This document shows positions 1 through 39,480 of a stretch of 39,480 bases of DNA, piece after piece. Positions within the stretch are counted from its first letter, which is position 1; each line of letters starts with the position of its first letter. A program made the translations under genes and the position numbers. Source of the stretch: a virus; the IMG/VR virus record IMGVR_UViG_3300050034_000025, positions 1-39,480 of that record. One strand, written 5' to 3'. Under the pieces are notes generated by a model that was not told the DNA's origin, did not search any database, and saw only the letters and a list, made by a program, of their open reading frames with translations.

Positions 1-160
1 GGTGACACCCTGCGGGATAACCAATCCTTTGGCGCTGGTCAGACTGTCCAGGTAGAGTTTGGTGACACCCTGGGGGATAACCAATCCTTTGGCGCTGGTC
101 AGGCTGTTGAGGTAGAGTTTGGTGACACCCTGCGGAATGACGAGTCCTTTGGCGGTTAAT
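1..160. repeat. 60-bp tandem direct repeats
   Basis: Units begin with ggtgacaccctg at 1, 61 and 121, and a further unit is seen at 39412-39480. Units 1 and 2 differ at only a few positions; the third diverges after about 35 bases. The period of 60 keeps the leftward reading frame. Confidence 0.95.
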
Positions 161-180
161 GCTTCGCTTTCGTAATACAT
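1..180 (-). CDS. Tandem-repeat (leucine-rich-repeat-like) protein, N-terminal part; continues at 39480
   Basis: The gene starts with ATG at 180 behind a GGAGAGAAGAG purine tract and reads leftward off the window end. After a short N-terminus it consists of 20-residue repeats of the form KLYLDSLTSAKGLVIPQGVT, with leucine, isoleucine and valine at fixed spacing. Length and spacing resemble 20-residue bacterial leucine-rich repeats, but I cannot assign it to that family with confidence. The frame continues in 39368-39480 if the 8-base overlap between window ends is collapsed. It lies directly downstream of the Dam-type methyltransferase. Function is unknown; a protein-binding solenoid is an inference. 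The true repeat number cannot be known, because assembly evidently broke inside the repeat. Confidence 0.7.
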   Translation of the reverse strand, partial: MYYESEALTAKGLVIPQGVTKLYLNSLTSAKGLVIPQGVTKLYLDSLTSAKGLVIPQGVT

Positions 181-181
181 T

Positions 182-223
182 TATTTCTCTTCTCTCCCCG
201 CGATACGCACGGGGGCGGTTAGC
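182..223 (-). repeat. Intergenic element, copy 1 (stop codon, CCCGTGCGTATCGCGGG, Shine-Dalgarno)
   Basis: Read leftward, this holds the last codons and TAA of the methyltransferase gene, then CCCGTGCGTATCGCGGG and the ribosome binding site of the repeat gene. A near copy lies at 39333-39373 between the repeat gene and its downstream neighbour. The conserved part includes the terminal Gly-Arg-stop codons of both upstream genes. Confidence 0.8.
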
Positions 224-638
224 GTCCTTTGAAAATAACCACTGCCGAAGGGAATGGTGCGTTGTTTTTGCATCCCCCGAACTTCAAGCGTCCACGAATG
301 AATCGGATTTCCCCTTTCATGGAGTAGTCATGCCACCACGCCGTATCGGTACGTGCCGGAACTAGGCAAACTACAGTAGCTCCATGCAGCGATGATTCAT
401 ACGCCTTACGGATCCATTTGTTGATCCCCCGCCCGTAAGGCGGATTCATCCAACAGACTCCATGCCACTCTTGTGCCAAACCATTAATCTTCTGTGTGAA
501 ATACGTTGAGCATTTATAATTATCAGCATTGGCGCAAACGTCCGTGGTGAAATGAAACTCATTGTTCAGTTCATCGAAAGTTGTTTGTGGCGTGCTCCAC
601 TCAGAAGTCTGGAAAGAAAACATCAAGTCAGTATTCAT
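219..638 (-). CDS. Phage DNA N-6-adenine methyltransferase (Dam-type)
   Basis: A 139-residue protein with the signature catalytic motif NPPYG (residues 65-69) in the context CWMNPPYGRGINKW. This is typical of the phage family of DNA N-6-adenine methyltransferases (PF05869), which transfer methyl from S-adenosylmethionine to adenine. The start at 638 overlaps the upstream stop (TGATG) and has a GGTGGGGAG ribosome binding site; an upstream in-frame ATG lacks one. The usual phage role is to shield phage DNA from host restriction or to mark it. It shares the leftward operon with a DUF559 nuclease (2262-2771). Family is confident; target sequence is unknown. Confidence 0.88.
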   Translation of the reverse strand: MNTDLMFSFQTSEWSTPQTTFDELNNEFHFTTDVCANADNYKCSTYFTQKINGLAQEWHGVCWMNPPYGRGINKWIRKAYESSLHGATVVCLVPARTDTAWWHDYSMKGEIRFIRGRLKFGGCKNNAPFPSAVVIFKGR

Positions 639-982
639 CACTCCCCACCTTTCTGTTTGTGCCGCTCGACTTGAGAAATGGCTGCGCGAGTAACATCGCA
701 GACATAGCAACTTTCATTCGTATCCCAGTTGCTCTTATGGCGTTCCTGTTGCATCTTCAGTGCCAACAGCAGATCATCGCGGTCTGCCTTAACCTGCTCG
801 TAGTTGTTCACGGCCTCGACGATGAGCGCCGCATTTTCTTTCCACGCTGCGAACGGAACTACAGTCGCAATGCGAACAGGCTTAGTGCTCCATCCCGGAA
901 CAACAGCGACAATATCTGCGCCCTCAATATCTGAGCGTCCTTCTGCCTTCCATGGCGTCGGCGTGTGCTTCACTTTATTCAT
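638..982 (-). CDS. Hypothetical phage protein with HTPTPW N-terminus
   Basis: A 114-residue protein beginning MNKVKHTPTPWKAEG and containing ENAALIVEAVNNYEQ followed by a helical segment. The combination of an N-terminal HTPTPW and a later ENA-x-x-I-x-x-A-V-N segment recurs in small phage proteins of unknown function. The start at 982 overlaps the upstream stop as ATGA, which indicates translational coupling. Two Cys (CYVC) lie near the C-terminus. No function assigned. Confidence 0.75.
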   Translation of the reverse strand: MNKVKHTPTPWKAEGRSDIEGADIVAVVPGWSTKPVRIATVVPFAAWKENAALIVEAVNNYEQVKADRDDLLLALKMQQERHKSNWDTNESCYVCDVTRAAISQVERHKQKGGE

Positions 983-1119
983 TTCTCCACCTCCGGTTCC
1001 ATAATCGCTCCGCAATCGTCGCAAATATTATCAGTTACATGCTCATGCTGGCACTCGTTAAACTCTTCATCGAGATCGTCGAGAATAATTGGCGTAGAAA
1101 TCTCTTCCCATCCCTGCAT
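979..1119 (-). CDS. Small acidic protein with one zinc-ribbon-like motif
   Basis: A 46-residue protein beginning MQGWEEISTP. It is acidic and contains C-x-H-x-H followed by C-x2-C (CQHEH ... CDDCG), a pattern that could bind zinc. It has a very strong ribosome binding site (TAGGAGGATTT before ATG at 1119) and overlaps the next gene by ATGA. One of several tiny potential metal-binding proteins in this genome. Function unknown. Confidence 0.7.
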   Translation of the reverse strand: MQGWEEISTPIILDDLDEEFNECQHEHVTDNICDDCGAIMEPEVEK

Positions 1120-1214
1120 AAATCCTCCTAATAGCTCCCCTTTACGTTGTGTTTTTGGGCGGTCACGGTTGCCCACCTATTCAGCCAATGCTGGCCTAGA
1201 CCGCCCAAACTCGG

Positions 1215-1340
1215 TTATGCATCGTCTGGCTCTTCCACTTGCTCCGGCTCGTCATAGTCGGGTCCATCGTAGTAAGGCGAATGCGGGTCCTCGTGCGTGC
1301 AAACCCGGTCGTACACGTCATGCAAACGATCTTCGTCCAT
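1215..1340 (-). CDS. Small acidic hypothetical protein
   Basis: A 41-residue reading frame beginning MDEDRLHDVYDRV. It is rich in Asp, Glu and Tyr and ends PEQVEEPDDA. It has a GGGGGAAG ribosome binding site at proper spacing and sits between other leftward genes with no competing frame. It resembles nothing I recognise. Its strongly acidic composition is compatible with a host-protein inhibitor or DNA mimic, but that is speculation. Confidence 0.55.
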   Translation of the reverse strand: MDEDRLHDVYDRVCTHEDPHSPYYDGPDYDEPEQVEEPDDA

Positions 1341-1364
1341 CTGCTTCCCCCTTTGACTCTTATA

Positions 1365-1398
1365 TAATAACGCTATTTTACAGACGCACAACATAAAA
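1365..1398 (-). promoter_or_regulatory. Possible leftward promoter
   Basis: On the minus strand a TTGTGC hexamer is followed about 17-18 bases later by ATTATATAAG, just upstream of the small acidic gene at 1340 and after a 90-base noncoding gap. It is a weak match to a sigma-70 promoter. Confidence 0.3.
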
Positions 1399-1430
1399 AT
1401 GAAATATTTCTCGCTTTTAGAATCAACTAC

Positions 1431-1661
1431 TTACATAATGTGTTTCGCATTGCGGTAAATGTGGAGTGGGTTTGGAATCGGTTTGCCGGTTGCAGGGTTG
1501 GTCATGGTGATTCTGTCCACGCGTAGATAGCAGGCACGTTGAGCGCCCCATGCCGACACAGTCGCGCCGCAGTGGGGGCACACGCGCAGTTTGGGCTTGC
1601 GCCCGGGGTTCTTACGCCCGGACGCCATAAAACGCGCTGCGTTGCTCAGGGCGCTATTCAT
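1431..1661 (-). CDS. Small basic zinc-finger-like protein
   Basis: A 76-residue protein beginning MNSALSNAARFM. A basic segment (GRKNPGRKPKLR) is followed by CPHCG and a third Cys in GAQRAC. The single CxxC plus one more Cys suggests an incomplete or atypical zinc site. The C-terminal half (NPATGKPIPNP) is proline-rich. The start overlaps the upstream gene by 8 bases (ATGAATAG). The basic Cys-rich N-terminus suggests nucleic-acid binding, but function is unknown. Confidence 0.65.
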   Translation of the reverse strand: MNSALSNAARFMASGRKNPGRKPKLRVCPHCGATVSAWGAQRACYLRVDRITMTNPATGKPIPNPLHIYRNAKHIM

Positions 1662-1818
1662 GCCGACTTCCTATCTCGGACAGCTTATCGTTGATTTCGG
1701 CAAGCTGCGCCGCCACTTCGATCAGCACGCCAAAAACCGCACGTTCGGAGAACTCTCCTGTTTCCCGCGCCAGTTCGAGTTCATCGCGACCTGTTGCCCT
1801 GATTTCATCTGCCGTCAT
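1654..1818 (-). CDS. Small helical hypothetical protein
   Basis: A 54-residue protein beginning MTADEIRATGRDELELARETG and containing a likely amphipathic helix (VLIEVAAQLAEINDKLSEI). Both ends overlap neighbours (ATGA upstream, 8 bases downstream), so three genes are translationally linked. Composition is charged and coiled-coil-like. No family recognised. Confidence 0.65.
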   Translation of the reverse strand: MTADEIRATGRDELELARETGEFSERAVFGVLIEVAAQLAEINDKLSEIGSRHE

Positions 1819-2087
1819 GCTGTCACCCCATTCTGCTTCATCTTCAGTTTCGCAATCTGTTTCTCGATGCGCTTCGGGATATGGCGAACTCGCTTGATCT
1901 TCTGGCGTGCTTCCCCAAGCTCCACCAGATGCTGATAGCAGACCGCATTGCCCTCGGCACGCCGCAGCTTCTTGAACTGCCGTGCCGACACGCCCGGCAA
2001 ATGCTTCGGCGTCTTCCGACGCAACGTGCCGCCAGTCGTCACCTTGTGCTCCGCCGCAAACTCTCGCACTTCTGCTTTTCTGTTCAT
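1815..2087 (-). CDS. Basic hypothetical protein, possible DNA-binding regulator
   Basis: A 90-residue, strongly basic protein beginning MNRKAEVREFAAEHKV, with Lys/Arg-rich helices (KIKRVRHIPKRIEKQIAKLK) at the C-terminus. The start at 2087 is uncertain: the same frame stays open to 2177, but no upstream ATG has a ribosome binding site, and the site at 2087 is weak too. A near-perfect palindrome (2091-2106) sits immediately upstream and could be an autoregulatory operator. No known helix-turn-helix family is recognised, so regulation is only a hypothesis. Confidence 0.6.
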   Translation of the reverse strand: MNRKAEVREFAAEHKVTTGGTLRRKTPKHLPGVSARQFKKLRRAEGNAVCYQHLVELGEARQKIKRVRHIPKRIEKQIAKLKMKQNGVTA

Positions 2088-2090
2088 GTT

Positions 2091-2106
2091 CTTACAATAC
2101 TGTAAG
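2091..2106. promoter_or_regulatory. Palindrome CTTACA-N4-TGTAAG, candidate operator
   Basis: Six-base arms with a four-base centre lie 4 bases upstream of the leftward start at 2087. The position fits a repressor site or a small mRNA hairpin that occludes the start. Confidence 0.4.
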
Positions 2107-2197
2107 ATTGGAAACATATGCAAGGTCGAATGGCACGATATGCCCGAGATCGGAATATCGCAGCACAAGGCAGACATGCTGATTCATGCCAACATCT

Positions 2198-2211
2198 GTG
2201 ACGACCGTCAC
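2198..2211. repeat. Inverted repeat GTGACG-AC-CGTCAC
   Basis: A perfect 6-base inverted repeat with a 2-base centre, in the otherwise unexplained gap downstream of the DUF559 gene. It could be an operator; the loop is too small for a stable terminator and no T-run follows. Confidence 0.3.
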
Positions 2212-2261
2212 GAACAAGTTTGCAAAGACTACGAAACAGAAGAGTTATACTTTGAAGAATT

Positions 2262-2771
2262 TTAGCTACGCACGCCGATCTTCTTTGAGATTTCCATGAC
2301 GACGCTGCCGACTTCTGAAAAGACGCGCTCGTTTGTGAAGCGCATGACTTCCCACCCGTGAGCTTCAAGATAAGCTGTTCTGCGCTGGTCACGCGCTACC
2401 TGCATCGGGTCCAAGTGGTAGCCGCCATCGACCTCGATCACAAGGCGCGACTGCGGAACAGCAAAGTCCGCAAAAAATGGGCCAATAGGCTTCTGAAACT
2501 CCCAGTACACGCGATTACCCCACAAAAACGTGAGCGCCTGAAATAAGCGATCTTCCGCCGGTGTGGCCTGATGCGTTAGAACAGAACGATACTTTGTACG
2601 AGCGCCTGCCAATCTGCGACGGGTAGGACGAGGATGAGATGCAGCTTTTCGGCACGCCGTGCACAGAAGGGGCTTTTTACCGGACCGCATTGCTCTGAAA
2701 AACTCGCTCCAATCCTTCTCCACACCGCAACCACTACACGCATACATTTTCGCCATATCTTCTCTGTTCAT
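2262..2771 (-). CDS. DUF559 / Vsr-like endonuclease with N-terminal zinc ribbon
   Basis: A 169-residue protein with two parts. Residues about 12-42 hold CSGC and CTAC separated by a KDWSEFF segment, a zinc-ribbon arrangement also seen beside HNH nucleases. Residues about 65-165 match the DUF559 / very-short-patch-repair-like fold of the PD-(D/E)xK superfamily: TPAEDRLF, FADFAVP, LVIEVDGGYH, then RDQRRTAYLEAHGWEVMRF. The conserved Asp and Glu-x-Asp fit a nuclease site. The start at 2771 is chosen over 2783 because GAGGAAAAAC precedes it. It is the first sizeable gene of this leftward block and shares it with a Dam-type methyltransferase. Substrate is unknown. Confidence 0.8.
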   Translation of the reverse strand: MNREDMAKMYACSGCGVEKDWSEFFRAMRSGKKPLLCTACRKAASHPRPTRRRLAGARTKYRSVLTHQATPAEDRLFQALTFLWGNRVYWEFQKPIGPFFADFAVPQSRLVIEVDGGYHLDPMQVARDQRRTAYLEAHGWEVMRFTNERVFSEVGSVVMEISKKIGVRS

Positions 2772-2807
2772 GTTTTTCCTCATATTTATTTTATCAGGAG
2801 CAAAATC

Positions 2808-2852
2808 TTATTTATGAACGGAATACGTAAGAATTAACGTGATCTTCGCCAT
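2808..2852 (-). CDS. 14-codon leader peptide candidate
   Basis: ATG at 2852 follows GAGGGAAAAA and opens a 14-residue frame (MAKITLILTYSVHK) that ends 36 bases before the DUF559 gene start. Good ribosome binding site and position suggest a translated leader; length makes this uncertain. Confidence 0.3.
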   Translation of the reverse strand: MAKITLILTYSVHK

Positions 2853-2862
2853 TTTTTCCCTC

Positions 2863-2890
2863 TTGACAACAAAACGAGAGCGCGTAAAGT
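2863..2890 (+). promoter_or_regulatory. Rightward (late) promoter candidate
   Basis: A perfect TTGACA (2863-2868) is followed after 16 bases by TAAAGT (2885-2890). It lies about 190 bases before the small terminase gene, in the divergent intergenic region. Confidence 0.5.
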
Positions 2891-2891
2891 A

Positions 2892-2919
2892 CCTATAGAT
2901 ATATAAAGAACAAATGCAA
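2892..2919 (-). promoter_or_regulatory. Leftward promoter candidate, divergent
   Basis: On the minus strand TTGCAT (2919-2914) and TATAGG (2897-2892) are separated by 16 bases. This would drive the leader peptide and DUF559 block and is interleaved with the rightward promoter. The rest of 2920-3080 holds no gene I can support. Confidence 0.35.
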
Positions 2920-3080
2920 ATACAACTGCAAAGACAGAGACAGAAAAGGTCGTTCGGGAAAGTAAAAGCTTTTCCCTCTCTCCCAAAAGATAGAGACTCC
3001 ACCACAAGCTCTTCAACAACAAAATCGACGGCTGCGCCAAACATTGCAGCTTCGATCCGCATCTGCTGTAAGATTGACTC

Positions 3081-3605
3081 ATGGCAGATCGCAAACCAAA
3101 TCCGCACACAAAGATCGGTGATCCTAAGCGCAAACAGATCGTCGAATCCGTGTGCAACCTGCTCGTTGCTCAGGAAAAAGGCTGCACAGGAATGGTCCAG
3201 TGCTGCCGTAAAGTTGGAATACCCCCAGGTACTTTTTTGCTGTGGTGCGATCAAGATGCTGAACTTTCTGAACTCTACGCACGCGCGGACCGCATTGCTA
3301 CGGATGTACAGTTTGCGCACTTCCGCGAAGTGTGTGAGGCTGAGCCTGAGCGCGGTAAGTTTGGCATTGATTCCGCGTGGGTTCAGAGGCAGCGCATGAT
3401 CGTAGACGGGCTCAAGTGGGAGTTGAGCAAGCGGCACCCGGAGCGTCTTGGCGATAAGACGACGCTGGCAGGTGACAAGGACAACCCAGTAGTTGTGAAG
3501 GTGGATCGTGAAGCAATCATCGCAAAGCTGCTCGAAGTCGAAACGCGAGATAATAGCAGAGATGCCGGACGCGAAAAGGCGTCTGGAGAATCTGAGCGAC
3601 GCTGA
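3081..3605 (+). CDS. terS: Terminase small subunit
   Basis: A 174-residue protein. The N-terminal part carries a helix-turn-helix-like segment (GCTGMVQCCRKVGIPPGTFL) and the middle contains the hallmark VDGLKWELSKRHPERLGDK, matching the W-x-x-S-K-x-x-P-x-x-[YL]-G-[DN]-K motif of many phage small terminases. It recognises the packaging site and loads DNA onto the large subunit. It is the first late gene and overlaps the large subunit by 44 bases. No clear ribosome binding site precedes ATG 3081. Confidence 0.82.
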   Translation: MADRKPNPHTKIGDPKRKQIVESVCNLLVAQEKGCTGMVQCCRKVGIPPGTFLLWCDQDAELSELYARADRIATDVQFAHFREVCEAEPERGKFGIDSAWVQRQRMIVDGLKWELSKRHPERLGDKTTLAGDKDNPVVVKVDREAIIAKLLEVETRDNSRDAGREKASGESERR

Positions 3606-5025
3606 GCTATCCGCATTGATGTACGACTGGAAATTCTGGGCGCGTCCTGAGCAGATACTGCCTACTGGCAACGAGAAGAAGATCGTCTTCCTCGCAGGCC
3701 GTGGTTGGGGAAAGACACGAACCGGCGCTGAAGCTATCCGCCAGTGGCACAATGAAGGATTCCACGACATTGGCCTGATCGTCTGCAATGTGGGCGATCT
3801 GCAAAAGACATGGGTGAATGGACGATCTGGGTTGCTGGCAGTATGCCCTCCCGATGAGCGCCCTCGCTTTGTTGGTGGCGATAAGCGCTACTTTGTGTGG
3901 CCGAATGGCGATGTTACCAACTGCTACACCGCCGAGAAGCCTGACACATTGCGCGGTCCACAGCACGAGAAGTTGGTATGTGATGAGCTAGCCAAGTGGC
4001 GCTATGACAAAGAAACGTGGACGCAGGCCATGCTGGGGCTGCGAATTGGTTCCAATCCGCAAGCCATGGTGCTCACCACGCCACGGCCTACTCCTATCAT
4101 CCGCGAGCTATCGTCTGACCCGAAGAACTACGTCGTGCGCGGAACGAGCTTCGACAACCGCGCAAACTTGTCAGACGACTGGTTCGATACGCTCATCAAG
4201 AGCTATGAAGGCACGCGTATTGGCAGACAGGAACTGTACGGCGAGATTCTGGAGGACAACCCGGGAGCGCTGTGGACACAGTCCTGCATCGAGAGCGCAC
4301 GCGTAGATGCTCCATATCCGCTGACTCGCATCGTAGTTGCTATCGATCCGGCTGTGACAAGCAACGAGGAAAGCGACGAGACTGGAATTGTCGTAGTTGG
4401 AATTGATGGGCAGAACCCAGAGCACATGTACGTTCTGCAAGACGACAGCGGTATATATACACCGAGAGAGTGGGCTTCACGTGCGATTATGCTGTACCGT
4501 AAATGGGAGGCTGATCGCATTATCGGAGAGGTAAATCAGGGCGGTGACATGGTTGAGTCCACACTGCGCAACGTTGATCCGAACATTCCATATACCTCCG
4601 TGCGCGCAACTCGGGGAAAAGAACTACGCGCAGAACCGGTGAGTGCGCTATATGAGCAAGGGCGCGTACATCACGTAGGGAGGGGAGATGACGCCGTAGC
4701 TTTGGCAAAGCTTGAGGACCAGATGGTGAACTGGAACCCACAGACCAGCAAGGATTCACCAGACCGCGTAGATGCGCTGGTCTGGGCTTGCACTGAACTG
4801 GCAAGCGGTTCAAGCGGAGCGGGATGGATTCAATTTTACAAGGGAGAGGCGATAAATGCGCAGCGTAAGGGATACATCGAAGAGACTGTAGATAGCAAAG
4901 TCCGAGTAGACGGAGTGCGTACTGATGTATGCTCAAAGTGCGGGTCAACATTCTTTACAAGGAGCGGAAATGGCAAAGACACATGCTTCAGTTGCGGGGC
5001 AGAACGACCAACCGCAGACGCCTGA
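3562..5025 (+). CDS. terL: Terminase large subunit with C-terminal zinc ribbon
   Basis: A 487-residue packaging motor. The ATPase domain has Walker A AGRGWGKT (45-52) and Walker B KLVCDE (137-142); the nuclease domain has VVAIDPAVTS (Asp262) and a late D-x-V-D-A-L motif (PDRVDALVWA). The opening LSDAELSALMYDWKFWARPEQ is characteristic of the terminase lineage shared with gene transfer agents. Unusually, the last 31 residues form a four-cysteine zinc ribbon (Cys457, 460, 475, 478). ATG 3562 is preferred because LSDAELSALMYDW is the usual start region of the family. A GTG at 3508 would overlap the small subunit further. Confidence 0.92.
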   Translation: MPDAKRRLENLSDAELSALMYDWKFWARPEQILPTGNEKKIVFLAGRGWGKTRTGAEAIRQWHNEGFHDIGLIVCNVGDLQKTWVNGRSGLLAVCPPDERPRFVGGDKRYFVWPNGDVTNCYTAEKPDTLRGPQHEKLVCDELAKWRYDKETWTQAMLGLRIGSNPQAMVLTTPRPTPIIRELSSDPKNYVVRGTSFDNRANLSDDWFDTLIKSYEGTRIGRQELYGEILEDNPGALWTQSCIESARVDAPYPLTRIVVAIDPAVTSNEESDETGIVVVGIDGQNPEHMYVLQDDSGIYTPREWASRAIMLYRKWEADRIIGEVNQGGDMVESTLRNVDPNIPYTSVRATRGKELRAEPVSALYEQGRVHHVGRGDDAVALAKLEDQMVNWNPQTSKDSPDRVDALVWACTELASGSSGAGWIQFYKGEAINAQRKGYIEETVDSKVRVDGVRTDVCSKCGSTFFTRSGNGKDTCFSCGAERPTADA

Positions 5026-5149
5026 AGAGATTGCGGCGAAGAACGAACTCGACTGCTATCGAAACATCGTGGAGTTGGTGAAGGCTATCGCGCAAAAGAA
5101 GCGCGAGATTGAACTTTTTGAGCGCCAACTGGCAATGTACGTTCGGTAA
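4970..5149 (+). CDS. Small coiled-coil hypothetical protein
   Basis: A 59-residue protein beginning MAKTHASVAGQND. Its second half (NIVELVKAIAQKKREIELFERQL) has heptad-like hydrophobic spacing. It has a strong AAGGAGCGGAA ribosome binding site inside the end of the large terminase gene, overlapping it by 56 bases. Function unknown; its position between terminase and portal is a common place for small accessory genes. Confidence 0.65.
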   Translation: MAKTHASVAGQNDQPQTPEEIAAKNELDCYRNIVELVKAIAQKKREIELFERQLAMYVR

Positions 5150-5153
5150 AGAC

Positions 5154-5387
5154 ATGATAGATATTGGATACACGACAATCGACTCGTTGCAGTGCCCAAA
5201 GTGCAAAGGACCTGCAAGCGTGCTGAACCGAGAGCAGAGAGCCTGCTTCAGTTGCGGCTTGCAGTGGACTTACCGGGCAGATGGCGATGACGGTAGCGAC
5301 TTCATGGAGACTAACAAGCGCGGATACGCGGAAGAGCACCATGAGCGTCAGCGCAAGTTCCCAGCACACGGGGGGTTATCATGGTGA
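5154..5387 (+). CDS. Small zinc-ribbon protein
   Basis: A 77-residue protein beginning MIDIGYTTIDSL with a clear four-cysteine ribbon: CPKC near residues 14-17 and CFSC about 17 residues later, followed by GLQWTYR. The C-terminal part is charged (EEHHERQRKF). The ribbon resembles that at the end of the large terminase encoded just upstream (both contain CFSCG), so the two may derive from one duplicated module. Start follows the previous stop by 4 bases. Confidence 0.7.
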   Translation: MIDIGYTTIDSLQCPKCKGPASVLNREQRACFSCGLQWTYRADGDDGSDFMETNKRGYAEEHHERQRKFPAHGGLSW

Positions 5388-5533
5388 TGGTAAGCAAGTT
5401 GCAGAAGCCAGGCAAGGCCGGTGGGCTACGAAAAGAGGCCAAGAATGGGAATCTCACAGATAGCGATTGCAAACCTATCGTTCATCCTTGTGGCGTCGGC
5501 GTTCATCTGGATCGTGTGGGCGGTGAGCAATAA
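5381..5533 (+). CDS. Small basic hypothetical protein (overlaps a membrane peptide gene)
   Basis: A 50-residue frame beginning MVMVSKLQKPGKAGG behind GGGGGG, ending in TAATG that also starts the next gene at 5533. It is basic in its first half. It shares 5445-5533 with a different frame encoding a convincing membrane peptide, so either this is a real overlapping gene or it is spurious. The coupling at its stop supports translation. Confidence 0.4.
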   Translation: MVMVSKLQKPGKAGGLRKEAKNGNLTDSDCKPIVHPCGVGVHLDRVGGEQ

Positions 5534-5552
5534 TGACCCGAAGAATCGTTAA
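5445..5552 (+). CDS. 35-residue single-pass membrane peptide
   Basis: ATG 5445 follows AGAGGCCAAGA and encodes MGISQIAIANLSFILVASAF, a further hydrophobic stretch and then a polar tail (NNDPKNR). The continuous hydrophobic segment of about 20 residues strongly suggests one transmembrane helix. It overlaps the frames starting at 5381 and 5533. Function unknown. Confidence 0.55.
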   Translation: MGISQIAIANLSFILVASAFIWIVWAVSNNDPKNR

Positions 5553-5820
5553 TGCCGTAGCATGGATGGTGCGCTTTGCTATCCGGTTGTTCCCGTGGCT
5601 GAGCGCATCGTATCGAGTCCGCATCAATCCCCGCCAGAGATGCCCTTGGTGCGGCGCTGTGGATAAGCACGGGATCGAGACGGATATGGAAAACGGTATA
5701 GTGAAGCTACACTGTGTCGTTTGCTCCGGCATTTGGGGATTCAATGCGCTGACGCAGAAAGAGAAGCTGGTGCGCGAACCCACGGAAGACGAAGAAGCGA
5801 AGCGTGATGGAAAGGCGTAA
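5533..5820 (+). CDS. Zinc-ribbon protein with hydrophobic or amphipathic N-terminus
   Basis: A 95-residue protein beginning MTRRIVNAVAWMVRFAIRLF, a basic amphipathic or membrane-contacting segment. A four-cysteine ribbon follows (CPWC around residue 37 and CVVC around residue 61), then an acidic-basic tail (REPTEDEEAKRDGKA). It starts in TAATG overlap with the previous gene and ends 2 bases before the portal gene. It is the third zinc ribbon in 900 bases between terminase and portal. Confidence 0.7.
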   Translation: MTRRIVNAVAWMVRFAIRLFPWLSASYRVRINPRQRCPWCGAVDKHGIETDMENGIVKLHCVVCSGIWGFNALTQKEKLVREPTEDEEAKRDGKA

Positions 5821-5822
5821 CG

Positions 5823-8180
5823 ATGGGATTCCTGAAGCAACTGAAATCTGAGCTTACGCCGTTCTTCAACCCGGCCCCCGACGCTGTGACCAACATCGTC
5901 AACGAGGACTGGGCTTCGCCGCGTCAGCCCATCCGCCCTGTCGTGCCTCCCGGCCTCGGCGTGCGCACATGGAACTTCCACCCTGCTATCAATCTTGACT
6001 TTACACCCCGTGGTGACCTCCCTACCTCGTTTGGGATGCTGGCACAAGTCGCAAACTCGTGGGATGTTTTGCGTGCAGCTATTGAGACAGTGAAGGACGA
6101 GGTCTGCAACCGGGAGTGGACAATCCGCATGAAGAAGAAGGACCGGGAATCGAAGAACGAGCGCATGAAGCGCGCGGAGAATGATCCCGACCTGAAGCGC
6201 ATCACGGAACTGTTCCAGACGCCTGATGGCGTTCATCCGTTTAGAACGTGGCTACGCATGTGGCTTGAGCAGATGCTGGTCTACGATGCCCCAACAGTCA
6301 ACATCGTGCGCAATCGACTGGGAGAAGTGATCGCTCTGCGTGTGATTGATGGAGCTACCATCACGCCTCTGGTTGACGAGCAGGGATTTATTCCGCTCCC
6401 GCCTGATCCGGCATATCAGCAGATTATTCTGGGCGTTCCAGTTGGGAACCTCGTCAGTGTTACGACGCGGGATCAACTCGCTTCGGCTGCCAGTGACGAG
6501 AAGAAGGTGAAGCAGTTCACGTCCAATCAGATCGTCTACACGCCGAGAAACCCACGGTGCAACTCGCGTTGGGGGTATAGCCCTGTCGAGCAGCTTATCG
6601 CCACGCTGGCGATTGCATCGCGTCGGCAAGAGTTTCTGAAGGACTACTATACCGACGGCAACATTCCCGCTGCCTTGATTCAGGTTCCTGACACATGGCA
6701 CACGGATCAGATCAAGTCGGTTCAGAATTGGCTAGACATGATGCTGGCCGGGAACCTGAAGGCTCGCCGAAAGGCAATTCTTATCCCCGGAGGAACTGGC
6801 ACAAAGGTTGAATGGGCAAAGAGTGGAGCACTCACGGACGAGACGGAGGACTATCTCATCCGCGTGGTGTGCTTTACGCTTTCCGTGTCGTCGCAGGGAT
6901 TGCGCAAGGCCATGAATCGTGCGAGTGCTCAACAGGGAAGCGACGACGCCATAGAGCAAGGCGTCGAGCCGCGCCTGAAGCACATCGAAGACGCGATGAA
7001 CATCATCGTGCAGAAGATCATGGGCGCGGTGGACATTGAATTCGCGTTCAGCGATGCACGCGAGACGGATGTGCTCAAGCAGGCGCAGGCCGACAAGATT
7101 TACATCGACTCGGGCGTGCGCACCATCAACGAATGCAAGGTGAATCTCGGCGACGAGCCGTTCGACACGCCAGAGGCCAACGAGCCGTACATTCTCACCG
7201 CAACTGGTCCTATCTTCCTGAATCAAGCGATTGCGACTGCGCGTGCCACGGCTATGGCAGCGGCTGTTCCTAAACCGCAGTTGCCTGCGCCCACTGGTGG
7301 TGACAACAGCCAAGGGCCAACATCGACGACCAGCGCAAAGAAGGCGCAAAAGAGCGAAGTCGTCGGGCAGGTAACGATGCCTGGAGCGCCAACCGAGCGC
7401 AACAAGATGGTGCAGAGCGACATTGCCAAGGCCGTGAAGCGCGGATTCCGATCGCAGCGCAAGACGGTAAGCTCTGCCGCCGAGAAAGTCTACGCATCGT
7501 TGCTTTACAACCAGTTTTCGGAGGCCAAGGCGGCTGAGCCAAGCACGGAAGACGAGTTTCATAAGCATCTTGCCGAGGCTATTGCCCTGATTCCGTGGGA
7601 TTACGATATTCTCACCGAGGACTTCAGGTCGAACCTCACAGAAGCGGCCAAGGAAGGCGCATGGCAGGGTTCCAACCAGATTTCATCCGCGTTGTCGGGA
7701 GAAGTCAGCACCAGCGCATATGGGCAAGCTCTTCAGCGAGCCGTCGAGTATGGCGTGCAGCGATCTACCGATTTGACGAGCAGCAACCCAGATGCAGAGT
7801 ACCGTCTCATGGACAGCGCCAAGGACGAAGTGGCGAAGACGCTCGAACAGGCCGCGAAGGAGAACTGGACGCCGGATCAGGTGAAGGCCGTAGTGGCCGC
7901 TGTGAAGGCTCTCAGCGATGATCGAGCCGATCTGATCGCGCAACAGGAAACGCTACGAGCGCAGTCTGTGGGCTGGGTAGAGGCATGGGGGACCAGCCGC
8001 AAGGTCGCCAAGGTAGCATGGCGACTGTCTCCGCTGCATAAGGGAGTCGATATTTGCGATGTGTACTCGTCGCATGGAGAAGTAACGCTTGGCCACGCGT
8101 TCGACAAGGGAGTATACATGCCGAGCGATGCGCACCCGAATTGCGGATGCTATCTTGAAATCACAGAGTTCGCCGCCTAG
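5823..8180 (+). CDS. Portal protein fused to a MuF-type minor head protein
   Basis: A 785-residue protein, much longer than a usual portal (about 400-500). Residues about 60-470 look like a portal: SFGMLAQVANSWDVLRAAIETVKDEV, then LVYDAPTVNIVRN, RWGYSPVEQLIATL, and the crown/clip helices near QGSDDAIEQGVEPRLKHIEDAMN. After a linker rich in Pro, Gly and Thr (about 490-530), residues about 550-785 resemble the MuF / SPP1 gp7 minor capsid family, ending in the typical HPNCGCYLEI. The portal forms the dodecameric DNA gate; MuF domains sit inside the head. The fusion is read directly from one frame. Start has GGAAAGG upstream. Confidence 0.85.
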   Translation: MGFLKQLKSELTPFFNPAPDAVTNIVNEDWASPRQPIRPVVPPGLGVRTWNFHPAINLDFTPRGDLPTSFGMLAQVANSWDVLRAAIETVKDEVCNREWTIRMKKKDRESKNERMKRAENDPDLKRITELFQTPDGVHPFRTWLRMWLEQMLVYDAPTVNIVRNRLGEVIALRVIDGATITPLVDEQGFIPLPPDPAYQQIILGVPVGNLVSVTTRDQLASAASDEKKVKQFTSNQIVYTPRNPRCNSRWGYSPVEQLIATLAIASRRQEFLKDYYTDGNIPAALIQVPDTWHTDQIKSVQNWLDMMLAGNLKARRKAILIPGGTGTKVEWAKSGALTDETEDYLIRVVCFTLSVSSQGLRKAMNRASAQQGSDDAIEQGVEPRLKHIEDAMNIIVQKIMGAVDIEFAFSDARETDVLKQAQADKIYIDSGVRTINECKVNLGDEPFDTPEANEPYILTATGPIFLNQAIATARATAMAAAVPKPQLPAPTGGDNSQGPTSTTSAKKAQKSEVVGQVTMPGAPTERNKMVQSDIAKAVKRGFRSQRKTVSSAAEKVYASLLYNQFSEAKAAEPSTEDEFHKHLAEAIALIPWDYDILTEDFRSNLTEAAKEGAWQGSNQISSALSGEVSTSAYGQALQRAVEYGVQRSTDLTSSNPDAEYRLMDSAKDEVAKTLEQAAKENWTPDQVKAVVAAVKALSDDRADLIAQQETLRAQSVGWVEAWGTSRKVAKVAWRLSPLHKGVDICDVYSSHGEVTLGHAFDKGVYMPSDAHPNCGCYLEITEFAA

Positions 8181-8185
8181 GAGGA

Positions 8186-8227
8186 ATGATGCCGAATCAT
8201 CCGAGTTTGCGCAGGCGAACGGTGTAG
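8186..8227 (+). CDS. 13-codon leader peptide candidate
   Basis: The portal stop is embedded in TAGGAGGA, a near-perfect ribosome binding site. It is followed by ATGATG and a 13-residue basic frame (MMPNHPSLRRRTV) ending 17 bases before the next gene. It may serve translational coupling rather than encode a functional peptide. Confidence 0.35.
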   Translation: MMPNHPSLRRRTV

Positions 8228-8244
8228 CTGGAAAAGGAGCAAAG

Positions 8245-9918
8245 ATGGATTTCACAAAATACTTTCCGCTCGAAAAGATGGAGGAAAGCGTTGACGGCCA
8301 GACGCTTCACGTGTACGGACTTGTGACCGAGGAAAAGCCCGATCTGGACAATGAAGTGTGCGATTACGAGACTTCAAAGCCGATGTTCCAGAAGTTTGCG
8401 CAGGGGCAGTTGAAGCGCACATCGCTACCGGGCATGACGCCGTCTCTTATGCCACTGCGCGAGATGCACCAGACAATCACGCAGGGGGCCGGGCGAGCTT
8501 TGGACTTCGACGATGCAGAGAAGGCTATCCACATGGGCTTTGATGTGATCGACCCCACGGCAATCAAGAAGTGGAAGGCCGGTTGCTTCGTCGGGTTCAG
8601 CCAAGGCGGCGACTACGTGAAGAAGTGGACTGACCCAGTGTTCAAGGGTTGCGTGCGCTACACATCAAACCCTATTGAGGTCAGCGCCGTAGACGTTCCG
8701 TGCTTGCCTTCGGCGCTGGTCGAGACGATGAAGGGCCGTACGGTGGAACTGCACAAGGCCGCTGGCGGAATCGAGATGGTCAAGCTGGGTGTCGTCAAGG
8801 ATTCGGACAAGTCCGATGACAAGGTCGAGGAACTGGGAAAGGCTGTTGAGGCGCTCCGGGCGATGATCGAAGGTTTGGCCGAGGCCAAAGCTGCGCGAAC
8901 CAAGCGCGTGGCAGACGAGGACTTGCCGCCGTCGTCTTTCGCATACGTTGGCGACCCAGAGAAGCCGGAGACGTGGAAGCTTCCGATCAAGTTCTCGACG
9001 GAAGAGAAGACCAAGGCGCACATCCGCAACGCGCTTGCCCGCTTTGGCCAGACGCAGGGTATCCCCGCAGGTGAAAAAGCCAAGGTCCGCGCGAAGATCG
9101 TTGCTGCCGCAAGAAAGTACGGCATTGGTGTAAGCGAGGACGGCAAAAAGGCATTGTCGGTAGCAATGGGTAAAGCTTCGATCGCCGCTGCTGAGGGTAC
9201 GCTCGAAGATGTGATGATTCGGCTGCAATGGATTGCATTGCAGAAGCAAGAGAAAATCGAAGTTGATAGCGATTTAGCAGATGATGCTAAACTCTTTGAT
9301 GTAGAGGTAATCAAGGCCGCTACTCCGGCCAGAAGGATGGAACAAACGATGGACGAGTTTGATGATCTGATTAAGTCGCTAGAAGCAGACGAAGCGACTG
9401 AGATGGCCGAGATCGAGAAGGCGGCTACTGCCGGTGACGGTGACGGCTCGGTTGTTCATGCGAAAATCCACGCCATGCACCATGCTGCGCAGTGCAAGAT
9501 TCACAAGGCGGCGCACGCCATGCACAAAGGGTTTGCTGCTAAGGCTCCCGACGATTACACCAAGTCGGTACACGCCGGTCACATGAAGATTCACAAGGCG
9601 GCGCACGCGCATCACCTGAAGATGCACAAGGCTTGGGCCAAGGCTGCTGGCATTACTCCGCAAGCGATTGACCCTATCTCGGATTCTTCCGCGTCAAAGG
9701 CAGAAACCACAGACAAGACTTTTGAGCCGCGTCTCGATGCGATTGAAAAGTCTCTGGCGTCTCTTGCTGATGCGCTGAAAAAGTCTGTTGACTCCAATGG
9801 CTTGGCCGCTGTCAGCAATAAGGCGGACCTCAACAAGCGCGGCGTCGAAGTCGAAGACGCAGAAGGCTTGTTCGTCGTCGCTAAGGCCGCAAAGGCGAAG
9901 TCGATCTCGGAGCTTTAA
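8245..9918 (+). CDS. Prohead protease (XkdF-like) with long His-rich and coiled-coil C-terminus
   Basis: A 557-residue protein starting at ATG 8245 behind AAGGAGCAAAG. The N-terminal 170 residues match XkdF-type prohead proteases: GQTLHVYGLVTEEKPDLDNE, PLREMHQT, the segment around KWKAGCFVGFSQGG, then CVRYTSNPIEVSAVDVPCLPSA. A middle segment (RFGQTQGIPAGEKAKVRAKI) resembles DUF6582. Residues about 410-470 hold a His/Lys/Ala-rich helix with 30-residue periodicity. The C-terminus (about 480-557) is coiled-coil-like and could act as an internal scaffold. It precedes the major capsid gene, as expected. Protease assignment is good; scaffold role is inferred. Confidence 0.78.
   Translation: MDFTKYFPLEKMEESVDGQTLHVYGLVTEEKPDLDNEVCDYETSKPMFQKFAQGQLKRTSLPGMTPSLMPLREMHQTITQGAGRALDFDDAEKAIHMGFDVIDPTAIKKWKAGCFVGFSQGGDYVKKWTDPVFKGCVRYTSNPIEVSAVDVPCLPSALVETMKGRTVELHKAAGGIEMVKLGVVKDSDKSDDKVEELGKAVEALRAMIEGLAEAKAARTKRVADEDLPPSSFAYVGDPEKPETWKLPIKFSTEEKTKAHIRNALARFGQTQGIPAGEKAKVRAKIVAAARKYGIGVSEDGKKALSVAMGKASIAAAEGTLEDVMIRLQWIALQKQEKIEVDSDLADDAKLFDVEVIKAATPARRMEQTMDEFDDLIKSLEADEATEMAEIEKAATAGDGDGSVVHAKIHAMHHAAQCKIHKAAHAMHKGFAAKAPDDYTKSVHAGHMKIHKAAHAHHLKMHKAWAKAAGITPQAIDPISDSSASKAETTDKTFEPRLDAIEKSLASLADALKKSVDSNGLAAVSNKADLNKRGVEVEDAEGLFVVAKAAKAKSISEL
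9496..9608 (+). repeat. 23-bp direct repeat, 90-bp period, in the protease gene
   Basis: The sequence beginning aagattcacaaggcggcgca occurs at 9496-9518 and 9586-9608. The 90-base period corresponds to a 30-residue duplication in the His-rich helix. Confidence 0.85.
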
Positions 9919-9922
9919 TCGC

Positions 9923-10000
9923 ATGAATATCACGGACCATCAATCCGAAAACGAGTTTGTCGCGCCGCTACATCGTGATGGAGGTTTATTGCAATGGTGA
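9923..10000 (+). CDS. 25-codon peptide overlapping the capsid gene start
   Basis: ATG 9923 opens a frame MNITDHQSENEFVAPLHRDG... that ends 7 bases inside the major capsid gene (ATGGTGA). It ends in the capsid gene's ribosome binding region, so translation of this peptide could couple capsid translation to the protease. Weak evidence otherwise. Confidence 0.3.
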   Translation: MNITDHQSENEFVAPLHRDGGLLQW

Positions 10001-11700
10001 ACGGCGCGACTTACATTGGCTTGGAAGATTATGCTCGTGTCTACAACGACAAGCATAATGCCGAACTTGCCGAGAAGGCTATGGCTTACGTCCGTAAGCA
10101 TGGCCCTATGGCTGCTCGCACGGCAGCGCACGAGGCATTTTCAAAGGATGCGACAACGCAGGGCTGGTCCACTTCGACCGGCGCAGTCTTCTATGACTTG
10201 CGTGGGCCGATGTACCTGATCGCCCCCGTTATCGCTATGATCCGCGCGACCACGCCCCGCTGGGGTAAGGTGAACGCCGGTTACGGCGTGCAGCCTCACT
10301 GGAAGGCGATCTACAACTTTGATGCGGGCACGAACCCCACTTTCCCGGGCGTTGGCGAAGGCGAGCGTAATGCCTACTCGTCCGTTTCCGAGAAGGACTT
10401 CACGGCCCCGTACATCACCCTTGGCACCGACGACTCGGTTACCTATGAGTCTGTCTCGGCCAGCGAGGGCTATGACGACAACCTCGGCACGGCGCACGAG
10501 GTGCAGATGCTTCGCTTCCTGAACTTGGAAGAGAAGACTCTGCTCTACGGCTCGGGAACACTCGGGGCGAACGGCAATCCGTTGCAGTTGGCTACCACCA
10601 ACACCCCGACTGCCACAGTTACCACGACCCCGACAGGCGCGACCAATGCCCTGACGGTTGGCAACTACTACGCTCTGTATTGCGTGGCGCTGAATGGCCG
10701 TGCTGCCGATGCGCTACGCACGTATGTTGTGCAGGGTACCGTCCCCGCGACGATTCCGTTGCAGTACACGCGTACTAGCGCCGCAGGCGAGACGCAGACC
10801 ATCAACACCGGATCGGCGAAATATTCGGCGGCCAGTGCTGTGGTACAGACCACGAGTGGTAACCCTGCTGTTCTTGGCCATGTAGCTCCGATGGCTGGTG
10901 CGTATGCGTATGCTTGGTTCGCCCAGACCAGCGCAAGCACATTTACTGCTGCTGCTGCTTCCGCTACTCTGGTCGCGGTGACTTCGGCTTCGGCCTTCGT
11001 CTACTATGGGCAGAACGCCGGAACGTCCACGCAGACTGCAAGCGTGTTCTCTGCTGACTGGTCCACCAACGTGCTTGACGCCGACGGGCTTCTGACTGTT
11101 GCCTCGAACACCAACTACACGAGTGGATGGGCGCCGTACAACGCTTACACGAGCGATCTGCACGGCGCTGGCTTTACGAACGCGGGCACGCCGGGTGCGA
11201 TTACTGAAATCGATCTCTGCCTTGCTCAGTTCGCGCAGATGCAGTCCACTCCGACGGCGATTTACCTGTCCACGGACGTGGTTCCGTCATTCCGCAACGC
11301 CTTCATCAAGGGCGCGACCGGATCGCCTAACCTGTTGTTCTTCGCTGCTGCCGGAACGGCACAGAACGACCTGTCACTCAACACTGCGGTTGCTGCTTAT
11401 CGCAACATCTTCGCATTGCCGGGCGATCAGCAGTTCATCCCGATCTACCAGCATCCGTGGCTCCCTGCGGGAACCTGCTTCGTCGATTGCTCGAACTTGG
11501 GCGTCGCTTATCAGCACTCCCGCATGGGCGAGACGCGCGGTGTATATGTCCGTCGTGATACTTACGGCCAGGAGTTTGCCCGCACGACCCGTAAGTATCC
11601 GTTTGGCGTGTACTCCGAAGAGGTTCTCGGCGTCAAGATGCCGCAGTTGCTCGGCCTCATCAAGAGCATCGGCGCATTCGGTCAGGCCGCGTTGTTTTAA
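9994..11700 (+). CDS. Major capsid protein, HK97 fold, with large insertion
   Basis: A 568-residue protein in the standard position after the protease. N-terminal and C-terminal parts look like a phage major capsid protein: GWSTSTGAVFYDLRGPMYL, then EDKxF-like and SVSASEGYDDNLGTA segments, and a final EFARTTRKYPFGVYSEEVLGVKMPQL. Residues about 195-370 form an Ala/Thr/Ser-rich beta insertion (with GAYAYAWFAQTSAS), a fibronectin/Ig-like insert of the kind seen in some capsid proteins. The processing point is unclear. GGAGG precedes ATG 9994. The longer-than-typical size comes from the insert. Confidence 0.88.
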   Translation: MVNGATYIGLEDYARVYNDKHNAELAEKAMAYVRKHGPMAARTAAHEAFSKDATTQGWSTSTGAVFYDLRGPMYLIAPVIAMIRATTPRWGKVNAGYGVQPHWKAIYNFDAGTNPTFPGVGEGERNAYSSVSEKDFTAPYITLGTDDSVTYESVSASEGYDDNLGTAHEVQMLRFLNLEEKTLLYGSGTLGANGNPLQLATTNTPTATVTTTPTGATNALTVGNYYALYCVALNGRAADALRTYVVQGTVPATIPLQYTRTSAAGETQTINTGSAKYSAASAVVQTTSGNPAVLGHVAPMAGAYAYAWFAQTSASTFTAAAASATLVAVTSASAFVYYGQNAGTSTQTASVFSADWSTNVLDADGLLTVASNTNYTSGWAPYNAYTSDLHGAGFTNAGTPGAITEIDLCLAQFAQMQSTPTAIYLSTDVVPSFRNAFIKGATGSPNLLFFAAAGTAQNDLSLNTAVAAYRNIFALPGDQQFIPIYQHPWLPAGTCFVDCSNLGVAYQHSRMGETRGVYVRRDTYGQEFARTTRKYPFGVYSEEVLGVKMPQLLGLIKSIGAFGQAALF

Positions 11701-11744
11701 CGAGTTAGGTGCGCTTGCGGCGGCGGCGCGGTAGGCGCATCTTA

Positions 11745-11773
11745 GCGGGACAGTGTTGATGGCACTGCCCCGC
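11745..11773 (+). terminator. Hairpin downstream of the capsid gene
   Basis: GCGGGACAGTG pairs with CACTGCCCCGC (11 positions, one A-C mismatch, 7-base loop). Only a short AAACTTTTC follows, so it may be a partial terminator or an mRNA-stability element that separates abundant capsid message from tail messages. Confidence 0.5.
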
Positions 11774-11795
11774 AAACTTTTCTGCGAGGATAATC

Positions 11796-12704
11796 ATGTC
11801 GCTGTCTCCAAATTCAATCGATCTTTGCACGGTTGCCGAAGTGAATGACTGGATCGGCGAAGGCTCCGACACCATCGACAATGATATTATTCAGCGCACT
11901 ATCACCAACTTGAGCCGAAAGGCAACCGATGCAGTCTGTCACCGGAGATTCCTGAGCAACGTCCACACCATCACCAATATCCGCTATGACGGCGGTGGGC
12001 GCGACACGCTTATCGTGCGCGATTATCCAATCATTTCCGTATCTTCACTCACGATCAACGGATCATCTATTCCGCAATCTACCGACTACATCCGAGAGGG
12101 ATTTACAATCGATCAGGCCGGTGAACAGAACACTCTGCGCATCATCAGCGCCGGAACGAACACCATGTCTCCCTACAACCGATGGGGCTGGGGGGACGGC
12201 AACGATAGCGTTCCTGCGCAATGGGAAAATGGAGCACGTGGCCTCGCCTTTAGCCGTGGGATTCAGAATGTAGGAGTTACTTACGATTGCGGATTCTACG
12301 ACGAGCAGGACAATGAGAGCTTTGCGATTCTATCCGGCACGACGAGCTACACCGTAACCTATGCCACGACCTTCTATCAGGACTTGGGCGTTACAGGGTT
12401 CACTCTGACGACCGGGACGCCAGCCGAGGGCGAGTACGCCGCAAGTAATGGCGTCTATACCTTCAACGCTTCCGACGCGGGTAAGACGGCGCTCATCAGC
12501 TATACATACGGCATTATCCCGTACGATCTGAATGAGGCGATGTACGTTTGGGTGGCAGAGAATGTGTCGTCGCGCCAGTGGCTTGGCAAAAAGGCTCAGA
12601 ATATTGGCCTGTCCGGCTCTACCGGAACGAGCTACACGCGACTGTCAATTCCCGAGCAGACCGCTGACGTGCTTGAGCACTATACGCGGAGGTTCCCAGA
12701 CTAA
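11796..12704 (+). CDS. Head-tail connector (adaptor) with Ig-like insertion
   Basis: A 302-residue protein directly after the capsid. The opening (DLCTVAEVNDWIGEGSDTIDNDIIQRTITNLSRKATDAV) is the helical start of gp6-like connector proteins, which bind under the portal. A tail segment (NEAMYVWVAENVSSRQWLGKK) completes the helical bundle. Two insertions separate these parts. One is the Ig-like module at 12399-12509 (GTPAEGEYAASNGVYTFNAS), also found in the tail tube, tail tip and an early gene. Connector assignment rests on gene order and the N-terminal pattern. Confidence 0.75.
   Translation: MSLSPNSIDLCTVAEVNDWIGEGSDTIDNDIIQRTITNLSRKATDAVCHRRFLSNVHTITNIRYDGGGRDTLIVRDYPIISVSSLTINGSSIPQSTDYIREGFTIDQAGEQNTLRIISAGTNTMSPYNRWGWGDGNDSVPAQWENGARGLAFSRGIQNVGVTYDCGFYDEQDNESFAILSGTTSYTVTYATTFYQDLGVTGFTLTTGTPAEGEYAASNGVYTFNASDAGKTALISYTYGIIPYDLNEAMYVWVAENVSSRQWLGKKAQNIGLSGSTGTSYTRLSIPEQTADVLEHYTRRFPD
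12399..12509 (+). repeat. Ig-like module, copy a
   Basis: Encodes FTLTTGTPAEGEYAASNGV... ending in ISYTY. It is similar at DNA level to the leftward copy at 36066-36161 (shared runs such as ggtaagacgg and aatggcgtcta). Confidence 0.8.
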
Positions 12705-13198
12705 TGGGCACATTTGCGTTCCATATCGACACCAACGCCCCAGAGCTTGCAGAGAAGCTACAGGGGAAAGCAGCCATGCTCAAGGCCGCTGTAGACGGAA
12801 AGATCGAGCAGCTATCGGCGCTCATGTATCAATCCGTCGAAGAAAAGCTGCACGGCCCGGTTCTGCACGCGATCACGGGCGCTCTGGCCGATTCCGTCGT
12901 TGACAATGGGTTGCAGTACATTAGCGGTATGCCAGACGCATCTGTGGAGATTCCAGAAGATAGCCCAGAGCATCTTATCGGAGCAGTCCATGAGTATGGC
13001 GGCGTTGGGCCGTATGACATTTATCCGGTTAATGCACAGGCTCTGGCGTTCATCATGGGAGGTCACATGGTGTTCTCGAAGCACGTTGTGCATCCCCCGG
13101 CGCTTCAACGTAGCTTCATGATTTCCACGCTGGACGAGATTACGCCGGTGGCGCAGGACGAGCTTACTTCTACCGTGCAGGAGGTCGCAGAGCAATGA
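12704..13198 (+). CDS. HK97 gp10-like head-tail joining (neck/tail completion) protein
   Basis: A 164-residue protein with the family hallmarks VHEYGG, IYPVNAQALAF and VFSKHVVHPPALQRSF, which fit the HK97 gp10-like group (PF04883). It is expected to act at the neck, joining head and tail. It overlaps the connector stop by one base and the next gene by 4 bases (ATGA). Confidence 0.82.
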   Translation: MGTFAFHIDTNAPELAEKLQGKAAMLKAAVDGKIEQLSALMYQSVEEKLHGPVLHAITGALADSVVDNGLQYISGMPDASVEIPEDSPEHLIGAVHEYGGVGPYDIYPVNAQALAFIMGGHMVFSKHVVHPPALQRSFMISTLDEITPVAQDELTSTVQEVAEQ

Positions 13199-13698
13199 CG
13201 TTCCAGGATCAGGAAGTAATCTACTCTCGCCTGTTCACGCTGCTTTCTGCGACGCAACAGCTTACTGCTCTGTCGCCAAACGGAACTGGCCTATTCAAAT
13301 ACATGAGCAGAAAGATCATGCCTCCCGACGACCTGAGCCAAGCGCGTATGCCAGCACTCTTCATGATGGAAGGCGAGATTGAGTACACTGTGGATTGGGC
13401 AGGTCTAAGCGTGGACAAGTATCACAGTATCGTGTGCGTTTACTTCCGTTCTGATGACCCTGCAATTCTACCGTCAACAACGTTGAACGCAGTGCGCAAC
13501 GCAGTGCATTATCAGCTTAGAAACAAAACGCTTTCGAGTGACGGAACAACCGTCAAACCGTTAACTCTAGGGACTCGGCAGACACTCGGTGGAGTTTGCT
13601 ACCATGCTACACTTGATGGTGTCGGACCTGCCAATGAGGGGATTTTGCTCAAGGCTGGCGGCGTCGTATTCCCGATCACGATTCTGGCCGGGATATAG
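13195..13698 (+). CDS. Tail terminator / tail completion protein
   Basis: A 167-residue protein between the gp10-like protein and the tail tube, where the tail terminator normally lies. It opens with a helix (IYSRLFTLLSATQQLTAL), then ALFMMEGEIEY, then VDKYHSIVCVYFRSDD and a C-terminal strand region. The alpha-beta pattern fits lambda gpU-like terminators. Assignment is mainly by position. Confidence 0.6.
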   Translation: MTFQDQEVIYSRLFTLLSATQQLTALSPNGTGLFKYMSRKIMPPDDLSQARMPALFMMEGEIEYTVDWAGLSVDKYHSIVCVYFRSDDPAILPSTTLNAVRNAVHYQLRNKTLSSDGTTVKPLTLGTRQTLGGVCYHATLDGVGPANEGILLKAGGVVFPITILAGI

Positions 13699-13719
13699 GC
13701 CGGGGAAAGGAACACAGTT

Positions 13720-14502
13720 ATGATTCAGTTTGGTATCGGTGCAATTTCCGTTAACCCGGTCGGAGGCAATGAGGCGACGAATCCAACGCCGTATACCCTC
13801 TTGACGATTCAGGATGTGAGTCTGGACATTGACCAGAAGCTCGTCGAGTTGCAGGGGCAGCGCAAGATGCCTGATGACGTTGCGCCGAGCGACATTACCA
13901 TCAAGGGCAAGTTTAGTGTCGGTCGTATCAGCTTCGGCATGTGGAATAACATCATGTTCGGTGAGACGAACTTCGCAGTTGGAGGTATTTTCCCCGTCCC
14001 CGATGAGGAACACTCTATCCCAGCTTCCACTCCGTTCACCGTTACTGCGACCAACTCTGCGAAGTTTCAAGAAGACCGTGGCGTGCAGTATCTTGGCACG
14101 CCTCCCGCAGGAAACGCACAGGACTTGACCCGCGTCACCGGCACGCCGACCACTGGGCAGTATGCTGTTAGCGCTGGAGTCTACACATTTGCTGCTGCCG
14201 ATGAGGGGTTGTCGGTTCTCATCTCCTACACGCAGACGCTGACGACAGGTAACAACTTTACCGTGACGAACCAGTTGCAAGGATACGGCCCGGTGTTCTC
14301 GTTGCTTCTTCCGTTGCAGTATTACCTTGCAGAAGATTCGGCTGCGACGATTCCGTCGTCTATCTACCTTCCCAAGTGCCGCGCATCGAAGCTTGGCGCG
14401 GAGATGAAGCGCAACGATTACTTAAAGCCTTCCTTTGAGTTTGAGGCGTATCCCGATGCTTCAGGATATGCAATCCGTTACAGCAACGCGGGCGCTGCAT
14501 AG
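13720..14502 (+). CDS. Major tail tube protein with Ig-like insertion
   Basis: A 260-residue protein located between tail terminator and chaperones. The N-terminal part (LLTIQDVSLDIDQKLVELQGQRKMP) and the segment ITIKGKFSVGRISFGMWNNIMFG fit tail tube proteins, and the C-terminus is beta-rich. Residues about 136-172 are the recurrent Ig-like module (14125-14235; GTPTTGQYAVSAGVYTFAAAD), which would be displayed many times along the tail shaft. Function by context and pattern. Confidence 0.78.
   Translation: MIQFGIGAISVNPVGGNEATNPTPYTLLTIQDVSLDIDQKLVELQGQRKMPDDVAPSDITIKGKFSVGRISFGMWNNIMFGETNFAVGGIFPVPDEEHSIPASTPFTVTATNSAKFQEDRGVQYLGTPPAGNAQDLTRVTGTPTTGQYAVSAGVYTFAAADEGLSVLISYTQTLTTGNNFTVTNQLQGYGPVFSLLLPLQYYLAEDSAATIPSSIYLPKCRASKLGAEMKRNDYLKPSFEFEAYPDASGYAIRYSNAGAA
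14125..14235 (+). repeat. Ig-like module, copy b
   Basis: Encodes GTPTTGQYAVSAGVYTFAAAD then LISYTQ. Same residue pattern as copies a, c, d and e. Confidence 0.75.
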
Positions 14503-14527
14503 CCCATAACCGTTTGGAGGGAACACA

Positions 14528-14833
14528 ATGCCTAATACGCGCCGCTACACAATCGCCGTTGATCCCGTTGAAATCACGATCAATGGAAAAGTCTATGCCG
14601 GTACTCCGGCCATTACCGATCAGGTATGGGAAGCGTGGACAGCCGTTGGGAAAGAGGACTTCCGCCGACGTAGCTTGATTCTTGCGGCTATCACGTTCGG
14701 CCTCACCGAAGCCGAGATTTCAAAGCTTCCCGTAGCCGTTACAACCATCCTCCAGGAAGTCTCGAACGACATTAACCAGTTGGAGGTCGTCAAGGATACG
14801 GGGGAAGAAAACCCGTCGTCTCCGGCGGCATAG
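14528..14833 (+). CDS. Tail assembly chaperone G
   Basis: A 101-residue protein after the tail tube and before the tape measure. Its start (RRYTIAVDPVEITINGKVYAG) and helical body (DFRRRSLILAAITFGLTEAEISKL) fit the short chaperone of the lambda G/GT type. These proteins coat the tape measure during tail assembly. Its last codons overlap a -1 frame that continues to 15123. Confidence 0.75.
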   Translation: MPNTRRYTIAVDPVEITINGKVYAGTPAITDQVWEAWTAVGKEDFRRRSLILAAITFGLTEAEISKLPVAVTTILQEVSNDINQLEVVKDTGEENPSSPAA

Positions 14834-15123
14834 ACTTCGGGTTCATAGCCGCCTTCCTAGCGCAGCGGACACCGTGGAGCTTTGAATCAGTTCTCGACAT
14901 GCCGCTGCCTAGACTTTGGAACGTGATCGAAGGGTTCAACCGTATGCAGGACATGGCAAGCGGTAAGAGCGATGGACAGGTTACTCCAGAACAAGAAAGC
15001 GCCTCGTTCACAATGGCGAGTAGCTTTGGAAAGAAGACTTCGTTCGACTGCCTGCCGTCACCGTTCCAGCATTACTTGAAGTCAATGAAGCCTAAAGCAC
15101 AGAGCGAGGGGCGCAATGGCTAA
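14528..15123 (+). CDS. Tail assembly chaperone GT (programmed -1 frameshift product)
   Basis: The -1 frame is open from 14776 to 15123 and encodes SGGIDFGFIAAFLAQRTPWS followed by a helical region. That is the expected T part, and it has no ATG or ribosome binding site near its beginning. A shift at 14809-14815 would give a 198-residue G-T fusion (95 G codons, one re-read proline codon, 102 T codons). The fusion overlaps the tape measure start by 8 bases, as usual. Frame and coding potential are seen; the frameshift itself is inferred from family precedent. Confidence 0.78.
14809..14815 (+). other. Candidate -1 slippery heptamer A AAC CCG
   Basis: In the zero frame the codons are AAC CCG, and after a -1 slip AAA CCC. 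The site therefore obeys the X XXY YYZ rule. A GGGGG tract 4-9 bases upstream (14800-14804) could pair with 16S rRNA as a stimulator, and G GGG GAA there is an alternative slip site. Confidence 0.6.
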
Positions 15124-17761
15124 CAATCTCAGAATCGACATTACAGCCGATGCGTCCTCCGCAACATCAAGCCTAAATCAAGCATCCGGCGCAGTTCATC
15201 AGGTAGGAGAAGAGTCCACCCGCACCGCTGCGGCCATGAGCGCCTACAACGCTGCCGCCGGGCGCAGCACTGCTGTGTCCACCTCGCTCGGAGAAGCATT
15301 TGACCGCGCCTCTGCCGCCGGTGCCACAATGACCGAGGCCATGGAACAGGCCGTCGCGTCGCTTAACAATGTCACCCCCTCCGCGAACAATGCCGCTCGC
15401 GCCGTAGGAAACACGTCAAACGCGTTCTATGCCGCACAGGGCGCGTCGCGCATGTTGGCAGGGCAGTTGCCTACCCGAGCGCTTGAGCGCTTCGTGTCGG
15501 GTATTGCTCCGCTTCGGGCGCTCCTTCTTGCCGCTTTCCCTATCATGGGAATGGTTGCCTTGGGCGAAATGGCCGTTGAGGTCGGAAAGAAGATTTACGA
15601 CGCCTTCGACGTTGGAGGGAAGCGGGCGCAAACTTTTCAAATCGAGGTAGACAACGCTAGCACGTCGATTGAAAAGCAGAACGCCGACATGCAGGTGCAG
15701 ATCGACAAGCTAGACGCGGAAACTGCGAAGATCGAGCGTAAGCCAATTAACGGCGTCAAGATGGCGCTCGATGAAGCCGCCGCATCCGCTCTGGAGCTTC
15801 AAACTCGCCTGGAGCGTGATAGCGCTGAGTTTATGAACCTGATGAAGAATCAGGCGCTTTCCGGGACAATGACTCAGCGAGTTCTTGGAGTGTCTCCCGG
15901 CACTGAAGAATTGCAGCGCATGGAGCGCGAGCACGAAATCAACCTTGCAAATCAGGCCACTGCGCAAGGAAAGCTAGGCGAAAATGTAAGGTACACATCA
16001 GAGCTTCAGCGCCGCTATAACAGTCTGCTCGTGGACTGGGGAAATGCGACTGAACGTAATCAGGCTCTTTCTGCTCTTGGCGGCGCAGGAAACCAGATGC
16101 GCGTTCAGGAGTTTTCTGCTGCTGCTGCATCTAAAGACATTGAGAACACGCGTCTTGCAATAAGCATGATGCAGCAGAGAAACGCTTCCACGCGCGAATA
16201 CATCGCGCTGCAAAACTCCGAGAAGGATCACACTTCCGCCCTGCAACAGCAGGAGCAGCAGCGCATGGCCAAATCTGCCGAAGAGGCTGCGCGAAGAGCA
16301 GACCAGCAGCGCATGGAAGAAGACCGTATTCAGGTTCAGCGCGCGCGTGGAGCCGGGGAGTCCGGCGCTGCCCCCGCACTCGGCACAACGATCGGCCAGT
16401 CTGCCGCCGAGGCTGATTTTTGGCGCAGCAAGCTCTCTACGTTTAGCTCCGGTTCAAGCGAGTATCTCTCTGCCGAGACGGCCTACAACGCTGCGCGCAA
16501 GACGCTGAACGAAGCCGAAACTGAATCTCTAACGAAGACATTCACGACGGAGTTCAACGCGCAGGTAGAGGCGCAGAAAGTTCAAGAGGAAGCAGATAAG
16601 CGTACAGGGGAAGATTGGACACGCCGTCACCGCGAGCAGCTATCCCTTTTGGCAGAGCAGACGAGCGCCGCAGAGCGTGCTGCCGAGCTTTCAGAGAGCG
16701 CGAGCACGCGCAACACTGCTTTCCGCGTAGCAATGGGGGCCGAGAAGCCCGAGGCGGCTTATACCGAGCAGATGCAGACTTCGCGCACTTCCGAGGCTGC
16801 GCAGGTTGCCCCTCTACAGACGCAGCGTGCCGCCCTGCATCCAGAGTATGACGAGACAGAGGTCACTCAGGCACAGAAGATCGAAGATCAGATCAAGCAG
16901 ATTCATGAAAAAGCTGAATCCGAGCGTGCGAGTTTGACGCAGAAGGAGCTTGAGCGCGAGAACACGCTTTATCAGAAGTGGGCAGGTCAGGTGAAAGGTA
17001 GCCTCACCGGAGTCATGGACGCATGGCTTACCGGGAGCAGCCGCATGGACGTGGCGTGGCGCAACGCTGCCAACAATATGGCCCTGTCGATGGCGAACTC
17101 TCTAGCCAAGCAGGCTACAAAATACCTAGAGCACGAGGCTTTGGTCACTGTGGCGCACATATCCGGTATTGGGACCAGAGCATCTCTTGACACGATGGCA
17201 AATTCTGCTATCTTTGCCAAGCTGCTTGCAAAGTTAGGCGTGCATATTGGTCACGAGGCCGCAGTGACAGCGGCGCACGCTACCGCAAACGCCACGCAAG
17301 TCGCATCTGATGTGGCTGCCGCTGCTGCATCGAAGGTGGCAACTTCGGCTCTCAATGTATCTGAAGTCACCAGCTACACCGCAGTTGCGGCAATGGGGGC
17401 TGCGGCCTCGCAAGCTTCTATTCCTGTTGTTGGTCCAGAGATGGCGACAGCGGCGGCGGCTGAGATGAGCGCACTGGGCGCAGGGTATATCTCTTTGGCC
17501 GCGTTTGCTACAGGCGTTGACTACGTACCGAAGACTGGCGTTGCTATGTTGCATGAGGGAGAAGGCGTTATCACCCGCGATCAGAATCGTGCTATGACGC
17601 GCGCAATGACAAGCGGAGCGCTGACGAACAATAACCAGAAGGCGCTTAACTTCAAATATTCCCCGACGTACAATAGTGGTACGCCGTCAAGCGCAACGAG
17701 CGACACGCGTAACTTCACGCGCATGGCGACACGAGCGATGAGAGTATCAGGAGCAATATGA
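15116..17761 (+). CDS. Tape measure protein
   Basis: An 881-residue protein, mostly helical. It has an N-terminal Ala/Ser-rich coiled coil, hydrophobic segments near residues 135-160 (PLRALLLAAFPIMGMVALG), a long charged coiled coil (about 180-600), and hydrophobic Ala-rich stretches near 690-800. It ends with GVDYVPKTGVAMLHEGEGVI, a typical C-terminal motif of lambda-type tape measures. By the usual ratio it implies a tail of roughly 130 nm. It follows the G/GT genes. Confidence 0.92.
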   Translation: MANNLRIDITADASSATSSLNQASGAVHQVGEESTRTAAAMSAYNAAAGRSTAVSTSLGEAFDRASAAGATMTEAMEQAVASLNNVTPSANNAARAVGNTSNAFYAAQGASRMLAGQLPTRALERFVSGIAPLRALLLAAFPIMGMVALGEMAVEVGKKIYDAFDVGGKRAQTFQIEVDNASTSIEKQNADMQVQIDKLDAETAKIERKPINGVKMALDEAAASALELQTRLERDSAEFMNLMKNQALSGTMTQRVLGVSPGTEELQRMEREHEINLANQATAQGKLGENVRYTSELQRRYNSLLVDWGNATERNQALSALGGAGNQMRVQEFSAAAASKDIENTRLAISMMQQRNASTREYIALQNSEKDHTSALQQQEQQRMAKSAEEAARRADQQRMEEDRIQVQRARGAGESGAAPALGTTIGQSAAEADFWRSKLSTFSSGSSEYLSAETAYNAARKTLNEAETESLTKTFTTEFNAQVEAQKVQEEADKRTGEDWTRRHREQLSLLAEQTSAAERAAELSESASTRNTAFRVAMGAEKPEAAYTEQMQTSRTSEAAQVAPLQTQRAALHPEYDETEVTQAQKIEDQIKQIHEKAESERASLTQKELERENTLYQKWAGQVKGSLTGVMDAWLTGSSRMDVAWRNAANNMALSMANSLAKQATKYLEHEALVTVAHISGIGTRASLDTMANSAIFAKLLAKLGVHIGHEAAVTAAHATANATQVASDVAAAAASKVATSALNVSEVTSYTAVAAMGAAASQASIPVVGPEMATAAAAEMSALGAGYISLAAFATGVDYVPKTGVAMLHEGEGVITRDQNRAMTRAMTSGALTNNNQKALNFKYSPTYNSGTPSSATSDTRNFTRMATRAMRVSGAI

Positions 17762-18414
17762 GTTATCCAACGCTGACATTGCCGTATGGAGTCGGGTGGA
17801 ACTACAAGAAGACGCCGAAGTATTCGACGACCATCCAGTATCCTCGCTCCGCGATTCATCCAGCAGTATCTTCGCTGCAAGATAGCGTTGTGTATGAGAT
17901 TGAGCTTGTCTTCAACTACTTGAAGATTAATGGCGCAACTTACACCAACGATTTTCAGTATATTGCTGACTTCTACGAGGCTAATCGCGGAGCTTATGGG
18001 AGATTTATCTTCGACCCATCTGCGGACAACTTCGAGAACATGTCAGTTAGCGGTACCGTCACAAGCCAGAGAAATGGGTTCATCGGCTATGGCGATGGCT
18101 CTACCACTGTATTCCCGCTGTGGCGTTCTACAACTGCTCTAGGCGCGAGCACAGTAACTCGCCTAGAACTTATTCAGTACGTGACACAAATGAACGCCGT
18201 TTATTTCAACGGGGAAGCAACCACTGGGTACACGCTCAGCAACTATCCGGCAGAGATTACGTTCACTTCCGCTCCGCTTAGCGGAGAAGTTATCTCGTGG
18301 GATGGGAGCTATGCGTATCTATGCCACTTCGCAGAGGACTCTGTAGACTTCAACGAGTTTATGTATGATCTGTGGGAGTTGAAGAGCCTCAAGATGGAGA
18401 CGGTGCTGCTGTGA
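17758..18414 (+). CDS. Distal tail protein, DUF2460 family
   Basis: A 218-residue protein with SSLQDSVVYEIELVFNYLKI, DFQYIADFYEANRGAYGRFIF and a final EFMYDLWELKSLKMETV. These match DUF2460, the distal tail family shared with gene transfer agents. It forms the ring joining tail tube and hub. It overlaps the tape measure stop (ATGA) and the next start (GTGA). Confidence 0.88.
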   Translation: MSYPTLTLPYGVGWNYKKTPKYSTTIQYPRSAIHPAVSSLQDSVVYEIELVFNYLKINGATYTNDFQYIADFYEANRGAYGRFIFDPSADNFENMSVSGTVTSQRNGFIGYGDGSTTVFPLWRSTTALGASTVTRLELIQYVTQMNAVYFNGEATTGYTLSNYPAEITFTSAPLSGEVISWDGSYAYLCHFAEDSVDFNEFMYDLWELKSLKMETVLL

Positions 18415-19373
18415 AAACATTCTCTACAGACTTGCTCACGCTTCTTTCGACTGATGTTCCCATTCACCGCATCGACCTTTACACAATTGGCCCATGCTTG
18501 AATGGATCATACATCTATGCCACAAACGCGCAGCTTCCTGCGTCGTACGGTGGCAACGTATATGATCCACGGGCTTATGGATCATGGATTCGCGACGATA
18601 TTACCGTGAAGATTGGTCTGGATTCAAACTCCTGCAAAATGACGCTCTACGCGGACAACTTGAACCCGCCATATTTCCCCGGTACAAGCAGCCAAGCACT
18701 TATGCTCGACGGCGTGAAGTACGGCCTTCTGGCGAATGCGCCAGTGACGATTCAGACGCTCTACAATAGCGACTACCTTACGGGATATGAATTTCCAAAC
18801 ACCGCAGGACCGACAGGAGGAAGCCTCGTCGAGACTAAGTTCGTCGGACTGGTCACGACTATCGAAGACCTTGGCCTGACAAGCTGTACCGTGAACTTGC
18901 AGGATGAGCTTTATCTTCTGAACCGAAAAGTTCCGCACCGGCTTATTCAGGCGACATGCTCCCACACGCTCTACGACGTGGGCTGCGGACTTACCAATAC
19001 GTCTTATCGTAAAGCTGGCGTTGTCGAGGCCGTCACAGACACGACGACTAACGGGTACATGTTTACGACTACCGAGCACATCACTCCTACGTCGAGCGCC
19101 GGAACGTTTGCGCAAGGTCTTCTGACATGGACGACAGGCAAAAACTCGGGATTGTCCTGCACTGTGCGTCTTTACACCGCTGGCGCTTCGAGCGACACGA
19201 TTCAACTCCAGAAGCAGATGATCTTTCCGATTGTGGCCGGTGACGATTTTTACGTCTTCGAGGGATGCGATCATACCTTTTCTCGCTGTGCCGAGTTCCA
19301 TGGAAGCACAAACGCATATATTCAATACGGCGGACAGCCGGTCGTTCCTGTAGCAGAGGCTGCGATAGGATAG
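18411..19373 (+). CDS. Tail hub protein, DUF2163 family
   Basis: A 320-residue protein beginning at GTG 18411, coupled to the previous stop. The C-terminal region has four conserved cysteines (QATCSHTLYDVGCGL and FEGCDHTFSRCAEF), the hallmark of the DUF2163 C-terminal domain. Relatives in the lambda gpL and gene transfer agent lineages are reported to bind an iron-sulfur cluster, and the same is inferred here. It forms the baseplate hub between distal tail and tip proteins. Confidence 0.88.
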   Translation: MKTFSTDLLTLLSTDVPIHRIDLYTIGPCLNGSYIYATNAQLPASYGGNVYDPRAYGSWIRDDITVKIGLDSNSCKMTLYADNLNPPYFPGTSSQALMLDGVKYGLLANAPVTIQTLYNSDYLTGYEFPNTAGPTGGSLVETKFVGLVTTIEDLGLTSCTVNLQDELYLLNRKVPHRLIQATCSHTLYDVGCGLTNTSYRKAGVVEAVTDTTTNGYMFTTTEHITPTSSAGTFAQGLLTWTTGKNSGLSCTVRLYTAGASSDTIQLQKQMIFPIVAGDDFYVFEGCDHTFSRCAEFHGSTNAYIQYGGQPVVPVAEAAIG

Positions 19374-19377
19374 GACC

Positions 19378-19821
19378 ATGAGCGAAGATGAGTTTAGGAA
19401 GGGAATCGTTGCTGAAGCGCTGTCTTGGGAAGGCACACCGTACAGATCGTGCGGTTGCATCAAGGGCGCTGGCGTGAACTGTGCGCAATTTGTGTTTGGA
19501 GTGTACCGAGCTACCGGAGCTATCAGTGTCGATGCGCCTAAACCGAGTTGGTACACCCCGCAGCTTTCTCTGCACTCGAAAGAAGAGCGCCTTATTGAAT
19601 ACCTCAAGGCATATGGCGCAGTGGAGATTGACGAGCAGGATGTAAAGCCGGGCGACGTGATCGCGTACAAAAACGGACTTTCCCACGGACATCTGGCGAT
19701 TGTGGTTGACTGGCCCGTCGTCGTCCATTGTGCGGGAATCAACGGCGTACACCGCAACGGGATGAGCGATGGGATGCTGGCGAAGTTTTCTCGGCGCTAC
19801 TTCACGGCATGGAAAGGCTAG
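19378..19821 (+). CDS. NlpC/P60-type tail peptidase
   Basis: A 147-residue protein with the NlpC/P60 catalytic layout: nucleophile Cys35 in GVNCAQFV, the active-site His in the SHGHLAIVV segment (His103/His105), and a polar third residue near His117 in VVVHCAGING. Such tail-tip peptidases cleave peptidoglycan peptides to let the tail or DNA cross the wall. Its place between the DUF2163 hub and the tip protein matches gene transfer agent order. Confidence 0.88.
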   Translation: MSEDEFRKGIVAEALSWEGTPYRSCGCIKGAGVNCAQFVFGVYRATGAISVDAPKPSWYTPQLSLHSKEERLIEYLKAYGAVEIDEQDVKPGDVIAYKNGLSHGHLAIVVDWPVVVHCAGINGVHRNGMSDGMLAKFSRRYFTAWKG

Positions 19822-19824
19822 GCT

Positions 19825-22683
19825 ATGGGAATCTTCGGGAACTCATCTTCACAGGCGCGGTACTCCGGCACGCTTCACAATCTACAGATCACGCAATCTG
19901 TCTATGGAACTACTGTGCCCATTGTCATTGGAACGCGTCGTGTAGCTCCCAAGCTTCTCTTCTATGGCGGCCTATATCGGGTGCAGGTGTCGGACGGCAG
20001 CAAGGGAGTCTTCGGAGGCAAGGGGAGCACAGAGTACGACTACTATGCCGACACAGAGGCGGCTCTCTGCGCTGCGGCCTACTCGTCTACGCCGAGTGGC
20101 ATTCTGAACATCTGGGACAGTTCCGGCAAGCTCGAAAACGAGAGCGGCTCAATCTCTACCACCCTTACGACCACGACTTATAGCGAAGTGGTCGATCCTG
20201 TTATTGGCTGTGAGCTTGGGGTGAGCTACACAAAATCGTACAGCCAAGCAGTGTCCGATTACGGAAGTGGAACTACGAGCACGCTCACTGGGACTATGGA
20301 AGTTCCAATGACGCGCGTGTCATCAAGCCCGGCGCAGGGAGAATACAGCTACAGTTACGCATCTTCGACGAAGACCTCGACATGGACATTCAATTCTGCT
20401 GACGTAGGCAAAGCGGTAACGATGAACTATAGCTCGGTGTGGTCGCTATATTATCGTGAGCAGACGCAACCGGCGCAGGTTCCTCTGGAATCTCCGTATG
20501 AGGTATCCACGGACAACCAATCGTATTTCTATGCGGACAAGGGAGTCGTAACGATCGGTGGAGTAACCCTGACGAAGGGAGCGTCAACAGAGGGATACAC
20601 GGAGAGCGACGGCGTATATTACTTCACGTCCGATCTTGTCGGAGTAACTGTATACATTTCATACACATACACATCTGACGATTCCACGCTTACGAACTCG
20701 TCTAAGCTCAATCTCACGTTTTTTAACGGAGCACTCGGCCAGTCGCCGTGGAGCTTCATGCAGTCAAACTTTGCCAGTGCGGCTTTCGGATATCCTGGCA
20801 TTGCCTACTTCGGCGCTGATCCTATGGCGATGGGGACCACGGCCACGTTCCCGCAATACAACTTTGAGATTGTTGGGCTGGTCACATATGGCGGTGGCAA
20901 TCTTGATGCGCATCCGTGCGATGGTCTTGAGCTTCTGCTGACAGACAAGTTTCTTGGCGTTGAGTTCCCGAGCGCAATGATTGGCGACTGGACAAGCGCC
21001 TATGCGTACTGGGCGGCGAACAGCTACTTCATTAGTCTTTCGCTCGACACGCAAACGTCCATTTCAGAAGCGATGCGTGACGTGATCGATGTTGGAAACG
21101 TTGGCGCTGTATTCTCTGGCGGCCTGCTGAAGCTTGTTCCGTATGGCGATGAAACCGCCGTTGGCAATGGCTATACTTACACGCCTACGACGACGCCGGT
21201 CGTGACGCTTACAGACAACGACCTCATCCTCCCAGACGTGAAGCCGGGACAGACCACACAAACAGAGCGCCTTACTGTGGCGATCAAGGCGGCTGCGGAC
21301 TGCAATAACTATGTTCAGGCGCAATGGTGCAACCGCGAGAACGACTACAACAACGAGCTAATTTCCGAGCAGGAAGACTCGTACATTTCGCTCTACACGC
21401 GCCGCATCGAGTCCTCGCAGACGTGGGACTGGATTACCACAAGCGCGGCGGCAACGTGGGCGCTCAACCTGCGTCTGAAGCGTTCTTGCTACATCCTGAA
21501 TACCTACAATTTCTATCTTCCTTTCCGGTTCAGCTATCTTGAACCGATGGACATGATCGCGCTTCCGACCGGCGAGGACGTGCGCATTACTCAGATCACC
21601 GACAGTGGAACGTCTGGAACGCTCACGGTCGAGGCCGAGCAGTGGTCCTATGGAACCGCCGCCGCAACGCTCTACAGCAAGCAGTCGGCAGACTCGTATC
21701 AGCCCTCTGTATCTACCGATCTTCCCGGCGACACATACGCCGTTCTTTTTGAAACTACGCCTCTTGGCACAGCGACGCAGCTTAACGAAATTCAGATCGC
21801 CGCGATAGGGAATAGCTCGGCGTGGGGTGGTTGCAAGCCCTACGTGTCAACGGACGGAACCACGTATGCCTACATGGGCACGCCTATCACTAGCTCGGGC
21901 AAGACAGGATTCTTGACCTCGGCGCTGGCCGTAGAGAGTGACCCCGACACAACCAGCACTCTAGCGGTAGACATGACGCTGTCGAGCGCCGAACTGGTGT
22001 CCACGACGAAGGCCAACGCAGATTTGTTCACCACGCTTGCGGCCATTGTGGATTCTGACGGGACTATCGAACTGATCTCCTACGAGACAGTAGCGCTTAC
22101 GTCTGCCTATCACTACACGATCAGCTATTTACGGCGCGGCGTCTACGGAACCACGATCAAAGCGCATGTTGTAGGCGCTCGGTTCTGCTATATTGGCACC
22201 GCTGGTCTTGACGATTATCCGTACGAGACGCAATATATCTCCACACCGCTCTATTTCAAGTTCCCCAGTTTCAACCTCGTTTCCAGCCAGCTTCAGGACT
22301 TGAGCGAGTGCCAAGTCTACACGTATACCCCTACAGGGACGGCGTACCCGAATCCCCCTGTCGTCACCATCGCGCAAAGCTCGACGCAGCCTAGTGGCTC
22401 TACAACGTCAACATCGAGCGATGCTGTGACGGTCACATCCAGCGGTGGAGTTACCACGGCCTCAAAGGTATGGCTTACAATTGATTGGACGTGGGAATCG
22501 AATTACCCGACGCCGCTGAGCTTTCAGGTAGTGGCTTTCACGGGTTCTGATCCTACAGTAACGGCCAACTACCTTTTCGACATTACGACGGTAGTTTCAA
22601 CCGCGCGTTCGCTCATTGTTTCAGTAACTCCAACCGCAACGATTAGCGGCGTAAATGCAGCAGTTAGAGCAATTTATGCCTGA
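19825..22683 (+). CDS. Tail tip / host attachment protein (J-like) with Ig-like insertions
   Basis: A 952-residue protein. The start (YSGTLHNLQITQSVYGTTVPIVIGTRRV) and the centre (SISEAMRDVIDVGNVGAVFSGG, FRFSYLEPMDMIALPTGEDVRITQI, SYLRRGVYGT) match the phage tail tip family related to lambda J and the gene transfer agent tip protein (PF13550 type). Two Ig-like modules are inserted near residues 162-202 and 242-283. It closes the baseplate and carries the fibre. Position after NlpC/P60 supports this. Confidence 0.85.
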   Translation: MGIFGNSSSQARYSGTLHNLQITQSVYGTTVPIVIGTRRVAPKLLFYGGLYRVQVSDGSKGVFGGKGSTEYDYYADTEAALCAAAYSSTPSGILNIWDSSGKLENESGSISTTLTTTTYSEVVDPVIGCELGVSYTKSYSQAVSDYGSGTTSTLTGTMEVPMTRVSSSPAQGEYSYSYASSTKTSTWTFNSADVGKAVTMNYSSVWSLYYREQTQPAQVPLESPYEVSTDNQSYFYADKGVVTIGGVTLTKGASTEGYTESDGVYYFTSDLVGVTVYISYTYTSDDSTLTNSSKLNLTFFNGALGQSPWSFMQSNFASAAFGYPGIAYFGADPMAMGTTATFPQYNFEIVGLVTYGGGNLDAHPCDGLELLLTDKFLGVEFPSAMIGDWTSAYAYWAANSYFISLSLDTQTSISEAMRDVIDVGNVGAVFSGGLLKLVPYGDETAVGNGYTYTPTTTPVVTLTDNDLILPDVKPGQTTQTERLTVAIKAAADCNNYVQAQWCNRENDYNNELISEQEDSYISLYTRRIESSQTWDWITTSAAATWALNLRLKRSCYILNTYNFYLPFRFSYLEPMDMIALPTGEDVRITQITDSGTSGTLTVEAEQWSYGTAAATLYSKQSADSYQPSVSTDLPGDTYAVLFETTPLGTATQLNEIQIAAIGNSSAWGGCKPYVSTDGTTYAYMGTPITSSGKTGFLTSALAVESDPDTTSTLAVDMTLSSAELVSTTKANADLFTTLAAIVDSDGTIELISYETVALTSAYHYTISYLRRGVYGTTIKAHVVGARFCYIGTAGLDDYPYETQYISTPLYFKFPSFNLVSSQLQDLSECQVYTYTPTGTAYPNPPVVTIAQSSTQPSGSTTSTSSDAVTVTSSGGVTTASKVWLTIDWTWESNYPTPLSFQVVAFTGSDPTVTANYLFDITTVVSTARSLIVSVTPTATISGVNAAVRAIYA
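20309..20430 (+). repeat. Ig-like module, copy c (degenerate)
   Basis: Encodes SSSPAQGEYSYSYASSTKTS then TFNSADVGKAVTMNYS. It retains P-A-x-G-E-Y, T-F and A-D-x-G-K but contains a small insertion. Confidence 0.6.
20547..20672 (+). repeat. Ig-like module, copy d (degenerate)
   Basis: Encodes TEGYTESDGVYYFTSDLVGV followed by YISYTYTS, the same pattern as copy a with a changed first strand. Confidence 0.6.
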
Positions 22684-22703
22684 CGAAAAAAGGTGCAAAA
22701 ATT

Positions 22704-25700
22704 ATGCCTGATTCAGACTGGACTGAAACTGGAAGTTCGATCACCCTAACGGCGACGACAACCACTATCGATTCCGGTAGCAGCACGGAGAATGTCAATT
22801 ACCTTACGAACGCAGACAAAATCACGCTCATGTCGGAATACGCCGCCGAGTTGACGACTAAGACCACGCTTGACGAACTCGGCACGACTTGGAGTGTTGA
22901 CAGCACCTACTACGACAACGCTGTAGCGCTTATTAGCACAGACCTTATCGCTGCTGGCGCTCCTTCCGATTGGGCTACAACATGGCCAGATGGGACTACG
23001 AGCGGACCGTGGACGGGCATACAAACGACGCTATCAAACTTATGGGCGCAGGTTGCTTCGCAGAGAACCGCATTGCAATCGTCCATCTCTTCCGCACAGG
23101 CGGCAGCGGCTGAGGCTACGGCTATCTCTACGGCAGCAGCAGACGCGACGACGAAGGCAAACGCAGCCTATACAAAAGCCTACAACGACGCCGTGGCACA
23201 AGCAGATACGGATGCACAGACTTACGCGAACAACGCAAAAACAGAAGCAATCTCATCCGCCGTGGCGACTGCGGCGAGCGACGCGACAAGCAAGGCAAAT
23301 GCGGCCCAGTCTGCGGCGGAAGCTTCGGCGGCTACAGACGCAACGACTAAGGCAAATAATGCAGAGGCCGCAGCGATCTCTTCGGCTACATCTACGGCAG
23401 CCGCAGACGCGACGACCAAAGCGAACGCGGCTGAAGCGACCGCCTATAGCACTGCTGTTGCTGCCGCTGCAAAGGGAACTTCAAACGGCGTCAGCGGAGC
23501 AACGATCTTTCTCCGGGCTTCTACATATGCAACAACTAACGCTTTGGACCTGACGTCAGCGAGCATAGTCAGCGATTCCTCAAATGGATCAAGCAAAGGA
23601 GATGTTGTAACTTTTACTCTTGGGTGGGCAGTGGAAACGACTATAAATTCTACAACTGGGTTCGGTGCTGGTTCGTTCGATCTTTATGCTCGCGCCCGAA
23701 CGAATGGGGCAGGGAATAGTCCCACCAGCCTTTCTTGCGGAGTATACGACGCAACCACTAGCGCAAATATTGTTTCTGCGGACCTAACGGTTAGCTCAAG
23801 TTATTCTGAGCAATACATCGGTAGAGTCACTTTCAACTCGATAAATAACTCCCACAATATTGTAACTTACTTCTCTGTCGGCGATGTAACGACGCAATAC
23901 TATCTCGACTACGTAAAATGCGTTCCAACAGTGAACGGGACAAGCATTGCTGCGAACACTATCACTTCCGATCTTATCGCTGCCGGAGCTATTACCACGA
24001 GCGCTTTGGCTGCTGGTGCTGTCACAGCTACGACCATCGCCGCTGGCGCAGTGACAGCGGCTAGCCTTGCGCTTACTTCTGCGTCCCTTATCCCCGACAC
24101 TGACTTCGCGTCTGGCGCTAATGGGTGGTCAGGATTTATTCAGCGCCTTCTTTCGTCTAATTCTTCTGTTCCTTCCGGTTGCCCAGGAATCTATGCCGCT
24201 CAGTTTGATGCTAGGGACAGTTTGAACACTAGCAGAGTTCAGGCCTCATCAGGAGAGCAATATCTCGCTACCATTTTCTGCCATCCGAATGGTGGATCGG
24301 AGCCGGGAGGCATTGGAATTGTCGCCTATCAATATAATTCCAGCGGAACAAATATTGACAGCTATTCGCTTGGTAACTGCTATGAATTTATCTATGGGGC
24401 AGGAGATTTTAGCTCGACTCCCGAAGTTTATACTTTCGGAGGAAATATTGATTGGGGAAACTCGGTTAGCACAAGCGGTGCGCTTCCGACCGGAGTATCG
24501 GCGGGCTATAACTATGCGCGATTCACCGGATACATTATCCCTACGGTGAGCGGCACATATACCGTAGGCGTTAATTCTGACGATGGGGCAAATTTGTACA
24601 TCAATGGGGGACCCGTCGTATCAAATCTATCAGCAGCGCAAAGCACTAATTCTACCGTTTCTTATACCCAATCGGGGACGGTAGCATTCACTGCCGGTGT
24701 CCGGTATCCGTTTGTCCTTGAATGGCAAAATGGTACGGGAAACTACGAGATAGAGCTTTTATGGACGCCGCCTGGAGGATCTGTAGCAGTTATTCCCTCA
24801 AGCTCGCTTACTGGCGTCGTCGGCGCATGGTGGAACGGAACATCTTCAAGCTGGTACCCAACTGGCACCGCAGTCTATAACACGTGGCGTCAAGTCGTCG
24901 CTACTATGACGGTGGTATCAAATGCTGTTTCAATATCCATCGGAGCGTGGATCGATTACTCTACGTTTGTTAATGGATCGGCAGGCGCTCCGTGGTTCAC
25001 GAACATCACGTTTCGTAAGTCCAACGACGCTACCCTGATTGTCGATGGGTCAATCACCGCGAACTCTATTGCCGCTGGTGCGATCACCACAGATACTCTA
25101 GCAGCGAATAGCGTGACCACGGCGAAAATCGCGTCTGCATCGATCACGACCGACCTTATCGCAGCGGGTGCAGTGACGGCGAGCACCATTGCTACTGGCA
25201 CAATCACAGCTACACAGATTGCTGGCGGGACGATCACGGCTACGCAACTCGCAGCAGACAGCGTTACCGCGACACAGATTGCTGCCGGTTCTGTCTCTAC
25301 AGACGAGCTTGCAGCTAACTCGGTTACGACGGCAAAAATCGCGTCTGCTTCAATTACGACAGACCTGCTTGCGGCGGGGAGTGTAACCACGAATGCTTTG
25401 GCTGCTGGTGCTGTCACTGCTTCTAGCTTAAATGTTGGAGATACGACAAACCTCATAAAGAACGGGAGTTTTGCCAGCGCTGGATCGGGGTGGAATGGGG
25501 CATTGTCTTATACCACCGTAAACGGGGGGATCACTTATTACGCATCGGTTGAAAAAAGTGGAAGTGGCGAAATCGATTTAGCTCCTAGCAGCAGTGCTGG
25601 ATATATCTCTGTCACCCCGGGAGACGTTCTTGTGATTTCTACATCCTGCCGGTTAAATTCTGCTAGCGCAACTCCAACAGCAGGCATATGCGGATTTTAC

Positions 25701-26531
25701 GGAAATTTCTTCAATGACGCGGGTGTATACGTCGCAGCGGGCGACGCTGCTATCGGCTGCTCATCATTAACGACAACGGCGGTTACCTTGTCTTCCGATG
25801 CAACTGTCCCTACAGGAGCCACATATCTTGTCCCATATTTCTTTATCAACGGTGATGCAAACGGAGGCACAATCGTTGACGTTCTAAAAATGAGTTGTGT
25901 GAAGCAAGTTTCCACAACCACTATCGAGGACGGGGCAATCACGACTGCCAAGATTGCTGCGAACACTATCACAGCAGGAAACATCGCAGCCGGTGCCATT
26001 ACGGCCAGCATGATTACCTCTGGCACGCTGGACGCGTCCGTGGTGACAGTTACCAACCTAAACGCCAGCAACATCACCACGGGCACGCTAAGCGCATCCA
26101 AGGTACTATTCTCGGACGGATCAGCGCTGACTACCGCATCACGCGTTGTCACGTACACCGCTTCTCAAACAAGTAATGTGAGCGAGGAAGGAGCGACGAC
26201 GGCTATCGCTATACCGGGAATGTCATTTAGCGTTACTGCGGCATCTACATCAGACGTGTTCAATCTGTGGGCAAACTTTTCAGGAGAGCAGATTGAAGGA
26301 ACCGTTGGAACCGATTTAAAAATCTGGCTTTACGTGGACGGGAGCGCGAATCAGGATATTGATTTCGAGTATCCTGTGCTCAACATTTCTCAGACAGGAT
26401 CATTGCTTATGACCTTGACCGGGTTATCGGCAGGATCACACACACTTGCTTTTTATATGTCTCCATCAACTTCTTCTAGTGGCTTTGAGCTTTTTGTCGG
26501 TTCGACGGCTGTCTGCCAACGAATTTTTTAG
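22704..26531 (+). CDS. Tail fibre / receptor-binding protein with PA14 domain
   Basis: A 1275-residue protein. Residues about 110-260 are an Ala-rich coiled coil (ATAISTAAADATTKANAAYT-type repeats). About 265-410 is a beta domain. About 595-700 resembles a PA14 carbohydrate-binding domain (ARFTGYIIPTVSGTYTVGVN, SDDGANLYINGG, IELLWTPPGG). About 780-910 and other short stretches carry tandem AAGAVT / TAKIASASITTDL repeats typical of trimeric fibres. The C-terminus (about 1150-1275) is a compact beta domain. It is last in the tail module. PA14 suggests glycan binding on the host surface. AAGGTG precedes ATG 22704. Confidence 0.85.
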   Translation: MPDSDWTETGSSITLTATTTTIDSGSSTENVNYLTNADKITLMSEYAAELTTKTTLDELGTTWSVDSTYYDNAVALISTDLIAAGAPSDWATTWPDGTTSGPWTGIQTTLSNLWAQVASQRTALQSSISSAQAAAAEATAISTAAADATTKANAAYTKAYNDAVAQADTDAQTYANNAKTEAISSAVATAASDATSKANAAQSAAEASAATDATTKANNAEAAAISSATSTAAADATTKANAAEATAYSTAVAAAAKGTSNGVSGATIFLRASTYATTNALDLTSASIVSDSSNGSSKGDVVTFTLGWAVETTINSTTGFGAGSFDLYARARTNGAGNSPTSLSCGVYDATTSANIVSADLTVSSSYSEQYIGRVTFNSINNSHNIVTYFSVGDVTTQYYLDYVKCVPTVNGTSIAANTITSDLIAAGAITTSALAAGAVTATTIAAGAVTAASLALTSASLIPDTDFASGANGWSGFIQRLLSSNSSVPSGCPGIYAAQFDARDSLNTSRVQASSGEQYLATIFCHPNGGSEPGGIGIVAYQYNSSGTNIDSYSLGNCYEFIYGAGDFSSTPEVYTFGGNIDWGNSVSTSGALPTGVSAGYNYARFTGYIIPTVSGTYTVGVNSDDGANLYINGGPVVSNLSAAQSTNSTVSYTQSGTVAFTAGVRYPFVLEWQNGTGNYEIELLWTPPGGSVAVIPSSSLTGVVGAWWNGTSSSWYPTGTAVYNTWRQVVATMTVVSNAVSISIGAWIDYSTFVNGSAGAPWFTNITFRKSNDATLIVDGSITANSIAAGAITTDTLAANSVTTAKIASASITTDLIAAGAVTASTIATGTITATQIAGGTITATQLAADSVTATQIAAGSVSTDELAANSVTTAKIASASITTDLLAAGSVTTNALAAGAVTASSLNVGDTTNLIKNGSFASAGSGWNGALSYTTVNGGITYYASVEKSGSGEIDLAPSSSAGYISVTPGDVLVISTSCRLNSASATPTAGICGFYGNFFNDAGVYVAAGDAAIGCSSLTTTAVTLSSDATVPTGATYLVPYFFINGDANGGTIVDVLKMSCVKQVSTTTIEDGAITTAKIAANTITAGNIAAGAITASMITSGTLDASVVTVTNLNASNITTGTLSASKVLFSDGSALTTASRVVTYTASQTSNVSEEGATTAIAIPGMSFSVTAASTSDVFNLWANFSGEQIEGTVGTDLKIWLYVDGSANQDIDFEYPVLNISQTGSLLMTLTGLSAGSHTLAFYMSPSTSSSGFELFVGSTAVCQRIF

Positions 26532-26572
26532 GAACGCAGGATGGTATCCTTGTCTTGCGGAAGAACGAATCC

Positions 26573-26956
26573 ATGTACGAAAGGGCCAAGAAAATGGCTG
26601 ATTCGATAGACTTCGGGGATGGGAGTTGGGCGCAATCCGCTCCCACCATCCGTTCAACGCTTACCCACTTGGTCAAAGAGATGGACGGTAACGGTACGCC
26701 CGGAGTCAAAGCCGAAGTGGCAGAGCTTAAATCCATTGCCCGCGTATCGCTGCTCTGGATCAAAGGCATTGGGTGGGCTGTAGGAATTGGAATTGCTGCC
26801 GGTGGTCTGTTTATCGCCTACCTGCAACTCAACCATCGTATCAGCCAAACATCTCCCCCGCCGATTACGGCGAAAGATCAGCAGCAGCAGCAAATCGACA
26901 CTGATCTTCCGTCCGAATACCAACTCAACCGAGCAGTACAAAGAGAAACGAGGTAA
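26573..26956 (+). CDS. Small membrane protein of the lysis region
   Basis: A 127-residue protein with one strongly hydrophobic segment (SLLWIKGIGWAVGIGIAAGG) near residues 68-95, a charged N-terminal region and a polar C-terminus with a Gln run. The layout resembles XhlA-type lysis helpers or a holin-like protein, but no family is certain. Start is chosen at ATG 26573 with GGAAGAAC upstream; an in-frame TTG at 26555 is possible. Confidence 0.6.
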   Translation: MYERAKKMADSIDFGDGSWAQSAPTIRSTLTHLVKEMDGNGTPGVKAEVAELKSIARVSLLWIKGIGWAVGIGIAAGGLFIAYLQLNHRISQTSPPPITAKDQQQQQIDTDLPSEYQLNRAVQRETR

Positions 26957-26958
26957 TC

Positions 26959-27078
26959 ATGGCTCGACCAGACCCAACAGGTAATCCTTTCCCATCCGGC
27001 CCAATTGTGTGGGCTGACAAGAAGAAACCGATCAGCAAACCGCCGACGCCCAAGCAGGAACCGGCAAAAAAGAAATAG
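26959..27078 (+). CDS. Small Pro/Lys-rich hypothetical protein
   Basis: A 39-residue protein, MARPDPTGNPFPSGPIVWAD followed by a Lys/Pro-rich tail (PPTPKQEPAKKK). It has a GAGGTAATC ribosome binding site and lies 2 bases after the previous stop. Unrecognised. Confidence 0.55.
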   Translation: MARPDPTGNPFPSGPIVWADKKKPISKPPTPKQEPAKKK

Positions 27079-27084
27079 CAATCT

Positions 27085-27115
27085 GTGGGGAGGCGGTCTG
27101 GGGCCAATTCCCCAC
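27085..27115 (+). terminator. Weak hairpin before the lysin gene
   Basis: GTGGGGA pairs with TCCCCAC across a 17-base loop, then TTTTA follows. It could attenuate transcription into the lysis genes; the long loop lowers confidence. Confidence 0.35.
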
Positions 27116-27128
27116 TTTTAGGAGCATC

Positions 27129-27527
27129 GTGAACTGGGTTGATTACATCTATTCCATCCTTTCTTTGACGGCGTGGCGCGAGGCTCGCGGGGAAGGACAT
27201 GAGGGGATGCGCGCAGTTGCTCACGTGATCTTCAATCGTGCGCGCAGCCAAAAAAAGAGCATCAGTGAGGTTTGCACGGCACGCCTTCAGTTCTCTTCTT
27301 TAACATCGCCCGGCGACCCCATGCTGATTCAGTGGCCGCAGAACAACGATGCTCAGTTCGAAGACGCCATGAGCATATCCGAATCTATCTATGCCGGGAA
27401 CGATGTGGACCCTACGGGTGGAGCTACAATGTATGCAAACCTGTCAGTGTGCAAACCTGATTGGGACTTCAGCAAGCTAATAAAAACTGTCCAGATTGGG
27501 CACCATACCTTTTTCAAGGAGAAGTAA
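27129..27527 (+). CDS. Cell wall hydrolase, SleB/Hydrolase_2 type (endolysin)
   Basis: A 132-residue protein starting at GTG 27129 behind AGGAGC. It shows the Hydrolase_2 (SleB-like) pattern LTAWREARGEGHEGMRAVAH followed by VIFNRA, where the first Glu of AREARGE-type motifs is the presumed catalytic acid, then a later GGATMYAN segment. It would cut peptidoglycan glycan strands at lysis. The adjacent membrane protein genes fit a lysis cassette. No signal peptide is evident, so release through a holin is likely. Confidence 0.82.
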   Translation: MNWVDYIYSILSLTAWREARGEGHEGMRAVAHVIFNRARSQKKSISEVCTARLQFSSLTSPGDPMLIQWPQNNDAQFEDAMSISESIYAGNDVDPTGGATMYANLSVCKPDWDFSKLIKTVQIGHHTFFKEK

Positions 27528-27530
27528 GTC

Positions 27531-27761
27531 ATGAGCACAACCGTTAAAGTCTGGCTCCATTCGCTCATCGCTGCCGCCATTGGTGGAGCAGCCGCCGCGC
27601 TCGGAGTTATCATCCTCACGCCTACCAGCATCACTTGGGACGAAGCAGGTGCGATTCTGCTCGCCAAGGCCGCGCTGATCGGTGCAGTTGTCCCTGTCCT
27701 CGCGCTTTTGAAGCAGTCTCCGCTCCCGAGCGATACGACGGATTCGGCGGCAAAGCAATGA
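27531..27761 (+). CDS. Putative holin
   Basis: A 76-residue protein with two hydrophobic segments (LIAAAIGGAAAALGVIIL and ILLAKAALIGAVVPVLALL), a short loop and a polar C-terminus (KQSPLPSDTTDSAAKQ). It starts 3 bases after the hydrolase stop. Size and topology fit a class II holin. Assigned by topology and position. Confidence 0.65.
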   Translation: MSTTVKVWLHSLIAAAIGGAAAALGVIILTPTSITWDEAGAILLAKAALIGAVVPVLALLKQSPLPSDTTDSAAKQ

Positions 27762-27859
27762 AGCGCAGGCCAAAGGGTCCGACGCTGCCGCCTCAAATTG
27801 GCGGAATTCGCGTGAAACCAAAACCAACACTTGAACAACTTGACAGGGAGAAATCATGA
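27758..27859 (+). CDS. Small basic peptide between holin and lipoprotein genes
   Basis: A 33-residue frame (MKRRPKGPTLPPQIGGIRVK then a charged tail) that starts in ATGA overlap with the holin stop and ends in ATGA overlap with the lipoprotein start. Tight coupling on both sides argues that it is translated. Function unknown. Confidence 0.5.
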   Translation: MKRRPKGPTLPPQIGGIRVKPKPTLEQLDREKS

Positions 27860-28497
27860 AGTCGCTTATTCCGAACGTGAAATATTTCACCAATAAATGC
27901 CTGCTTGGCCTTTTTCTGTGCATCCTGACGCTGAGCGCATCGTTCATGACGACCGGTTGCACTACGGCGCAGATCAACAACGTCGAGACGATCATTGCGG
28001 CTGACTTGCCCACCATTCTCACCGATGTGACCAGCATTCTTTCGATCATCTCGGCGCTCACCACCACCAGCGGAGACACGACTACCAGCACGCTGAGCAC
28101 GGTTATCACGGAGATTCAGACTAAGGGAACTGCCGTGGAAACCATTCTTGCCAGCTACAAGGCCGGTACGAGCAAGTGGGCTGACGTAGTCGCTGCTGTA
28201 GATGCGCTTGAAGCGAGTGCTTCGACCACGATTGATCTGAGCGGGATCAAGGATGCTGACTCCCAAGCCAAGGCGAAAGTTTGGATTGCTGCGATTGACC
28301 TTGCGGTAGATGCGGTCTATACCGCCGTGCTGACCACGCAGAGTACCGCCACGGTCAAGGCGAGGCTGGCGACACAGAAAACTACCCTGAAGGCGCATGA
28401 AGCGCTCTGGACGGCATCTCAGCGCAATCAGTTCGTAAGCCAGTTGCTCCCGGTGACTGGGTTTGCGTCGTTTGAGCAGTATCAGACGGCCATGTAA
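27856..28497 (+). CDS. Predicted lipoprotein of the lysis region
   Basis: A 213-residue protein with a basic N-terminus, a hydrophobic signal (LLGLFLCILTLSASFMTTGC) and a candidate lipobox Cys near residue 35. The mature part is Thr/Ser/Ala-rich and helical (TSILSIISALTTTSGDTTTS). The lipobox TTGC is weak at -3. In a lysis cassette a lipoprotein could be a spanin-like component or act in superinfection exclusion, but length and composition do not match a known spanin. Confidence 0.55.
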   Translation: MKSLIPNVKYFTNKCLLGLFLCILTLSASFMTTGCTTAQINNVETIIAADLPTILTDVTSILSIISALTTTSGDTTTSTLSTVITEIQTKGTAVETILASYKAGTSKWADVVAAVDALEASASTTIDLSGIKDADSQAKAKVWIAAIDLAVDAVYTAVLTTQSTATVKARLATQKTTLKAHEALWTASQRNQFVSQLLPVTGFASFEQYQTAM

Positions 28498-28548
28498 ATA
28501 GCTTGCGCGGGCTACGGCCACTTCGGTGGTGAGCGACCCGGCAAAAAA

Positions 28549-28583
28549 CACAGGGTGCTGGCCACGTAATCCATCACCCTGTG
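28549..28583 (+). terminator. Hairpin in the intergenic gap after the lipoprotein gene
   Basis: CACAGGGTG pairs perfectly with CACCCTGTG over a 17-base loop; CAATATTTTGG follows. It may be a weak terminator or RNA-processing element. Confidence 0.4.
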
Positions 28584-28602
28584 CAATATTTTGGAGAGAA
28601 TC

Positions 28603-28932
28603 ATGGATAGCCCGATCACCCCCATCACGGCGCAGGATGTGCAGCAGGATTTTCAGGATGTACGCCGTGAGCACTACATCCGCCGGTGCCTGATCGCATT
28701 CGACATTTTCTGCAACGTGGTGTTTTTCAATGGCGATGAAGATGAGACTATCTCTAGCCATTCAGCCCGCGCGGCCACGCAGGGGAAACGGTGGGGAATC
28801 GCGCTGAGTTGGTTCCTCGATCTATTCCAAAGGGACCATGGTGCGCACGCCGTGGCGGGCGATGAGTGCCGCGCATTGGACATTGAAAAAGTCGAAGAGA
28901 ACAGCGGGGTTATTCCGCCAAAGGAGTCTTAA
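28603..28932 (+). CDS. Hypothetical phage protein
   Basis: A 109-residue protein beginning MDSPITPITAQDVQQDF. The central segment (HSARAATQGKRWGIALSWFL, then DLFQRDHGAHAVAGDECRA) looks like a conserved small family found near phage lysis genes, but I cannot name a function. GGAGAG precedes ATG 28603, and the next gene begins directly after its stop. Confidence 0.65.
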   Translation: MDSPITPITAQDVQQDFQDVRREHYIRRCLIAFDIFCNVVFFNGDEDETISSHSARAATQGKRWGIALSWFLDLFQRDHGAHAVAGDECRALDIEKVEENSGVIPPKES

Positions 28933-29667
28933 ATGCAAAGGAAACTAGGTCGCAAGGCGATCAAGACCGATTCTCGCACGCTGAAGTTTGCTAAGTATCT
29001 CACCGCTTCCCTTCCCGCAGCGCCGGATAAGATCGACTGGACCAAGGGCACAGCGCAGTGGGGCATGATGCTCAACGACACGTTGGGCGATTGCACGATT
29101 GCCGCTCTCGGCCACGCAGTGCAGGTATGGACGCTCAACTCTGCTGGTGCTATGGCAACCATCTCCGACGAGTCAATCAGGCTTGCCTACGAGCGCTGGT
29201 GCGGATATCACCCCGGCAACGACGCTACCGACTGTGGAGGTATTCCACTGGACGTGCTGACTGATTTCAAGAAGATGGGGCTGGAAGGCCACAAGCTCAA
29301 CGGATTCGCCAGCGCGTCACCCAGCGACCTTGCCGAGATCAAGCAGGGGATCAACCTATTCTGTGGCGCATACATCGGAATGGAAGTCCCGAAGTTCATC
29401 ATCGATAACGAAGATTTGGTGGACTGGGATGTAAAGAACCTTGACGAGGAAATCGAGGGTGGGCACGAAGTATACTGTACCGGCTACGGAAACGGGAAGT
29501 TCGATTTCATTTCATGGGGGAAGAATTACACCATGACGGAAGCTTACTTCCAAAAGTACGTGGACGATGCTAAGATTCTTTTAGGCGCTGATCTTATCGG
29601 TAAGAATGGTTCCCCCGAAGGCTTCAACATGAATCAACTCCTTGTCGATCTTTCTCTTATCCGCTGA
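28933..29667 (+). CDS. Papain-like (C1-type fold) cysteine peptidase-like protein
   Basis: A 244-residue protein with MMLNDTLGDCTIAALGHAVQ, where Cys54 would be the nucleophile, and GGHEVYCTGYG, where His178 would be the general base. FISWGKNY (192-199) follows, corresponding to the papain N-S-W-G region. The usual Asn before SWG is replaced by Ile193, so activity is uncertain. No signal peptide. It is the last gene before the late terminator. Possible roles are processing or degrading a host protein; none can be chosen from sequence. Confidence 0.65.
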   Translation: MQRKLGRKAIKTDSRTLKFAKYLTASLPAAPDKIDWTKGTAQWGMMLNDTLGDCTIAALGHAVQVWTLNSAGAMATISDESIRLAYERWCGYHPGNDATDCGGIPLDVLTDFKKMGLEGHKLNGFASASPSDLAEIKQGINLFCGAYIGMEVPKFIIDNEDLVDWDVKNLDEEIEGGHEVYCTGYGNGKFDFISWGKNYTMTEAYFQKYVDDAKILLGADLIGKNGSPEGFNMNQLLVDLSLIR

Positions 29668-29682
29668 TCCTTCCCAAAGTTA

Positions 29683-29705
29683 AGGCCCGGTTCCCCGCCG
29701 GGCCT
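29683..29705 (+). terminator. Rho-independent terminator of the late operon
   Basis: AGGCCCGG pairs with CCGGGCCT across a 7-base loop and is followed by ATTTTTTATAA. It lies between convergent operons, 16 bases after the last late gene and just before the stop of the leftward resolvase gene. Confidence 0.9.
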
Positions 29706-29710
29706 ATTTT

Positions 29711-30226
29711 TTATAACTTCGTGATGGTTACCTCCGTTCTCTCCGGCCATCCGTATTCCTTCCGCACGTGCCCATCTACAATCTGCGCATCGTCGAGATA
29801 GATGATTCCGGTCATGGCGTCAGAGCAACTGCGTGCGATCTTATCCCAGTCGGGCTTTGTGACAGGGTAGATTCTACTCTTCGGTGCGCTGGTAGGCCGA
29901 GCAAAATAAAAGTGATAATCCACCGCTACAGGTACATGCTTCCCTGCCCAGATGCACGACGTTGGACGCGCTTCCAGAGCGATGAACCCAACGGCCTGAC
30001 GCCAAGGCTTCATTTTCGTGTTGTCGCTTGTAAGGCGTGCGCGTCCGTTGACTACAAACTCCTTGATCGATCCCTGCGGCTCTGCCTTGCCGAGAACAGT
30101 GAACGTGATTCTGTTTTCGTCTGCACTTACAAAAGGGTTCGGAGTCTTTACGACAGGCTCAAGAAAATGATTTGATGTGCTCATTGTTTCTCCGAACTTA
30201 CTTGGCTTGTAACTGTTCTGACTCAT
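29711..30226 (-). CDS. RusA-type Holliday junction resolvase
   Basis: A 171-residue protein. From about residue 40 it matches RusA: FTVLGKAEPQGSIKEF, KPWRQAV, VDYHFYFARP, then the signature KPDWDKIARSCSDAMTGIIY with DDAQIVDGHVRK. The Asp residues in KPDWDK and DDAQ form the metal site. It resolves branched recombination and replication DNA before packaging. The start at 30226 has AGAGGAAACGT upstream; ATG 30184 is an alternative. Last gene of the leftward block. Confidence 0.9.
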   Translation of the reverse strand: MSQNSYKPSKFGETMSTSNHFLEPVVKTPNPFVSADENRITFTVLGKAEPQGSIKEFVVNGRARLTSDNTKMKPWRQAVGFIALEARPTSCIWAGKHVPVAVDYHFYFARPTSAPKSRIYPVTKPDWDKIARSCSDAMTGIIYLDDAQIVDGHVRKEYGWPERTEVTITKL

Positions 30227-30446
30227 ACGTTTCCTCTCTGTCCAAAATTGTTGAAAGAGTAATCAAAGAGCGTGATCCACAGGCCGGGCATTGTGAGCCC
30301 GGCCCCATGCTGACGACCTGTTCGCAGTTGCAGCATATCGCTGCCATCTTGATGGGAATCGCAAACAGGATTTCGCTAGAGATACATCTGTGCGTATCCA
30401 TGGATTCGCGTAAACCCAACGGCCCGGATAACTTCTTCTGGCACAT
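30198..30446 (-). CDS. Small zinc-ribbon protein
   Basis: Up to 82 residues, with CCNC and CPAC about 16 residues apart, a zinc ribbon near the middle, and a polar C-terminus. The start is uncertain. ATG 30446 has GGAAGGAGCAAGT upstream but overlaps the previous gene by 71 bases. ATG 30401 and 30347 lack a ribosome binding site but give more typical overlaps. The end overlaps the resolvase start by 29 bases. Function unknown. Confidence 0.6.
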   Translation of the reverse strand: MCQKKLSGPLGLRESMDTHRCISSEILFAIPIKMAAICCNCEQVVSMGPGSQCPACGSRSLITLSTILDREETYESEQLQAK

Positions 30447-30639
30447 ACTTGCTCCTTCCGTTTTCGATAACCCACCGTCTGATCTTCACCCCAATGTCAG
30501 ACCGACAGCGCAGATGCTTCAGCGTATCCTTTTCTGCCGCTCCGATGCTTTGAAGAAATTCTTCCCATGATGCAGGGGAAAACTTCATCTTCGGATTCCA
30601 CATAGGATTGTTTCCCCATCCTCCATGCTTCGGTGTCAT
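30376..30639 (-). CDS. Hypothetical protein, possible DNA-binding
   Basis: An 87-residue protein beginning MTPKHGGWGNNP. The middle (FLQSIGAAEKDTLKHLRCRS) is helical and is followed by KIRRWVIENGRSKYVPEEVI, a pattern compatible with a small helix-turn-helix fold, though no family is certain. The start overlaps the previous stop (TAATG). The C-terminal codons carry the ribosome binding site of the next gene. Confidence 0.6.
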   Translation of the reverse strand: MTPKHGGWGNNPMWNPKMKFSPASWEEFLQSIGAAEKDTLKHLRCRSDIGVKIRRWVIENGRSKYVPEEVIRAVGFTRIHGYAQMYL

Positions 30640-30827
30640 TACTCTGCCATCCTTTCGTCTCCGTGATCGATTTCATCTGCTGACTTCATAAGAGCAAACG
30701 CTGTCTCTCTTGCGATATGTGGAGATACTTGTATTTCGCATCCTCCATCTTCGTTCGAGATTTCAATTTCCACTGTTGTTCCATGCGCAACGACACGCAC
30801 GTAACCTGGAATTTTCTCGCTGTTCAT
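30639..30827 (-). CDS. Small hypothetical protein
   Basis: A 62-residue acidic protein: a beta-like half (YVRVVAHGTTVEIEISNED) followed by a helix (ARETAFALMKSADEI). It has a strong GGAGGGGCGAAA ribosome binding site and an ATGA overlap with the primase-helicase stop. No function recognised. Confidence 0.65.
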   Translation of the reverse strand: MNSEKIPGYVRVVAHGTTVEIEISNEDGGCEIQVSPHIARETAFALMKSADEIDHGDERMAE

Positions 30828-32512
30828 TTTCGCCCCTCCCCTTCTACGTCCTCGCCACGAATCAGGTCGATAGATACTGGACCTTTTTTGTCAAATGACT
30901 CGATGTGGAAATACACAGGCTTTGCGCTTGAGCACTTACCGTCAAATTCCACCTTGACAACTCGCGCCACTTCATCCTCAAACGTCATTCCTACCATCCA
31001 CTCAGCCCACCCGCCGATTGATGATGCGCCGCGCAAGCGCTGGCTGATTCTTCCAGATGCAGAAATCTTATTGTAGTGATGCAGCATGGTAAGCTGCGCC
31101 CCCGTGCGCTGCTGAATGTCGTTTAGCTTGCGCATGATTTCTGCCATCTGTGTGTTGTCGTTTTCATCGCTGCAATGTAACTTGTTGAACACATCAAAGA
31201 TCAGGAACTCAAGGTGCCGATTATTCGATTCCTGAATAAGCTCGTCCACTTGCGCTGGGTCATCGATCATAAGCCCGTCGGTGAGTCCGCGTGCGTTGCA
31301 ATAAATGTTCTGTGAAATCATAGCCATCTCTGTGGCGTTAAATCCGCGCCCAAGCATCAAGTGCGACATGCGCCATGCGGTAAGGCGATAATCATCCTCA
31401 CGCGAAACAATGCCGACGCGTGTAGGGATGGGAATCACAAACCCTAGAAAGTGTGTCCCTGTTGCAAGGCCAAGCGCAAGGTCCACAGAGACAAAGCTCT
31501 TTCCGGTCTTTGGCTCCGCGCCAATCATCCCGTTCCCGCCGCGCTGAATCACGTCCTGCACCAGCCAATCGACCTTATCAGTCGCGTGCGATAGGAACTC
31601 TTCTGCCGATACATAGAAGTTATGCTTTTTCTTCGCCTCTCCTTCCCACAGCGGTGCTTCCCGAATCAGCTTGCGCAGATCGGCGATTTCGGTGTGCTCT
31701 TTGAGCCAGTCAGAAACATCTGATTTCTCCGGCATGGTGTCGAATCGAACCCGGCGCACCGAAAGCGCACAACCAGCTACCGATGCACATACGTGATCCG
31801 CCCACGTGCGGCCAGCCTCGTCGTTATCCTCGAAGACCACTACAGCCTTACCGGCAAAGTACGCATTGTAGGCCGTGCGCCATTTGGGCGACTGCCCCGG
31901 CTGCCACGCGCCATCAAAGTTGCAGGTTGTGCAGATGCGCACCCCCGGTCGGGTCGGCCATAACTTCGGTGCCAATGCCTGCAAGTTGTCGCAGTCCTTT
32001 TCTCCTTCGGCACACAGAATCATGTTGGCCGTCACCACATCGGGCAGGTGGTAGAGCACATGCTCTGCATCTCCGATTCCGTAGGCCATCCTCCCGGTTG
32101 CATCCTCGTGGTAGACCTGGAATGTTTTGTGATGCTTCCCGCTCGCGTCCTGTGACTCGTAGCGGCGTTTCTGATACGCCAGACGACCATCCGCTCCACG
32201 GAAGTCATAACAGGCCGTCAGGGTGCCTTTACGAGCATCTACCAAATCCTTTGCTCCGGTAATCTCGCTGATCGCCTTGACCGCATCCTCACGGGTTGAC
32301 TTCGAGTAACGCATCTCGAAATCGACCAGACTGCCTTTTGCGCCACAACCGTGGCAGTTGAAACCGCCGTTTCCGTCGAGGAACACCGTGGCGCTGGCCG
32401 TGGCGTCATCGTGGAAGGGGCACTTGACAGCCACCTTGGAGTTGGACGGAATCGATCGGTCGAGTCGATGCTCGAAGTAGTGCCGAATTTGTTCAGTCGA
32501 AAAGCTCAGCAT
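30824..32512 (-). CDS. Bifunctional primase-helicase
   Basis: A 562-residue replication protein with three domains in order. A CHC2-type zinc finger (Cys31, His34, Cys53, Cys56; CPFHDD and FNCHGCG) recognises template. A TOPRIM catalytic region has AEGE (168-171) and EDND (228-231). A RecA/RepA-like ATPase follows with Walker A GAEPKTGKS (331-339) and Walker B LIFD (Asp440). It makes primers and unwinds DNA at the fork. It overlaps the initiator gene by 20 bases, with the initiator lying upstream. Confidence 0.92.
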   Translation of the reverse strand: MLSFSTEQIRHYFEHRLDRSIPSNSKVAVKCPFHDDATASATVFLDGNGGFNCHGCGAKGSLVDFEMRYSKSTREDAVKAISEITGAKDLVDARKGTLTACYDFRGADGRLAYQKRRYESQDASGKHHKTFQVYHEDATGRMAYGIGDAEHVLYHLPDVVTANMILCAEGEKDCDNLQALAPKLWPTRPGVRICTTCNFDGAWQPGQSPKWRTAYNAYFAGKAVVVFEDNDEAGRTWADHVCASVAGCALSVRRVRFDTMPEKSDVSDWLKEHTEIADLRKLIREAPLWEGEAKKKHNFYVSAEEFLSHATDKVDWLVQDVIQRGGNGMIGAEPKTGKSFVSVDLALGLATGTHFLGFVIPIPTRVGIVSREDDYRLTAWRMSHLMLGRGFNATEMAMISQNIYCNARGLTDGLMIDDPAQVDELIQESNNRHLEFLIFDVFNKLHCSDENDNTQMAEIMRKLNDIQQRTGAQLTMLHHYNKISASGRISQRLRGASSIGGWAEWMVGMTFEDEVARVVKVEFDGKCSSAKPVYFHIESFDKKGPVSIDLIRGEDVEGEGRK

Positions 32513-33293
32513 CTAAATCACCCATTCCGTTGCCGACTACAGGTGTTCCGTCCATGTGGTAAAACTTCTTCTTTGGCTTCGGCGGCTCGATCTTGCTTGG
32601 GTCGTCCAGCTTCAGAGGGTAGAGTCCCTGCCAACTCTTGCGCACGCTCTGGTCCAGAACGGCGGTAGGATCATCACCCGAATCTCGCAATCGCGTCAGC
32701 GCCACGACTTCCAGATTCTTTGCGTACTCGGTCAGCGGCTTCTTGCTCTTCGTCCGCATCTCCACGTACGCATCCCACGCCTCACGGTTGACCCAGTCGG
32801 GCAACTCAAACACCGCCGTTTTTGGAGAGCGCTTTTTGGCAGCGACAGGAGCCGAAGGCGACAATGCCTCTGTCTGTTCTGTTCTGTTCTGTTCTGTTCT
32901 GTTCTGTTCTGGTGCGTTACATTCTGCGTTTCTGCCCGTTACGCTAACGCCGTTACGTAACGTTTCACCCTGTTTCAATGCCTGTTTTTTCTGGCGAAAA
33001 CGCCGAACGCGATCAGCGGAAGAATCTGAAACGTACTGGCGCTTATCCCAGTTTGTAACGCTCCACTTTTCGCCAATGAACTTTTTGGCAATGAATTCGC
33101 GTTCGGTTTCCGCAAAGGATTCCTCGTTGCAGCCAAGCCCAAAAATAAGCTCGTCGCGAGACAGCTCCTCGGTCGGCCCTGCGCAGCGCAAGCAAAGCAA
33201 ACGCACAAAACGAATCTGAAGCGAGTCGCTCATTGTGCGCACTTTCGGGTCAGAAGCAAGCTCCGCATATAATCTGCACCACGTGTTAGCCAT
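32493..33293 (-). CDS. Replication initiator-like protein (lambda O position)
   Basis: A 266-residue protein upstream of the primase-helicase. The N-terminal part (CRLYAELASDPKVRTMSDSL, then RFVRLLCLRC and FGLGCNEESF) resembles the winged-helix start of phage replication proteins. The middle is low complexity, with a repeated NRTEQ motif encoded by a pentanucleotide tract (32876-32910), then a helical C-terminal domain. The gene may contain the origin, as lambda O does. Assignment is by pattern and context. Confidence 0.72.
   Translation of the reverse strand: MANTWCRLYAELASDPKVRTMSDSLQIRFVRLLCLRCAGPTEELSRDELIFGLGCNEESFAETEREFIAKKFIGEKWSVTNWDKRQYVSDSSADRVRRFRQKKQALKQGETLRNGVSVTGRNAECNAPEQNRTEQNRTEQTEALSPSAPVAAKKRSPKTAVFELPDWVNREAWDAYVEMRTKSKKPLTEYAKNLEVVALTRLRDSGDDPTAVLDQSVRKSWQGLYPLKLDDPSKIEPPKPKKKFYHMDGTPVVGNGMGDLDAELFD
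32876..32910. repeat. Seven tandem GTTCT units (pentanucleotide repeat)
   Basis: Seven exact copies of GTTCT on the plus strand, read as repeated N-R-T-E-Q on the minus strand. Gain or loss of one unit would shift the initiator reading frame. Confidence 0.95.
32915..32962. other. Candidate replication origin: CGTTAC iterons and a 12-bp palindrome
   Basis: CGTTAC occurs at 32915, 32937 and 32951. The last is part of the perfect palindrome CGTTACGTAACG (32951-32962), and the second sits in a near-palindrome. All are inside the initiator-like gene beside the pentanucleotide tract, as iterons lie inside lambda O. Confidence 0.4.
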
Positions 33294-33295
33294 CG

Positions 33296-33979
33296 TTAAG
33301 CCTTTCTCAGATCGTTCAGCCGCTCTGTCAGCCAGATAAGCCCCTTGCCAGTGACGTAGGTACGAGCGTACAGTTCGCCATCATCACCGTACGGGCGCTC
33401 CTTGACGACGAAGTATCCTCTGTTGATGTACTCCTGATAGGGCGTGTTGTCGGGGAGCAAGATGCACTCTCCGCGCAGCTTGGCGAACAAACGATTTTGG
33501 CCGGTGCCGAGGATTTTAGCCGCCTCTGCCAGACTCTGCAATCCGTGGGCATTGTGAATGCGGTCGGCGATAGCGGCCTTTGGCTTGAGCGTGTCGTTTT
33601 GCGCCTGTAATGCCTCACGCTGCTCGTACTGGTCTGCCCATGCTCTTGCGGCCACCGCAGGGTCTGTAAAGTCAGGAAGGGCCGTTACGGCGCTTTCCTT
33701 GGCCTCAAGCTCCTGCCACCGGTCGATGATCTTCGTCATGAACTCCGGGCAATTCTGGGCGACAAGGACAATGGAATCTCGCTTGTTGAGAAGGTATTCG
33801 GTATAGATGTTTCCGTTGTGATCGAACTCCCGCGTTGCGAGGGTTCCGATAAGCCCTTTGGAAAAGAGTCTTTCGGCAGAAATCTTGATGTGACTGTGCT
33901 GGCTACCCACAAGTTCGGCGATTTCTCGCGAAGACATGGTGATTGTTTGCTTTTGATTAAACAGAGCAAGCTGGTCCAT
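33296..33979 (-). CDS. Rha/KilAC-type antirepressor-like protein
   Basis: A 227-residue protein with two domains. Residues about 1-95 match the Rha family (TMSSREIAELVGSQHSHIKI, then EYLLNKRDSIVLVAQNCPEF). Residues about 115-227 match the KilAC / antirepressor C-terminal domain (KPKAAIADRI, LQSLAEAAKILGTGQNRLFA, then VTGKGLIWL). Such proteins counter phage repressors or regulate early genes. The ribosome binding site is weak, and a 190-base hairpin-rich leader precedes the gene. Confidence 0.85.
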   Translation of the reverse strand: MDQLALFNQKQTITMSSREIAELVGSQHSHIKISAERLFSKGLIGTLATREFDHNGNIYTEYLLNKRDSIVLVAQNCPEFMTKIIDRWQELEAKESAVTALPDFTDPAVAARAWADQYEQREALQAQNDTLKPKAAIADRIHNAHGLQSLAEAAKILGTGQNRLFAKLRGECILLPDNTPYQEYINRGYFVVKERPYGDDGELYARTYVTGKGLIWLTERLNDLRKA

Positions 33980-34169
33980 TTTTGTGGTTTTCTGACCTAT
34001 GACGGGTATGGCAGTCGGTCATTCTGTTCCCGCTGAGACGCGGTGATGATGGAGCGGGTCTGGAAGGTCTCAGTCAACCAGACCCATTCTCGGGGGATCA
34101 ATCCCAAGTGCTCCTGTGTATCCAACCGGGGAGGATGGATACTTAAAATCTAACATGGACGGATGAAAC
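33980..34169 (-). promoter_or_regulatory. Structured leader upstream of the Rha-type gene
   Basis: A noncoding gap with three inverted repeats: 34056-34085 (GGGTCTGG/CCAGACCC, 14-base loop), 34094-34105 (GGGAT-CA-ATCCC) and 34118-34142 (GTATCCA/TGGATAC, 11-base loop). In the leftward transcript the last loop shows UCCUCCCC, an anti-Shine-Dalgarno-like sequence. It could be an attenuator or regulatory RNA. Confidence 0.4.
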
Positions 34170-34550
34170 TTACTGCAACTTTTGTTTCCCAATCGTCCAG
34201 TTATGTGATCCGCAGTATCCGGTAAAAGCAATGTCGCCGATCATAATAGCGCGTCCCACCCATGGGTGTGAACGGAAAATGTATCGACGCTGCAAATACT
34301 GCGCCCCAGTAACTGCTGCTGCATAGCCGAGCATAGCGGGCCGTGACGTCGCCATGCTGTCGGGCAAGAATCTGTCTGTACCACCGTTCCCCGATGCGTA
34401 GTGCGTGCTGAAAGCATCGTTGACGCGCACTGCGGATACGCTTCCGAGCAACGCCCAGTCAAGCTTTGTGAACTGTGACGTCGCACTCTGTGCAATCGCC
34501 GCAGTCGTCGTCGTGAACGCGAATATCAGAATCGCAAGTTTCGTCTTCAT
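34170..34550 (-). CDS. Exported hypothetical protein with signal peptide
   Basis: A 126-residue protein beginning MKTKLAILIFAFTTTTAAIA, a typical signal peptide with likely cleavage after AIA (residue 20). The mature part has a helical, partly hydrophobic middle (PAMLGYAAAVTGAQYL) and a basic C-terminus. An early phage gene encoding an exported protein may affect surface or periplasm, for instance superinfection exclusion; this is inference. The start overlaps the previous gene by 92 bases in another frame. Confidence 0.62.
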   Translation of the reverse strand: MKTKLAILIFAFTTTTAAIAQSATSQFTKLDWALLGSVSAVRVNDAFSTHYASGNGGTDRFLPDSMATSRPAMLGYAAAVTGAQYLQRRYIFRSHPWVGRAIMIGDIAFTGYCGSHNWTIGKQKLQ

Positions 34551-34812
34551 AGGTCGGTGCCTCTTCGTACGAATCAGTCTCGTAGAGCGGGGTGAGATAT
34601 CCATAGTCAACGTAATGTCCCTTCTCTCTGGCGACTACTTTTTTTGTATGAATAGTCCGTCCGCACTTAGGGCATGGAATAACGCATTCTCCGGTATTTG
34701 AAGGCTTGGACATGCTACCGCACTTACACTTGAAGTAAGTCTTATAAGGCCCGGTAAACTCGTGCCTAGTTGGAATAACGGCTTCGGTATCTTTCTCTCT
34801 GAAGGGCCACAT
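34459..34812 (-). CDS. Zinc-ribbon protein with acidic Cys-rich tail
   Basis: A 117-residue protein beginning MWPFREKDTEAVIP. Residues about 27-55 contain CKCG and CPKCG, a four-cysteine ribbon. The C-terminal 30 residues are acidic with four more cysteines (ETCDSDI, DDDCGDCTECD). A strong AGGAGTTTAATT ribosome binding site precedes ATG 34812. The last 92 bases also encode the signal peptide of the next gene in another frame. Function unknown. Confidence 0.65.
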   Translation of the reverse strand: MWPFREKDTEAVIPTRHEFTGPYKTYFKCKCGSMSKPSNTGECVIPCPKCGRTIHTKKVVAREKGHYVDYGYLTPLYETDSYEEAPTYEDETCDSDIRVHDDDCGDCTECDVTVHKA

Positions 34813-34863
34813 AATTAAACTCCTGTGTGCGGGGATTATGGCTCCCCGCTGGCCAGTTGCTCG

Positions 34864-35061
34864 TTATCCGACGACTTGTGTCTGCACAGACTCCTTCGTC
34901 ACATAGTGATCGCGCAGCCAGATGCGGAGATACTGTCCTGCGGGCCGGTCCGCTTCATCGGCGTCATTCATAATCTGGTTGTAGACATTCGTCTCTGCGA
35001 CGTTGTCCTTACGGAAAGAAGCGGTGATCCGTGGGTCTGTGATTTTAGTTTCTTCAGTCAT
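34864..35061 (-). CDS. Small acidic hypothetical protein
   Basis: A 65-residue protein beginning MTEETKITDPRITASFRKDN, with mixed charge and no cysteine. It has a strong AGGAGATTTTGCA ribosome binding site. Composition suggests a soluble helical protein. No family recognised. Confidence 0.65.
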   Translation of the reverse strand: MTEETKITDPRITASFRKDNVAETNVYNQIMNDADEADRPAGQYLRIWLRDHYVTKESVQTQVVG

Positions 35062-35095
35062 TGCAAAATCTCCTGTGGAGCATGTTTCGGTTAAG

Positions 35096-35518
35096 TTACT
35101 TGGCGACGTTGTATCCAGAGTAAGGATTGTTAAGGCCGATGGATACTGCCGTGTATGGGTTAACACCCTTTGGAAAATCCGGTGTAATGAATGGAGTATA
35201 GTCATTCACTTGGCAGTTGGTGCCAACGGCATCTTTGACGGCTCTGATGATCTTGTCGCGCTCGATAATGACAGAGTTCGAGTAGTCAAGCGATTGTTTG
35301 ATTTTCTTGTTCTCGATGAACAATGTGTCATGATCGCGACGCCAGACCTCCATCTCCTTTACCGCGTCGTTAAGATTCTCCTGCAACTCTTCGACGATCC
35401 GCGCCGTAGCGCGGAGTTCGTTATTCAGGGATTTGGCATACTTCTCGGAATCCTCAAACTTCTGCTTATAATCTTCCCCCGTGTCTGCCTTCTTCAGGTG
35501 CGATACGCGCTGTGTCAT
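35096..35518 (-). CDS. Coiled-coil hypothetical protein
   Basis: A 140-residue protein whose first 90 residues form a long charged coiled coil (EDSEKYAKSLNNELRATARI, VEELQENLNDAVKEME), followed by a Pro/Gly/Asn-rich C-terminus (NPYTAVSIGLNNPYSG). The start overlaps the previous stop by ATGA. Function unknown. Confidence 0.7.
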   Translation of the reverse strand: MTQRVSHLKKADTGEDYKQKFEDSEKYAKSLNNELRATARIVEELQENLNDAVKEMEVWRRDHDTLFIENKKIKQSLDYSNSVIIERDKIIRAVKDAVGTNCQVNDYTPFITPDFPKGVNPYTAVSIGLNNPYSGYNVAK

Positions 35519-35934
35519 TTCGATTCATCCCCTTCCGCTTCCGTTTTGCCGGCTTCCTTGCCGAACATCTTGTCGAGTTCCGCGAGTTCATCCTCGGGGA
35601 ACAACTCTTGCTGCTTCTCTTCGTCGGTCATTGGTTCGGTGCGGACGATCTCTCCGGTATCGAGCCGCACGGTTTGTTTGCTCCCGATCTGAGGCTTATC
35701 CATGCGGACGACACACTCCACGTCTCGCACTTCGCCCTTGGAGCGGATAGCCTTACTCAAAGTGCGCATAGTTCCGCGCAGCGCCTTCAAGTTGTCCGTG
35801 TACTCCTTCATGGCCGACTTCTTGGCGTCCTCGACCTCGTCGTACGTGATGCTGGCCGTGGATAGCTCCTGGCCCTTCTGCTCAACCTCGTCGTCGCAGA
35901 AAGAGCAAAACAGCCGCTCTTTGATCTTCGGCAT
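35515..35934 (-). CDS. Hypothetical protein with single CxxC motif
   Basis: A 139-residue protein beginning MPKIKERLFCSFCDDEVEQK. One CSFC pair lies near the N-terminus, then a helical region (KKSAMKEYTDNLKALRGTMR) and an acidic C-terminus (EKQQELFPEDELAELDKMFG). TAATG overlap couples it to the upstream gene. Function unknown. Confidence 0.7.
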   Translation of the reverse strand: MPKIKERLFCSFCDDEVEQKGQELSTASITYDEVEDAKKSAMKEYTDNLKALRGTMRTLSKAIRSKGEVRDVECVVRMDKPQIGSKQTVRLDTGEIVRTEPMTDEEKQQELFPEDELAELDKMFGKEAGKTEAEGDESK

Positions 35935-36182
35935 TACTTGCCGCCTTTCTTCTCCGGCACCGCTGCCTTCACTTCTGGATTCGGATCGGGTTTGACTTGC
36001 GTGATCCCAGACTTCGGGTTCCATTGCCAGCCGGGGTGAATGCGATTGCGCTGAACAACGCGATAGAGAGCCGTCTTACCAGCGTCCGCAGCGCTGAACG
36101 TGTAGACGCCATTGCTGACGGTGTACTGGCCCGCTGTGGGCGTTCCTGTCGTAAGCGTGAACCCTGATGCTAACTTGTGCAT
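35934..36182 (-). CDS. Stand-alone copy of the structural Ig-like module (truncated)
   Basis: An 82-residue protein starting at ATG 36182 behind a perfect GGAGGAAAC. Residues 7-39 (GFTLTTGTPTAGQYTVSNGV, then YTFSAADAGKTAL) are nearly the same as the module inside the head connector and tail tube. The last strand (ISYTY) is missing and replaced by YRVVQRNRIHPGWQW and a Pro/Lys-rich tail. The DNA also matches the connector copy, which points to recent transfer of the module into the early operon. Function unknown. Confidence 0.75.
   Translation of the reverse strand: MHKLASGFTLTTGTPTAGQYTVSNGVYTFSAADAGKTALYRVVQRNRIHPGWQWNPKSGITQVKPDPNPEVKAAVPEKKGGK
36066..36161 (-). repeat. Ig-like module, copy e (truncated, opposite strand)
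   Basis: About 96 bases align with 12399-12494 on the opposite strand. Confidence 0.75.
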
Positions 36183-36195
36183 GTTTCCTCCGATG

Positions 36196-36372
36196 CTACT
36201 GTCTGAAAAATCCACCCCAGTACATCAGGGCAATAGTTAGCGCCGAGCTAACAAGGTCTGTCCAAAAGTTGATGTTTGATCGCGGCTTCCCATGAAGCGC
36301 AGCCGACAACAGAAGCGCTACAAACATGATCGATAGATAAACGATCTGCGGCGCGTGCAATACAAAGTGCAT
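36196..36372 (-). CDS. Small two-helix membrane protein
   Basis: A 58-residue protein beginning MHFVLHAPQIVYLSIMFVAL, with a basic turn (HGKPRSNINF) and a second hydrophobic segment (SALTIALMYWGGFF). HAPQI followed by HGKP and a final YWGGFF resembles a small membrane family seen in other phages. The ribosome binding site is GGGAGGATTT. Function unknown. Confidence 0.75.
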   Translation of the reverse strand: MHFVLHAPQIVYLSIMFVALLLSAALHGKPRSNINFWTDLVSSALTIALMYWGGFFRQ

Positions 36373-36384
36373 AAATCCTCCCTA

Positions 36385-37185
36385 TTAAATGATTGCTAAA
36401 TCGTCATCCGTCAGATACGTTTCTGGATGCTCTTCAACGCTTTTCGTCGTGGATGATCCGAGCTTCTTCTGCTCGACAGCAGCGAAAATCTCATCTGGAG
36501 TCACGCCGTAGTGCTCTGCAATATTCGCCAGCGCAATATCTACGGTGCTAATAAAGCTGCTGATTTCATCGTTGGCCTTCGCAATGTCAGAAAGGACAAG
36601 AGGGTTATCAGTTGTCAACACGGCGTGATAGTAGCGCATCGGCTCGAAGATTACGCGCGGATCATAGCTCACAAAATCCCATCGCGGCAACTCGCTGCAC
36701 GCCATGCCCATGATGCACTGCCAGTAGTGTTCCTCCGGCACTTCATCCTCGCTGATAATCCATCTCAGGTGCTTCTCGGTAGACGGGCACTTGATTTCTA
36801 GACCACCGATGTAACTCCCCTCGTCATCGATCAGAAGGCCGTCAGGGCTGCAACCGGCCTTATCAATCGTGGGGTGAGCAATGAACCCGACCTGCCGCAC
36901 GTTGATACCGGAATCAAGGAAGAACGCCTCTCGGGCATCCTTTTCGTGCTCTGTGCCCCACTCCATTTCCTTGCTCACAAATCCGTCGCGCGACTGCCAC
37001 GTCATAAGCTCCGCAATCAGAGCGAGTCGGTAGTTGGTTCGTTCTGCGGCCTCGCCGCCCCGTTTAAGCGTCGCCATGACACTCTTCAGGTTCGACGCCG
37101 TGACTTTTGCCAGCCGGATATTGAACCACTCCGGCGATAATTGACCGAAGTTGAAAATCCGGTCCTTGAGACTAGTTGATTGCAT
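36385..37185 (-). CDS. YqaJ-type exonuclease (lambda Exo-like recombinase)
   Basis: A 266-residue protein with SPEWFNIRLAKVTASN, GTEHEKDAREAF, GCSPDGLL (Asp115) and LEIKCPS (Glu130, Lys132). These are the PD-(D/E)xK core motifs of the YqaJ/lambda exonuclease family. It resects double-stranded DNA ends for the ERF annealing protein encoded just upstream. AAGGTGG precedes the start, which overlaps the previous gene by 14 bases. Confidence 0.92.
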   Translation of the reverse strand: MQSTSLKDRIFNFGQLSPEWFNIRLAKVTASNLKSVMATLKRGGEAAERTNYRLALIAELMTWQSRDGFVSKEMEWGTEHEKDAREAFFLDSGINVRQVGFIAHPTIDKAGCSPDGLLIDDEGSYIGGLEIKCPSTEKHLRWIISEDEVPEEHYWQCIMGMACSELPRWDFVSYDPRVIFEPMRYYHAVLTTDNPLVLSDIAKANDEISSFISTVDIALANIAEHYGVTPDEIFAAVEQKKLGSSTTKSVEEHPETYLTDDDLAII

Positions 37186-37381
37186 GTGCTTCCACCTTGT
37201 TCTCGACGCTATTTACATCGGTAAGGAGCGATTCTCCGCTCGTGAAAAAGTAGACCACACTCAAGTTGCCCTTCGTCTCGACTGCTACAGACTTGACGAT
37301 TCCAACTCGTCCCATTGTCAGGTTGGAGGCAAGCCGGAACAGATGCAGGATGCACTCTCTTGTCTCTTCCGAGTTATCCAT
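37172..37381 (-). CDS. Small hypothetical protein between recombination genes
   Basis: A 69-residue protein beginning MDNSEETRECILHLFRLASN with a beta-rich second half (GNLSVVYFFTSGESL). A strong AAGGAGAACC ribosome binding site lies inside the ERF gene end, and it overlaps both neighbours. Its place between annealing protein and exonuclease suggests a recombination accessory role, but nothing in the sequence proves it. Confidence 0.65.
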   Translation of the reverse strand: MDNSEETRECILHLFRLASNLTMGRVGIVKSVAVETKGNLSVVYFFTSGESLLTDVNSVENKVEAHAIN

Positions 37382-38138
37382 GGTTCTCCTTTTCAAGCCG
37401 AATTTGTGCTTCCATGTTAATCTTGGCGAAGTGAGCCGAGGCTGTTGGGTCAGACATTCCTTTGGCCTCTTTGGCCGCGTCGAAGTATGCCGCCTTCAAA
37501 TCTTTCCAGTTGTTCGACTCACGGATACGCTTGCTTAGTGCCTCTACACGCTCCGAGCCCATCAGGTTTGTGCCGTTTCCTCCATATCCGTCATCGTCGC
37601 CCTTGTCGGTATACGACAGGTTGAAGATCATTCCCACCAGATAGCGCTTGGCGCTCGTCAGAGCCGACTTGTAGGCGTTCGTGGTGGTCATGACATCGTT
37701 GCCCTTCGGCCCCTTCGTCGAAGTCGGTAGTCCATAGCTGTAATCCTTGGAATAGCCAGCCGAGTGCGACACGGTGCAGCAGCATTCCACCCAGTCGGGC
37801 TTATCCGTGGCCGGTGACGAGAAGCAAAGGGCGAACCCGTGCGCCGTATACACTGGGCGAATCGAACGATCGATCTGCTCATAGTCAGCGAATTTTCCGT
37901 TCGGTGCCGACTTATTTTTGTAGATCGGGTGCAGTATCTGCTGCACCTCGATCATGGCCTGTGTGTACTCGGCTTGCGCATTGCGGTCCATGGCGCGTTC
38001 CTGCAACGCTGTCAGGCGCTCAATCACGTCGATTGCCGCGTCTTTCTGCAACGCCATCTGCAAAAGCTGCATCGGTGTGGTGTTCTGCAATGCTTGCTCC
38101 GGCTTTGGCGCAAGCTCTAGCTGTGTGGGTTCAGGCAT
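37374..38138 (-). CDS. erf: ERF-family single-strand annealing protein
   Basis: A 254-residue protein with the ERF core: AEYTQAMIEVQQILHPIYKN, KFADYEQIDRSIRPVYTAHGF, and TTTNAYKSALTSAKRYLVGM. It anneals complementary single strands during phage recombination and works with the YqaJ exonuclease. The start at 38138 has GCGAGGT upstream. The C-terminus is helical and charged. It overlaps the upstream membrane gene by 22 bases. Confidence 0.9.
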   Translation of the reverse strand: MPEPTQLELAPKPEQALQNTTPMQLLQMALQKDAAIDVIERLTALQERAMDRNAQAEYTQAMIEVQQILHPIYKNKSAPNGKFADYEQIDRSIRPVYTAHGFALCFSSPATDKPDWVECCCTVSHSAGYSKDYSYGLPTSTKGPKGNDVMTTTNAYKSALTSAKRYLVGMIFNLSYTDKGDDDGYGGNGTNLMGSERVEALSKRIRESNNWKDLKAAYFDAAKEAKGMSDPTASAHFAKINMEAQIRLEKENHG

Positions 38139-38266
38139 TTCAAAACCTCGCAAATCTGGAAAATGTAGAAAACGATAACGGCAAACAATGCTCCAACAAC
38201 TGCGATCATTGCCCAGTAGAGGCTCGGTTCAATTACTCGCCAGCAGCACTTGACCTTTTCGATCAC
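38117..38266 (-). CDS. Small single-pass membrane protein
   Basis: A 49-residue protein starting at GTG 38266 behind GGAGGAACCTGC, coupled to the previous stop as GTGA. A hydrophobic segment (YWAMIAVVGALFAVIVFYIF) forms one transmembrane helix; cysteines flank it on both sides. Function unknown. Confidence 0.6.
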   Translation of the reverse strand: MIEKVKCCWRVIEPSLYWAMIAVVGALFAVIVFYIFQICEVLKCLNPHS

Positions 38267-38709
38267 GCAGGTTCCTCCGTTCCGTCGAGCAACGGGCCAC
38301 ACTCCCACGTGTACACTGGCTCGTCGTGCTCTTCTTCTGCCGGAATGACCGTCTCAGGAAGCACGCGCTCAGGACGCGCATCGACATGGCGAGTTCCCGT
38401 GGCTACCAGCTTGCAGACCTTATCGCGATCAGCAACAGCATCGATCGTAAATCCGTCTTCTTCGCCCTTGAGATGAAAGAACTGTTCGGTAAACTGCTTG
38501 TCTACCTTGCCAAAGCCGCGCGAAAACTTCTGAAGATACGCACGTTGTTCGTCGCCCCGGTCGCCCTGTTCGTACCACGCGTAGAACTTCAGAGCGGGCT
38601 TCTTCTCCCATCTCGGAAGATCAACTTCGGTAGGAATCGGAATATTCTCGTTCGCTTCCAGAAAGTCGGCCACTGCTCGTAAACCCTTGATTGCTGATTC
38701 CCTGTCCAT
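38263..38709 (-). CDS. Hypothetical early protein
   Basis: A 148-residue acidic protein beginning MDRESAIKGLRAVADFLEAN. The opening helix followed by IPIPTEVDLP recurs in small phage proteins that often precede recombination genes. The rest is mixed alpha-beta (FHLKGEEDGFTIDAVADRDK). It is the first gene after the strong leftward promoter, with a GGGGAG ribosome binding site. Function unknown. Confidence 0.7.
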   Translation of the reverse strand: MDRESAIKGLRAVADFLEANENIPIPTEVDLPRWEKKPALKFYAWYEQGDRGDEQRAYLQKFSRGFGKVDKQFTEQFFHLKGEEDGFTIDAVADRDKVCKLVATGTRHVDARPERVLPETVIPAEEEHDEPVYTWECGPLLDGTEEPA

Positions 38710-38736
38710 TTTGTTTTCTCCCCTTCACTGAAACCA

Positions 38737-38764
38737 ATTATAACGATTTTTTACAGCTTTGCAA
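38737..38764 (-). promoter_or_regulatory. Strong leftward early promoter
   Basis: On the minus strand TTGCAA (38764-38759) and a perfect TATAAT (38742-38737) are separated by 16 bases. It lies 28 bases upstream of the first early gene. Confidence 0.82.
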
Positions 38765-38907
38765 CAGAAAAATGCGAACTTTATTGACAATAGAATCAAC
38801 GAGTTGCATTTTAGCGTGTCGCATTGTGAGAATCTACGGGAGGACCACGTAGGATGCAACAAACTCGCGGTCGCACTCGACGGATGCGCATGGTTATACC
38901 GTTCAAG

Positions 38908-39181
38908 GTTGCGCTTGCTCAGCGCACTCATACTTCTTTGTAGCAACACTCAAAACTCGTATGATTCACTGCCCCTTGTTGCATCTATGCGATGCACTTC
39001 AACTATCTTGCGACCCTGTTCTCGTCAATCATCGCGTCCTACAAGGGAGTTGCATCTGCTCGATGCACTGAAACTGCCTTGTGACTTTGTGCTATTCCTT
39101 GACGCGTTGCGCTTTCTCGGCGCACTTATACGTCTATAAATAGCCCTTGTATATTGTTGCGCTTTATCAGCGCACTGATAC
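38908..39181. repeat. Array of five 26-bp palindromic elements
   Basis: Units at 38908-38933, 38978-39003, 39049-39074, 39106-39131 and 39156-39181. Each starts with GTTGC, has a 6-base inverted repeat around a 5-base centre, then CACT and a tail ending in AC. Stem arms are TGCGCT/AGCGCA in units 1 and 5, TGCATC/GATGCA in units 2 and 3, and TGCGCT/GGCGCA (one G-T pair) in unit 4. Spacers are 44, 45, 31 and 24 bases. The surrounding 38765-39206 holds no gene. Confidence 0.9.
39007..39093 (+). repeat. Secondary 16-base motif after palindromes 2 and 3
   Basis: CTTGCGACCCTGTTCT (39007-39022) and CTTGTGACTTTGTGCT (39078-39093) each begin 29 bases from the start of their palindrome and match at 12 of 16 positions. 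Confidence 0.6.
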
Positions 39182-39206
39182 TACCGGAATGCACTCACTC
39201 CGACGG

Positions 39207-39332
39207 TTATCGGGTTTTACCAAACGCCGCCAGCAACACCCCTCTAGCAATTACCGACACGAATATGAGTCCGACCGCCCACTCGCCAATATCATTGATG
39301 AGAGCGGCTATCTCTGTGGCGTTAAGATTCAT
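39207..39332 (-). CDS. Small membrane protein
   Basis: A 41-residue protein beginning MNLNATEIAALINDIGEWAV, with a hydrophobic segment (WAVGLIFVSVIARGVLLAAF) and a basic end (GKTR). It has a very strong AAGGAGTAGTA ribosome binding site. It follows the tandem-repeat gene in the leftward block and is the last gene before the palindrome array. Function unknown. Confidence 0.68.
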   Translation of the reverse strand: MNLNATEIAALINDIGEWAVGLIFVSVIARGVLLAAFGKTR

Positions 39333-39373
39333 TACTACTCCTTCCCCCGCGATACGCACGGGATAGGTTAACG
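39333..39373 (-). repeat. Intergenic element, copy 2
   Basis: Read leftward: Arg codon, TAA, CC, then CCCGTGCGTATCGCGGG and a Shine-Dalgarno sequence. It is nearly the same as the element at 182-223. Confidence 0.8.
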
Positions 39374-39480
39374 TCCTAGTGCCTTCTTGATTTTTGACGG
39401 CGCATAGAGTTCGGTGACACTCTGCGGGATAACGAGGTCTTTGGCGCTGGTCAGACTGTCCAGGTAGAGCTCGGTGACAC
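39368..39480 (-). CDS. Tandem-repeat protein, C-terminal part (continues from position 1)
   Basis: The frame enters from the window end in phase with the repeats at 1-180 once the 8-base overlap is removed. It carries a repeat unit (ELYLDSLTSAKDLVIPQSVT) and ends ELYAPSKIKKALGR at TAA 39368. The last units diverge (AKD, PQS), as is usual at the edge of a tandem array. With the overlap collapsed, the visible protein would have about 95 residues, a minimum because units may have been lost in assembly. Confidence 0.7.
   Translation of the reverse strand, partial: VTELYLDSLTSAKDLVIPQSVTELYAPSKIKKALGR

Follow-up and report, generated by a model that had tools for sequence, protein, structure and literature searches.

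What purpose is served by five short palindromes packed into a non-coding region of a virus genome? The window (an IMG/VR virus record of 39,480 bases, analysed at its full length) has the gene content of a temperate tailed phage, with genes for terminase, portal and tail proteins, the anti-repressor Ant, a RecE-like exonuclease, an O-like initiator and primase. A 60-bp tandem repeat is common to both window ends (1-154 and 39405-39480), and in the gene order of contig G017 window positions 39336 and 635 adjoin, so that the two ends are neighbours. Because the G017 order joins the ends and both ends lie in the same tandem repeat, the record is probably a nearly complete circle that was cut inside that repeat; synteny with G017 across the contig ends suggests that it is close to complete. 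No whole-genome relatives of the window were found, and BLAST of the cluster region and the window's first 25 kb against phage records gave no match. Relatives of the window's exonuclease were also absent from IMG/VR, so conservation was judged on G017, G023, G022/G013/G001 and L011 only. Within the O-like replication gene (32493-33293), the pentanucleotide TCTGT is repeated 8.8 times (32869-32911), possibly forming a phase-variable tract. Similar elements (AGAATCAAC...GTGT...CGCATTG) precede two leftward gene blocks, at 38791-38829 and 1418-1454, and may be a shared control element.

The first-pass annotation described five 26-bp palindromic units with compensating arm changes and start-to-start spacings of 70, 71, 57 and 50 bases. 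All of this holds: the units start at 38908, 38978, 39049, 39106 and 39156, within 274 bp. A degenerate consensus with at most three mismatches has exactly five matches in the window and no others, and 100 dinucleotide shuffles of the window gave a mean of 0.16 matches and never reached five. The arms are TGCGCT/AGCGCA in units 1 and 5 and TGCATC/GATGCA in units 2 and 3, and unit 4 has TGCGCT/GGCGCA, with one imperfect pair. An Rfam search gave no match, and a tRNA scan found none.

Irregular spacing and divergence had been taken as arguments against CRISPR. This view is overturned by related elements, in which the same unit forms regular arrays beside a Cas12 gene. Scanning IMG/VR with the degenerate consensus returned 48 stretches, many with 10-24 copies at a spacing of 70-74 bases. 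The stretches with regular copies are CRISPR arrays with a 37-nt repeat and unique spacers of mostly 33-36 nt (about 34 nt), of which we collected 185. Read on the minus strand, the repeat is GTAGCAACGTGGTTTGAGTGCATCGCGTAGATGCAAC and the spacer comes next. The 26-bp unit is thus the spacer-proximal crRNA handle of the repeat; in type V repeats the hairpin usually lies beside the spacer. Nor does divergence argue against CRISPR, as true arrays of the same repeat family likewise show stem variation between repeats, though less than the clusters do. In the arrays of L017, L024 and L027, repeats vary from unit to unit with compensating stems (GCATC/GATGC and GCACT/AGTGC side by side), which is unusual for CRISPR. 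Also present are ten-unit array-like series that keep mainly a 21-nt hairpin core (L008:9452-10254, L023:7610-8412 and L030:1394-2196), on contigs where cas12 was not found. The full-repeat pattern had no match in a set of one genome per GTDB species.

Three independent signs agree on a minus-strand reading of the repeat. The cas12 gene and array are co-directional in this sense in G004, G005 and G019; in the same sense, a TATAAT-like box precedes the first repeat by about 10 nt in several array leaders; and with this reading both protospacers described below share a 5'-CTTC flank. The structure-forming strand of the units is therefore very probably the minus strand. A plus-strand reading of the motif was considered and dropped, because leaders, cas12 direction and PAM all point to minus.

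Read leftward, the cluster begins after a small ORF on the same strand (39207..39359), which has no Pfam match and whose DNA is common to G017 and G023. The first unit in this direction is unit 5 (39156..39181, handle GTATCAGTGCGCTGATAAAGCGCAAC), followed by unit 4 (39106..39131, handle GTATAAGTGCGCCGAGAAAGCGCAAC), of the G-C stem type. The guide position of unit 4 is the 20-nt sequence GCGTCAAGGAATAGCACAAA (39086..39105), identical in all phages that have the unit 3-4 dimer. Units 3 and 2 extend to the full 37-nt type V repeat. Unit 3 (39049..39085, handle 39049-39074) has a handle identical to an array handle and 2 mismatches over 37 nt, and is followed by a 45-nt gap to unit 2, leaving a spacer length of 34 nt. 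Unit 2 (38978..39014, handle 38978-39003) also has a 26-nt handle identical to an array handle, with 3 mismatches over 37 nt, and is followed by a 44-nt gap to unit 1. Unit 1 (38908..38933, handle GTATGAGTGCGCTGAGCAAGCGCAAC) is of the G-C stem type, with a degenerate 5' repeat part and at least 4 mismatches to any array handle. Downstream is a leftward gene for a 148-aa protein (38263..38709, minus strand) with no family match; its sigma-70-like promoter is at 38764-38737. When the unit 3-4 dimer was folded as a single RNA, nothing worth reporting appeared beyond the hairpins (z -1.3).

How do such clusters differ from the regular arrays? Arrays have 44-47 nt between 26-nt handles. The inter-handle gaps are 24, 31, 45 and 44 nt in the window; 12, 21, 22, 31, 40 and 45 nt in a 12-unit cluster of G001/G013/G022; and 13, 18, 41 and 46 nt, plus one of 249 nt, in L011. 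Cluster gaps are thus shrunk relative to arrays, and several, at 12-18 nt, are too short for a guide. The near-identical repeats expected of a CRISPR array or mini-array are not seen in the window, where arms and 5' repeat parts differ between units, and the spacings of 70, 71, 57 and 50 depart from the 70-74 that predominate in true arrays. What is kept is the handle. When 167 distinct array repeats were compared with 22 cluster units, the invariants AGTGC...G...A...GCAAC of the arrays were complete in every cluster unit, including the loop G and A, which the detector did not require. Most cluster units are degenerate at positions -37 to -27, in the 5' third of the repeat. Next to the invariant part of the stem, almost every array repeat has an A-T pair, whereas roughly half of the cluster units have G-C. 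Handles with the G-C stem occur in only eight IMG/VR contigs, and those examined all lie outside regular 71-nt arrays.

Compensating change also extends beyond the window. A comparison of 29 handles (26 distinct), drawn from irregular clusters on several phage contigs, gives 97.4% paired cells, a percentage inflated by the partial use of pairing to pick units, which does not affect the loop invariants. Both sides changed in 27 cells, compared with 11.5 in shuffles (none of 500 reached 27), and the covariation score of 0.44 dropped to 0.02-0.09 in slid controls. Arms changing without compensation in relatives had been named in advance as the outcome that would speak against the palindromes; in this test compensation held.

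The gene adjacent to the arrays encodes a protein of about 745 aa that matches Cas12f/Cas12u1 models and a Cas12f1-like TNB domain. A profile search ranked Cas12m structures first, and the best fold matches of a predicted model of modest confidence are also to Cas12m, at 13% identity. Families, profile and fold thus all indicate a protein folded like Cas12, with RuvC/TNB at its C terminus. It resembles subtype V-M (Cas12m; PMC11013384; reviewed in PMC11656645) in its best matches by sequence and fold, in a TTN-kind PAM and in carriage on mobile elements. The protein differs from V-M in its length (about 745 versus about 600 aa), in the remoteness of the identity (the 13% of the fold match) and in the RuvC triad, degenerate in V-M, for which D/E-E-D positions are retained in the effector alignments and appear intact; two loci also have cas4 and cas1. 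In these loci, on phage contigs (L101:5977-9953 and L097:6001-9914), the order is cas12-cas4-cas1-array; their Cas12m-related effector of about 750 aa has apparently intact RuvC residues and may deserve its own subtype assignment.

The effector gene is present in G004, G005, G019 and G021 and was not found in the window or 20 other records searched. Cas1 and Cas12 were not detected in the window, G017 or G023, an absence to be read with the caveat that virus records may be incomplete. We identified the effector gene in three Acidobacteria MAGs. Since the gene occurs in 3 of 398 genomes of the family Acidobacteriaceae and the handle motif in 1 of 398, the Cas12 system resides mainly on mobile elements, although such elements are often missing from MAGs. 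Phage genes, among them those for primase and terminase, are common to the carriers G013, G005 and G001, and integrase and RecT genes occur on related contigs; G005 and G013 overlap over 34.6 kb at 99.97%. Other phages of Acidobacteriaceae, mostly temperate, and mobile elements of this family carry the Cas12m-like effector. Single handles also occur in such elements. One lies directly upstream of the cas12 start codon (L056; G005:10277-10297), where the cas12 mRNA leader may bind its own product in autoregulation, and others are at the start of a cytosine methylase gene in Cas12-bearing phages (G004:11516 and G021:50555).

The cluster behaves as a module whose gene context differs by phage, following either a small ORF opposite endolysin or an acetyltransferase gene. 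The cluster flank and small ORF of the window recur in G017 and G023, whose cluster consists of three units. A 122-bp block of the window that includes units 3 and 4 (39049-39170) shows 94% identity to the 12-unit cluster of G001/G013/G022; these phages have little else in common with the window at the DNA level, and their population also has cas12 and arrays. In the window, G017, G023 and G001/G013/G022 the 20-nt guide is identical, and handles and neighbours differ. By a hand count on a small sample, none of the 20 sites of this guide changed, compared with 3 of 6 free sites of the unit 3 handle. The guides of units 1-3 differ between phages. A TTGACA-18-AAGTAT promoter lies ahead of the first handle in G022 and L011 (G006), with its end about 15 nt away. 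In the window, no promoter belonging to the cluster itself was recognised.

Which DNA do these systems target? We searched 288 handle-adjacent guides against 975 kb of related contigs. Only two near full-length matches were found, both with a CTTC PAM. A spacer of the G002 type V array matches the window at 13802..13835 (minus strand, 30 of 34 identical, PAM CTTC at 13839-13836 on the minus strand), and a spacer from an array common to G001 and G013 matches G017:6905 at 29 of 35 positions. With reversed spacers as controls, no full-length match had fewer than 9 mismatches. A handle cluster is present in both target phages, and cas12 was not detected in either. For the cluster guides, no target with a PAM was found in the 975 kb of related contigs, the relevant viromes being thinly sampled. 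The exact 20-mer guide occurs in IMG/VR only within the clusters themselves, and against 398 Acidobacteriaceae genomes it gave five 2-mismatch hits, compared with four in the reversed control. The unit 3 guide had no seed match, and guide seeds with a TTN PAM, near cas12 or elsewhere, were at chance level.

With slightly better than even confidence, we interpret the five units as a decoy cluster of several units, resembling an RNA anti-CRISPR (Racr), in a Cas12 conflict between viruses. The basis is at the level of sequence: handle identity, RNA-type covariation, Cas12 and arrays in other phages, the failure to detect cas12 or cas1 in the window, and a protospacer with PAM in the window. Transcription of the cluster, Cas12 binding and inhibition are steps that we infer. 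The cluster would be read leftward as a chain of handle hairpins, each of which the Cas12 of a rival would bind and perhaps excise. As the downstream stretch would be too short or without a target, Cas12 would be tied up in useless complexes. The window virus would in this way make decoy RNAs that jam the CRISPR enzyme of its rivals. Handle conservation, the many units and the guide length lost in several of them fit occupation of Cas12 by decoys, and loss of the 5' repeat third, shrunken gaps and retention of the invariants all favour such a role. Also in its favour are stem covariation, the position of the examined G-C-stem handles outside regular arrays, the two CTTC-flanked spacer matches to cluster phages, the promoters ahead of the clusters of G022 and L011, and the absence of Cas12 from a record that seems close to complete. 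Against it, the two protospacer pairs are the only protospacer evidence, the window cluster lacks a recognised promoter, and the unchanged 20-nt guide beside varying free handle positions suggests that the guide matters, which a decoy role does not explain. A pure 'disarm the rival' role in the cas12-bearing G001/G013/G022 population would need timing, which suggests expression of the cluster on entry or induction and of Cas12 in the lysogen. A more specific form, to which we give somewhat less than an even chance, is a chain of crRNA-handle mimics with strengthened stems, directed against Cas12 borne by rival phages rather than by the chromosome, in which the conserved guide may provide a further, programmed activity.

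The perfect conservation of one 20-nt guide makes a compact guide array, locked against spacer acquisition, the main rival. Such an array would make working crRNAs (a 26-nt handle with a guide of about 20-34 nt) and use a Cas12 already resident in the cell to silence or cleave a different element, in the manner of virus-borne mini-CRISPR arrays. Units 1-3 keep the array spacing of 70-71, units 2 and 3 retain the whole repeat, many cluster gaps (21-22 or 31 nt) have a usable guide length, and guides of units 1-3 differ between phages while GCGTCAAGGAATAGCACAAA does not. We consider this possible but unlikely, as no target was found for any guide (IMG/VR, 398 Acidobacteriaceae genomes and 975 kb of related contigs) and gaps of 12-18 nt cannot hold one. 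Truncated spacers, lost 5' repeat parts and unit deletions between phages (window versus G017) would also be seen in the decaying remnant of a CRISPR array without present function. This is improbable given handle bases that are invariant in 22 of 22 units, stems kept by compensating change, a perfectly conserved guide and a block 94% identical between otherwise unlike phages. The single handles just before the cas12 start codon (G005:10277) and near the methylase gene start (G004:11516) raise a further idea, that leader handles bound or cut by Cas12 set expression, for instance in feedback on cas12. For the window this is very improbable, as its cluster has five units and no cas12 and the downstream gene has its own promoter-like site. 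Among the roles proposed by the first-pass annotation, that of small structured RNAs is supported. Operators, stoperators, or origin or partition iterons would suit repeats that are palindromic and non-coding in a temperate phage with genes of the anti-repressor type, and symmetric half-sites should then be conserved; instead the arms change together as in RNA, conserved flanks are asymmetric, the units have the identity of crRNA handles and gene contexts in other phages are unlike, so that a role as DNA sites is barely credible.

The decoy reading places the cluster near two known kinds of viral CRISPR mimicry. Racrs, or solitary repeat units, are competitors of crRNAs for Cas proteins, and confirmed examples include one of type V-A; a promoter shortly before such units has also been described (Camara-Wilpert et al., 2023; PMC10651486). 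Like these, the window-type clusters are virus-encoded, intergenic CRISPR-repeat mimics without cas genes in the window (the G001/G013/G022 population also has cas12), they keep the Cas-binding part of the repeat, and in two related phages they lie directly behind a promoter. A repeat matching that of a CRISPR system available in the hosts is also seen: units 2 and 3 have handles identical to those in the arrays of phages that bear Cas12. Unlike Racrs, which have one unit, they form clusters of five to twelve irregular units (five in 274 bp in the window) with G-C-swapped stems, and the matching CRISPR is largely virus-borne. The comparison with virus-borne mini-CRISPR arrays (PMC6858448) also extends to viral repeats without cas genes, presence in viruses of one host community and evidence for virus-on-virus targeting. 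Mini-arrays have 1-2 spacers matching rival viruses and host-like repeats and leaders, whereas in the window-type clusters no target was found for any guide, many spacers are truncated and the 5' part of the repeat is degenerate.

The published Racr finder excludes full repeat matches that are no more than 100 bp apart (PMC10651486), so handle clusters would be skipped. Racrs are known as solitary mimics, and with clustered ones set aside a whole class could be missed. Within one phage population, some members have Cas12 and arrays and others have handle clusters, and array spacers match the latter with a consistent PAM, so that CRISPR conflict between viruses and the RNA countermeasure to it become directly testable. 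The findings also draw attention to a Cas12m-related effector that is apparently intact and uses compact crRNA handles.
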